Shown piece after piece: positions 1 to 47,611 of a stretch of 47,611 bases of DNA; position 1 is the stretch's first letter, and the number at the start of each line of letters is the position of its first letter. The position numbers and the translations under genes are program-made. Source of the DNA: Actinomycetota bacterium (lineage in GTDB: Bacteria; Actinomycetota; Actinomycetes; Propionibacteriales; Propionibacteriaceae); assembly GCA_020161015.1 (NCBI GenBank), contig JAIUOT010000021.1, positions 1-47,611 of the forward strand. The letters run 5' to 3'. The notes beneath the pieces are model-generated. The model saw only the letters and a list, made by a program, of their open reading frames with translations. It searched no databases and was not told where the DNA came from.

Positions 1-2777
<2,777 letters not shown>

Positions 2778-3359
2778 GGTGGAGTCCTTCCGCAAGTCCC
2801 GGCGTTGAACCGGTTTCTTTGCACGCAGAACGGCCCGCGTCAAGTTCACGGGTCGTCGATGGCAATGGGCAAAGCGATAGCTTACCTTGCCCGGCGGGGC
2901 CTCGCAAACCGGCGTCCTTGCCGGCCGACCTGGCCGCCCTGGCGGTACCCGTGCGGCCACGACGGACGCTACCGCGATCCCGGCCCGTCCGCCAGACGAC
3001 ACCGGACACCGCGCCCTCCCCCGCGGGCCGGCGCCCGGCGGCGAGGGCAAGGGCGGGCCGCGGGGAACTGCGCTTCGCGTGCCAGGAGGGCGCCGGGTCG
3101 CGGCCGGGGCGAGGGGGAGATCGAATCAATGCCCGCACTCATCAATGCCGGCACGCCGGCGGTGCAACGAATCGGGGCGGAAGTCCCGGACACACGCCTC
3201 CGAAAGCGAAAGGGGTCCAGGGACGCCACAAGGCCGGTGTCTGCGGCAGGCACGGGAGGGGTATCCATACGCTGCAGAACACCGGCCCAAGTGGTGTACT
3301 CATCCGACGCATTGGGGGGGCGCCGACAAGTAGATTCCATCAGACTTGACTGGGGCCTG
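2778..3359. other. 582-bp gap upstream of rpoB, no supported gene
   Basis: I see no convincing gene on either strand; open frames here have Arg/Pro-rich noncoding composition and lack ribosome-binding sites. The stretch holds the putative rpoB promoter near 2879-2907, an 8-bp inverted repeat CCCCGCGG/CCGCGGGG (3019-3026 with 3058-3065), and at its right end the TTGAC/GTCAA cluster described separately. A promoter there could give rpoB a second, long-leader transcript. Confidence 0.6.
2879..2907 (-). promoter_or_regulatory. Putative rpoB promoter
   Basis: On the minus strand TTGCGA (2907-2902) and TAAGCT (2884-2879) are separated by 17 bases. This would start transcription near 2872 and give a leader of about 95 bases before the rpoB TTG. 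The assignment rests on hexamer match and spacing only. Confidence 0.4.
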
Positions 3360-3375
3360 TCAAGTCGTTGTCAAA
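3345..3375. promoter_or_regulatory. WGTCAA-box cluster at the 3' end of the regulator gene
   Basis: Three boxes lie within 31 bp: CTTGACT (3345-3351), TGTCAAG (3358-3364) and TGTCAAA (3369-3375). The first two form the inverted repeat CTTGAC-N8-GTCAAG, which overlaps the regulator stop codon. Read on the minus strand, TTGACA (3363-3358) is followed after 18 bases by TGGAAT, a possible promoter pointing toward rpoB. The same box recurs upstream of the regulator, so this may be a second binding region for it (inference). Confidence 0.45.
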
Positions 3376-4625
3376 GAATCTTTCGGGACTTCTTGCCTGG
3401 CCGCCTTCCGCCACGCGTCGACGGCCGCCCGGAGGCGTCCTTCCGACTCGTACTCGCGGGCAGCGAGCTCGAACCGCTCCCTCGCCGCGGCCGTCCGGCC
3501 CATCGCCTGGAACGCCTCGGCGAGGATCTCCTCCGAGCTTCCCCGCGAGATGTCCGCGGCGCCCAGGACGGGGTCGTCCAGGACATCGGAGATGATGCGG
3601 GCCGCTTCGACGGCATCACCGTCCAGCAGGGCCAGCTTGGCCTCCACCTGCCTCAGCTCGACCACGTCGTGGCTGTTGCCGAGAATCTCCAGGCCGAGCG
3701 AGGCTGTCCGCACCAGGTCCCTCACGCCGTCCTCGATACCCGCGTCCAGCAGGCATCGGGCGGCGGAGCGGTGGAAACGGAGCCACAACCGGAGGTCTCG
3801 CCGGGCGTCCAGCTGCCCTTTCGCGCGGGCGTGGTGCTCACGCCCGACCTCCACCTTGCCCGCCATGAAGGCGGCCGTTCCGATCGTCCAGGCGATCATC
3901 CCCCGGGAGTGCTCGGAGTTCAGCCGGGGTGACAGTTCGGCGAGGCGCAGCAGGTAAGGATCGCTCTCCTCTGCCGAGTGCCCCGCCTCAAACATCGCGC
4001 TGACAAGGGCCATCAGTGCTTCGGCGAGGATGATCGGCGGCGCGGCGGACGCCGCTTCGACCGCCCGGGCACCCAACGCGACCGCCCAGCCGAGGTGGTC
4101 CGACGCGCGATTCGCGACCGAGGCGAGGCTCAACGCCTGCGCCCGGGCCACGCCGAACTTCCTGGCCGTCTCGTGCTCCGCCAGCTCCTCGGCCAGCCGC
4201 GCAGCACCCACGAAGTCACCGGAGGAGAACCGGGCCTGGGCCTGCACGTACAGGGCCTCCCAGTGGCGCCCGGTGTCGCCGGCCGCCAGCGCGATCGCCG
4301 CGGCCTGCGCGGAGTGCTGGATCGCGGCGGCCCAGTCGTGCTCCGACCAGGCCCGCTCCGCGACCAGCAGGTCCTCGATCGAGTCCGACGAGACGAGCCC
4401 GCCCGGGTCCCCCTGCGGGGACACGCCCCACTCCAGCGGCGACACACCCAGCCGGCGGGAGAGGAACTCGATCACCTCGGGTGTCGCGACCCTCCGGCCG
4501 CTCTCCAGGTGGGAGATGTAGCTACCGGAGTACTTGTCACCGCCCAGCTCCGCCTGCGACAGCCCCTGCCGACGACGGGCATCCCGCAACAGCGAGCCGA
4601 ACTGCACCGCGCTCGACGCGTCCAC
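3360..4625 (-). CDS. XRE-family transcriptional regulator with C-terminal TPR region (RRNPP-like)
   Basis: Predicted 421-residue cytoplasmic DNA-binding protein. An XRE helix-turn-helix spans about residues 9-61 (SQAELGG..SGSYISHLESGRR), with SGSYISHLESGRR as the likely recognition helix. Residues ~75-415 are Ala/Leu/Glu-rich helical pairs typical of tetratricopeptide repeats. HTH plus a long TPR domain is the layout of Rgg/PlcR/NprR/PrgX regulators, which bind small exported-then-imported peptides. I chose GTG 4625 because AGGAGG (4635-4630) sits four bases upstream; an upstream TTG at 4640 would include the Shine-Dalgarno itself. A divergent secreted-peptide gene starts 111 bp away and repeated WGTCAA boxes flank this gene. 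It could instead be a ligand-free or metabolite-sensing XRE-TPR regulator. Confidence 0.9.
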   Translation of the reverse strand: MDASSAVQFGSLLRDARRRQGLSQAELGGDKYSGSYISHLESGRRVATPEVIEFLSRRLGVSPLEWGVSPQGDPGGLVSSDSIEDLLVAERAWSEHDWAAAIQHSAQAAAIALAAGDTGRHWEALYVQAQARFSSGDFVGAARLAEELAEHETARKFGVARAQALSLASVANRASDHLGWAVALGARAVEAASAAPPIILAEALMALVSAMFEAGHSAEESDPYLLRLAELSPRLNSEHSRGMIAWTIGTAAFMAGKVEVGREHHARAKGQLDARRDLRLWLRFHRSAARCLLDAGIEDGVRDLVRTASLGLEILGNSHDVVELRQVEAKLALLDGDAVEAARIISDVLDDPVLGAADISRGSSEEILAEAFQAMGRTAAARERFELAAREYESEGRLRAAVDAWRKAARQEVPKDSLTTT

Positions 4626-4653
4626 ACGACCTCCTGACAATGGTCCTCAGAAA

Positions 4654-4682
4654 ACTCTGTCAAATGTTGACAACCCAGTCAA
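4654..4682 (-). promoter_or_regulatory. Putative regulator promoter
   Basis: On the minus strand TTGACT (4682-4677) and CAGAGT (4659-4654) are 17 bases apart, giving a start near 4647 and a ~20-base leader containing the AGGAGG site. The TTGACA palindrome at 4658-4672 lies between and over these elements, so a bound protein would be expected to affect this promoter too (autoregulation, inferred). Confidence 0.4.
4658..4672. promoter_or_regulatory. Perfect palindromic operator candidate
   Basis: TGTCAA-ATG-TTGACA is a perfect 6-3-6 inverted repeat. Its right arm is also a consensus -35 hexamer for the peptide gene. Further CCAGTCAA copies lie at 4675-4682 and 4709-4716. It is the likely binding site of the adjacent XRE-TPR regulator (inference from position and symmetry). 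Confidence 0.6.
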
Positions 4683-4696
4683 GTGCCGGGTACCTT
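4667..4696 (+). promoter_or_regulatory. Putative peptide-gene promoter
   Basis: A perfect TTGACA (4667-4672) is followed after 18 bases by TACCTT (4691-4696). Transcription would start near 4703, leaving a leader of about 34 bases that contains AAGGAAGG (4719-4726) before the ATG at 4737. One WGTCAA copy (4711-4716) would lie within the leader. Confidence 0.5.
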
Positions 4697-4736
4697 CTTG
4701 TCATTGAGCCAGTCAAACAAGGAAGGCTTTGGGGAC

Positions 4737-4883
4737 ATGACCATCGTTCGTAGGATTATCGCCGCCGCCGCGGTTGCCGGTACCCTCGCCGTGCTGCCGA
4801 TCAGCGTGATCGCTACCAACAGCCAGCACGCCGGTGGCGTCGTCACCATCAACGGTCAGGGCAACTGGCCGCTCAAGAAGTGA
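4737..4883 (+). CDS. Small signal-peptide-bearing peptide, candidate pheromone precursor
   Basis: A 48-residue peptide. It has a basic N-terminus (R5, R6), a hydrophobic core at about residues 7-25 rich in Ala/Val/Ile, and a possible signal-peptidase site after A26 (SVIA) or later. The exported tail would end in GGVVTINGQGNWPLKK. I chose ATG 4737 because AAGGAAGG lies ten bases upstream and a TTGACA promoter precedes it; an in-frame extension upstream would run through the promoter. It is divergent from an XRE-TPR regulator and is followed by an 18-bp-stem terminator, so it appears to be a monocistronic short mRNA. No RiPP-modifying enzyme, transporter or immunity gene is adjacent. I do not recognise the family; a signalling role is inferred from context. 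A small secreted antimicrobial is the alternative. Confidence 0.75.
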   Translation: MTIVRRIIAAAAVAGTLAVLPISVIATNSQHAGGVVTINGQGNWPLKK

Positions 4884-4963
4884 CCCTCCGGACCACTCGG
4901 ACCTCCGGCCGGCACACCGGCCACATTCCCCCACAAATGCGTTAAATCCACCCCCAGTAGAGT

Positions 4964-5011
4964 CAGAACGGCGGTGCCTGCGAATAGCAGGCCACCGCCG
5001 TTCTGCTTTTT
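4964..5011 (+). terminator. Strong intrinsic terminator of the peptide gene
   Basis: The arms CAGAACGGCGGTGCCTGC and GCAGGCcACCGCCGTTCTG form an 18-bp stem with one bulge and a five-base loop (4964-5005). CTTTTT follows at 5006-5011. The T-run is on the plus strand only, so it serves the peptide transcript. Confidence 0.9.
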
Positions 5012-5054
5012 CGTACCCGCGTTCCCGTTTTTCGGCGCACTCGCCCAATTGCGA

Positions 5055-5088
5055 AAGTGGTGGCGGGCCCGAGGGCCCACCACCACTT
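5055..5088 (-). terminator. Terminator after rplL
   Basis: A near-perfect hairpin pairs AAGTGGTGG-x-GGGCCC with GGGCCC-x-CCACCACTT around a two-base loop. It begins 21 bases past the rplL stop. Only a short T-run follows on the minus strand, as is common in high-GC actinobacteria. Confidence 0.75.
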
Positions 5089-5109
5089 GCTGCGTTACCG
5101 GTCAGACGG

Positions 5110-5502
5110 TCACTTGACGGAGACCGCGGCGCCGGCGGCCTCGAGGGCCTCCTTGGCCTTGGCGGCCGCGTCGCGCGTGACCTTCTCGAGCACGACCTTG
5201 GGAGCGGCCTCGACCAGGTCCTTGGCCTCCTTCAGGCCGAGGTTGGTGAGCGCGCGCACCTCCTTGATGACCTGGATCTTCTTGTCGCCGGCGGACTCGA
5301 GGATCACGTCGACCTCGTTGCTGACCTCTTCCTCCTCGGCAGCGGCGTCGCCACCGGCGGCGGCCGGGGCAGCGGCCACGGCGACCGGGGCGGCAGCGGT
5401 GACACCGAAGGTGTCCTCGAACAGCTTCACGAACTCGGAGAGCTCGATCAGGGTCATCTCCTTGAAGGCGTCAAGGAGCTCGTCAGTAGTGAGCTTCGCC
5501 AT
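5110..5502 (-). CDS. rplL: 50S ribosomal protein L7/L12
   Basis: Stalk protein of the large ribosomal subunit that recruits translational GTPases; 130 residues, normal for the family. The N-terminal dimerisation/L10-binding segment ([20 protein letters not shown]) is followed by an Ala-rich flexible hinge at about 36-58. The C-terminal globular domain ([20 protein letters not shown], then [11 protein letters not shown]) completes it. It lies 20 bases downstream of rplJ and is presumably co-transcribed with it. A hairpin terminator follows. Confidence 0.98.
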
Positions 5503-5522
5503 GTTGGGCGTCCTTTCTCTTC

Positions 5523-6110
5523 TTACTCGGATGCAGCGTCAGCCGCGTCGGTGGTGGCCTCAGCAGCGGGTGCTGCATCGGGTGCCGGGGTCTCCCCGGC
5601 CTGCTTCTGGGTCCTGAGGGCGTCCAGGGCGCGAGCGGCCTGGGACAGCGGCGCGGCGAACAGACCGACGGCCTTGGCCAGGTTCCCGTTCATCGCACCG
5701 GCGAGCTTGGCGAGGAGGACCTCGCGAGACTCGAGATCGGCCAGCTTCTTGACCGACTCGGCGTCCAGGACACGACCGTCCATGACGCCACCCTTGATCA
5801 CCAGATGCGGGTTCGCCTTGGCGAAGTCGCGCAGACCCTTCGCAACGGTGGCAACGTCACCGCGGATGAAGGTGATCGCGGTCGGGCCGGCGAGCTGGTC
5901 GTCCAGGCCCTCGATGCCCGCTTCACGGGCCGCGATCATGGTCAGCGTGTTCTTCGTCACGGCGTAGCTGGCGTCCACACCCAGGGACCGGCGCAGTGCC
6001 TTCAGGTCCTTGACGGTGAGTCCGCGGTACTCGGTCAGCACGGCTGCCGCGGAGGTGCTGAACTGCTCGGTCAGCTCCGCGACGGCGGCTGCCTTGTCCG
6101 GCTTCGCCAT
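5523..6110 (-). CDS. rplJ: 50S ribosomal protein L10
   Basis: Stalk base protein that binds 23S rRNA and carries the L7/L12 dimers; 195 residues. [17 protein letters not shown] and [17 protein letters not shown] are typical L10 N-terminal features, and the C-terminal Ala-rich helix is the L7/L12-binding region. I chose ATG 6110 because GGAAGGAG lies four bases upstream; the frame stays open further upstream but crosses the leader RNA. The 166-base leader probably mediates L10-L12 autoregulation. Confidence 0.97.
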
Positions 6111-6276
6111 GGGTCTCCTTCCCACTTCTCTTCGGATCGCCGTCGACCACGGGAAACGGAAAAGCCCCGGTGCGCGCAGGCAACCAGGGCGAAGACTCAG
6201 AGTCGAGCATTCAGGTTTTACCTGCGCGGGGTTTACCTGCCTGGCGAGCCAGGACGAGAACCAGCGGTCTACGGCG
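6111..6276 (-). promoter_or_regulatory. rplJ leader, probable L10 autoregulatory region
   Basis: The interval between the inferred start site and rplJ is about 166 bases and rich in short self-complementary segments, with a repeated CAGGTAAA motif. L10(L12)4 repression of its own mRNA through such a leader is established in several bacteria. The structure here was not computed, so the assignment is by position and length. Confidence 0.4.
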
Positions 6277-6282
6277 AGAGCC

Positions 6283-6312
6283 ATCCTACGGGTCGGCCCG
6301 CTCCCCCGCCAA
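6283..6312 (-). promoter_or_regulatory. Putative rplJL promoter
   Basis: On the minus strand TTGGCG (6312-6307) and TAGGAT (6288-6283) are 18 bases apart, giving a start near 6276. It lies just beyond the rplA terminator-like hairpin, so rplJL has its own promoter separate from rplKA. Confidence 0.5.
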
Positions 6313-6326
6313 ATCGGCCCCACAAG

Positions 6327-6376
6327 CCACGAGCTGTGCGTCGGCCGGTGGGCACCGGGCAACGCACAGCTCGTGG
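6327..6376 (-). terminator. Long hairpin after rplA
   Basis: CCACGAGCTGTGCGT (6327-6341) pairs perfectly with ACGCACAGCTCGTGG (6362-6376), a 15-bp stem around a 20-base GC-rich loop. It starts 18 bases past the rplA stop. No T-run follows, so it may terminate weakly or protect the 3' end of the rplKA mRNA. Confidence 0.6.
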
Positions 6377-6394
6377 GTGGAGCAGGGAGTCAGC

Positions 6395-7099
6395 TCACTC
6401 CGCGGCGGACGGCTTCACCTTGGTGGGATCGACCGGGACGCCGGGGCCCATCGTCGAGGCGATGGTGGCCTTCTTCACGTAGCGGCCCTTCGAGGCGCTC
6501 GGCTTGAGGCGCAGGACCTCCTCGATGGCGGCGAAGTAGTTCTCCGCGAGCTGCTGCTCGGTGAAGGACGCCTTGCCCACGATGAAGTGGAGGTTGGCGT
6601 GGCGGTCGACGCGGAACTCGATCTTGCCGCCCTTGATGTCGGTGACGGCCTTGGCCACGTCCATGGTGACGGTGCCGGTCTTCGGGTTCGGCATCAGGCC
6701 ACGCGGGCCGAGCACGCGGCCCAGGCGGCCGACCTTGCCCATCAGGTCGGGGGTGGCGACCACGGCGTCGAAGTCGAGGTAGCCGCCGGCGATCTTGTCG
6801 ATCAGCTCGTCGGCACCGACCTCGTCCGCGCCCGCCGCCACCGCGTCCGCCGCCTTCTCACCGGTGGCGAAGACGAGGACCCTTGCCGTCTTGCCGGTGC
6901 CGTTGGGGAGGTTCACGGTGCCGCGGACCATCTGGTCCGCCTTGCGGGGATCGACGCCGAGACGGAGGGCGACCTCCACGGTCTCGTCGAACTTGGCCGA
7001 GGCGTTCTTCTTGACGATCCCCAGCGCAGCCTCGGGGCTGTAGAGCTGGTCTGCGTCGAAGGTGTCGGATGCGGCCCGGTAGGCCTTGCTGCGCTTCAT
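6395..7099 (-). CDS. rplA: 50S ribosomal protein L1
   Basis: L1 stalk protein that helps release E-site tRNA; 234 residues, the usual length. The signature is visible ([16 protein letters not shown], then [17 protein letters not shown] and [12 protein letters not shown]). It starts at ATG 7099, 92 bases after rplK. The intervening spacer carries a CCGGCCC/GGGCCGG hairpin (7120-7139), which could be an L1 feedback site (speculative). The rplKA arrangement is standard, and a strong hairpin follows the stop. Confidence 0.98.
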
Positions 7100-7191
7100 T
7101 CTGGTCTCTTTCAGGATGGCCGGCCCTCGTGTGGGCCGGATGCCAGGCGTGGTACGGGCTCAGCGTGCCCTGCCACTGTTTCGTGTGTCGG

Positions 7192-7623
7192 TCAGGCCTC
7201 GACGTTGACGCCCATGGAGCGGGCGGTGCCGGCGACGATCTTCATCGCGGCGTCGATGTCGTTGGCGTTGAGGTCGGGCATCTTCGTGGTGGCGATCTCG
7301 CGCACCTGGTCCGCGGTCAGCGTGCCGACCTTGTCCTTGTGGGGACGGGCGGAGCCGCTCTTCAGCCCGGCAGCCTTCTTGATCAGTTCCGCGGCCGGCG
7401 GGGTCTTCGTGATGAAGGTGAAGGTGCGGTCCTCGAAGATGGTGATCTCGACCGGGATGATCGTGCCACGCATGGCCTCGGTCTCGGCGTTGTACCGCTT
7501 GCAGAACTCCATGATGTTCACGCCGTGCGGGCCGAGCGCGGTGCCGACCGGCGGTGCCGGAGTAGCCGCGCCCGCGTTCAGGGCCACCTTGACGATGGCG
7601 GCCACTTTCTTCTTGGGAGGCAT
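7192..7623 (-). CDS. rplK: 50S ribosomal protein L11
   Basis: Protein of the GTPase-associated centre and activator of RelA-type stringent factors; 143 residues. [18 protein letters not shown], the Pro-rich NTD ([20 protein letters not shown]) and the RNA-binding CTD ([22 protein letters not shown]) match the family throughout. It follows nusG by 69 bases and precedes rplA, the standard actinobacterial order. Confidence 0.98.
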
Positions 7624-7692
7624 TCTTGGTTGGGTCCTTCTGGTTGTTCCTCTTGTGCCGACCGACCGGGTGGCCGACGGCGATGCGAGCGC

Positions 7693-8517
7693 CTAGACCT
7701 TCTGGATCTGGCCGAGCGTCAGGTCGACCGGGGTCTCCCGGCCGAGGATCTCGACCAGCGCCTTGAGCCGCTGGCTGTTCGCATTGATCTCGGTGATGGT
7801 GGCGTGCACCCCGGCGAAGGGGCCCTGGACCACCATGACGGAGTCACCGACCTTGAAGTCGGCGATCTCGATCTTCTTGTTCGTCCGCTTGGGACCGGTG
7901 GAGGCGGCGGCCGCGCGGGCCAGCGCGGCCGGGGCGAGCATCTTCTCGACCTCGTCCAGGCTCAGCGGGACCGGGGCGTTCGCGTGGGCGACGAACCCGG
8001 TGACCGACGGGGTGTGCCGGACGGCGGCCCAGGAGGCGTCCGTGAGTTCCATGCGCACCAGCACGTAGCCGGGCAGCACGGTCCGGGTGACCGACTTGCG
8101 CGCGCCGTTGCGGGTCTCGATGACCTCTTCTGTGGGCACGACGGCCTCGTAGATGTAGTCCTCCATGCCGAGCGTCTTCACCCGGTTGTCCAGGTTCTGC
8201 TTCACCCGGTTCTCCATGCCGGAGTACGTGTGGATGACGTACCAGTCGCCGACCTGGCTGCGCAGCTGGGTGCGGAGCTCCTCGAGGACGGCCTCCTCGT
8301 CGGTGTCGAGCACCGCCGGGACGGTGGAGTCCTCGGGCTCGACCTCGCCGAGGTTCCTCAGCATGTCGTCGGTGTCGGTGTCGGTGTTGGACGGTCCGCC
8401 GAAGTCGAGGTTCAGCTCGATGTCGTCCTCGGTACCGACCTCGGGCAGGCCGAGGTCGATCTCGATGTCGTCCGCGCCGAAGTCGTCGGTGGGCGGGGTG
8501 TTCTCAGTCACGTCCAA
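7693..8517 (-). CDS. nusG: Transcription elongation/termination factor NusG with acidic N-terminal extension
   Basis: Binds RNA polymerase, modulates pausing and Rho action, and links to ribosomes. The 274-residue product has an NGN domain from about residue 91 ([19 protein letters not shown]) and a KOW domain at about 221-274 ([19 protein letters not shown]). Residues 1-85 form an Asp/Glu-rich, low-complexity extension that compact NusG proteins (~180 residues) lack; such extensions are common in actinobacteria. The TTG start at 8517 is preferred because GAGGAA lies seven bases upstream. secE ends 18 bases before it. Confidence 0.96.
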
Positions 8518-8535
8518 AACTCGCTTCCTCGTTCG

Positions 8536-8949
8536 TCAGCCCAGCAGCTTCAACATGAGCGTGCCGAAGCCGAGGTCCAGCACGGACACGATGGCGATCA
8601 TGATCAGCACGAAGACCAGAACCACGACGAAGTACTGCTGGAGCTGGCTGCCGGTGGGCCAGACCACCTTCTTGAGCTCGGCCACGGACTCGCGGACGAA
8701 CTGGACCGGCGTGGTGCGCCGGCGCTCCTCGCCCGGCTTGGCGCGCCGCTGTCGAGGCGTCGGGCGGCCCTTGGTGGACGGCTCCGCACCCTCGCTCCGG
8801 CGGACGGGACGAGCCTTCGCCGCGGCCAGGGCGACCTGCTCCTCCTCGGTCAGCTCCACGTCCTCCAGCCCCATGGCCTCCAGGTCGAGCTCGTCGGCGG
8901 TGGGGTCGCCAGGGACATCGGCATCCGCCAACTCCGGTTCGTCCGCCAC
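8536..8949 (-). CDS. secE: Preprotein translocase subunit SecE
   Basis: Single-spanning subunit of SecYEG that clamps SecY. The 137-residue product has the conserved amphipathic segment VQFVRESVAELKKVVWPTGSQ at about 80-103. One C-terminal membrane helix follows at about 106-125. The first ~75 residues are an acidic then basic cytosolic extension absent from minimal ~60-residue SecE. GTG 8949 is chosen because GAAGGA lies seven bases upstream; a longer reading would run into tRNA-Trp. It is followed by nusG. Confidence 0.93.
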   Translation of the reverse strand: MADEPELADADVPGDPTADELDLEAMGLEDVELTEEEQVALAAAKARPVRRSEGAEPSTKGRPTPRQRRAKPGEERRRTTPVQFVRESVAELKKVVWPTGSQLQQYFVVVLVFVLIMIAIVSVLDLGFGTLMLKLLG

Positions 8950-9014
8950 GGGGCCGTCCTTCACTCTCGCTGTCGTGGGTGGTGCTGGCCGGTCGTCGCG
9001 AAACGGCTGCCCAG

Positions 9015-9087
<73 letters not shown>

Positions 9088-9159
9088 TGGTGGCGACCCC
9101 ACCGGCACCACCGCCGCCTTGTGGGCACGGTCGAGCAGGTGATGGTCACCAAGTACAGG

Positions 9160-9189
9160 ATTGTACGGGTCGGGACTGGCGAAGTCGAA
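9160..9189 (-). promoter_or_regulatory. Putative promoter of tRNA-Trp-secE-nusG
   Basis: On the minus strand TTCGAC (9189-9184) and a strong -10 TACAAT (9165-9160) are 18 bases apart. Transcription would begin near 9153, about 65 bases before the tRNA 5' end. Confidence 0.55.
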
Positions 9190-9205
9190 CCGGGCCGGAC
9201 CCCCC

Positions 9206-10405
9206 TCAGCCGATCACCGCGGCGATCGCGCGGGCCACCGTGTCGACGTTGCCGGGGTTCAGTGCGGCGACGCAGATGCGGCCCGCGTCCGTGCCATAGA
9301 CACCGTGCACCTCCCGCAGCTGCTGCATCTGGGAGACGGACAACCCGCAGTAGCTGAACATCCCGACCTGGTCGGCGATGAAGCCGAAGTCGCGGGCAGC
9401 GCCGGCCGCGGCGAGCGCCTCCACCAGGGCGCCGCGCATCTCGCGGATGCGCAGCCGCATGCCCTCCAGCTCCTGCTCCCACCCCGCCCGCAGCGCCGGG
9501 TCGCCCAGCACGGTCGAGACGACGGCCGCGCCATGGGTGGGCGGGTTGGAGTAGGTGGTCCGGATCGTCACCTTCAACTGGGAGAGCACCCGGGCGGCCT
9601 CCTCCGCGTCCGCGGCGACGACGCTGAGGCCGCCGACGCGCTCGCCGTACAGGCTGAAGCTCTTGCTGAACGAGGACGCGACCAGCATCGGGACGCCCAG
9701 CGCAGCGAAGCTGCGCACGACGGCCCCGTCGGCCTCGATGCCCTGGGCGAAGCCCTGGTAGGCGAGGTCGAGGAACGGCACGAGACCCGCCTCGACGACC
9801 ACCTCAGCCACCCGCGCCCACTCGTCCTCTGCCAGGTCGTAGCCGGTGGGGTTGTGGCAGCAGGCGTGCAGCACGACCACGGTGCCGGGCGCAGCGGCGC
9901 GCAGGTCGGCGACCATGCCGTCGACGTCCACGCCGCCGCGGGCCGCGTCGTAGTAGCGGTAGCTGCGCACCTCGAAGCCGGCGCGGGTGAACAGCGCCTG
10001 GTGGTTCTCCCAGGACGGGTCGGAGATCAGGACGGTGGGGGCGGCGTCCGTGCGGCGCAGGAACTCGGCCCCGATCCTCAGCGCGCCGGTGCCGCCCAGC
10101 CCCTGGACGGTGACCACGCGGCCGGAGGTGACCGGCTCGGAGTCCGCGCCGAACACGAGCTCCCGGACGGCCCTGGTGTAGGCCGGCAGCCCGTCGATCG
10201 GAAGGTAGCCCCGCGGCCCCGGCGACGCGGCGAGCGCGGCCTCGGCCGTGCGGACGCAGTCCAGGAGCGGGATCTTCCCGTCCGGCCCGAGGTAGACCCC
10301 GACGCCCAGGTTCACCTTGCCCGGGCGGGTGTCAGCGACGAAGGCCTCGGTCAGACCGAGGATCGGGTCGCGCGGCGCCAGGGGGATGTTCGCCAGGATG
10401 CTCAC
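9206..10405 (-). CDS. aspC: Aromatic/aspartate aminotransferase, class I
   Basis: PLP-dependent transfer of amino groups between aspartate (or aromatic amino acids) and 2-oxoglutarate. The 399-residue product has the fold-type I motifs HNPTG at about 184-188, D213 (FLDLAYQGF) for the PLP pyridine nitrogen, and catalytic K248 in SSFSKSFSLYGERVG. It resembles the AspC/TyrB subgroup more than the AspB type. The GTG at 10405 has GAAAGGAAG seven bases upstream. It follows murB by 33 bases in the conserved murB-aspC-tRNA-Trp order, so co-transcription is likely. Confidence 0.93.
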   Translation of the reverse strand: MSILANIPLAPRDPILGLTEAFVADTRPGKVNLGVGVYLGPDGKIPLLDCVRTAEAALAASPGPRGYLPIDGLPAYTRAVRELVFGADSEPVTSGRVVTVQGLGGTGALRIGAEFLRRTDAAPTVLISDPSWENHQALFTRAGFEVRSYRYYDAARGGVDVDGMVADLRAAAPGTVVVLHACCHNPTGYDLAEDEWARVAEVVVEAGLVPFLDLAYQGFAQGIEADGAVVRSFAALGVPMLVASSFSKSFSLYGERVGGLSVVAADAEEAARVLSQLKVTIRTTYSNPPTHGAAVVSTVLGDPALRAGWEQELEGMRLRIREMRGALVEALAAAGAARDFGFIADQVGMFSYCGLSVSQMQQLREVHGVYGTDAGRICVAALNPGNVDTVARAIAAVIG

Positions 10406-10438
10406 GGGTTGTCTTCCTTTCACGGGCCGCGGGCCAGT

Positions 10439-11476
10439 CTACGTGTCGAGCCCCGCGCCGATCAGCACCGGCTCGGGCACCAGACGGATTCCGTAGGCCC
10501 GCTCGACGCCGTCCCTGATCTCGGCGGCCAGCGCCAGCACGTCCGCCGTCGTCGCGCCCCCGCGGTTGGTGATCGCCAGTGTGTGGCGCGTCGACAGCCG
10601 TGCCAGGCCCGACCCGTAGCCACGGCTGAACCCGGCGTGCTCGATCAGCCATGCCGCGCTCGTCTTCACCCGTCCGTCGGGCTGCGGGTAGCGCGGTGCC
10701 TCGCGCGGCAGCCCGTCGGCGACCGCCGGCTCCACCACCGGGTTGGTGAAGAAGCTCCCCGCGCTCCAGGTGTCCCTGTCCTCGGGGTCCAGCACCATGC
10801 CCTTCCCGCGGCGCAGCGCCAGCACGGCCTCGCGCACCTCGGTCATCGGCGCCCGCGCTCCGGGTTCGACACCGAGGGTGCGGGCCAGTTCCGCGTACCG
10901 GATCGGCGTGGACAGCGTGCCGAGGCGGAACTGGAAGCTCACCGTGAGCACCACGAAGCGGTCGGGGACGGCCTTGAACAGGGAACTCCGGTAGCCGAAG
11001 TGGCACTCGACGGCACTGCGGGTGACCACCCGCTGTTCCGCCCGGTCGAACACGCGCACCCGGGCGATCGTCTGGCTGACCTCCTGGCCGTAGGCGCCCA
11101 CGTTCTGGATCGGCGTCGCGCCCACCAGCCCGGGGATGCCGGACAGGGCCTCGATGCCGACCTGGCGCGTCGCGATCGTGGTGGCGACGAAGGCGTCCCA
11201 GGGCTCGCCCGCCGCGACGGTCATGAAGGCGCCGGAACAGGCGGCGACGTCGTCGGTGTGGACGCCGCGCAGCCGTCCGGTGTGCACCACGGTGCCGTCG
11301 AACCCGGCGTCGGCGACCACGACGTTGGAGCCGCCGCCGAGTACCAGCAGCGGGACGCCGGCGGCGTCCGCCGTCCGCACGACCTCGATCAGCTCGGCCT
11401 CGGACTCCGGCTCGACCCAGGTCCTCGCCTCCCCGCCCGTGCGGAGCGTGGTGTGGTCGGCGAGGCGCTCAGCCAA
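10439..11476 (-). CDS. murB: UDP-N-acetylenolpyruvoylglucosamine reductase
   Basis: FAD/NADPH enzyme making UDP-N-acetylmuramate for peptidoglycan. The 345-residue product shows LVLGGGSNVVVAD (about 44-56), GIPGLVGATPIQNVGAYGQE (113-132) and the active-site serine in AGSFFTNP (S241). LIEHAGFSRGYGSG and STRHTLAITNRG complete the C-terminal domain. The TTG at 11476 is chosen because GGAGG lies six bases upstream; it overlaps the end of hadB by 8 bases, suggesting translational coupling. Confidence 0.94.
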   Translation of the reverse strand: MAERLADHTTLRTGGEARTWVEPESEAELIEVVRTADAAGVPLLVLGGGSNVVVADAGFDGTVVHTGRLRGVHTDDVAACSGAFMTVAAGEPWDAFVATTIATRQVGIEALSGIPGLVGATPIQNVGAYGQEVSQTIARVRVFDRAEQRVVTRSAVECHFGYRSSLFKAVPDRFVVLTVSFQFRLGTLSTPIRYAELARTLGVEPGARAPMTEVREAVLALRRGKGMVLDPEDRDTWSAGSFFTNPVVEPAVADGLPREAPRYPQPDGRVKTSAAWLIEHAGFSRGYGSGLARLSTRHTLAITNRGGATTADVLALAAEIRDGVERAYGIRLVPEPVLIGAGLDT

Positions 11477-11879
11477 GGAGGACCTCCGCGACCGCCGCAC
11501 CGAGCACCTTGGTGTCGCCGCACACGGCCTCGATCGCCACCGTGGCCACCCCGTCGGCCACCTTCGTGACGGTGCCGGCGAAGCGCACGTCCGCCCCGCC
11601 GTCCGCCGGCACGACCACGGGCTTGGTGAAACGGACCGAGTAGCTCAGGACGCGTCCGGGGTCGCCCGCCCAGTCGGTGACCACGCGCAGCGCGGTGCCC
11701 ATGGTGAGCATGCCGTGCGCGATCACGTCCGGCAGCCCCAGGGACGCGGCGGCGGCGTCGGACCAGTGGATCGGGTTGAAGTCGCCGGACGCGCCGGCGT
11801 AGCGCACCAGGTCGGCGCGGGTGACGGTGCGGGTGAAGCCGGGCAGCGCCTGGCCCTCGGTCGCCTCGAGCGTGGTCAT
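11469..11879 (-). CDS. hadB: MaoC-like (3R)-hydroxyacyl dehydratase, HadB type
   Basis: Catalytic hot-dog-fold subunit of a heterodimeric dehydratase that removes water from (3R)-hydroxyacyl thioesters. The 136-residue product has the hydratase-2 motif YAGASGDFNPIHWSD with catalytic D33 and H38, then VIAHGMLTMG. ATG 11879 overlaps the hadA stop as ATGA, so the pair is translationally coupled. In mycobacteria HadAB acts in FAS-II; in a genome without evident mycolate genes here the acyl substrate is uncertain. Confidence 0.9.
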   Translation of the reverse strand: MTTLEATEGQALPGFTRTVTRADLVRYAGASGDFNPIHWSDAAAASLGLPDVIAHGMLTMGTALRVVTDWAGDPGRVLSYSVRFTKPVVVPADGGADVRFAGTVTKVADGVATVAIEAVCGDTKVLGAAVAEVLLG

Positions 11880-12304
11880 GCCGCCTCCTGCGCGGTGTGC
11901 ATCAGGGTGGACGTCGCCGTGCACAGGGGCTCTCCCGCCGTGGTCGCCAGGTCCACGGCGATGGTGATGATCGAGGTCGCCCCCCGTGCGCGGACCTTCT
12001 CGATGGTGAGGGTCGCGGTGACCTCGTCGCCGGCCCGCAGTGGACGCCGCCACGCGAAGCGCTGGTCGACGTGGACGGTCCGGCTCAGGCTGAGGCCGAG
12101 CTCCGGGTCGGCGAACATCGCGTCCCAGGCCGCGGAGGAGAGCACCACCGCGAAGGTCGGCGGCGCGACGGGGTCGTCGCCGCCGTAGGCGGGACAGGTC
12201 GCGTCCCCGAGGGCTGCGGCGAACTCGGCGATCTTGGCGCGGCTCACCTGGTAGGAAGCGGTGGCCGGGTAGGTGCGCCCGACGTGGTCTTCGCTGATCG
12301 GCAT
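11876..12304 (-). CDS. hadA: MaoC-like dehydratase partner subunit, HadA type
   Basis: A 142-residue hot-dog-fold protein lacking the D..H hydratase motif, as expected of the non-catalytic, substrate-channel subunit that pairs with HadB. MPISEDHVGRTYPATASYQVSRAKIAEFAAA is typical of the FAS1-DH/HadA N-terminus. The ATG at 12304 lies only six bases after a TAGCCT -10 box, so it appears to be leaderless. It overlaps hadB by ATGA. Confidence 0.88.
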   Translation of the reverse strand: MPISEDHVGRTYPATASYQVSRAKIAEFAAALGDATCPAYGGDDPVAPPTFAVVLSSAAWDAMFADPELGLSLSRTVHVDQRFAWRRPLRAGDEVTATLTIEKVRARGATSIITIAVDLATTAGEPLCTATSTLMHTAQEAA

Positions 12305-12308
12305 GCGC

Positions 12309-12899
12309 TCAGGCTAACGGGCCGCCGACGTCCGCGAGGAACTGCCTCACCCTGCGGGTCAGCAGCTCCGCCGCCTCTGGCCGGTGGGACGGCAGGTCGG
12401 CGTCGACGAAGTAGTGCTGGTCGCCCGGGTAGAGGAACAGCTCCGCCGGCGCGCCGGAGGCGACCAGCTCGCGGGCGGCCTCGAGGTCGCCCTCGTCGAC
12501 GAACAGCGGGTCGGCGTCCATGCCATGCACCTGCACCGGCACGTGGTCGGGCCAGCGCCCGAAGGTGTCGGCCGGCACGCAGGAGTAGCACAGGACGGCT
12601 CCCCGGGCGCCGGGACGCGTCTGGGCGAGCATCTGCGCCCCCACCACCCCGAGGGAGAAGCCGATGTACACCAGCGCGTCCGGCAGCGGCTCGGCCGCGG
12701 CCGCCGCGCGGTTGAGGACCTCGCCGAAGCCGCCGATCCGCTCCACGTGGGCGAGGCCGTCGTCGATCGTGGCGAAGGTGTGCCCGGTGAAGAGGTCGGG
12801 GAGGTGGACGGTGTGGCCGTCGGCGGCCAGCGTGTCCGCGAAGGCGCGGACGCCGGGCGTCACCCCCAGGGCGTGGTGGAACAGCAGGACCTCGGCCAT
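12309..12899 (-). CDS. Dienelactone hydrolase family protein
   Basis: A 196-residue alpha/beta hydrolase. The nucleophile elbow is GFSLG (S82), the probable acid is D128 or D130 (GMDADP) and the histidine is H162 (GDQHYFVD), the DLH-family spacing. The classic enzymes use Cys as nucleophile; Ser here suggests a different ester or thioester substrate. ATG 12899 has AGAGGAGG five bases upstream. It sits between rpmG and hadA, a place usually without this gene. Substrate unknown. Confidence 0.85.
   Translation of the reverse strand: MAEVLLFHHALGVTPGVRAFADTLAADGHTVHLPDLFTGHTFATIDDGLAHVERIGGFGEVLNRAAAAAEPLPDALVYIGFSLGVVGAQMLAQTRPGARGAVLCYSCVPADTFGRWPDHVPVQVHGMDADPLFVDEGDLEAARELVASGAPAELFLYPGDQHYFVDADLPSHRPEAAELLTRRVRQFLADVGGPLA
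12311..12316 (-). promoter_or_regulatory. -10 box for leaderless hadA
   Basis: TAGCCT on the minus strand (12316-12311) is followed by six bases and the hadA ATG, and no Shine-Dalgarno fits in between. The box overlaps the last codons of the upstream hydrolase gene. The same TAGCCT-N6-start layout occurs before the M13 peptidase. Confidence 0.5.
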
Positions 12900-12990
12900 C
12901 GGAGCCTCCTCTTCTGCGTGCGAGGAGAACCTACCCAACCCGGGCACGGGCGGGACGTCAGCAGTTGCCGTACCGGCCCGGAGAACGACA

Positions 12991-13014
12991 AAGCCGCCCG
13001 CGGTGCGGGCGGCT
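12991..13014 (-). terminator. Intrinsic terminator after rpmG
   Basis: AGCCGCCCGC (12992-13001) pairs perfectly with GCGGGCGGCT (13005-13014) around a three-base loop. TTTG follows on the minus strand. It lies 15 bases past the rpmG stop. Confidence 0.85.
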
Positions 13015-13028
13015 CGGCGTGCGAGGAC

Positions 13029-13199
13029 TCAGCGGGTCTCGCGGTGCGCGGTGTGCGTGTGGCACTTGGGGCAGAACTTCTTCAACTCCATGCGATCGGG
13101 GTCGTTGCGCCGATTCTTCTTGGTGATGTAGTTGCGTTCCTTGCACTGGGTGCACGCCAAGGTGATCTTCGGCCGGATGTCGGCTTGCTTCTTGGCCAT
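13029..13199 (-). CDS. rpmG: 50S ribosomal protein L33, zinc-binding form
   Basis: A 56-residue large-subunit protein reading [20 protein letters not shown] at the N-terminus and [15 protein letters not shown] at the C-terminus. C16, C19, C43 and C46 form the Zn ribbon of the C+ paralogue, the version usually kept under zinc sufficiency. ATG 13199 has a purine-rich GAGGAAT upstream. It lies downstream of tRNA-Met and tRNA-Thr and probably shares their transcript. A hairpin terminator follows. Confidence 0.97.
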
Positions 13200-13236
13200 C
13201 GGATTCCTCTTTCCCTACGTCTGCCAACTCGCTCGG

Positions 13237-13309
13237 TAGCGGGAGCGGGACTTGAACCCGCGACACAGCGATTATGAGCCGCTTGCTCTACCGCCTGAGC
13301 TATCCCGCC
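13237..13309 (-). tRNA. tRNA-Met (CAT anticodon), elongator-like
   Basis: A 73-base cloverleaf with acceptor GGCGGGA/TCCCGCT (first pair G-U), D-arm GCTC..GAGC, anticodon stem AGCGG/TCGCT with loop CTCATAA, T-arm GCGGG TTCAAGT CCCGC and discriminator A. The paired first acceptor position and the lack of three G-C pairs in the anticodon stem argue against the initiator. Confidence 0.96.
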
Positions 13310-13367
13310 CCAGTTCGGACTCCAGGATCGCTGGCTGACGGGCGGTAACTCCGTCGTCCGAACTCAG

Positions 13368-13440
13368 AGCCCCCATGCGGAATCGAACCGCAGACCTTCT
13401 CCTTACCATGGAGACGCTCTGCCGACTGAGCTATAGGGGC
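13368..13440 (-). tRNA. tRNA-Thr (GGT anticodon)
   Basis: A 73-base cloverleaf with acceptor GCCCCTA/TGGGGGC, D-arm GCTC..GAGC, anticodon stem TCTCC/GGAGA with loop ATGGTAA and T-loop GTTCGAT. It lies 58 bases upstream of tRNA-Met; the two tRNAs and rpmG are probably processed from one transcript. Confidence 0.97.
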
Positions 13441-13453
13441 CGGACGGGGGTTG

Positions 13454-13482
13454 ACACTACCTCAATCCGGCGCGCCCCCCAA
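13454..13482 (-). promoter_or_regulatory. Putative promoter of tRNA-Thr/tRNA-Met/rpmG
   Basis: On the minus strand TTGGGG (13482-13477) and TAGTGT (13459-13454) are 17 bases apart, 14 bases before the tRNA-Thr 5' end. The -35 box falls inside the last codons of udgB. Confidence 0.45.
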
Positions 13483-14385
13483 ATCGGCCGGACCGTCGGC
13501 TCCGGGAGGGGCCGCCGCCAGCCGGAGAGCCGTGGTCAGCACGTCGTCCAGCATGGCCGGGGTGAGCCGTCCGGTGAAGGTGTTCTGCTGGCTCGGGTGG
13601 TAGCAGCCGACCAGCGTGGTGTCGCCGATCCGCGCGACGGCGCCGTGGCCGAAGCGCGGCCGGGGGCGGGGAACCATCCGTCCGGTCGACGCCAGCAGGC
13701 GCAGTGCCGCGTCCCAGGCGAACCCGCCAAGGCAGACGACGACGCGGACCCGGGGCAGCAGGGCCAGCTCTGCCTCCAGCCAGGGCGCGCAGGCGTCCCT
13801 CTCCTCCGGGGTGGGGCGGTTGTCCGGTGGGGCGCACCGCACCGCTGCCACGATCCGGGCGCCGTCGAGCGCCTGCCCGTCTGCGGCGTCCACGGAGTCC
13901 GGCGTCCGGCTGAGCCCGGCGCGGTGGAGCGCGGCGAAGAGCCAGTCTCCACTGCGGTCGCCGGTGAAGACGCGGCCGGTGCGGTTGCCGCCGTGGGCGG
14001 CGGGGGCGAGCCCGAGCACGAGCAGCCGGGGGTCCGCGTCGCCCCAGCCCGCGACGGGGCGTCCCCAGTAGGGCTCGGCGGCGAAGCCGGCGCGCTTGTG
14101 GACGGCGACGTCCTCGCGCCACGCCACGAGCCGCGGGCACGCCCGGCACACGCTGACCCTCGCGCTCAGCCCGGCCAGGTCGCACCCGGACGCCAGCGCG
14201 GCGACCTCCGCCGGGTCGTGGGCGACCGGCGTGGCCGCCGTGGCCGGATCGCCGGGCCAGCCGGTGCCCGGCGGAACCGGGGACGGGAACGGCACGGACG
14301 TGGCCGGGTGCGGCAGCGGCGCCCCCGGCACGACGGTGGAGCCCGAGGACGGGTCCGGAGCGGGACGGCGCGGCGGCGGTGTCAT
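13462..14385 (-). CDS. Type 5 uracil-DNA glycosylase (UdgB family)
   Basis: Excises uracil, and in this family other deaminated bases, from DNA. The 307-residue product has motif [19 protein letters not shown] (about 125-143), the type 5 variant lacking a catalytic Asp/Asn in motif 1. Its second motif is HPSQQNTF (263-270). C80, C83, C184 and C199 form a likely 4Fe-4S site. Residues 1-50 are a Pro-rich tail. ATG 14385 overlaps the upstream gene's stop as ATGA. Confidence 0.92.
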
Positions 14386-14678
14386 TCGAGCTCGGCCCGG
14401 AATCTGGCCAGGTCCACGCGCCCCGCCCGCACCGGGACGCCCTCCTCCACCAGGCGGGCCGTCCCCTCCGCCACCAGGTGGGCTGCGATCGTCCCGTCGG
14501 CGCGCACGACCCGCCACCAGCAGGCTTCTCCCCCGCTGCCGGCGAGAACCCTGGCCACGAGCCGCGGCCCGCAGCCGACCACCCTGGCGACGTCGCCGTA
14601 GGTGCTCACCCGCCCGGCCGGGATCGCGTCCGTCGCCAGCAGGATGCTGTCGGCCAGCTCGGCCATCGTGGGCGCCAT
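14382..14678 (-). CDS. Alkyltransferase-like protein (ATL)
   Basis: A 98-residue MGMT-fold DNA-binding protein. The methyltransferase active-site motif PCHRV is replaced by CWWRV (residues 53-57), with Trp at the catalytic Cys position. It should therefore bind O6-alkylguanine without removing the alkyl group and flag the lesion for nucleotide excision repair, as known for ATLs. [18 protein letters not shown] is the usual N-terminal region. It is translationally coupled to udgB, making a two-gene DNA-damage unit divergent from fumC. Confidence 0.9.
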
Positions 14679-14711
14679 GGCCGCACTCTAGATCGTCGCC
14701 CCCGCACCCTC

Positions 14712-14740
14712 CAGACCGGCCCCGTCGGCCGACCTAGGGT
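14712..14740 (+). promoter_or_regulatory. Putative fumC promoter
   Basis: TAGGGT (14735-14740) with a weak -35 CAGACC (14712-14717) 17 bases upstream. Transcription would start near 14747, leaving a short purine-rich leader containing the ribosome-binding site. Confidence 0.5.
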
Positions 14741-14764
14741 GGGAGGGGAGGAGAGGAGCAGGCG

Positions 14765-16189
14765 ATGGAGTACCGGATCGAGCACGACACGATGGGCGAG
14801 GTGCGGGTCCCTGCGGACGCGCTCTACGCTGCCCAGACCCAGCGGGCGGTGGAGAACTTCCCGATCTCGGGACGCGGGCTGTCGCGCCACCACATCGCCG
14901 CGCTGGCTGAGATCAAGCGGGCCGCCGCGATCGCGAACGCCGAACTCGGCGTGCTCCCCCGACGGGTGGCGGACGCGATCGTCGCCGCCGCGGACGAGGT
15001 GATCGCCGGGGAGCACGACGGGGACTTCCCGGTCGACGTCTTCCAGACCGGCTCGGGGACCTCCTCCAACATGAACGCCAACGAGGTGGTCGCGACGCTG
15101 GCGACGCGCCGCCTGGGTGAGCCGGTGCACCCCAACGACCACGTGAACGCCTCGCAGTCGTCCAACGACGTGTTCCCCTCCTCGATCCACATCGCGGCCG
15201 TCGGGGCCGTGACCGGAGAACTGCTGCCCGCCCTGGACGTGCTCGCCACCGCGCTGGAGGCGAAGGCGACGGAGTTCGCCGGGGTGGTCAAGGCGGGCCG
15301 GACGCACCTGATGGACGCCACCCCGATCACCCTCGGGCAGGAGTTCTCCGGCTACGCCGCGCAGGTGCGCCACGGCATCGACCGCGTGCGCGGCACCCTG
15401 CCGCGCCTGGCCGAGCTCCCGCTGGGCGGAACGGCCGTGGGTACCGGCATCAACACCCCGCCGGGCTTCTCGCCCCGGGTGATCGCCCTGGTCGCGGAAC
15501 ACACCGGCCTGCCGCTGGTCGAGGCGGCCAACCACTTCGAGGCCCAGGCCGCCCAGGACTCGCTCGTCGAGGCGTCCGGCGCCCTGCGGACGGTCGCCGT
15601 GTCGCTGGTGAAGATCGCCAACGACCTGCGCTGGATGGGTTCCGGGCCGCGGACGGGGCTGGCCGAGATCCGCCTTCCCGACCTGCAACCGGGATCCTCG
15701 ATCATGCCGGGCAAGGTGAACCCGGTGCTGCCGGAGGCCACCGTGATGGTGGCAGCCCAGGTGATCGGGAACGACGCGGCGATCACCTTCGCCGGTGCCC
15801 AGGGCAACTTCGACCTGCTGGTGATGCTGCCGGTGATGGCGCGCAACCTGCTGGAGTCGGTCACGCTCGTCGCGAACGTGTCGCGGCTGCTGGCCACGCG
15901 CTGCGTGGACGGGATCGAGGCCGACGTCGAACGCTGCCGCGTCCTCGCCGAGTCCTCGCCGTCGATCGTCACGCCGCTGAACCGGCTGATCGGCTACGAG
16001 GCGTCGGCGCGGATCGCAAAGCACGCGGTGAAGCGGGGGCTGACGATCGCCGACGCCGTACGCGATCTCGGCCACGTCGACCGGGGAGAGCTCAGCGAGG
16101 AGCAGCTGGCGGCCGCCCTCGACGTGACCGCGATGACCGGTGCCCCCGCCCCGTCCCAGGATCAGAAAAAGGCCCCTGACCAGGGGTGA
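14765..16189 (+). CDS. fumC: Class II fumarate hydratase
   Basis: Converts fumarate to malate in the TCA cycle. The 474-residue length is normal, with [14 protein letters not shown] and the superfamily signature [11 protein letters not shown] at 310-320. GGAGAGGAG lies just upstream of ATG 14765. Oddly, the last codons ([11 protein letters not shown]) lie in the hairpin and T-run that terminate the convergent tRNA-Tyr transcript, so the C-terminal tail is shaped by an RNA signal on the other strand. Confidence 0.97.
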
Positions 16190-16206
16190 TACCTGATCAG
16201 GGGCCT
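16166..16206 (-). terminator. tRNA-Tyr terminator overlapping the fumC 3' end
   Basis: AGGCCCCTGA (16170-16179) pairs perfectly with TCAGGGGCCT (16197-16206). On the minus strand the stem is followed by TTTTT at 16170-16166, so it terminates the tRNA-Tyr transcript. The stem could also slow plus-strand transcription out of fumC. Confidence 0.85.
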
Positions 16207-16212
16207 CGCGCG

Positions 16213-16294
16213 TGGCAGGTGTAGGGTTCGAACCTACGTAGGCTTAGCCGACGGTTTTACAGACCGCTCCCTTTGGCCACTCGGGCAACCTGCC
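16213..16294 (-). tRNA. tRNA-Tyr (GTA anticodon)
   Basis: An 82-base class II tRNA with acceptor GGCAGGT/ACCTGCC, anticodon loop CTGTAAA, a long variable arm, T-loop GTTCGAA and discriminator A. A likely -10 TACAGT lies at 16310-16305 (minus), 11 bases upstream of the 5' end. Confidence 0.97.
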
Positions 16295-16413
16295 GTGCCC
16301 GGACACTGTAGCAAAACAGCGTCCCGGCAACGAATCGGGGCGGGCGGGCTCCGATTGCGGTCCGGGCTGGGATTCTGGTGGCATTGGGCGGTACCCGGAG
16401 GCAGGAGACGCAG

Positions 16414-16905
16414 GTGGCAGCAGAGAGCTCGTTCGACATCGTCAGCAAGGTCGACCACCAGGAGGTGGACAACGCCCTGAACATGGCCGCCAAGGAGGTG
16501 CGCACCCGCTTCGACTTCAAGAACGTGGACGCGTCCATCCGGTGGTCGGGTGAGGCGATCGAGATGGAGGCCAACGGCGAGGAGCGGGTGAAGGCGATCC
16601 TCGACGTGTTCCAGACCATGCTCGTGCGCCGCAAGATCGACCTGCTGGCCCTCGACGCCGGGGAGCCGCGGCTGTCGGGGAAGCTGTGGAAGCTGACCGC
16701 CACCGTCAAGCAGGGCATCGACAGGGAGACCGCGCAGAAGATCTCCAAGCTGATCCGCGACCAGGGCCCCAAGGGCGTGCGCACCCAGGTGCAGGGCGAG
16801 GAACTGCGCGTGTTCTCCAAGAAGCGGGACGACCTCCAGGCCGTCCAGAAGCTCGTCCGCGACGCCGACCTCGGCGTCGCCGTGCAGTTCGACAACTACC
16901 GCTGA
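16414..16905 (+). CDS. YajQ-family nucleotide-binding protein
   Basis: A 163-residue protein of the YajQ/DUF520 family, two RRM-like alpha/beta modules; homologues bind nucleotides and some bind cyclic di-GMP. Family features include [20 protein letters not shown] at the start and [12 protein letters not shown] at the end. GTG 16414 follows AGGAG by six bases and gives the usual length. The next gene starts 7 bases after its stop. Confidence 0.95.
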
Positions 16906-16912
16906 GCCCGGC

Positions 16913-17941
16913 ATGGGCGACACCCCCCACCTCCGGCTGGACGTCGAGGTCCTCGACCGGAACATCGCGGCGATGGCGCAGCGTGCGCGTGCGGGCGGCG
17001 CCCGCCTGCGGCCGCACGCCAAGACCCACAAGTGCCCGCAGGTCGGACGCCGCCAGCTGGCGGCGGGCGCGGACGGCCTCACCGTGGCGACCATCGGCGA
17101 GGCCGAGGTCTTCGCCGAGGCCGGCGTCACCGACCTGTTCATCGCCTACCCGCTGTGGGTGGACGCGGACGCGGCGTCCCGGCTGCGGGCCCTCGCCGGC
17201 CGCGTGCGGCTGGCCGTGGGCTGCGACTCCGCCGTGGCAGGGGCCAACCTCGCCGGGCTGCCGCTGGAGGTGATGGTCGAGGTCGACTCCGGCCACCACC
17301 GCACCGGCGTCCGCCCCGCCGACGCGGGCACCCTCGCCGCTGCGCTGGCCGGCTCAGGGCTGACCGTCCGCGGCGTCTTCACCTTCCCCGGCCACAGCTA
17401 CGCCCCCGGCGCGGGCCGGGGAGCGGCGCAGGAGGAGGCGGCGGCCCTGGCCGAGGCTGCCCGGGCGATGGCCGCTGCCGGCGTGCCGGCCGGCGTCACC
17501 AGCGGGGGCTCCACCCCGTCGGTGGCGTTCGCCGGGCCAGGGGTCGTGGACGAGCTGCGGCCCGGCGTGTACGTGTTCGGGGACGCCCAGCAGGTGGAAC
17601 TCGGCACGATCGGGTTCGACGAGGTCGCGCTCACCGTCGTGGCAACCGTCGTGTCGCTGGCCGGCGGTCGCGTGGTCACCGACGCCGGCAGCAAGGCGCT
17701 GGGGGCCGACCGCGCCGGGTGGGCGTCCGGCTACGGGCGGGTGCTCGGTGAGCCGGACGCGCGCGTGGTCGCGCTGTCGGAGCACCACTCGACGATCAGC
17801 TGGCCCGGGCCGCTGCCCGCCCTCGGCAGCCGGGTGCTCGTGGTTCCCAACCACGTGTGCAACACGGTGAACCTCGCCCGGGAGTACCACCTGTCGTCCG
17901 GCGGGACCTGGCCCGTCGCGGCGCGCGGGCGCAACTGCTGA
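16913..17941 (+). CDS. D-threonine aldolase / D-serine dehydratase-like PLP enzyme
   Basis: A 342-residue fold-type III (alanine-racemase-like) enzyme acting on a D-amino acid. The PLP lysine is K37 in LRPHAKTHK. The C-terminal metal site appears as H291/H292 (SEHHST) and H314/C316 (PNHVCNT), the pair that separates the metal-dependent D-threonine aldolase/DSD family from alanine racemases. HRTGVRP and GGSTPS are further family features. The reaction (aldol cleavage or dehydration) cannot be decided from sequence. The stop overlaps the xthA start as TGATG. Confidence 0.88.
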   Translation: MGDTPHLRLDVEVLDRNIAAMAQRARAGGARLRPHAKTHKCPQVGRRQLAAGADGLTVATIGEAEVFAEAGVTDLFIAYPLWVDADAASRLRALAGRVRLAVGCDSAVAGANLAGLPLEVMVEVDSGHHRTGVRPADAGTLAAALAGSGLTVRGVFTFPGHSYAPGAGRGAAQEEAAALAEAARAMAAAGVPAGVTSGGSTPSVAFAGPGVVDELRPGVYVFGDAQQVELGTIGFDEVALTVVATVVSLAGGRVVTDAGSKALGADRAGWASGYGRVLGEPDARVVALSEHHSTISWPGPLPALGSRVLVVPNHVCNTVNLAREYHLSSGGTWPVAARGRNC

Positions 17942-18762
17942 TGCGGGTCGCCACCGTCAACGTGAACGGCATCCGGGCGGCCGTGCGCCGCGGGTTCGCC
18001 GACTGGCTGGCCACCCGCGACTGCGACCTCGTCGCCCTCCAGGAGGTGCGTGCCCCCTCGGACCTGGTGCCGCCGGAGGCGCTGGCCGGCTACCACTACT
18101 GCTACCACCCCGGGGACCGCGCGGGGCGCAACGGCGTCGCACTGCTCAGCCGGGCCGCGCCGCTCGCGATCCGTGAGGGCTTCGGCAACCCGGCCTTCGA
18201 CGCCGAGGGCCGCTACGTCGAGGCCGACCTCGACCTCAACGGCTGGCGGCTCACCGTGGGCTCGCTGTACCTGCCCAAGGGCGGGCGGGCCGACGACAGC
18301 GCGGCCGAACTCGCCCGCTACACCAGGAAGCTGCGGTTCCTGCGCTCCTTCCGTCCCTACCTCACCCGCGCGCGGCTGCGCGCCCGCGAGCAGGGCAGGG
18401 AGTTCCTGGTGATGGGCGACTTCAACATCGCCCACACCCGGCTCGACCTGCGCAACTGGCGTACCAACGGCCGCAGCGTCGGCTTCCTGCCGGAGGAACG
18501 GGAGTGGTTCGGCTCGGTCCTCGGCCCGCGGCGGCTGGTGGACGTGGTGCGCCGCCTGCACCCCGGCGAGGACGGCCCCTACTCGTGGTGGAGCTGGATG
18601 GGCAACGCGTTCACCACCGACACCGGCTGGCGGATCGACTACCAGCTGGCGACGCCGGCCCTGGCGGCCGCAGCCACTGCCGCCGGCACCGACCGCGCGG
18701 CGAGCTACGACGCCCGGATGAGCGACCACGCCCCCGTGGTCGTCGACTACGCCGACCGCTGA
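17941..18762 (+). CDS. xthA: Exodeoxyribonuclease III
   Basis: AP endonuclease/3'-5' exonuclease of base-excision repair. The 273-residue product has LQEVRAP with metal ligand E35, GDFNIAHTRLDL with D160 and N162, and C-terminal SDHAPVV with S261, D262 and H263. ATG 17941 shares one base with the stop of the upstream PLP enzyme, so expression is coupled. An inverted repeat separates it from the convergent next gene. Confidence 0.95.
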   Translation: MRVATVNVNGIRAAVRRGFADWLATRDCDLVALQEVRAPSDLVPPEALAGYHYCYHPGDRAGRNGVALLSRAAPLAIREGFGNPAFDAEGRYVEADLDLNGWRLTVGSLYLPKGGRADDSAAELARYTRKLRFLRSFRPYLTRARLRAREQGREFLVMGDFNIAHTRLDLRNWRTNGRSVGFLPEEREWFGSVLGPRRLVDVVRRLHPGEDGPYSWWSWMGNAFTTDTGWRIDYQLATPALAAAATAAGTDRAASYDARMSDHAPVVVDYADR

Positions 18763-18765
18763 GCT

Positions 18766-18791
18766 CGACGCCGACCCGGCGGGCGGCGTCG
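18766..18791. terminator. Bidirectional hairpin between convergent genes
   Basis: CGACGCCG (18766-18773) pairs with CGGCGTCG (18784-18791) around a ten-base loop, in the 31-base gap between the xthA stop and the stop of the convergent hydrolase. There is no T-run on either side. Confidence 0.55.
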
Positions 18792-18793
18792 GG

Positions 18794-19729
18794 TCACAGG
18801 GGGGCGAAGTAACCGAGGACCTCGTCGCGCGGCACGTCCTCGACGCGCGCGTGCGACCAGCGCGGCGACCGGTCACGGTCGACGAGCTGGGCGCGGACGC
18901 CCTCGGCGAAGTCCGGCCCGGTCGAGAGGCGGACGGCGAGCGCGAGCTCCTGCGGCAGGAGGTCGGGCAGCGCGGTGATCGTCGCGGCCCTGCGGAGTGC
19001 CTCGAGGCTGACCGCCACCGACAGCGGGCTGCGCCGGCGCAGCTCCGCGGCGGCCGCCCGCGCCTCGGCCGACGGGTGCTCCTCGAGCCGGGTCAGGATC
19101 ACCGCCGGGTCGTTCCCGGCGTAGCACTCGTCGATCCACTCCCCCGCCAGCCCGGGGTCGGGGGCCGGCAACGGGCCAGAGGCCTCGTCGGCGAGCCCGA
19201 GGCGGAGCGCGTCCGCGGCGTTCACCGACGCCCCGGTCAGCGCGAGGTGCGTGCCCACCTCGCCGGGCATCCGGGCCAGCAGCGGGGTCATGAACACGTC
19301 GGGGAAGAGCCCGATCTGCGTCTCCGGCATCGCGAGCCGGCTGGTCGCGTCCACGACACGGTGCGAGCCGTGCGCGCTCAGTCCGAGCCCGCCGCCCATC
19401 GTGATGCCGGTCATGACCGCCCGGTACGGCTTGCGGAAGCCGGCGATCTTCAGGTCGACGCCGTACTCGGCGTCGAAGAACTCCCGCACGCCGCTGCCCG
19501 CCAGCGCGCGCTCGCGCAGCGCCCGGACGTCCGCGCCCGCGCACAGCCCGCGGTCCCCCGCGCCGGTCAGCTCGACGGAGGCCACCGCGTCGTCGCCGGC
19601 GAGCTCGTCGAGCACCCGGTCCAGGGTGTGCATCATCGGCACCGTGAGGGCGTTGATCTGGCGGGGGCGGTTCAGGCGGACGTGCGCGACGCCGTCCACC
19701 ACGTCCACGAGCAGTTCCTGGTCGCTCAC
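18794..19729 (-). CDS. 3-hydroxyisobutyryl-CoA hydrolase-like enoyl-CoA hydratase family protein
   Basis: A 311-residue crotonase-fold protein. GITMGGGLGLSAHGSHRVV and LAMPETQIGLFPDV are signatures of the HIBYL-CoA hydrolase branch (valine degradation) rather than ordinary enoyl-CoA hydratase. It is somewhat shorter than the usual 340-380 residues. GTG 19729 overlaps the upstream mannosyltransferase stop as GTGA. No other valine-degradation gene is nearby, so the substrate is inferred from motifs only. Confidence 0.85.
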   Translation of the reverse strand: MSDQELLVDVVDGVAHVRLNRPRQINALTVPMMHTLDRVLDELAGDDAVASVELTGAGDRGLCAGADVRALRERALAGSGVREFFDAEYGVDLKIAGFRKPYRAVMTGITMGGGLGLSAHGSHRVVDATSRLAMPETQIGLFPDVFMTPLLARMPGEVGTHLALTGASVNAADALRLGLADEASGPLPAPDPGLAGEWIDECYAGNDPAVILTRLEEHPSAEARAAAAELRRRSPLSVAVSLEALRRAATITALPDLLPQELALAVRLSTGPDFAEGVRAQLVDRDRSPRWSHARVEDVPRDEVLGYFAPL

Positions 19730-21288
19730 GGGTTCTGGGCCCCTCCCCCGGCGGACGCCAGGTGCAGCTTGCGGTCCTGCCCGTGGCGGTACAGCAGGAC
19801 GAGGATCAGCGCGAGGCCGGCGAAGCCGAGGGCGAAGGCGTCGTTGCGCCAGGCGAGGTTGCCGGCACCATAGGCCAGCAGCACCGTGGTCAGCGTGACC
19901 GCCGTGCCCGTGATGCGCTCGGTCGGCTTGGTCAGGGGCAGCAGCAGGCCGCCCCAGGTGAGGTACCAGCTGTTGAGGGCGATGCCGCCGAAGGCGAACA
20001 GCAGGTAGGCCCAGCTGAGGAAGGTGACCGGCCGCCGCCGGCCGACGGTGAGGGCGAGCCAGCCGATGCCGACCACCGTGAGCAGCAGCCCGAGGTAGCG
20101 CAGCACGTCCATGGCCACCTGGCCCGCCGCGGGCTGGCCGAGGAACTCCAGCAGGTACTTCAGGCCCGCCCCGACGAGGGTGAACGGGGCGAGGGTCACC
20201 ACCTTGCCCGGGACGTCGGCCGCCGACACCCAGCCGAAGCCCAGCCCTGTGGCCAGGGAGATGGCCACGAAGGTGGCGACCGCCACGCCGAGGGAGAGGC
20301 TCAGCCGCCAGAGCGCGCGCGAGGTGTCCCGCCAGCGGAACGTCCGCCAGGGGTGACCGATCAGGGCGACCGGGTAGAAGGCGAGGATGGCCGGCTGCTT
20401 GATGCAGGCCGCCACCCCGACCAGCGCCGCCGCCCACCAGAACTTGCCGTTGTACGCCCACCACAGGGCGAGCACGACCAGGCCCATCATCAGGGCGTCG
20501 TTGTGCGCCCCGCCGACGAAGTCGATGATCACCAGCGGGTTCACCGTCGAGAACCAGGCCACCATCTGCACGTCGGCACCCATCCGGTGGCCGAGGCGCG
20601 GAAGGTAGTAGGCGATCAGCGCCACCCCGAGCAGCGCCGGGATGCGCATGGCCATCGCCGAGTAGTACGGGTTGTTGCCGGCAAGGATGACCAGGCCGTG
20701 GAACATCTCCAGGCTGAGCGGCGGGTACATCGCTGTCGTGTAGCGCCACAGCCAGGCGGCCTGGTCGGCGAACGGCCCGGGCAGCACGGAGATCGGGTTG
20801 GTGTAGGGGTTCAGCCCGTTGCGCAGGAGCCAGCCCTCCGCGGCGTAGGCGTACGCGTCGTGGCTGAAGATCGGCGGCGCCAGCAGCAGCGGAAGGCTCC
20901 ACAGCAGGGTGATCGGCCAGTGCTTGACCTCGTGGTAGAGGCTCGGACGCAGCCGGAACCACGCCTCCACGAGCAGGGCGACACCGGCGACGACCAGCGC
21001 CGTCCCGAAGGTCTCTGCCACCGGGTTGTCCAGGCCGAGGGCACGCATCGGGTCCCACCACGGGCTGTTCTGCGGCAGGTAGGCGGGCGTCAGCGAGCCG
21101 ACGAACAACAGCGCGGAGCCCAGCAGCCCGCGGCGGACGGGGCGGTACTCCCAGGCGCGGGCCACGTCGGCCCGCCAGCCGGCCCAGCGCGCGCGCCGCC
21201 GCTCCCGGCGGGCACGGCGATCCCCGCGGCGACTCCCGGGGGCCCCGGGCGACCGGGTCGCCGCCTCTCCCGCCGTTGCTGGTGACAC
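19726..21288 (-). CDS. MptB-like polyprenol-phosphomannose alpha-1,6-mannosyltransferase (GT-C)
   Basis: An integral membrane protein of about 520 residues with roughly twelve or thirteen hydrophobic helices. The motif PPIFSHDAYAYAAEGWLLRNG, with an acidic residue in the first loop, and GLNPYTNP fit the GT-C MptB family that elongates the mannan core of lipomannan-type glycolipids. GGAHNDALMMG and CIKQPAILAFYP are further family-like stretches. The first ~50 residues are basic. The start is uncertain: GTG 21288 is used, and an in-frame ATG at 21393 with GAGG upstream is the alternative. It overlaps the next gene by GTGA. Confidence 0.8.
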   Translation of the reverse strand: MSPATAGEAATRSPGAPGSRRGDRRARRERRRARWAGWRADVARAWEYRPVRRGLLGSALLFVGSLTPAYLPQNSPWWDPMRALGLDNPVAETFGTALVVAGVALLVEAWFRLRPSLYHEVKHWPITLLWSLPLLLAPPIFSHDAYAYAAEGWLLRNGLNPYTNPISVLPGPFADQAAWLWRYTTAMYPPLSLEMFHGLVILAGNNPYYSAMAMRIPALLGVALIAYYLPRLGHRMGADVQMVAWFSTVNPLVIIDFVGGAHNDALMMGLVVLALWWAYNGKFWWAAALVGVAACIKQPAILAFYPVALIGHPWRTFRWRDTSRALWRLSLSLGVAVATFVAISLATGLGFGWVSAADVPGKVVTLAPFTLVGAGLKYLLEFLGQPAAGQVAMDVLRYLGLLLTVVGIGWLALTVGRRRPVTFLSWAYLLFAFGGIALNSWYLTWGGLLLPLTKPTERITGTAVTLTTVLLAYGAGNLAWRNDAFALGFAGLALILVLLYRHGQDRKLHLASAGGGAQNP

Positions 21289-21503
21289 GCCCCGCAGCTT
21301 ACCGAGGGCCGCCCTCCGCGTCCGTCCCGGACGGCGCCGGTCCCGGACCGGAGCACCAGCAGCCCGTGTGCGGGAAGGCGAGGAACCCGGCATCGGTGGG
21401 CCTCGGGCACGAGCGAAGCGCGGACGGCGCGGCCGCAGCTCCTCGCCGATGGCGTCCGTCCACCCCTCGAACGGGCCGTGCACGGATCCGGATGACGCCG
21501 TGT

Positions 21504-21509
21504 TAGGGT
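21504..21509 (+). promoter_or_regulatory. Extended -10 promoter of the sulfur operon
   Basis: TAGGGT preceded by TGT (extended -10, 21501-21509); no clear -35. The expected start, 7-8 bases downstream, coincides with the ATG at 21517, so the first ORF would be leaderless. Confidence 0.55.
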
Positions 21510-21516
21510 CTCGCCC

Positions 21517-21588
21517 ATGGTCGAGCCCGCCTTCGTGGTGTCCGCGCTGGGGAATAACCCCGCCGGTTCGATGTGTTGCGCGTCCTGA
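21517..21588 (+). CDS. Leaderless Cys-containing leader peptide (attenuator uORF)
   Basis: A 23-codon ORF starting at the inferred transcription start and ending GSMCCAS, with tandem TGT-TGC cysteine codons three to four codons before the stop. Leaderless short ORFs with consecutive Cys codons are established cysteine-responsive attenuators of sulfur genes in mycobacteria. This one lies 100 bases before sirA. When Cys-tRNA is scarce a ribosome would stall on the Cys codons and change folding of the following RNA. An internal ATG at 21571 could give only MCCAS. The peptide itself probably has no function after synthesis. Confidence 0.7.
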   Translation: MVEPAFVVSALGNNPAGSMCCAS

Positions 21589-21688
21589 CGCGCCCGTAAC
21601 CCCTTTCGGAACCCCGGGCTGAGCAGCCCGGTGTGGTGACTCCCACCCTGCTGGGCAGAACAGTCCACGACAGCCTCGGTGAGGAACC
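21589..21688 (+). promoter_or_regulatory. Probable attenuator region between leader peptide and sirA
   Basis: Contains the hairpin CCGGGCT-GAGC-AGCCCGG (21614-21631) and the sirA ribosome-binding site GGTGAGGA. GGTTC in the leader ORF (21565-21569) can pair with GAACC at 21609-21613 or with GGAACC over the sirA site (21683-21688). A ribosome stalled at the Cys codons would cover GGTTC and could expose the site. This pairing scheme is inference, not computed. Confidence 0.45.
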
Positions 21689-23365
21689 ATGACCACCAGC
21701 ACCCCCGCCGCCCGGAGCAACGGCCAGTGGGCCGTCGACGGCACCACCCCGCTGAATGCGAATGAGGAATTCAAGGCCGCCGACAACGGGCTGAGCGTCC
21801 GGCAGCGCGTCCTCGACACCTACGCCCGCGAGGGCTTCGACTCCATCCCCGCCGACGACCTGCACGGACGGCTGCGCTGGTGGGGCCTGTACACCCAGCG
21901 ACGCCAGGACATCGACGGGAGCCGCACCGGCACGCTGGGGCCGGACGAGCTGTCGGACCGCTACTTCATGATGCGTGTCCGCCTCGACGGCGGGGCGGTC
22001 ACCACCGGCCAGCTGCGCACCCTCGCCGGCATCTCCACCGACTTCGCGCGGGGCACCGCCGACATCTCCGACCGCCAGAACATCCAGTACCACTGGATCC
22101 GCATCGAGGACGTCCCCGCGATCTGGGAGCGCCTGGAGGCCGCTGGCATGCAGACCACGGAGGCGTGCGGCGACACCCCCCGGGTGATCCTCGGCTCCCC
22201 GGTCGCCGGCATCGCAGCGGACGAGATCGTCGACCCGACGCCGGTGATCGCGGAGATCGTCGAGCGGTTCATCGGCGACCCCGCACTGTCCAACCTCCCG
22301 CGCAAGTTCAAGTCGGCGATCACCGGGCATCCCAGCCTCGACGTCGTGCACGAGATCAACGACATCTCCCTGGTGGGTGTCGTGCACCCGGAACTCGGTG
22401 CCGGCTACGACCTGTGGGTGGGCGGCGGGCTGAGCGTGAGCCCGCGGCTGGCCGAGCGCCTGGGCGCCTTCGTCCCCCCCGCCCAGGCCGCGGAGGTCTG
22501 GCACGGGGTGATCTCGATCTTCCGGGACTACGGGTACCGCCGGCTGCGGAACAAGGCCCGGCTGAAGTTCCTGCTCGCCGACTGGGGCGCCGCGCGGTTC
22601 CGCGAGGTGCTCGAGACCGAGTACCTGGGCTACCGGCTCGCCGACGGCCCGGCCCCCGCGGTGAACGGGGGTCCCGGCGACCACATCGGCGTGCACGCCC
22701 AGAAGGACGGGCGCCGCTACGTGGGCCTCGCCCCGACCGTGGGACGCGTCTCCGGCGACATCCTCTCCGCCCTCGCGGACGCCGCCGAGGCCGCGGGCTC
22801 CGCCCGCGTCCGGTTCACGCCCCACCAGAAGCTGCTCGTGCTGGACGTCGACCCCGACCGGGTCGACGCCCTGCTGGCGGCGGTCGAGCCTCTGGGGCTC
22901 ACCGCCAACCCGAGCCCGTTCCGCCGCTCGACGATGGCCTGCACGGGCATCGAGTACTGCAAGCTGGCGTTCGTCGAGACCAAGCAGACGGCGGCCGACA
23001 CCATCACCGCCCTCGAGCACCGGCTCGCGGACGTGCAGCTCGACCGGCCGATCAGCCTGCACCTCAACGGCTGTCCCAACTCCTGCGCCCGCATCCAGGT
23101 GGCCGACATCGGCCTGAAGGGCCAGCTGATGAAGAGCGCGGACGGCGCGGATGAGTTCGCCTACCAGGTGCACCTCGGGGGCGGCCTGGCGTCGGTCGAC
23201 CGCGAGGACGCCGGCCTGGGACGCACCGTCCGCGGCCTCAAGGTGGCCGCCGCCGACCTGCCGGACTACGTCGAGCGGGTGACGAGGGCCTTCGTCGCCG
23301 GCCGGGAGCCCGGGGAGTCCTTCGCCGCCTGGTCGCACCGGGCCGCAGACGAGGTGCTGCGATGA
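21689..23365 (+). CDS. sirA: Ferredoxin-dependent assimilatory sulfite reductase
   Basis: Six-electron reduction of sulfite to sulfide using reduced ferredoxin, siroheme and one 4Fe-4S cluster. The 558-residue product carries cluster/siroheme ligands C418, C424 (ACTGIEYCK), C462 and C466 (NGCPNSCA). Y68 (WWGLYTQ) and C160 (EACGD) sit where mycobacterial SirA has its Tyr-Cys crosslink, supporting sulfite rather than nitrite reductase. ATG 21689 has GAGGA upstream. It is the first full-length gene of a five-gene overlapping operon under a Cys leader peptide; the stop overlaps cysH as ATGA. Confidence 0.95.
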   Translation: MTTSTPAARSNGQWAVDGTTPLNANEEFKAADNGLSVRQRVLDTYAREGFDSIPADDLHGRLRWWGLYTQRRQDIDGSRTGTLGPDELSDRYFMMRVRLDGGAVTTGQLRTLAGISTDFARGTADISDRQNIQYHWIRIEDVPAIWERLEAAGMQTTEACGDTPRVILGSPVAGIAADEIVDPTPVIAEIVERFIGDPALSNLPRKFKSAITGHPSLDVVHEINDISLVGVVHPELGAGYDLWVGGGLSVSPRLAERLGAFVPPAQAAEVWHGVISIFRDYGYRRLRNKARLKFLLADWGAARFREVLETEYLGYRLADGPAPAVNGGPGDHIGVHAQKDGRRYVGLAPTVGRVSGDILSALADAAEAAGSARVRFTPHQKLLVLDVDPDRVDALLAAVEPLGLTANPSPFRRSTMACTGIEYCKLAFVETKQTAADTITALEHRLADVQLDRPISLHLNGCPNSCARIQVADIGLKGQLMKSADGADEFAYQVHLGGGLASVDREDAGLGRTVRGLKVAAADLPDYVERVTRAFVAGREPGESFAAWSHRAADEVLR

Positions 23366-24090
23366 CGACGCTCACCACCCACGGTCCCGGGCGCACCCGG
23401 ACCCCCGACGAGCTGCGCACCCTCGCGGAGGAGGCCGGGCGCGAGCTGGCCGGCGCCCCGGCCACCGAGGTCGTCGCCTGGGCTGCCCGCACCTTCGGCG
23501 ACGCGCTCGCGGTGGCCTGCTCGATGGCCGGCGACACCGTGCTGCCCCACCTGGTGTCCCAGGTGGCCCCGGGCGTCGACGTGCTCTTCCTCGAGACCGG
23601 CTACCACTTCGCGGAGACGATCGGCACGAGGGACGCGCTCGCCGGCGTGATCGACGCCCGGATCATCGACGTCCTTCCGCTGCAGAGCGTCGCGGAGCAG
23701 GACGCCGAGTACGGGCCGCGGCTGCACGACCGCAACCCGACCCTGTGCTGCCAATTGCGCAAGGTCGACCCGATCAACGCCGAACTGGCCGGGTACGAGG
23801 CGTGGGTGACCGGGATCCGTCGGGAGGACAACGCCCTGCGCGCCAACGCGGGAGTGGTGGAGTGGGACGCCGCCCACCAGATGGTGAAGGTGAACCCCCT
23901 GGCGGCCTGGACCTTCGACGAGCTGCTCGAGTACGCCGGAACCCACCAGGTGCCGGTGAACCTCCTGCTCACCGACGGCTACCCGTCCATCGGCTGCGCG
24001 CCCTGCACCCGCCGGGTCGAGCCCGGCGAGGACCCGAGGGCCGGCCGCTGGGCCGGCCTGGCCAAGACCGAGTGCGGGCTGCACCTGTGA
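23362..24090 (+). CDS. cysH: Adenylyl-sulfate (APS) reductase, 4Fe-4S type
   Basis: Reduces activated sulfate to sulfite with thioredoxin. The 242-residue product has the CC..CxxC cluster cysteines C129, C130, C212 and C215 that mark APS reductases over the cluster-free PAPS enzymes. Catalytic C238 lies in ECGLH at the C-terminus. It supplies the substrate of SirA. It overlaps sirA by ATGA and the next gene by GTGA, consistent with tight co-translation. No sulfate-activating cysDN/sat genes lie in the window. Confidence 0.95.
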   Translation: MTTLTTHGPGRTRTPDELRTLAEEAGRELAGAPATEVVAWAARTFGDALAVACSMAGDTVLPHLVSQVAPGVDVLFLETGYHFAETIGTRDALAGVIDARIIDVLPLQSVAEQDAEYGPRLHDRNPTLCCQLRKVDPINAELAGYEAWVTGIRREDNALRANAGVVEWDAAHQMVKVNPLAAWTFDELLEYAGTHQVPVNLLLTDGYPSIGCAPCTRRVEPGEDPRAGRWAGLAKTECGLHL

Positions 24091-24815
24091 GCCGCCAGGA
24101 CGGGCCGGACCTGGTCCTCGCCCTGCACGGCACCCGCAGCGAAGCCGGCCAGCGGGTCGCCGGCGCGCTGGTGGCCGCGGTCGCGTCCCGGATCCCGGGA
24201 GTGCGCGTGCACCTCGGCTGGGCCGACGTGCTGACCCCGACGCTGACCGACGTGCTCGCCCGCCTCGGCGACGCGGTGGTCGTGCCGTGCTTCCTCACCG
24301 CCGGCTACCACGTGACCAGCGACCTGCCGGCAGCGGTGGAGGCCGCGGGGGGCCGTGCGTTGCTCGCTCCGCTGATCGGACCCGGCCTGCTCGCCGCGGT
24401 GGCGGACCGGGTGCGCGAGGCCGGCGGCGGCGACGCGGTCGTGCTCGCCGCAGCCGGCTCGCGCCGGGCCCGGTCGGTGGCTGAGGTCGGGCGGGCCGCC
24501 GGTGCACTCGCGCTGCTGCTCGGCGTGCCGGTCGTCCCCGCGTTCGTCACCTCCGCCCGCCCCGGCGTCGGCGAGGCCGTCGCGACCCTGCGGGCGGACG
24601 GGCACCGGCGCGTGGTGGTCGCGTCCTACCTGCTCGCGCCGGGCGTCTTCGCCGACCGCCTGCACGAGGCGGGCGCCGACGCGGTGTCGGCGCCCATCGG
24701 CGTCCACCCCCTCGTGGTGGAAGCCGCGATCAGCGCCTACTCTTGCGTGGTTGCTGAGGAACACGACACGGCCGCCGCGCTGGCGACGGCACCAGGAGTT
24801 GAACGCATCGCATGA
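24087..24815 (+). CDS. CbiX-like sirohydrochlorin chelatase
   Basis: A 242-residue protein with two CbiX half-domains. LVLALHGTRSEAGQRVAGAL begins the first, and PCFLTAGYHVTSDLP holds the metal-chelatase histidine. The second half retains a related but weaker pattern (VVVASYLLAPGVFADRL). Beside a siroheme enzyme the likely reaction is iron insertion into sirohydrochlorin. No uroporphyrinogen methyltransferase is adjacent. The GTG start (24087) overlaps the cysH stop, and the stop overlaps korA as ATGA. Confidence 0.88.
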   Translation: MSRQDGPDLVLALHGTRSEAGQRVAGALVAAVASRIPGVRVHLGWADVLTPTLTDVLARLGDAVVVPCFLTAGYHVTSDLPAAVEAAGGRALLAPLIGPGLLAAVADRVREAGGGDAVVLAAAGSRRARSVAEVGRAAGALALLLGVPVVPAFVTSARPGVGEAVATLRADGHRRVVVASYLLAPGVFADRLHEAGADAVSAPIGVHPLVVEAAISAYSCVVAEEHDTAAALATAPGVERIA

Positions 24816-26665
24816 CCACCGTGACCACCGTCGACCATGTCGTGATCCGCTTCGCCGGGGACTCCGGCGACGGCATGCAGCTGACCGGCGACCGCTTCAC
24901 CCACGACACCGCCGCGGCCGGCAACGACTTCTCGACCCTGCCCAATTTCCCGGCGGAGATCCGCGCGCCGCAGGGCACCGTCGCGGGGGTGTCGAGCTTC
25001 CAGCTGCACTTCGCCGACTTCGACATCCGCACCCCCGGCGACCGGCCCGACGTGCTGGTCGCGATGAACCCCGCCGCGCTCAAGGCCAACCTGGGCGACC
25101 TGCCCCGGGGTGGGCTGATCATCGCCGACACCGCCGATTTCACCCCCCGCAACCTCGCGAAGGTCGGTTACGCCTCCGATCCGCTCACCGACGGGAGCCT
25201 CGCCGACTACCAGGTGCACGCCCTGGACCTGTCCGGCCAGGCCACCGCCGCGGTCGCGAGCCTGGGCCTGGGGCGCAAGGACGCCGCGCGCACCAAGAAC
25301 ATGTACGCCCTCGGGCTGCTCGACTGGCTGTACCACCGCCCGGTGGAGGGCACGATCTCCTTCCTGGAGAAGAAGTTCGCCACGGCGCCGCAGGTACGCG
25401 ACGCCAACATCGCCGCACTGAAGGCCGGCTACGCCTTCGGCGAAACGACCGAGGTGTTCGCGAACCGCTACAAGGTGGCGCCCGCGCCGGCCCCGGCCGG
25501 CACCTACCGCCAGGTGTCCGGCAACCGTGCGCTCGCCTACGGCCTGATGGCCGGTGCGGCGAAGGCGGGGCTCCAGCTGTTCCTCGGCGCCTACCCGATC
25601 ACGCCCGCGTCCGACGTGCTGCACCACCTCGCCGCGGCCAAGGACGCCGGTGTGCTCACCTTCCAGGCCGAGGACGAGATCGCCGCCGTCGGCGCGGCCC
25701 TGGGCGCGTCCTTCGCCGGCCAGCTGGGCGTGACGGCGACCTCCGGTCCGGGCCTGGCCCTGAAGATGGAGACGATCGGGCTGGCGGTGATGCTCGAGCT
25801 GCCGCTGGTGATCTGCGACATCCAGCGGGCCGGGCCGGCGACCGGCATGCCCACCAAGACCGAGCAGGCCGACCTGACCCAGGCGCTGTTCGGACGCCAC
25901 GGCGAGGCGCCGCTGCCGGTCATCGCCGCCCAGTCGCCCGGCGACTGCTTCGCGGCGGCCTACGAGGCGGTGAAGATCGCGATCGACTACCGCACCCCGG
26001 TGATCCTGCTCTCCGACGGCTACCTCGCCAACGGCGCCGAGCCGTGGCCGGTGCCCGACCTCGCGGCCCTGCCGCCGATCGACCCGGCGTTCGCGACCGG
26101 GCCGAACCGCCCCGACGGCGGGTTCTGGCCCTACCTGCGCGACGACAAGCTGGCCCGCGCCTGGGCCGTGCCCGGCACCCCGGGCCTGGAGCACCGGATC
26201 GGCGGGATCGAGAAGGCGGACGGCACCGGTGCGGTGTCCTACGACCCGGCGAACCACGAGTTCATGGTGAACCTGCGCAAGCAGAAGGTCGACAACATCC
26301 AGGCCGTCGTGCCGCCGGTGGAGGTCGACGACCCCAGTGGTCGCGCCAGGGTCCTCGTGCTCGGCTGGGGCTCGACCTACGGGCCGATCTCCGCCGCCGC
26401 GCGCCGCGTCCGCACCGCCGGACGCCGGGTCGCCACCGCCCACCTTCGGCACCTCAACCCGCTGCCGGCGAACCTGGGCGAGGTGCTGCGTGCCTACGAC
26501 CGCGTGATCGTGCCGGAGATGAACCTGGGCCAGCTGGCCATGGTGCTGCGCTCCACCTACCTGGTGGACGTCCAGAGCTACAGCCGGGTGCGGGGACTGC
26601 CGATCTCGCTGTCGGAGCTGGCGGCAGACCTGGTCGCCCTGATCGACGAGGAGGACGCGGAATGA
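24812..26665 (+). CDS. korA: 2-oxoglutarate:ferredoxin oxidoreductase, fused gamma-alpha subunit
   Basis: With KorB, oxidatively decarboxylates 2-oxoglutarate to succinyl-CoA while reducing ferredoxin. The 617-residue product has an N-terminal gamma domain (about 1-190; IRFAGDSGDGMQLTGDRF) and an alpha/pyrimidine-binding domain from about 215 (LAYGLMAGAAKAGLQLFLGAYPITPASD). QRAGPATGMPTKTEQADL is also conserved. The fused form is usual in actinobacteria. Unusually, it overlaps a sulfur-assimilation gene (ATGA with the chelatase) instead of standing alone with korB. Confidence 0.95.
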   Translation: MTTVTTVDHVVIRFAGDSGDGMQLTGDRFTHDTAAAGNDFSTLPNFPAEIRAPQGTVAGVSSFQLHFADFDIRTPGDRPDVLVAMNPAALKANLGDLPRGGLIIADTADFTPRNLAKVGYASDPLTDGSLADYQVHALDLSGQATAAVASLGLGRKDAARTKNMYALGLLDWLYHRPVEGTISFLEKKFATAPQVRDANIAALKAGYAFGETTEVFANRYKVAPAPAPAGTYRQVSGNRALAYGLMAGAAKAGLQLFLGAYPITPASDVLHHLAAAKDAGVLTFQAEDEIAAVGAALGASFAGQLGVTATSGPGLALKMETIGLAVMLELPLVICDIQRAGPATGMPTKTEQADLTQALFGRHGEAPLPVIAAQSPGDCFAAAYEAVKIAIDYRTPVILLSDGYLANGAEPWPVPDLAALPPIDPAFATGPNRPDGGFWPYLRDDKLARAWAVPGTPGLEHRIGGIEKADGTGAVSYDPANHEFMVNLRKQKVDNIQAVVPPVEVDDPSGRARVLVLGWGSTYGPISAAARRVRTAGRRVATAHLRHLNPLPANLGEVLRAYDRVIVPEMNLGQLAMVLRSTYLVDVQSYSRVRGLPISLSELAADLVALIDEEDAE

Positions 26666-27714
26666 CCGCCACCACACCGGCCGGCACCGGCCTGGCCGGA
26701 GTGCCGCTGAGCGTCACCCCGCTCAGCCGCAAGGACTTCACCTCCGACCAGGAGGTGCGCTGGTGCCCCGGGTGCGGCGACTACGCCGTCCTGGCCACCT
26801 TCCAGGGCCTGATGCCGACGCTCGGCATCCGCAGGGAGAACACCGTCATCGTCTCCGGGATCGGCTGCTCCTCGCGGTTCCCGTACTACGTCGACAGCTA
26901 CGGCATGCACTCGATCCACGGCCGTGCACCGGCGATCGCCACCGGCGTGGCCATGACGCGCCCGGACCTGGCCGTCTGGGTGGTCACCGGTGACGGGGAC
27001 GCGCTCAGCATCGGCGGCAACCACCTGATCCACGCGCTGCGCCGGAACGTGAACATCACGATCATGCTGTTCAACAACCGCATCTACGGCCTGACCAAGG
27101 GCCAGTACTCGCCCACGTCCGAGCAGGGCAAGGTGACGAAGTCGACCCCGGCCGGCTCCGTGGACCGCCCGTTCAACCCGCTGTCGCTCGCGCTGGGCGC
27201 GGAGGCGACCTTCGTCGCGCGGACGGTGGACTCGCACCGGGCGCACCTCACCGAGGTGCTCACCGCAGCGATCAGCCACCGCGGCGCCTCGATCGTCGAG
27301 ATCTACCAGAACTGCCCGATCTTCAACGACGGCGCCTTCGACGCCCTCAAGGGCGCGGACGGCGGGTTGATCCCGCTGCGCCACGGTGAGCCCATCACGT
27401 TCGGACCGGACGGCTCCCGCGGCGTCGTCCGCGGCCCGGACGGCACGCTGCGCATCGCCGACGTCGCCGAGGTGGGCCTGGGGAACGTCCTGGTGCACGA
27501 CGCGCACGCCGACGACCCGGGGACGGCGTTCGCCCTGTCGCGACTCACCGACACCGAGGCACTGCACACGTCACCGATCGGCATCCTGCGCGACGTGGAG
27601 CGCCCGACCTACGACGACCTGGCCAGGGCACAGCTCACCGTGCACGAGGATCCGGAGGAGCGGCTGGCCGGCCTCCAGGCGATGATCACCGGCGGCGACA
27701 CCTGGACCGTCTAG
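26662..27714 (+). CDS. korB: 2-oxoglutarate:ferredoxin oxidoreductase, beta subunit
   Basis: The 350-residue TPP- and 4Fe-4S-carrying subunit. WCPGCGDY gives C35 and C38, GIGCSSRFPYY gives C69, and a fourth Cys lies in QNCPIFND. The TPP motif runs from GDGDALSIGGNH (110-121) to the NN of MLFNN (138-139). Start ATG 26662 overlaps the korA stop (ATGA). It is the last gene of the operon. The remaining 65 bases to the next gene contain no obvious terminator. Confidence 0.95.
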   Translation: MTATTPAGTGLAGVPLSVTPLSRKDFTSDQEVRWCPGCGDYAVLATFQGLMPTLGIRRENTVIVSGIGCSSRFPYYVDSYGMHSIHGRAPAIATGVAMTRPDLAVWVVTGDGDALSIGGNHLIHALRRNVNITIMLFNNRIYGLTKGQYSPTSEQGKVTKSTPAGSVDRPFNPLSLALGAEATFVARTVDSHRAHLTEVLTAAISHRGASIVEIYQNCPIFNDGAFDALKGADGGLIPLRHGEPITFGPDGSRGVVRGPDGTLRIADVAEVGLGNVLVHDAHADDPGTAFALSRLTDTEALHTSPIGILRDVERPTYDDLARAQLTVHEDPEERLAGLQAMITGGDTWTV

Positions 27715-27767
27715 GGGCCGCTGTCCGCGTCCACACCGAACCGAGCGACCCGGCGAGCAGTACCGGC

Positions 27768-27773
27768 TAGCCT
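27768..27773 (+). promoter_or_regulatory. -10 box for leaderless M13 peptidase gene
   Basis: TAGCCT followed by six bases and then GTG 27780, with a weak -35 GCGACC (27745-27750) 17 bases upstream. No Shine-Dalgarno precedes the GTG, so translation is probably leaderless. Confidence 0.5.
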
Positions 27774-27779
27774 TTCGGG

Positions 27780-29699
27780 GTGACCAGCTTCGACCTCGAC
27801 CCGACCGTCCGGCCCCAGGACGACCTCTTCCGCCACGTGAACGGCCGGTGGCTCGCCGACGTGGAGATTCCGGCGGACAAGCACGCCGCCGGCGCCTTCG
27901 TCGACCTGCGGGACGCCTCCGAGCGGGCCATCCGCGACATCGTCACCGGGCTGTCCGGCTCCGCTCCCGGCACGGAGGCGTACCTGGTGGAGCACATGTA
28001 CGGCAGCTTCATGGACACCGAGCGCATCGACGCCGCCGGCCTGGAGCCGCTGCGCCCGCTGCTCGCGGAGATCGACGCCATCGGCACGGTGGACGACCTG
28101 CTCGACTACTTCGGACGCAGCCTGCGGCGCGGCACCGGCGCCCCGATCGGGCTGGAGGTGGACGCCGACCCCGGCGACCCGACGCGGTACGCGCTGTTCG
28201 TCGTGCAGTCCGGCATCGGCCTCCCCGACGAGGAGTACTACCGGCTGGAGCAGCACGCGGCCATCCTGTCGGCCTACCGCGACCACGTGGACGAGACGCT
28301 GACCCTCGCCGGTCTCACCTCCAGCGGTGCCGGGCCGATCGTCGCGCTGGAGGCCGCTGTCGCCGCCCTGCACTGGGACAAGGTGCGCACCCGCGACCTG
28401 CGCCAGATGTACAACCCGACCTCCCCTGCCGACCTCGACGACGCCTCCGGCGTCCCCTGGACCCGGGTGCTCGCTGCGGCGGGGGTTCCCGCCGTCGACC
28501 AGGTGATCGTGGCGCAGCCGTCCTTCTTCAGCGAGGTCGCCGCCCTGCTCACCGCGTCCCGCCTGGACGACTGGAAGCAGTGGTGCCGCTGGTCGCTGGT
28601 GTCGGCCCTGTCGCCGTACCTGCCCGATCCGCTGGTGCAGGCCCGCTTCGACTTCTACGGCACGGTCCTCCAGGGTGTCCCGCAGCTGCGGGAGCGCTGG
28701 AAGCGGGGTGTCGACCTGGTCGAGCGCACGCTGGGCGAGGCCGTCGGCAAGCTGTACGTCGAACGGCACTTCCCCCCGGCGGCCAAGGACCGGATGGACA
28801 CCCTCGTGGCGAACCTGCTCGAGGCCTACCGCCGCTCGATCTCCGACCTGGACTGGATGACCGCTGACACGCGGGCGGAGGCACTGAACAAGCTCGCCCA
28901 CTTCACCCCGAAGATCGGCTACCCGGACGTGTGGAAGGACTACTCCGCGCTGGAGATCGCCCCCGGCGACCTCCTGGGCAACGTCCTGCGGGCGGCCGAC
29001 TTCCACACCAGTGACGAGCTGGGCAAGCTCACCGGGCCGATCCGGTCCTGGGAGTGGCTGATGACCCCCCAGACCGTCAACGCCTACTACCACCCGCTGC
29101 GCAACGAGATCGTCTTCCCCGCGGCCATCCTCCAGCCGCCGTTCTTCGACTTCGAAGCCGACGACGCCGTGAACTACGGCGCGATCGGCGCGGTGATCGG
29201 CCACGAGATCGGGCACGGGTTCGACGACCAGGGCTCCACGTGCGACGGCGAGGGACGCCTGCGGGACTGGTGGACGCCGCAGGACCGCGAGGCCTTCACC
29301 GAGCGGACCAGCGCGCTCATCGGCCAGTACTCCGCCCTGGCGCCGCGGCAGCTGCCGGACGTGCACGTCAACGGCGAGCTGACCATCGGCGAGAACATCG
29401 GCGACCTCGGGGGCGCGGCGATCGCCTACGACGCCTGGCAGCTGTCCCTCGACGCCGAGCCCGGGCCGATCGACGGCATCCCCGCCCCCCAGCGCTTCTT
29501 CCTGTCCTGGGCGCGGGCCTGGCAGACCAAGCGCCGCGACGAGGCGCTGCGCCAGCAGATCGCGACCGACCCGCACTCGCCGGAGGAGTTCCGCTGCAAC
29601 CAGGTCGTCCGCAACCTGCCGTCGTTCTACGCGGCGTTCGGCGTCACCGAGGCCGACGCCCTGTGGCTGCCGACGGAGGAGCGGGTGAAGATCTGGTGA
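27780..29699 (+). CDS. M13-family zinc metallopeptidase (PepO/neprilysin-like)
   Basis: A 639-residue endopeptidase with [10 protein letters not shown] (H475, E476, H479) and ENIGDLGG (E538, D542) completing the zinc site. [18 protein letters not shown] is the substrate-binding strand and [15 protein letters not shown] the C-terminal family motif. There is no signal peptide or membrane anchor, so it is probably cytosolic, as in many actinobacteria. The GTG start follows a -10 box with no leader. The stop overlaps nhaA as GTGA. Confidence 0.94.
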
Positions 29700-31009
29700 G
29701 CAACCGACCGGTCCCCGTCACCCTCGCGCGGGGTGCCTACACGGAGTTCCTCCGCGTCCGCGAGATCCTGCGACGGGAGTCGGTCGGCGGCATCCTGCTG
29801 CTCGTGGCGGCCCTCGCGGCCATGCTCTTCGCCAACCTCGCCCCCGAGGCGTACTTCGGCCTGCGAGACACGCACCTCGGCGGCACGGTGCTGGGCATCG
29901 ACCTCGACCTGTCCCTGGGCCACTGGGCCGCGGACGGGCTGCTGGCCGTCTTCTTCTTCCTCGTCGGCCTCGAGCTCAAGCACGAGTTCGTGGTCGGCGA
30001 CCTGCGGGACATCCGCACCGCCCTCGTCCCTGTGGTCGCCGCCTTCGGCGGCGCGGCCGTCCCGGCGGTGATCTTCGTCGCGTTCACCGCGGCCGACCCG
30101 GCGGCCCGGGCCGGCTGGGCCATCCCTGCGGCGACCGACATCGCCTTCGCGCTGGCCGTGCTGGCGGTGATCAGTTCGCACCTTCCGGCCGCCCTGCGCA
30201 CGTTCCTGCTCACGCTGGCCGTCGCCGACGACCTGATCGCGATCGCCATCATCGCGGTGTTCTACTCCAAGGACCTCCAGCTCCCCCTCCTGGCCGCGGA
30301 GTTCGTCCCGCTGGCCCTGTTCGCCGTGGTCGCGTACCGGTTCCAGGGCTTCCTGGCCCGGCACTGGTGGGCGCCGTGGCTGCTGCTGGCGCCGCTCGCC
30401 GCCGCCACGTGGGTGCTGAGCTACGCCTCCGGCGTCCACGCCACTGTGGCGGGCGTCCTGCTGGCCTTCTGCGTGCCCGTGCGGCCGCCGGCCGGCAGTG
30501 ACCACGGCCACGGCCTGGCCGGCATCCTCGAGCACCGGATCCGGCCGTTCTCCGCGGGCGTCGCCGTCCCGGTGTTCGCGTTCTTCTCCGCCGGCGTGGC
30601 GCTCGGCGGCTGGCAGGGCTTCTTCTCTGCCGTCACCAGCCCACTCGGGCTGGGCGTCATCGTGGGCCTGGTGGTGGGCAAGGCGGTCGGCATCACGGGC
30701 TCCACCTGGCTGGTCACCCGGTTGCGGCACGCCCGCCTCGACCCCGACCTGGGCTGGATCGACGTGTTCGGCATCGCGGTGCTGGGCGGCATCGGCTTCA
30801 CGGTCTCGCTGCTGGTCAGCGAACTGAGCTTCGGCCAGGGCTCGCCGAACGACGACATCGGCAAGGTGTCGATCCTCACCGCCTCCGTGCTCGCGGCCGT
30901 CCTGGCCTCCGTCGTGCTCGGCCTGCGCAATCGGCACTACCGCCAGGTGGAGGCCGAGGAGGCCCGCGACGACGACGCCGACGGCGTACCAGACAAGTTC
31001 ACGTCGTGA
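29696..31009 (+). CDS. nhaA: Na+/H+ antiporter NhaA
   Basis: A 437-residue membrane antiporter with about 12 helices, exchanging Na+ for H+ in pH and sodium balance. [15 protein letters not shown] and the ion-binding pair D178-D179 in [11 protein letters not shown] are diagnostic, as is [15 protein letters not shown] near the end. The GTG start (29696) overlaps the peptidase stop. The acidic tail ends inside the first copy of an 80-bp tandem repeat, which supplies the last codons and the stop. Confidence 0.95.
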
Positions 31010-31180
31010 CGCGCGAGCGTCGCGACGGGGACGCAGTCTCGACGAGGGCCGCGCGAGCGGGCCGAGGAACAGACAAGTTCACGTCGTGACGCGCGAGCGT
31101 CGCGACGGGGACGCAGTCTCGACGAGGGCCGCGCGAGCGGGCCGAGGAACAGACACCTTCACGTCGTGACGCGCGAGCGT
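30991..31180. repeat. 80-bp tandem direct repeat, 2.4 copies
   Basis: Two full copies (30991-31070, 31071-31150) appear identical, followed by a partial third of about 30 bp (31151-31180) with two changes (caagttc to caccttc). The array exactly fills the space between the nhaA 3' end and the stop of the convergent amidase. Each unit contains GACGCGCGAGCGTC (stem 5, loop 4) and GGCCGCGCGAGCGGGCC, so transcripts from either side could fold. It looks like a dispersed intergenic repeat duplicated in place; there are no spacers as in CRISPR. Confidence 0.93.
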
Positions 31181-32604
31181 CAGGTGGGGTCCGCGGCCAG
31201 GAACGGGTGGTGCCAGCCGACGGCTGCCTCGAGCTGGGCGGACACCGCGAGCAGGGTCTCCTCCTCGCCGAAGCGACCACCCAGCATCACGCCGATGGGC
31301 AGCGTCCGCCCGTCCACCACCGCGGTGTGCAGCGGCAGCGAGATCGCCGGGCGGCCGGTGAGGTTGTAGACGCTGGTCCAGGGCGTGAAGCGGGTCTGGG
31401 CTGCGAAGTCGGCGGCCGGGTCGTCGTCATCGCGCAGGGCACCCACCGGTGCCGGGGGCTGGGCGAGCGTCGGGGTGAGCACCACGTCGAACCCGTCCCA
31501 GGCCAGGGCCGTGTCCACCGTCAGCCGCTGCACGGCGCCGAGGGCGTCGGCGAAGGCCACCCCTCCCGTGCGCCGGCCCTCCTCGCGCAGCCACCGGGTG
31601 AGCGGACGCAGCAATGCCTCGGCCTCGGGCGGAAGCGGGATCGACGCCGCGCCCACCGACCACAGCGCGCCGAACGCCTGCCAGCGGTCGACGGCGAACG
31701 GCACGGGCGCCTCGTCGACGTCGTGGCCGAGCCCGGCAAGGGTGCCCGCGGTGGCGCGGACGGCGTCCAGGCACGCGGGGTGGACGTCGGCCTCGGCGAT
31801 CACCGGCGTGGTCAGGACGCCGACCCGCAGGCGGCCGGGATCACGGCGCGTGGCCTCGAGGAAGCCGGTCCGGGGCGCGGGCACCCGGTACGTCTCCCCC
31901 ACCCCGTGCCCCGACAGCACGTCGAGCGCGACGGCCGTGTCGGCGACCGTCCGGCTCAGCACGCCGTCGGTGGCGAGGCCGGCCCCCGGCACGCGGAGCC
32001 TGCCGGTACTGACCCGCCCACGGCTGGCCTTGAGCCCCACCAGACCGCAGGCCGAGGCCGGGATGCGGATCGACCCGCCGCCGTCGGAGCCGTGGGCGAT
32101 CGGTGCCAGGCCCGTCGCCACCGCCGCCGCCGCGCCCCCGCTGGAGCCGCCGGCCGAGCGGCGCAGGTCCCACGGGGTGCGGGCCGGCGGCGCCCCGTCC
32201 GGCTCGGTGTAGCAGGGCAGCCCGAACTCGGGCGTGGCCGTCTTGCCGGTCATCACCGTGCCAGCGGCCGCCAGCCAGCCCACGATGTCGTCGTCGACGT
32301 CGGCGACCGTGCCGCGCATCGCTGCCGACCCCGCCTCCCAGCCGACGCCGGCGACCGGATTGAGGTCCTTGACCGGGCACGGGACGCCGAGCAGGGGCGC
32401 GTCCGAGCCTCCGCGGGCGACGGCGTCGTCGAGGTCCGCCGCGCGCTGCAGCGCGAGGTCGGGGGTCAGGCGGGCGAAAGCACCCACGACCGGGGAGAGC
32501 CGCTCCGACCGGGAGAGGTGGGCATCGGCGACCGCGGTCGCGGTGAGGTCGCCCTCGCGCACCGCGCGGGCGGTGGCGAGCGCGTCGAGCTGTGTGAGTT
32601 CCAT
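31180..32604 (-). CDS. Amidase signature family protein
   Basis: A 474-residue Ser-cisSer-Lys hydrolase: K79 (GVPCPVKDLNPV), cis-Ser S154 (SAGGSSGGAAAAVA) and nucleophile S178 (GSDGGGSIRIPASACGLVGLK). LTGRPAISLPL is typical of the C-terminal half. It is a stand-alone amidase rather than GatA, since gatB and gatC are absent. The substrate is unknown. ATG 32604 overlaps the ndh stop (TGATG), so it is coupled to the respiratory gene. Its stop abuts the tandem repeat. Confidence 0.9.
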   Translation of the reverse strand: MELTQLDALATARAVREGDLTATAVADAHLSRSERLSPVVGAFARLTPDLALQRAADLDDAVARGGSDAPLLGVPCPVKDLNPVAGVGWEAGSAAMRGTVADVDDDIVGWLAAAGTVMTGKTATPEFGLPCYTEPDGAPPARTPWDLRRSAGGSSGGAAAAVATGLAPIAHGSDGGGSIRIPASACGLVGLKASRGRVSTGRLRVPGAGLATDGVLSRTVADTAVALDVLSGHGVGETYRVPAPRTGFLEATRRDPGRLRVGVLTTPVIAEADVHPACLDAVRATAGTLAGLGHDVDEAPVPFAVDRWQAFGALWSVGAASIPLPPEAEALLRPLTRWLREEGRRTGGVAFADALGAVQRLTVDTALAWDGFDVVLTPTLAQPPAPVGALRDDDDPAADFAAQTRFTPWTSVYNLTGRPAISLPLHTAVVDGRTLPIGVMLGGRFGEEETLLAVSAQLEAAVGWHHPFLAADPT

Positions 32605-33959
32605 CAGTGCTTGATCTTGCCAGGCTCCAGCGTGCCGCCGATCGTCGGCTGGAACTCCGGCCCGAGCTGCTTCACCGCGAGGCGCCCGACGAGCTGCTGC
32701 TCGGTGGTCACGCGCTCCGAGCGTCCCCGCCCGACGAAAGTGATGAACCAGTGCAGGAGGGTGGTCACCCGGTTCTTGAAGCCGACCAGGTACAGCAGGT
32801 GGACGAACAGCCAGGCCGACCATGCGACGAAGCCGGTGAGCCGCAGCCGGCCGACCTTCGCGACAGCGCCGAAGCGGCTGATCACCGCCATCGAGCCCTT
32901 GTCGTGGTAGCGGAACGGCGTCGTCACCGGGTGCCCGGTCACCTCGCCGGCGATCTTCGACGCGGCGTACCGGCCGCCCTGGATGGCCACCTGGGCCACG
33001 CCCGGGAGCCCGTTCAGGCTGATCATGTCGCCCACGACGAACACCTCCGGACGGCCCGGCAGCGTGAGGTCGTCGTTCACCTCCACCCGGCCGGCCCGGT
33101 CGATCCCCGCCCCCGACTGCTCGGCGAGCGTCCTGCCCAGCGGGCTGGCCTGCACCCCGGCGGCCCAGACCTTGCAGCCCGCGCTGATGCGCTCGGTCCG
33201 CCCGTCGGAGAACTTCACGTCCAGCCCGGTGGCGTCGACGTTGGTGACCAGCGCGCCCAGCAGCACCTCGACGCCGTTGCGCTCGAGTTCCGCGCGGGCG
33301 GCGGCCGACAGCTCGGGGCCGAACGGTGGCAGCACCGCGTCCGCCCCGTCGAGCAGGAGCACCCGGGCCGTCGTGGTGTCGATGCGGCGGAAGCTGCGGC
33401 GCAGCGTGTGGTGGGTGAGCTCGGCGATCTGGCCGGCCATCTCGACCCCGGTCGGCCCGGCGCCCACGACGACGTAGGTGAGCAGCCGCCGGCGCTCGTC
33501 CGCGTCCTCGCTGAGCTCCGCCATCTCCAGGGAGCCGAAGATCCGGGCCCGAAGTTCGAGCGCGTCATCGATGGTTTTCATGCCGGGGGCGAAGGTCGCG
33601 AACTGGTCGTTGCCGAAGTAGGACTGGCCGGCGCCGGCGGCGACCACGAGGTAGTCGTACTTCAGGGCGATCGTCTTCGACAGCTTCTCGGCCACGACCA
33701 CCCGGCTGTCGAGGTTGATGCGGGTCACCTCGGCGAGCAGCACCGTGGCATTCGGCTGGTTCCGCAGGATGTCCCGCGTGGCCGGCGCGATCTCGCCGGT
33801 GGACAGGATCCCGGTCGCGACCTGGTAGAGCAGCGGCTGGAACAGGTGCGCCACCGTCCTGGAGACGAGCGTGACGTCGACCTCGGACTTCGCCAGCGCC
33901 TGCGCGGCGAAAAGTCCGCCGAAGCCGGAACCGATGACGACAACGTGTGGACGGGCCAT
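32604..33959 (-). CDS. ndh: Type II NADH dehydrogenase (NDH-2)
   Basis: Non-pumping NADH:menaquinone reductase. The 451-residue product has an FAD-binding GSGFGG at 10-15 and an NADH-binding GAGPTG at 166-171. LFQPLLYQVATGIL and the VFVVGDMISLNGLPGVAQVAIQGG stretch (in two parts) are NDH-2 features. The C-terminal hydrophobic segment (WSAWLFVHLLYLVGF) anchors it to the membrane. ATG 33959 has GGAGG four bases upstream. A palindrome lies in its 5' leader. It provides an alternative to the Nuo complex encoded upstream. Confidence 0.95.
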   Translation of the reverse strand: MARPHVVVIGSGFGGLFAAQALAKSEVDVTLVSRTVAHLFQPLLYQVATGILSTGEIAPATRDILRNQPNATVLLAEVTRINLDSRVVVAEKLSKTIALKYDYLVVAAGAGQSYFGNDQFATFAPGMKTIDDALELRARIFGSLEMAELSEDADERRRLLTYVVVGAGPTGVEMAGQIAELTHHTLRRSFRRIDTTTARVLLLDGADAVLPPFGPELSAAARAELERNGVEVLLGALVTNVDATGLDVKFSDGRTERISAGCKVWAAGVQASPLGRTLAEQSGAGIDRAGRVEVNDDLTLPGRPEVFVVGDMISLNGLPGVAQVAIQGGRYAASKIAGEVTGHPVTTPFRYHDKGSMAVISRFGAVAKVGRLRLTGFVAWSAWLFVHLLYLVGFKNRVTTLLHWFITFVGRGRSERVTTEQQLVGRLAVKQLGPEFQPTIGGTLEPGKIKH

Positions 33960-33968
33960 GGGACCTCC

Positions 33969-34005
33969 GTTCGTGGAACTAGTTCCCGGAACTGAGGCAA
34001 CCCTA
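33969..34005 (-). promoter_or_regulatory. ndh promoter with palindromic leader element
   Basis: TAGGGT on the minus strand (34005-34000) would start transcription near 33993. Immediately downstream is GGAACTAGTTCC (33975-33986), a perfect 12-bp palindrome flanked by GTTC (33969-33972) and GAAC (33989-33992). It could be an operator or an RNA hairpin just before GGAGG. It does not match the Rex consensus. Confidence 0.5.
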
Positions 34006-34011
34006 ACCCGG

Positions 34012-35025
34012 TCAGGAGGATCGCGATATGACGCCGTCGCACAGGGCGGACAGCGCAGCCTTCGCCGGGCCCTCTGGCAGCGGGTCCAGCAGTGAGCGGG
34101 CCACCTCCGCCCGACGGGTCACCTCGTCGCGGGCCTCGGTCATCGCGGGGTGGGCCCGCATCAGGCCGAGCGCCTCGGCGAGGTCGGCCTCCGCGGACAG
34201 GTCCGCGTCCAGCAGGGCGAGGAGGCGAGCGTCCCCCGCGTCCGAACTGCGGCGGGCGAGCAGCGTGGGCAGGGTCGGGACGCCGGCGCGCAGGTCGGTG
34301 CCCGGGGTCTTGCCCGAGGAGTCGCTGTCGATGTCGATGATGTCGTCGCTGAGCTGGAAGACCACACCGATTTCCTCGCCGTAGGCCGCCAGCGCGTCGA
34401 GCACCGGACGCGGCGCGCCGGCCACCATGCCGCCGAAGATCGCAGACGCGGCGATCAGCGAGCCCGTCTTGTCGGCGAGCACGTTCAGGTAGTGGTCGAG
34501 CAGGTCCGCCCCGGGCAGCGGCCCGCGGGTCTCCGCGATCTGGCCCTGGACCAGGCGGGCGAAGGTGTCCGACTGGAGGCGCACGTAGTCGGTGCCGAGC
34601 GTCGACACGATCGAGGAGGCCCGGGAGAACAGGAAGTCGCCGACGAGGATGGCCACCGTGTTGTCCCAGCGGCGGTTGGCCGTCGGGGCCCCGCGGCGCA
34701 GTTCCGCCTCGTCCATGACGTCGTCGTGGTACAGGCTCGCGACGTGGGTGAGTTCCATCACCAGGGCCGCGCGGACGATCGCGTCCTCGTCCGGCTCGTC
34801 TGCGATCAGGCCGGCCAGCACCACCAGCAGCGGACGGAACCGCTTGCCGCCGGCCTGGATGATGTGCCGGGCGGCCTCGGTGACGAAGTCGGTCTCTGCG
34901 ACCGCGGCCTCGGCCAGGCCCTCCTCGATACGCTCGAGCAGGCCGTTCACCCGCTCGACGAAATCGCCAGGCAGGTCCCCGACGAGGTCTGCTGGCTGGG
35001 TCGCGACGGGCACGCCGGAAAGCAT
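34012..35025 (-). CDS. Long-chain polyprenyl diphosphate synthase
   Basis: Condenses isopentenyl diphosphate onto an allylic primer, probably for the menaquinone side chain. The 337-residue product has GGKRFRP at 59-65, the first Asp-rich motif DDVMD at 101-105 and the second DDIID at 227-231. Ala at five residues before the first motif (A96) fits long-chain products. It begins 4 bases after nuoN. ATG 35025 is given; the GTG at 35013 is an alternative leaderless start, since TATGCT (35026-35021) lies seven bases before it. Confidence 0.92.
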   Translation of the reverse strand: MLSGVPVATQPADLVGDLPGDFVERVNGLLERIEEGLAEAAVAETDFVTEAARHIIQAGGKRFRPLLVVLAGLIADEPDEDAIVRAALVMELTHVASLYHDDVMDEAELRRGAPTANRRWDNTVAILVGDFLFSRASSIVSTLGTDYVRLQSDTFARLVQGQIAETRGPLPGADLLDHYLNVLADKTGSLIAASAIFGGMVAGAPRPVLDALAAYGEEIGVVFQLSDDIIDIDSDSSGKTPGTDLRAGVPTLPTLLARRSSDAGDARLLALLDADLSAEADLAEALGLMRAHPAMTEARDEVTRRAEVARSLLDPLPEGPAKAALSALCDGVISRSS

Positions 35026-35029
35026 AGCC

Positions 35030-36589
35030 TCAGCGCAGGAACGTGCTGGCCGAGGTCACCAGGTCCAGCAGCGGCCCTGGGAACAGTCCGAGGTAGGCCG
35101 ACAGCGCGGCGCCCAGTGCCACCGGCACCCAGGTCAGGCCACTGGCCCGTCCGACCGCCACGCCTGCGACCGGCTCGGAGAAGAACATCAGCACGATCAC
35201 GCGCAGGTAGACGTACGCCGCCACCAGGCTGGCCGCCACCGCGGCGATGACCAGCCACGAGTAGCCGCCCTGCCAGGCCGCGGAGAACACCGCCCACTTG
35301 CCGATGAAGCCACCGGTCAGCGGGATGCCGGCGAAGCTCAGCATGAGCAGGGCGAAGATGCCCGCCAGCAGCGGGTTCTTGCGTCCCAGGCCTGCCCAGC
35401 TGGAGATGGCGTGGGCCTCTCCGGTGGAGTCGCGCACCATGGTGACGATGGCGAACGCCGCCACGGTCGCGAAGCCGTAGGCGATCAGGTAGAAGACGAT
35501 CGAGCCGAAGCTGTTCACGCGTCCCTGCGCACCCGCGGTGGCGCCGACCACCGCGACCAGGATGAACCCGGCGTGCGAAATCGAGCTGTAGGCCAGCAGG
35601 CGCTTGATGTCGGTCTGGGTCAGCGCCACCACGACGCCGAGCGCCATGGTGAGCACCGCGACGACGGCCAGCAGCGGCTGCCAGCTCCACCGCTCGGCGC
35701 CGAGGGCGACGTAGAACACGCGGACGGTCGCACCGACCGCGGCGAGCTTCGTGCAGATCGCCATGAAGCCCGTCACCGGCGTGGGCGCGCCGACGTACAC
35801 GTCCGGCACCCAGTTGTGGAACGGGACCGCGCCGATCTTGAACAGCAGCCCGATCGCCAGGAACGCCATGCCCGTGTACAGCAGGCCGCGCCCGTAGACC
35901 GGGTTCGCGATGGCGTCGTTGATCGCGCCGAGCTCGAACGAGCCGGAGAAGCCGTAGACCAGCGCGACGCCGAACAGGAAGAACGCGGAGCTGAGCGCCC
36001 CGAGCAGGAAGTACTTCAGCGCGGCCTCCTGGCTGAGCAGGCGGCGACGGCGCGCCATCCCGCTGAGCAGGTACAGCGGCAGCGACATGACCTCGAGGGC
36101 GATGAAGGCGGTGATCAGGTCGTTGGCGGCGACGAAGACCATCATCCCGGCGAGGGAGAACAGCGCGAGCGGGAAGACCTCGGTGTGCTCGTGGCGCGCG
36201 GTGGTGGCCTCGGCCTCGGCCGGGCTGCCCGGCACGGACGCCGCGGAGGCGGCGAACGCGGTGACCCCGTTGCCGAGGTCACGCTCGGCGAAGACCAGCA
36301 GGCTGAGCAGGCCGAACACCAGCAGGGACGCCCACATCAGGTAGCTCGGGCCGTCCAGGCTGATGGCACCCATGGCCATCAGGCCCAGGCTGTTGCGGGG
36401 CTGCGACCAGCTCAGCACCAGCAGCATGAACGCGGCGAGGATCGACAGCTCGAACAGCACGACCTGTGCGAGGAAGCGCCACACGCGGGGCACGAGGGCC
36501 TCGATCAGGATGCCGACGCAGGCGGCCAGGAGCACGACCAGGACGGGGCTCAGCTGCAGCCACTCGAAGGTGGGCGCGGTGATGGTCAC
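35030..36589 (-). CDS. nuoN: NADH-quinone oxidoreductase subunit N
   Basis: A 519-residue antiporter-like membrane subunit of complex I with about 14 helices. FIALEVMSLPLYLLSG, KYFLLGALSSAFFLFG, GAVPFHNWVPDVYVGAPTPV and LLAYSSISHAGF carry the Lys/Glu residues of the proton path. Residues ~140-165 form a hydrophilic Ala/Glu-rich loop insertion. GTG 36589 overlaps the nuoM stop (GTGA). It is the last nuo gene and is followed closely by the polyprenyl synthase. Confidence 0.96.
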   Translation of the reverse strand: MTITAPTFEWLQLSPVLVVLLAACVGILIEALVPRVWRFLAQVVLFELSILAAFMLLVLSWSQPRNSLGLMAMGAISLDGPSYLMWASLLVFGLLSLLVFAERDLGNGVTAFAASAASVPGSPAEAEATTARHEHTEVFPLALFSLAGMMVFVAANDLITAFIALEVMSLPLYLLSGMARRRRLLSQEAALKYFLLGALSSAFFLFGVALVYGFSGSFELGAINDAIANPVYGRGLLYTGMAFLAIGLLFKIGAVPFHNWVPDVYVGAPTPVTGFMAICTKLAAVGATVRVFYVALGAERWSWQPLLAVVAVLTMALGVVVALTQTDIKRLLAYSSISHAGFILVAVVGATAGAQGRVNSFGSIVFYLIAYGFATVAAFAIVTMVRDSTGEAHAISSWAGLGRKNPLLAGIFALLMLSFAGIPLTGGFIGKWAVFSAAWQGGYSWLVIAAVAASLVAAYVYLRVIVLMFFSEPVAGVAVGRASGLTWVPVALGAALSAYLGLFPGPLLDLVTSASTFLR

Positions 36590-38091
36590 TTGGCTTCCTC
36601 TCCCGGCTTCGGGTCCGTTACCCCGACGTGGCTCATGGTGGACTGCGCGACCGGCTCGATGACGGTGAGCGCCAGGTTCGGCAGGAAGCCGAGCAGCAGG
36701 ATCAGCGCCAGGACGGGAGCGGCCACCCACTTCTCGCGGGCCGTCGCGTCACGGGTGAACGTGCGGGCGACGTCGTCGGTGACCGGGCCGGTCATGCTGC
36801 GCTGGTACATGCGCAGGATGTAGACCGCTGCCAGCACGGTGCCGAGGGCGGCGATCGCCGCCACCACCGGCTGCCGCGACCAGGTGCCGGCCAGCACCAT
36901 GAACTCGGAGACGAAGCTCGACATGCCCGGCAGCGCCAGGCCCGACAGGCCCGCCATCAGGAACAGCCCGGTGAGCACCGGCGCGACCTTCTGGACACCA
37001 CCGAAGTCGCTGACCAGCGCGGAGCCGCGACGGCTGATCAGGAACCCGATCACCAGGAACAGCGCCGCGGTCGAGAACCCGTGGTTGACCATGTAGAAGA
37101 TCGAGCCGGAGATGCCGGTGCTGGTGAAGGTGTAGATGCCGAGCACTATGAACCCGAAGTGGCTGATCGAGGTGTAGGCCACCAGGCGCAGCAGGTTGTT
37201 GCTGCCGATGGCGGCGACCGCGCCGTAGATGATGCTGACCAGCGCGAGCACGACCATTGCCGGGGCCACCCACTGGCTCGCCTCGGGGAACAGCCACAGG
37301 CAGAACTTGATCATCCCGAAGGTGCCGATCTTGTCCAGGATGCCGACGAGCAGCACGGACGTGCCCGGCGTCGACTCCTCCGCCGCCGTCGGCAGCCAGG
37401 TGTGCACCGGCACCATCGGGGCCTTCACGATGAACGCGAACAGGAACCCGGCCATCAGCCACCGGCCGACCTCCGGGCTCAGCGTGAGCTGGGAGAGCTC
37501 GCCCAGAAGGTAGGTCGGGGAGCCCGTGAGGTCAGCGGAGACCGCGTACAGGCCCACCACGGACGCCAGCATGACCAGGCCGCCGGCGAGGCTGAACAGC
37601 AGGAACTTGACCGCGGCGTAGGAACGCCGCGCGCCGCCGAACCCGCCGATCAGGAAGTACATCGGGATCAGCGTCGCCTCGAAGAAGAGGTAGAACAGCA
37701 GGACGTCCTGGGCGAGGAAGACGAACAGCGAGAGGCTCTCCAGGGCGAGGACGAGGCCGAAGAACGCCTGCGGCGTCCAGCGTCCGCGGGTGCCCACCTT
37801 CCACTCCGCCAGCAGCACCACGGGCACGAGGATGACGGTGAGCAGCACCATCACCAGCGACATGCCGTCGAGCCCGACCGCCCACCAGGCGCCGAACGCC
37901 GGGATCCAGGGGGCCAGCTCGCCGAGGGTGGCGCCCCCGGCGTAGAGCACAGCCACGACCACGCCGACGACGGCGGTGAGCAGGGCGAACACCATGCCGA
38001 CGCCGCGCGCGATCTGCTTCACCGGCAGGCACAGGACGGCGGCACCCACCAGCGGCACGAGACCGAGGAACGTGAGCCAGGGGAACGTCAT
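36586..38091 (-). CDS. nuoM: NADH-quinone oxidoreductase subunit M
   Basis: A 501-residue antiporter-like membrane subunit of complex I. FYLFFEATLIPMYFLIG contains the conserved glutamate of helix 5. FIVKAPMVPVHTWLPTAAEEST and LVAYTSISHFGFI are typical of the proton channel. ATG 38091 is chosen over an ATG six bases upstream because GGGAGGA then has seven-base spacing. It starts 14 bases after nuoL and overlaps nuoN. Confidence 0.97.
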   Translation of the reverse strand: MTFPWLTFLGLVPLVGAAVLCLPVKQIARGVGMVFALLTAVVGVVVAVLYAGGATLGELAPWIPAFGAWWAVGLDGMSLVMVLLTVILVPVVLLAEWKVGTRGRWTPQAFFGLVLALESLSLFVFLAQDVLLFYLFFEATLIPMYFLIGGFGGARRSYAAVKFLLFSLAGGLVMLASVVGLYAVSADLTGSPTYLLGELSQLTLSPEVGRWLMAGFLFAFIVKAPMVPVHTWLPTAAEESTPGTSVLLVGILDKIGTFGMIKFCLWLFPEASQWVAPAMVVLALVSIIYGAVAAIGSNNLLRLVAYTSISHFGFIVLGIYTFTSTGISGSIFYMVNHGFSTAALFLVIGFLISRRGSALVSDFGGVQKVAPVLTGLFLMAGLSGLALPGMSSFVSEFMVLAGTWSRQPVVAAIAALGTVLAAVYILRMYQRSMTGPVTDDVARTFTRDATAREKWVAAPVLALILLLGFLPNLALTVIEPVAQSTMSHVGVTDPKPGEEAK

Positions 38092-38105
38092 GATCATCTC
38101 CTCCC

Positions 38106-40007
38106 TCAGCCCAGCTGGGTGAGGATCAGCACCGCGCCGACCAGCAGGACGCCGATCGTCATGGTGAGGGCGTACGCGCGGACCTGGCCGGTCTGCAGGC
38201 GCCGTGTGCGGGCGGACAGGCCCGAGAACACCGTGCCGATGCCGTCCGCGCCGACGTCGAGGACCCGGCTGTCGTTGGCCACCAGGCCGCGGGCGAGCAC
38301 GAGCGTGGGCTGCACCACCAGGGCGTCGTTGATCGCGTCGCCGAACAGGTCGTTGCGCCCGGCGATCGTGATCGGGTTGCGGGAGGCGGGCGCGGTGTCG
38401 GGCACCGGCTTCGTCCCGAACAGCCACCACGCCAGGCCGACGCCGGCGGCGACGAGCAGCATGGTGAGCCAGCCGATCGGCGTGGGCAGCCACTCGACCT
38501 CGTGCGCGTGCGCGCCGGTCGCGGGCTCCAGCCACTCCTGGATCCAGCCGTTCATGACCACGCCGGCCACCACGCTGAAGAACGCGAGGATGACCAGCGG
38601 CACCGTCATCACCTTCGGCGACTCGTGCGGGTGGACGCCGTCACGCCAGCGCTTCTCGCCGAAGAAGGTCATCAGCATCAGGCGGGTCATGTAGAAGGCG
38701 GTCACGCCCGCGCCCAGGAGGGCGGCGACCCCGGCCACCGTGCTGACCTCGAAGGCCGCCTCGATGATGTGGTCCTTGGAGAAGTAGCCGGCCAGCGGCG
38801 GGATGCCGATGATCGCGAGGTACCCCATCGCGAAGGTCCAGAAGGTGACCCGGGTGACGTTCCACAGGGCGCCGTAGTGGCGCATGTTCACGTCGTCGTC
38901 CATGGCGTGCATCACCGAGCCGGCGCCGAGGAACATGTTGGCCTTGAAGAAGCCGTGGGTGAGCAGGTGGAAGATCGCGAAGGCGTAGCCGACCGGCCCC
39001 AGCCCGGCGGCGAGCATCATGTAGCCGATCTGGCTCATCGTCGAGCCGGCCAGCACCTTCTTGATGTCGTCCTTGCTCGTGCCGATCCAGGCGCCGACGA
39101 GCAGCGTCACGGTACCGACGAGCACGACGGCCGTGGTCGCGGCGGCGGACATCTCGAAGATCGCGTGGCTGCGGACCACGAGGTACACGCCAGCGGTCAC
39201 CATCGTCGCGGCGTGGATCAGCGCCGACACCGGGGTCGGGCCCTCCATGGCGTCCAGGAGCCAGGCCTGGAGGGGCACCTGCGCGGACTTGCCGCAGGCG
39301 CCGAGGAGCAGCAGCAGACCCATCGTCGTGGACCAGAACGGGTCGAGCTTCGCCGCACCCTCGTTGACCGCGACGAAGGCGGAGCTGCCGAACAGTGCCA
39401 GCATGCTCATCACGGCCATCGTCATGCCGAGGTCGCCGACGCGGTTCATCACGAAGGCCTTCTTCGCCGCGGCGGCCGCGGACGGCTTGTGCTGCCAGAA
39501 GCCGATCAGCAGGTAGGACGCCAGGCCGACGCCCTCCCAGCCGACGAACAGCACCAGGTAGTTGTCGGCGAGCACCAGGATCAGCATCGCCGCGATGAAC
39601 AGGTTGAGGTAGGCGAAGAAGCGCCGGCGGCGCTCGTCGTGGGCCATGTAGCCCACCGAGTAGATGTGGATCAGCGAGCCGACGCCGGTGATCAGCAGGG
39701 CGAAGAGGATCGACAGCTGGTCGACCAGCAGGCCCGCCTGCACCTTCCACATGCCGGTGGTGATCCAGTCGAAGAGCGGGACGGTGACCGCGCGGGCCTC
39801 CGGCCCGGCCAGCAACTGGTGGGCGAACAGGCAGCTCGCCAGGCTGAACGACACCAGCACGGCCCCGACGGCGAGCCAGTGGCCCACCCGGTCGAGGATC
39901 CGTCCGCCGATGAGGAGGAACGCGGCGACCACGGCCGGCACGGCGATCATCAGCCACGCGTAGCTGAACATGCCGGTCGCGGGAACCAGGGTTTCCAGGG
40001 TGATCAT
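38106..40007 (-). CDS. nuoL: NADH-quinone oxidoreductase subunit L
   Basis: A 633-residue antiporter-like distal membrane subunit of complex I, with the lateral helix and an extra C-terminal region expected of Nuo[51 protein letters not shown] (in two parts) and [15 protein letters not shown] are diagnostic. The gene starts 13 bases after the nuoK stop and follows the nuoJ-K-L-M-N order. Confidence 0.97.
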
Positions 40008-40020
40008 CTGAGTGCGCCCC

Positions 40021-40320
40021 TCACAGCTTCAGCAGGTTCGCCGCGTCCACAGAGGTGGAGCGCCGGGTGCGGTAGATGGTGATGATGATGCTCAGGCCGA
40101 CCACGACCTCCGCCGCGGCGACCACCATCACGAAGAAGGTGGCGACCTGGCCGTCGAGCCCGCCGCGTGCCAGCGCGAAGGCGACCATGACGAGGTTCGC
40201 GGCGTTCAGCATCAGCTCGACCGACATGAAGGCCACCAGCGCGTTGCGCCGGATCATCACCCCGATGGTCCCGATCGTGAACAGGATCGCGGCCAGGTAC
40301 AGGTAGTTGTCTGGGCTCAC
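40021..40320 (-). CDS. nuoK: NADH-quinone oxidoreductase subunit K
   Basis: A 99-residue, three-helix membrane subunit of complex [22 protein letters not shown] and [19 protein letters not shown] contain the two conserved glutamates of the proton path. The GTG start overlaps the nuoJ stop as GTGA. Confidence 0.97.
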
Positions 40321-41123
40321 TGGTCGTCCTCCTCGGCACGGGGACCCTCGATGGCTTCGAAGGCTTCAGCGGTGGTGCGGCTCAGGGCGGGGGCGTCCAG
40401 GATCACGCCGCGGCTGGCGAGCGCCGCAGAGACCGACGCCTCGCTCACCGTGCCGTCGGGCAGCAGGGCAGGGGTCGCGATCCCGTTGTGGCGGGCGAGG
40501 ACGCCGGAGTTCGGCAGCGAGCCCGGGTGTGCCCCGGACGCCGCGTAGTCGCGCAGGCGCTTCTCCGCGAGGTCGCGCTGGGTCACCTTCGGCCGGGTGC
40601 GGGCGTGCTGGCCCAGCACCATGGCACCGACCGCTGCCGTGATCAGCAGGGCGGACGTGAGCTCGAAGGCGAACACGTAGCGACCGAAGATCAGGGCGGC
40701 CAGCGACTCGACGTTGCCGCCGTGCGCGGCGTTGGCCTGGTCGAGCCCGACCTGGGGGCCGCCGGCGAGCGCCCCGCCGATCCCGAAGACGATCAGCCCG
40801 AGCATGCCGGCGCCGGCCAGCCAGGCGGCGACCTTCTGGCCCTTCAGCGTCTCGACCACCGAGTCCGGGGTGTCGACGCCGACCAGCATCAGGACGAACA
40901 GGAACAGCATCATGATCGCGCCGGTGTAGACGATGATCTGCACGAACGTCAGGAACATCGCGTTCAGCGAGGCGTAGAGCACGGCCAGGTTCACCATCAC
41001 GAACGCCATGCTCAGCGCGGCGTACACGGCCTTGCGGAAGAACAGCAGGCCGAGCGCGCCGAGCACCATCAGCGGCGCGACGATCCAGAAGGTGACCTCC
41101 TGGCCGGTGACGAGCGGGATCAT
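40317..41123 (-). CDS. nuoJ: NADH-quinone oxidoreductase subunit J
   Basis: A 268-residue membrane subunit of complex I with five N-terminal helices; [20 protein letters not shown] is the conserved core. Residues ~185-268 form a hydrophilic C-terminal extension (ending GPRAEEDDQ) longer than in E. coli and common in actinobacteria. ATG 41123 overlaps the nuoI stop (ATGA), and the stop overlaps nuoK. Confidence 0.96.
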
Positions 41124-41683
41124 CGGGTGCCTCCAGCGGAGTCGCCGACCACGGGGGTGCGGTTGTCTGGCTTGCCGGTCGCCGGCAGGCCGAGGAAGTA
41201 GGCCTTCTCGTCCTCGCCCAGACGGCGCGGGTGCGGCGGCTCCTCCATGCCCGGCAGGAGCGGGGCGAGCAGGCGGTCCTTGGTGTAGATCATCTTCTCC
41301 CTGCTGGTGTCGGCCAGCTTGAAGTCGTTGGTCATCGTGAGCGCCCGCGTCGGGCACGCCTCGATGCACAGGCCGCACAGGATGCAGCGCAGGTAGTTGA
41401 TCTGGTACACCCGGCCGTACCGCTCACCCGGGCTGTAGCGGGCGTCCTCGGTGTTGTCCGCACCCTCGACGTAGATCGCGTCCGCGGGGCAGGCCCACGC
41501 GCACAGCTCGCAGCCGACGCACTTCTCCAGCCCGTCCGGCCAGCGGTTCAGCTGGTGCCGGCCGTGGAAGCGCGGGGCGGTGATCTTCTCCTTGCCCTTC
41601 TCCGGGTAGCCCTGGGTGAAGGTCTTGCGGAACATCGTCCTGAAGGTGACGCCGAAGCCGGCCCACGGGTCGAAGATGCCCAT
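41120..41683 (-). CDS. nuoI: NADH-quinone oxidoreductase subunit I
   Basis: A 187-residue peripheral-arm subunit with two 4Fe-4S clusters (N6a and N6b) relaying electrons toward NuoB. C55, C58, C61 and C65 lie in [13 protein letters not shown]100, C103, C106 and C110 lie in [12 protein letters not shown]. The ATG start overlaps the nuoH stop as TAATG, with GGAGAGGAG upstream. Confidence 0.97.
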
Positions 41684-42978
41684 TACTGCTCCTCTCCGGC
41701 GGGACGCTCCGGTTCTGCGGTGGACGGGACCACGCCGGTGAGCTCCGGGAGCACCTGGCCCGGCATCGGCGGGACGGGGTAGCCGCCCGCGAAGGCGTCG
41801 AACGGCCCGTCGTCCTCCTCCTCGGGGACGGGCTCTGGCTTCTCCCCGATCAGCAGGACGGCGACGATCACCAGGGCGACGGCGATGATCACGCCCCACA
41901 GGATCGGGCCCTGCTGGAGGAGGTTCTCCTGCCGCAGCGCCTGGAAGGTCGCGATCACGATGATCCACGCCAGGGCGACCGGGATCAGGCCCTTCCAGCC
42001 CAGCTTCATGAACTGGTCGTAGCGGAACCGCGGAAGCGTGCCGCGCAGCCAGACGAACATCGAAATGAACAGCTGCACCTTGATCACGAACCAGATCGGG
42101 CCGAGCCAGGGGTTGTTCAGCGGTTCGATCGCGTTCAGCGGCCAGATCGGCAGGTAGCCGCCCATGAACAGCGTGGTGGCGATCGCAGAGACCGTGGCCA
42201 TGTTGATGTACTCGGCCAGGAAGTAGACCGCGTACCGGAAGCCGGAGTACTCGGTGATGTAGCCGGAGACCAGCTCTGACTCCGCCTCGGGGAGGTCGAA
42301 CGGCGCGCGGTTGGTCTCGCCGACCATCGAGATCACGTAGATCACGAAGGACGGCAGGAGCAGCAGCCAGTACCAGGTCTGGAGCTTGATGTCGACGCCG
42401 AACGGCAGCAGCGGCGTCCGCTGGGCCTCGACGATCTGGTGGGTGGACATCGAGCCGGCGTAGAGGAAGACCGACACCAGGGCCAGGCCCATCGCGATCT
42501 CGTAGGAGATCATCTGCGCGCTGGAGCGCAGGCCGCCGAGCAGCGAGTACGGGGAGTTGGACGACCACCCGGCCAGCACGAAGCCGTAGATGCCGACCGA
42601 GGTCACCGCCAGCAGCACGAGCACGCCGACCGGCAGGTCGGTGAGCTGGAGGTAGGTCTTGACGCCGAACATCTCGACCTCACCGCCGAACGGGATGACA
42701 GCCCAGGCCGTGAAGGCGGCGGTGCCGGCGATCATCGGGGCGAGGGTGAACAGCACCCGGTCGACCATGGAGGGCATGAAGTCCTCCTTGATCAGGAGCT
42801 TCATGCCGTCGGCGAGCGCCTGTCCCAGGCCCAGGGGGCCGTTCATGATGGGGCCCAGGCGATGCTGCATCTTGCCGACGAGGCGCCGCTCGTACCAGAC
42901 GTTGAAGATCGTCCAGACCAGCAGGACGACGAACAGGACGACGACCTTGATCAGGACCAGCCACCACGGATCGTTCAT
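41683..42978 (-). CDS. nuoH: NADH-quinone oxidoreductase subunit H
   Basis: A 431-residue quinone-site membrane subunit of complex I with about eight or nine helices. [33 protein letters not shown] and the [15 protein letters not shown] stretch line the quinone channel. A C-terminal acidic/Pro-rich extension of about 50 residues (from [15 protein letters not shown]) is cytosolic and not needed for the core fold. The start overlaps the nuoG stop (ATGA). Confidence 0.97.
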
Positions 42979-45407
42979 TCCGCGCCTCCCACGCTCAGCG
43001 TCACCTCGTCACCGAAGACCACGCCCAGTTCGCCGAGCGGGGTGCCGGGCGAGTTCTGCGGCACCCACACGGTGCCCTCGGCCATGCCCGGGGTGACCGC
43101 GACCGGGAGGCTGTACCAGCCCGAGCCGCCGCTCACCGCCACCTGGTCGCCGTCCACGACGCCCAGCGCGGTGGCCAGCGCCGGGCTCACCCGGGCCAGC
43201 GACGGCTTCGCCGTGGCCGCGAGGGCCTCCTCGTTGTCCTGGCCGCGCCCGCCGTCGATCAGCTGGCGCCAGGTGGCCAGGCGGACGGTCGCCTCGCCAT
43301 CGGTGACCCTGGCCGGCTTCGCGGGCTTCGCCGCGGCCTTGCGCGCGGGCTTCTTCTGCGCGGCCGTGGCCGCCGGCCACGTGCCCAGCTCGGTCAGCTC
43401 CGTGAGCGCCTGCTGCGCGGTGCGAACGCCCAGCGGCGTGCCCAGCGCGTCGGCCAGCGCCGCGAGCACGCGAAGGTCGGTCATCGGCGTGTTCGGCTGC
43501 CGGATCACGGTGTTCACCCGTCCCGGACGGTGCTCCCAGTTCAGGAAGGTACCGGCGTGCTCCTCGATCAGCGCGACCGGGAAGACCACGTCGGCCCGCT
43601 CGGTGACCTCGGACAGCCGGTTCTCCAGGCTGACCACGAAACCGGCCTCCTCCAGCCCGGCGCGGGCGGCGGCGGCATCGGCGAAGTCGGCCGGCTCCAC
43701 GCCCGCGACGACCAGCGCCTTCAGCTCACCGGACGCGGCCGCGGCGAGCATCGCCGCAGCCTCCAGCCCGTCGCCGGTGGGCAGGCCCTCCACCTCCCAG
43801 GCAGCGGCGAGGTCGACCCGCGCGGCGCTGTCGGCCAGCGGACGGCCACCGGGCAGCAGCCCGGGCAGGCACCCCGCCTCGACCGCACCCCGGTCGCCCG
43901 CGCGACGCGGCACCCAGGCCAGCCGCGCGCCGGTTGCGTCCGCGACCTCTGCCGCGGCGGCCAGCGCGCCGGGGGCGAGCGCCGCACGCTCCCCCACCAG
44001 CAGGACGTCGCCGGCCGCGAGGTCCAGCGCGCGCAGGGCAGCGGCCTCCTCGCCCGGCACCGTCGCCACCACGGTGGCGTTCAGCTTGGCGTTGCCGTTG
44101 CTGGCGAACGGGGCGATCGCGGTGACCTTCAGGCCCTTCTTGCGCACGGCCTTGCGGAGCCGGAGGAACACCAGCGGCGACTCCTCCTCCGGCTCGAAGC
44201 CCACGAGCACCACGTGCGACGCGGCCTCCAGGTCGGCGTAGGTGACCGCATCGGCGAGGGTGCGGCCCGCCACGCGGGTGGCCAGGAACTGCGCCTCGTC
44301 CACGCCCCCGGGGCGGGAACGGAAGTCGATGCTGTTCGTGCCGAGCACGACGCGGGCGAACTTGCTGTAGCCGTAGGCGTCCTCGAGCGTGAGGCGCCCG
44401 CCGGTCAGCACGCCGACGCTGCTGCCGGCCGCGGCCAGCCCGGCGACGGCGGCGTCGATCGCCTCGGGCCAGGAGGCCACGCGCAGCGCGCCGTCCTCGC
44501 GGATCAGCGGCCGGGTGAGCCGGTCGTCGCCACGGGCGGAGACGAAGGCGAAGCGGCCCTTGTCACAGTTCCACTCCTCGTTCACCTCCGCGAACTCGCC
44601 GGCGAGCCGGCGCTTCACCTGGAAGTGCCGCTGGTCGGTGCGCAGCCGGCACCCGCTCGCGCAGTGCTCGCAGGTGACATCGGTGCTGACCAGGTCGAAC
44701 GGGCGGCTCTGGAACCGGTACGACGCCGAGGTGAGGGCGCCGACGGGGCAGATCTGCACCACGTTGCCGGAGAAGTAGGAGTCGTAGGGGTGGTCGGCGT
44801 AGCGGCCCACCTGCTGGAGGGCGCCGCGCTCGACCAGGGCGATGAACGGGTCACCGGAGATCTGCTCGGAGAACCGGGTGCAGCGCGCGCAGAGCACGCA
44901 GCGCTCGCGGTCGAGGAGGATCTGCGCGGAGATCGGGACCGGCTTGGGGAACGTCCGCTTCACGCCCTCGTAGCGGGACTCGCCGCGCCCGTTGGACAGC
45001 GCCTGGTTCTGCAGCGGGCACTCCCCGCCCTTGTCGCAGATCGGGCAGTCGAGCGGGTGGTTGATCAGCAGGAACTCCAGCATGCCGGTCTGGGCCTTGG
45101 CCGCGACCGGCGAGGTGAGCTGGGTCCTGATCTGCATACCGGGCGCGCACTCCAGGGTGCAGGACGCCTGCGGCTTGGGCATGCCCCGGCCGTTGCCCAT
45201 GTCGGGCACCTCGACCATGCACTGCCGGCACGCGCCGACGGGGTCGAGCAGCGGGTGGTCGCAGAACCGCGGGATCGCGATCCCGATCATCTCCGCGGCG
45301 CGGATGGCCAGCGTGCCCTTCGGCACCTGCACCTCGGTGCCGTCGATGGTGACGGTGATGGTCTCCACCGGCGCCACCGGGCCGGTGGGCTTCGTGACCA
45401 CGCTCAT
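42975..45407 (-). CDS. nuoG: NADH-quinone oxidoreductase subunit G
   Basis: An 810-residue peripheral-arm subunit. The 2Fe-2S domain has C49, C60, C63 and C83 or C87. A His-ligated 4Fe-4S cluster uses H117, C121, C124 and C130. A second uses C170, C173, C176 and C220. A third, N7-like site has C246, C249, C253 and a Cys in WNCDKGRF. The rest is a degenerate molybdopterin-oxidoreductase fold ending in a small MopB-type domain. An Ala/Lys-rich linker (about residues 680-700) is unusual. The start overlaps nuoF (ATGA). Confidence 0.96.
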
Positions 45408-46726
45408 GCGTGCACCTCAACCTTCTCCTGCACCTCGAACAGGGCGCTGCGGCCGTACGGGAAGAGCTCCCAGGCGGGCGTGGCGCGGCCGGCCTCGAAC
45501 TCGGAACGGAAGTGCCGCACCGCGCTGGTGACGCAGGCGACCGCCCCGTCCGCGAGCGCGCAGAACGACTTGCCGCCCATGTTGTCGCAGATGTCGAGGA
45601 GCTTCTCCACGTCCCCGTCCTGCGCGGTCCCGGCCTCGAAGCTCTTCAGCAGCTGCACCAGCCACCAGTTGCCCTCGCGGCAGGGCGTGCACTTGCCGCA
45701 GGACTCGTGCTTGTAGAACTCCACCCACCGCAGCGTCGTGCGCACCACGGAGGTGGTCTCGTCGAACACCTGGAGGGCCTTGGTGCCCAGCATCGACCCG
45801 ACGCCGCCCATGCCCTCGTAGTCCAGCGGCACGTCGAGGTGCTCGGCGGTGAGGATCGGGGTGGACGAGCCGCCCGGCGTCCAGAACTTCAGCTCGTGAC
45901 CGTCCCTGATGCCGCCGGACAGCTCGAGCAACTGCCGCAGCGTGATGCCCAGCGGCGCCTCGAACTGGCCGGGACGCTTCACGTGCCCCGACAGCGAGTA
46001 CAGGGTCATGCCCTTGGACTTCTCGGTGCCCATCGAGCCGAACCACGCCGACCCGTTCTTCACGATCGACGGGACGCTGGAGATCGACTCCACGTTGTTG
46101 ATCACCGTCGGCGACGCGTACAGGCCCGCCACCGCGGGGAACGGCGGACGCAGCCGCGGCTGGCCGCGGCGACCCTCGAGCGAGTCGAGCAGGGCCGTCT
46201 CCTCGCCGCAGATGTAGGCGCCGGCGCCGGCGTGCACGATGATGTCGAGGTCGTACCCGGAGCCGAGGATGTCCTTGCCGAGGTAGCCCTTGTCGTAGGC
46301 CTCTGCGACCGCCTGCTGCATGCGCCGGATGACGTGCAGCACCTCACCCCGGATGTACACGAACGCGGTGTGGCAGTCGATCGCGTAGGAGGCGATGATC
46401 ATGCCCTCCACCAGCGTGTGCGGGCTGGCCAGCAGCAGCGGCATGTCCTTGCAGGTGCCCGGCTCGGACTCGTCGGCGTTCACGACGAGGTACTTCGGGT
46501 TCGGGTTGTCCTTCGGCACGAAGCTCCACTTCATGCCGGTCGGGAAGCCCGCGCCGCCGCGCCCGCGCAGGCCGGAGTCCTTCACCAGGTCTGTGACCTC
46601 GGACGGGGTCATCTTCAGCGCGGTGGCGACGGCCTCGTAGCCGCCGGCCTTCCGGTAGGCCTCGAGCGTCCAGGACTTCTCGGTTCCCCAGTTCGCCGAG
46701 AGGACGGGAGTCAGCGTGTCAGTCAC
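45404..46726 (-). CDS. nuoF: NADH-quinone oxidoreductase subunit F
   Basis: A 440-residue NADH-oxidising subunit with FMN and cluster N3. [16 protein letters not shown] (about 52-67) binds [24 protein letters not shown] is the FMN-site motif, and [12 protein letters not shown] plus C389 ligate the 4Fe-4S cluster (C343, C346, C349, C389). GTG 46726 overlaps the nuoE stop as GTGA and gives the expected length. Confidence 0.97.
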
Positions 46727-47442
46727 TTCGCATCCTCCGGCTTCGGCGCGGCCCAGGAGTTGGCGTCCGCGATCGTCTTGCCCAGCAGGGACGCCTCGCC
46801 CGCGCTCGGGCCCTCGTCCGCGCGGCCGTCCGGGAACCCGGCGAGCACGCGCTCGGCCTCGCGCCAGCTGGTGATCGTCGCGCCGCGGGTCGAGCGGACC
46901 TCCTTGCCGGCGGCCAGGTCGTCGAGCAGGGCGTCGGCCTTCTGCGGGGTCATGTTGTCCATGAACTCCCAGTTGACCATCATCACCGGGGCGAAGTCGC
47001 AGGCCGCGTTGCACTCGACCCGCTCCAGGCTGAACCGGCCGTCGGCCGTGGTCTCGTCCGGGCCGATGCCCAGCTTCTCCGAGACCCGGTCCAGCAGGGC
47101 GTCCCCGCCCATCACCGCGCACAGGGCCGTGGTGCAGACCCCCACGTGGTGGGTGCCGCCCGGACGGCGCCGGTACATCGTGTAGAAGGTGGCGACACCG
47201 GACACCTGCGCCGTGGTGATGCCGAGCACGTCCGCGCAGGCCTGGATGCCGGCCGGGGAGATCCGGCCGTCGACGCTCTGCACCAGGTGCAGCATCGGCA
47301 GCAGCGCCGAGCGCGGCTGCGGGTACCGCCCGGCGAGCTCGCGCAGCTCCGCCATCGTGGTCTCGTCGATGCTCGTCGAGGTGTCGGTCATGTCCACCTC
47401 GCCCGAATCCGGGAAGAAGGACTGGAACTCGTGGCCGCTCAT
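46723..47442 (-). CDS. nuoE: NADH-quinone oxidoreductase subunit E
   Basis: A 239-residue peripheral-arm subunit with a thioredoxin-like 2Fe-2S (N1a) domain: C103, C108, C144 and C148 (VCTTALC, ECNAACD). ATG 47442 overlaps the nuoD stop (ATGA); an internal ATG at residue 18 is a possible shorter start. The C-terminal ~50 residues (after [13 protein letters not shown]) are an actinobacterial-type extension. Confidence 0.95.
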
Positions 47443-47611
47443 CGGTCGACGCCTCCCATCACGGGGTCGAGGGAGCCGATGGCCACCACGACGTCGGCGA
47501 TCATGCCGCCCTCGCACTGGATCGGCACGGACTGGAGGTGGTTGAACCCGGGGTCGCGCATGTGGACGCGGAACGGCCGGGTGCCGCCGTCGGACACGAC
47601 GTGGCAGGCCA
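47439..47611 (-). CDS. nuoD: NADH-quinone oxidoreductase subunit D (C-terminal fragment)
   Basis: Only the last 57 codons are present; the 5' part lies beyond the right edge. The fragment reads [20 protein letters not shown] and ends [12 protein letters not shown], the conserved C-terminus of the 49-kDa quinone-site subunit. nuoA, nuoB and nuoC are presumably further right. Confidence 0.95.

Follow-up and report, generated by a model that had tools for sequence, protein, structure and literature searches.

The closest described relatives of the locus reported here are the RRNPP or RRNPPA regulators (Rgg, Rap, NprR, PlcR, PrgX, and AimR), which have in common an N-terminal HTH, a C-terminal TPR superhelix, and a neighboring gene that encodes a small exported peptide (PMC9765709, PMC10075063); Rap does not have the HTH. 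In the Bacillales systems the peptide gene lies directly downstream of the receptor, according to PMC9765709. Tandemly duplicated Phr propeptides have multiple pheromone copies in each secreted precursor, with conservation mostly in the repeats (PMC11343458). These systems are from Bacillota. Signals of Actinomycetota are typically small molecules made by enzymes, as stated in PMC10075063.

The window, a stretch of 47,611 nucleotides, is from a Propionicimonas-like genome and includes a regulator gene with a divergent 48-codon signal-peptide ORF (Table 1). A sequence-only reading had proposed that the two form a peptide-sensing pair. The observation at 3345-5011 is real, and it exceeds chance since 29 of 30 loci of the regulator family have the ORF in the corresponding position and pN is below pS in 105 of 105 pairs of orthologues; the co-conserved ORF and the coding selection support the proposed pair, in which the peptide would bind the regulator. 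The account was incomplete, however, as a second operator and an RNA behind the regulator were missed. With these included, the locus is probably a self-contained RRNPP-like quorum-sensing module, the direct targets of which would be its own signal and a small RNA complementary to Shine-Dalgarno sequences. The secreted peptide, the receptor-like DNA-binding protein, and the small RNA share an evolutionary link here, which suggests that actinobacteria, too, have a style of peptide-based cell-to-cell signaling that has so far been described from a different bacterial phylum. No description of a peptide-regulator-sRNA module was found in open-access papers.

Table 1. Features of the locus in the window, and tandem repeats in precursors of related loci
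Feature	Position or locus	Strand	Basis or remark
rpoB	3..2777	-	flanking gene given for context; truncated at window end; start codon assigned by reading
Structured small RNA	3224..3330	-	model R1 match; two hairpins and linker
sRNA hairpin 2, loop ACCCCUCCCG	about 3232-3287; loop 3253-3262	-	model R1
sRNA hairpin 1, C7 loop	about 3314-3320 (loop)	-	model R1
Operator copy 2 (putative), TTGACA-N7-GTCAA	3346..3363	-	presumed sRNA promoter region; overlaps regulator stop codon
XRE-HTH and TPR-superhelix regulator	3360..4625	-	ORF, Pfam domains, AlphaFold2 model; 421 aa from GTG 4625
Palindrome TGTCAA-N3-TTGACA	4658..4672	.	third half-site on regulator side
Operator copy 1 (putative), TTGACA-N5-GTCAA	4667..4682	+	overlaps -35 of presumed peptide promoter
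-10-like TACCTT of presumed peptide promoter	4691-4696	+	assigned by reading
Shine-Dalgarno-like AAGGAAGG of micropeptide	4719..4726	+	by sequence
Secreted micropeptide precursor, 48 aa	4737..4883	+	ATG 4737, stop 4883; signal-like N-terminus by hydrophobicity
Intrinsic terminator of micropeptide transcript	4964..5011	+	fold, then CTTTTT
rplL (ribosomal protein L7/L12)	5110..5502	-	flanking gene, context only
AGGGIWPK x5	L021		tandem repeat in precursor
GEGIWY x3	L018		tandem repeat in precursor
AGGGIWYK x3	L030		tandem repeat in precursor
AGEGNWPS x3 plus one variant	L060		tandem repeat in precursor
ADRGIWY x3	L063		tandem repeat in precursor
IGNWPDPM x3	L065		tandem repeat in precursor
DIxWP x2-3	L073, L074, L077		tandem repeat in precursor

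The regulator resembles the RRNPP receptors in its N-terminal XRE-type HTH and, by predicted structure, in its C-terminal TPR superhelix with a putative concave peptide pocket. The mechanical ORF call (TTG 4640..3360, 426 aa) begins upstream of an in-frame GTG at 4625 that is preceded by AGGAGG (4635-4630), and the GTG is the likelier start, which gives the 421 residues of the earlier reading. HTH_31 and HTH_3 exceed the Pfam cut-off in the window's regulator, in which TPR is below threshold; among the 23 members scanned, the window's included, all match an HTH, seven match TPR_12, seven match TPR_2, and nothing beyond generic families (HTH, TPR-type, or other repeats) is matched. The AlphaFold2 model (pLDDT 89.1) has the HTH followed by a long helical-repeat superhelix. 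Its Foldseek matches include Rap of pLS20 with Phr*, RapJ-CSF, and PlcR-PapR7-DNA, but these rank behind TPR superhelices in general, such as MalT and LGN, so the fold does not point specifically to peptide receptors of the RRNPP kind. Outside the HTH, no homology to known RRNPP families was found in Pfam, NCBIfam, PHROGs, or PDB chains: the chains of ComR, PlcR, and 4yv9 (an Rgg, per PMC9765709) align within the HTH stretch only, and NCBIfam and PHROGs gave HTH-level matches plus one weak PHROG of unassigned function at residues 288-388. Unlike the RRNPP receptors, this one matches generic HTH and TPR families only.

The micropeptide gene is an adjacent short propeptide gene as in RRNPP systems, with export judged from its sequence and signal peptides assigned from hydrophobicity only. 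Its position differs from that in the Bacillales systems, since the present loci have it divergent upstream or convergent downstream. The ORF is as the earlier reading described it, with a signal-peptide-like N-terminus and the ending NGQGNWPLKK. It is intact in 29 of the 30 family loci, with a conserved C-terminal core, and the 30th copy is split over two frames; L012 has the micropeptide. A motif rule, drawn up after data inspection, finds the peptide in 67 of 86 regulator loci and in none of 25 control XRE (other HTH_31) loci from the same genomes; the non-family loci among the 86 were taken by best score and not at random. Reading beyond the rule adds five loci, one being the frame-broken copy, and the peptide is absent from 14 of the 86 by rule and reading together. 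The 48-codon frame is under coding selection: among 15 close orthologues the mean pN/pS is 0.60, although the 105 pairs are not independent, and some pairs have weak constraint (dN/dS up to 0.83, L001 and L034).

The conserved part of the micropeptide is a short Trp-containing core, GQGNWP in the window's genus, behind a variable linker. In some relatives this motif is repeated two to five times within a single precursor (Table 1), as would be predicted for the unit that processing releases. This is like the tandem Phr propeptides in having several repeated units per secreted precursor; the Rap-Phr systems are from Bacillota, while here actinobacterial precursors have up to five near-identical units. 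The suggestion of a processed C-terminal peptide thus gains from the repeats, but the conserved part is the inner GQGNWP and not the last residues.

The palindrome in the shared promoter is present as first noted, but the extra half-site is limited to the window's genus and L017 (L001-L011, L017), and it was set aside as the operator in favor of an overlapping element conserved across the family, TTGACA-N5-7-GTCAA, which overlaps the -35 of the presumed peptide promoter. By pattern, 25 of the 30 family loci have this element next to the peptide and 21 have it on the far side, before the RNA; it is missing in five (L018, L021, L024, L026, and L030). A simple consensus scan of 3000-5500 returned no sigma-70-type promoters and no terminators, so promoter positions rest on conservation and reading. 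The scan also missed the terminator at 4964-5011, which nevertheless is as strong and private as had been claimed (perfect 13-bp outer arms, -39.5 kcal/mol, z -8.1, a stability equalled by none of 200 shuffles). A search for a wider regulon through the operator found none in 25 genomes, picked because their loci have the operator, with the five operator-less loci left out: 44 of 59 distinct places are this locus, and the remaining 15 give 17 strand matches, below the 40 for a reversed control pattern.

The second operator copy precedes a predicted RNA of two hairpins with C-rich loops. Compensatory changes are present in 12 of 21 pairs, and 0 of 500 shuffles reach the covariation score. Apart from the loci it was trained on and the genomes of these, model R1 has a convincing copy in Propionicicella only (L017/L050), with no convincing match in L018-L029 or in the class-level loci searched. 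No Rfam family matches the sRNA region at gathering level. Six chance-level matches were returned for 2700-5600 of the window (E 2.2-7.3) and four for 12 relatives (E 0.07-0.86, none at gathering level); one of the six, mir-4928 at E 3.5 and well short of gathering, overlaps the sRNA, but on the opposite strand. C-rich hairpins near other loci are scattered, in a raw count without background control. Among described RNAs, 6C RNA (Rfam RF01066) is an actinobacterial sRNA of two hairpins with C-rich loops, and the present RNA is like it in these features and in its high-GC host. It differs in being tied to a peptide-regulator pair and an operator, and RF01066 is not among the six matches in the window at E up to 10 or the four in the relatives at E up to 1. 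RNA is also an output of the quorum-sensing circuits of Vibrio (Qrr) and Staphylococcus (RNAIII), both with two-component or phosphorelay input; the likeness is a regulatory RNA as the proposed direct target of a signaling regulator, while the receptor proposed here is one-component and cytoplasmic.

The window's genome has 25 copies of CGGGAGGGGT, the complement of the hairpin 2 loop, among them the RNA locus itself; the reversed control has 10. Seven of the other 24 sites sit 0-13 nt ahead of some open frame, and about three of these look by reading like real gene starts. A permease, one candidate target, has a close homologue in 4 of 13 relatives. A secreted CAP-domain protein, the leading candidate target in the window's genus, has CGGGAGGGGTCCTACA at the ribosome-binding site, kept in two close orthologues, G142 and G146 (52% and 50% identical), the former found through the protein and not the pattern; the site may be kept for other reasons, since another upstream block is likewise conserved, and GGGAGGGG is absent from the starts of 11 more distant matches. 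Duplexes of the loops with the candidate sites come out at -28 to -31 kcal/mol, a level reached by 0-2 of 500 shuffled targets; the test is partly circular because two of the three sites were selected by pattern. The ribosome-binding sites of the peptide and the regulator have nothing special against the sRNA loops (117 and 364 of 500 shuffles as low).

In the proposed mechanism, the signal sequence would export the micropeptide and cleavage would free a short peptide around GQGNWP, which would build up outside the cells and be re-imported by an oligopeptide permease; a response to density is likewise presumed. Five SBP_bac_5 proteins in the window's genome are candidates for the importer. The imported peptide may dock on the concave face of the TPR superhelix. 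We infer that the regulator occupies TTGACA-N5-7-GTCAA, over the -35 and part of the spacer, at two promoters, one driving the peptide (feedback) and the other the small RNA; most likely it would repress both while peptide is absent and let go once peptide is present. The sRNA loops CCCCUCCC and CCCCCC could then pair with G-rich ribosome-binding sites and alter translation of the targets. Peptides with a Trp-Pro or Cys-Cys signature set the module apart from RRNPP systems, as would a presumed direct output that includes a C-rich sRNA.

The micropeptide could instead be an effector, such as a small bacteriocin or membrane-active peptide, with the regulator answering another ligand and the likeness to a pheromone coincidental. 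A short peptide with a cationic N-terminus and a hydrophobic segment also suits a membrane peptide, and Rgg-like regulators govern bacteriocins as well. We consider this improbable, as the conserved part is a short motif after a variable linker, tandem-repeated in several precursors, and rplL and/or rpoB are in the flanks of 27 of the 30 family loci, which leaves little space for immunity or export genes. Peptide class also follows the regulator tree, with 17 changes where shuffling gives 53.9 on average and none of 200 shuffles goes as low, although shared descent alone could also give this result. That coupling and the close pairing speak as well against an autoregulator controlled otherwise, with a micropeptide that acts extracellularly or at the membrane and is not imported into the TPR domain. 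Some precursors do not have an obvious AxA signal-peptidase site, by reading, which would suit such a role; however, the superhelix resembles those that bind Phr and PapR, and the genome has oligopeptide-binding proteins, so we give the idea very little credence.

A further alternative concerns the RNA alone: the structured element could be the leader of the rpoB transcript, the pair tuning RNA polymerase synthesis with no trans-acting sRNA. The element is on the rpoB strand, rplL and rpoB enclose the module in most family loci, and hairpin 2 is not followed by a U-tract, by reading. We regard this as unlikely, if deserving of some weight: conservation fades past hairpin 2, about 450 nt short of rpoB (in the window's genus, by reading), and in 8 of 9 f21 loci examined a hairpin with a C-rich loop, GTCTCGCCCCCCGAACG, is within the 3' UTR of the peptide itself, in a count taken irrespective of nearness to rpoB.

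Named relatives that have the module are Micropruina glycogenica (L049) and Propionicicella superfundia DSM 22317 (L050), both of them culturable. If the quorum-sensing module is as proposed, several Propionibacteriaceae genera would share a conserved linear peptide, encoded by a gene and read by a dedicated receptor in the cytoplasm, and other actinobacterial families would have relatives of it; the signal would be open to immediate synthesis and testing, and one-component peptide sensing would be joined to RNA control in a single locus of less than 2 kb. A broader proposal, which we hold tentatively and rate at somewhat below even, is a class-wide actinobacterial language of secreted Trp-Pro or Cys-Cys peptides and one-component HTH-TPR receptors, in which the ancestral output would be a C-rich RNA masking ribosome-binding sites, with no protein regulon and signaling mainly on translation. 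The neighbors of seven class-level and named loci, compared by reading, have no target gene in common. Regulators of other families have WP or Cys-Cys-ending partner peptides.

On sequence grounds, most loci of the family form a three-part module of predicted secreted peptide, HTH-TPR regulator and structured C-rich RNA, and an operator-like repeat is common to it. A family-level protein search of 147 genomes, the window's own included, gave regulator matches in 36: 29 full-length relatives, one truncated where its contig ends, and six with similarity at the HTH level only. The first 30 of these 36 are loci L001-L030, and all 30 have the divergent micropeptide (29 intact, L016 split over two frames), so that the short ORF expected by the sequence-only reading beside regulator orthologues is co-conserved. 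An automatic rule asking for a short ORF, a Shine-Dalgarno-like sequence, a basic then hydrophobic N-terminus, and either Trp followed by Pro, Tyr or Lys or a terminal Cys-Cys detects 26 of the 30, missing L016, L003 (SYP replaces WP), and L022 and L025 (other residue after Trp). Regulator profile searches (E up to 1e-20) matched 73/394 class and 32/196 order genomes, and loci were taken from the best matches only. Because the rule was fixed after family members had been seen and many loci are close kin, the pairing counts are descriptive: among 86 loci (30 family, 7 named, 29 class-search and 20 order-search loci, omitting the repeats L064 and L094-L101), the rule finds a peptide in 67, of which 51 are divergent upstream, 15 convergent downstream and one same-strand upstream. 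A sixteenth downstream match, in L027, is probably spurious because that locus has an upstream peptide. Reading added L003, L016, L022, L025 and L074, giving 72, and 14 of the 86 have no peptide by rule or reading. At other HTH_31 loci in the same genomes, the rule finds 0/25; an earlier, looser rule found 1/25, that one lacking Trp. In genome G342, two family regulator paralogues share a strand and are separated by about 3 kb; at the one examined (L070), the rule finds no peptide.

In the window, part of a 3.67 Mb draft genome (G000:C4), rplL and rpoB enclose the regulator and the divergent ORF, and the regulator, ORF, palindrome and terminator first noticed there were all recovered. GTG 4625 is the more probable start of the regulator and gives 421 residues. 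The module is flanked by rplL and/or rpoB in 27/30 family loci (exceptions L024, L026 and L027), which is a stable location and an unusual one for a signalling circuit.

Locations of the features discussed and repeat units of tandem precursors
Feature	Location	Strand	Detail
Regulator	window 3360..4625	-
Micropeptide ORF	window 4737..4883	+	48 codons
Operator copy 1	window 4667..4682
Operator copy 2	window 3346..3363
RNA	window 3224..3330	-
rplL/rpoB-flanked module	window 2777-5110
CAP-domain protein gene	G000:C5:34534-35685
Regulator paralogue pair	G342:C3:4575299-4580514
Weak sRNA-model match	G209:C1:1074044-1074143		E about 1e-4
Weak sRNA-model match	G209:C1:1135803-1135893		E about 1e-4
Tandem precursor	L021		AGGGIWPK x5
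Tandem precursor	L018		GEGIWY x3
Tandem precursor	L030		AGGGIWYK x3
Tandem precursor	L060 (Curtobacterium)		AGEGNWPS x3 + fourth, variant copy
Tandem precursor	L063 (Desertihabitans)		ADRGIWY x3
Tandem precursor	L065		IGNWPDPM x3

The substitution pattern marks the micropeptide ORF as coding: pN is below pS in 105/105 (non-independent) pairs of 15 near orthologues, with a mean pN/pS of 0.60, in line with the coding selection that the sequence-only reading had presumed. Among the closest pairs printed, dN/dS is 0.04 in one case (L009 vs L010) and reaches 0.83 in another (L001 vs L034). The conserved core in the window's genus is GQG-[NSG]-[WY]-P, preceded by a linker of variable, in-frame length; the G-x-G-x-W form is not universal, as L028 ends GMWP and L029 ends GPWP. 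Judged from its sequence, the peptide is probably processed, and the tandem precursors suggest that the repeated unit is the released part. Some Phr propeptides likewise carry several pheromone units in tandem (PMC11343458). In f2, another family of the same order, most peptides found are convergent and end WCC. On a tree of 82 regulators, peptide class, assigned by eye, changes 17 times vs a shuffled mean of 53.9 (0/200 shuffles as low), a clustering that shared descent alone would likewise produce. At L119 (G587:C1), a run of three small secreted ORFs, similar to one another and each ending GWCC, lies downstream of the regulator; they are maybe a family of alternative signals.

The structure model of the regulator has HTH helices at residues 8 to 71 and helical hairpins at 87 to 414. 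Its top Foldseek match is MalT domain III, and the 50 matches listed include LGN, Rap of pLS20 with Phr*, RapJ with CSF, and PlcR with PapR7 and DNA (E 1e-5 to 5e-4 for these four); the modelled fold is consistent with a peptide-binding superhelix, w/o proving it. Apart from the HTH, sequence searches with the regulator matched only generic models of TPR-type or other repeats. The module thus resembles RRNPP systems but lacks detectable receptor sequence homology to their families, and for that reason it is not filed as a member; it probably works like one. Open-access PubMed Central titles and abstract beginnings describe no actinobacterial system of this kind. Actinobacterial signals are classed with enzyme-made small molecules (PMC10075063), a review also names cyclic or modified peptides (PMC4748050), and RRNPPA systems are treated in Firmicutes in a main text with no word beginning Actinobact (PMC9765709).

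The repeat TTGACA-N5-7-GTCAA separates regulator and peptide in 25/30 family loci, and in 21/30 another copy immediately follows the regulator; the pattern search finds neither copy in L018, L021, L024, L026 and L030. With N4-7, the window's genome has these two places only, while a reversed control pattern has three elsewhere, and in 25 operator-bearing genomes the locus accounts for 44 of the 59 distinct places that fit the N4-6 form. TTGACA is the consensus -35, and TANNNT-like -10 elements were read 17-18 nt beyond it in the window's genus; a consensus promoter scan reported zero promoters. A regulator dimer on the operator would cover the promoter, and for this reason the regulator is read as a putative repressor that the peptide would release, while the opposite sign, repression dependent on the peptide, may also apply. 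By analogy with RRNPP systems, the regulator is presumed to bind the operator and the peptide, the peptide to be exported, processed and taken up, and the response to have this sign and to depend on density.

Behind operator copy 2 is a conserved element of two hairpins, one with a C-rich loop and the other with CCUCCC. RNAalifold on 20 aligned sequences gave 21 pairs, 12 with compensatory changes; paired cells reach 94.5% vs 82.3% in shuffles, the covariation score is 0.489 (reached by 0/500 shuffles) vs 0.246, and slid registers lower the paired fraction to 29-44%. Rfam scans of window 2700-5600 and of 12 relatives give zero families at gathering score. With the covariance model, a single strong copy turns up in 16/30 searched genomes of the genus, two of which also show a weak antisense match overlapping it; in three genomes from other families of the order, the matches are weak (E 1e-4 to 4e-3). 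Among genus genomes covered by both protein and RNA searches, regulator and RNA are both present in 11/16 and both absent in 5/16, and the joint absence is the informative part because all 11 had fed the model. An independent match is that in Propionicicella (L017/L050; E 4.6e-6). G209, with two weak matches, has no regulator at the profile cut-off (E up to 1e-20). Differently shaped C-rich elements lie behind the regulator in L029 and five loci of genome group g7. In genome group f21, a hairpin with loop GTCTCGCCCCCCGAACG is in the peptide's 3' UTR in 8/9 loci examined, and was not found at L090. An almost invariant C-rich-loop hairpin follows Cys-Cys-ending peptide genes in f21 (L078, L080, L083-L085, L087, L076 and L092), and in L076 and L092 it sits within a 19-20-bp stem.

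Judging from its loops, the RNA would mask ribosome-binding sites. A secreted CAP-domain protein is no more than a suggestive candidate target: its site CGGGAGGGGTCCTACA is kept in two orthologues, and a second conserved block lies upstream of the gene.
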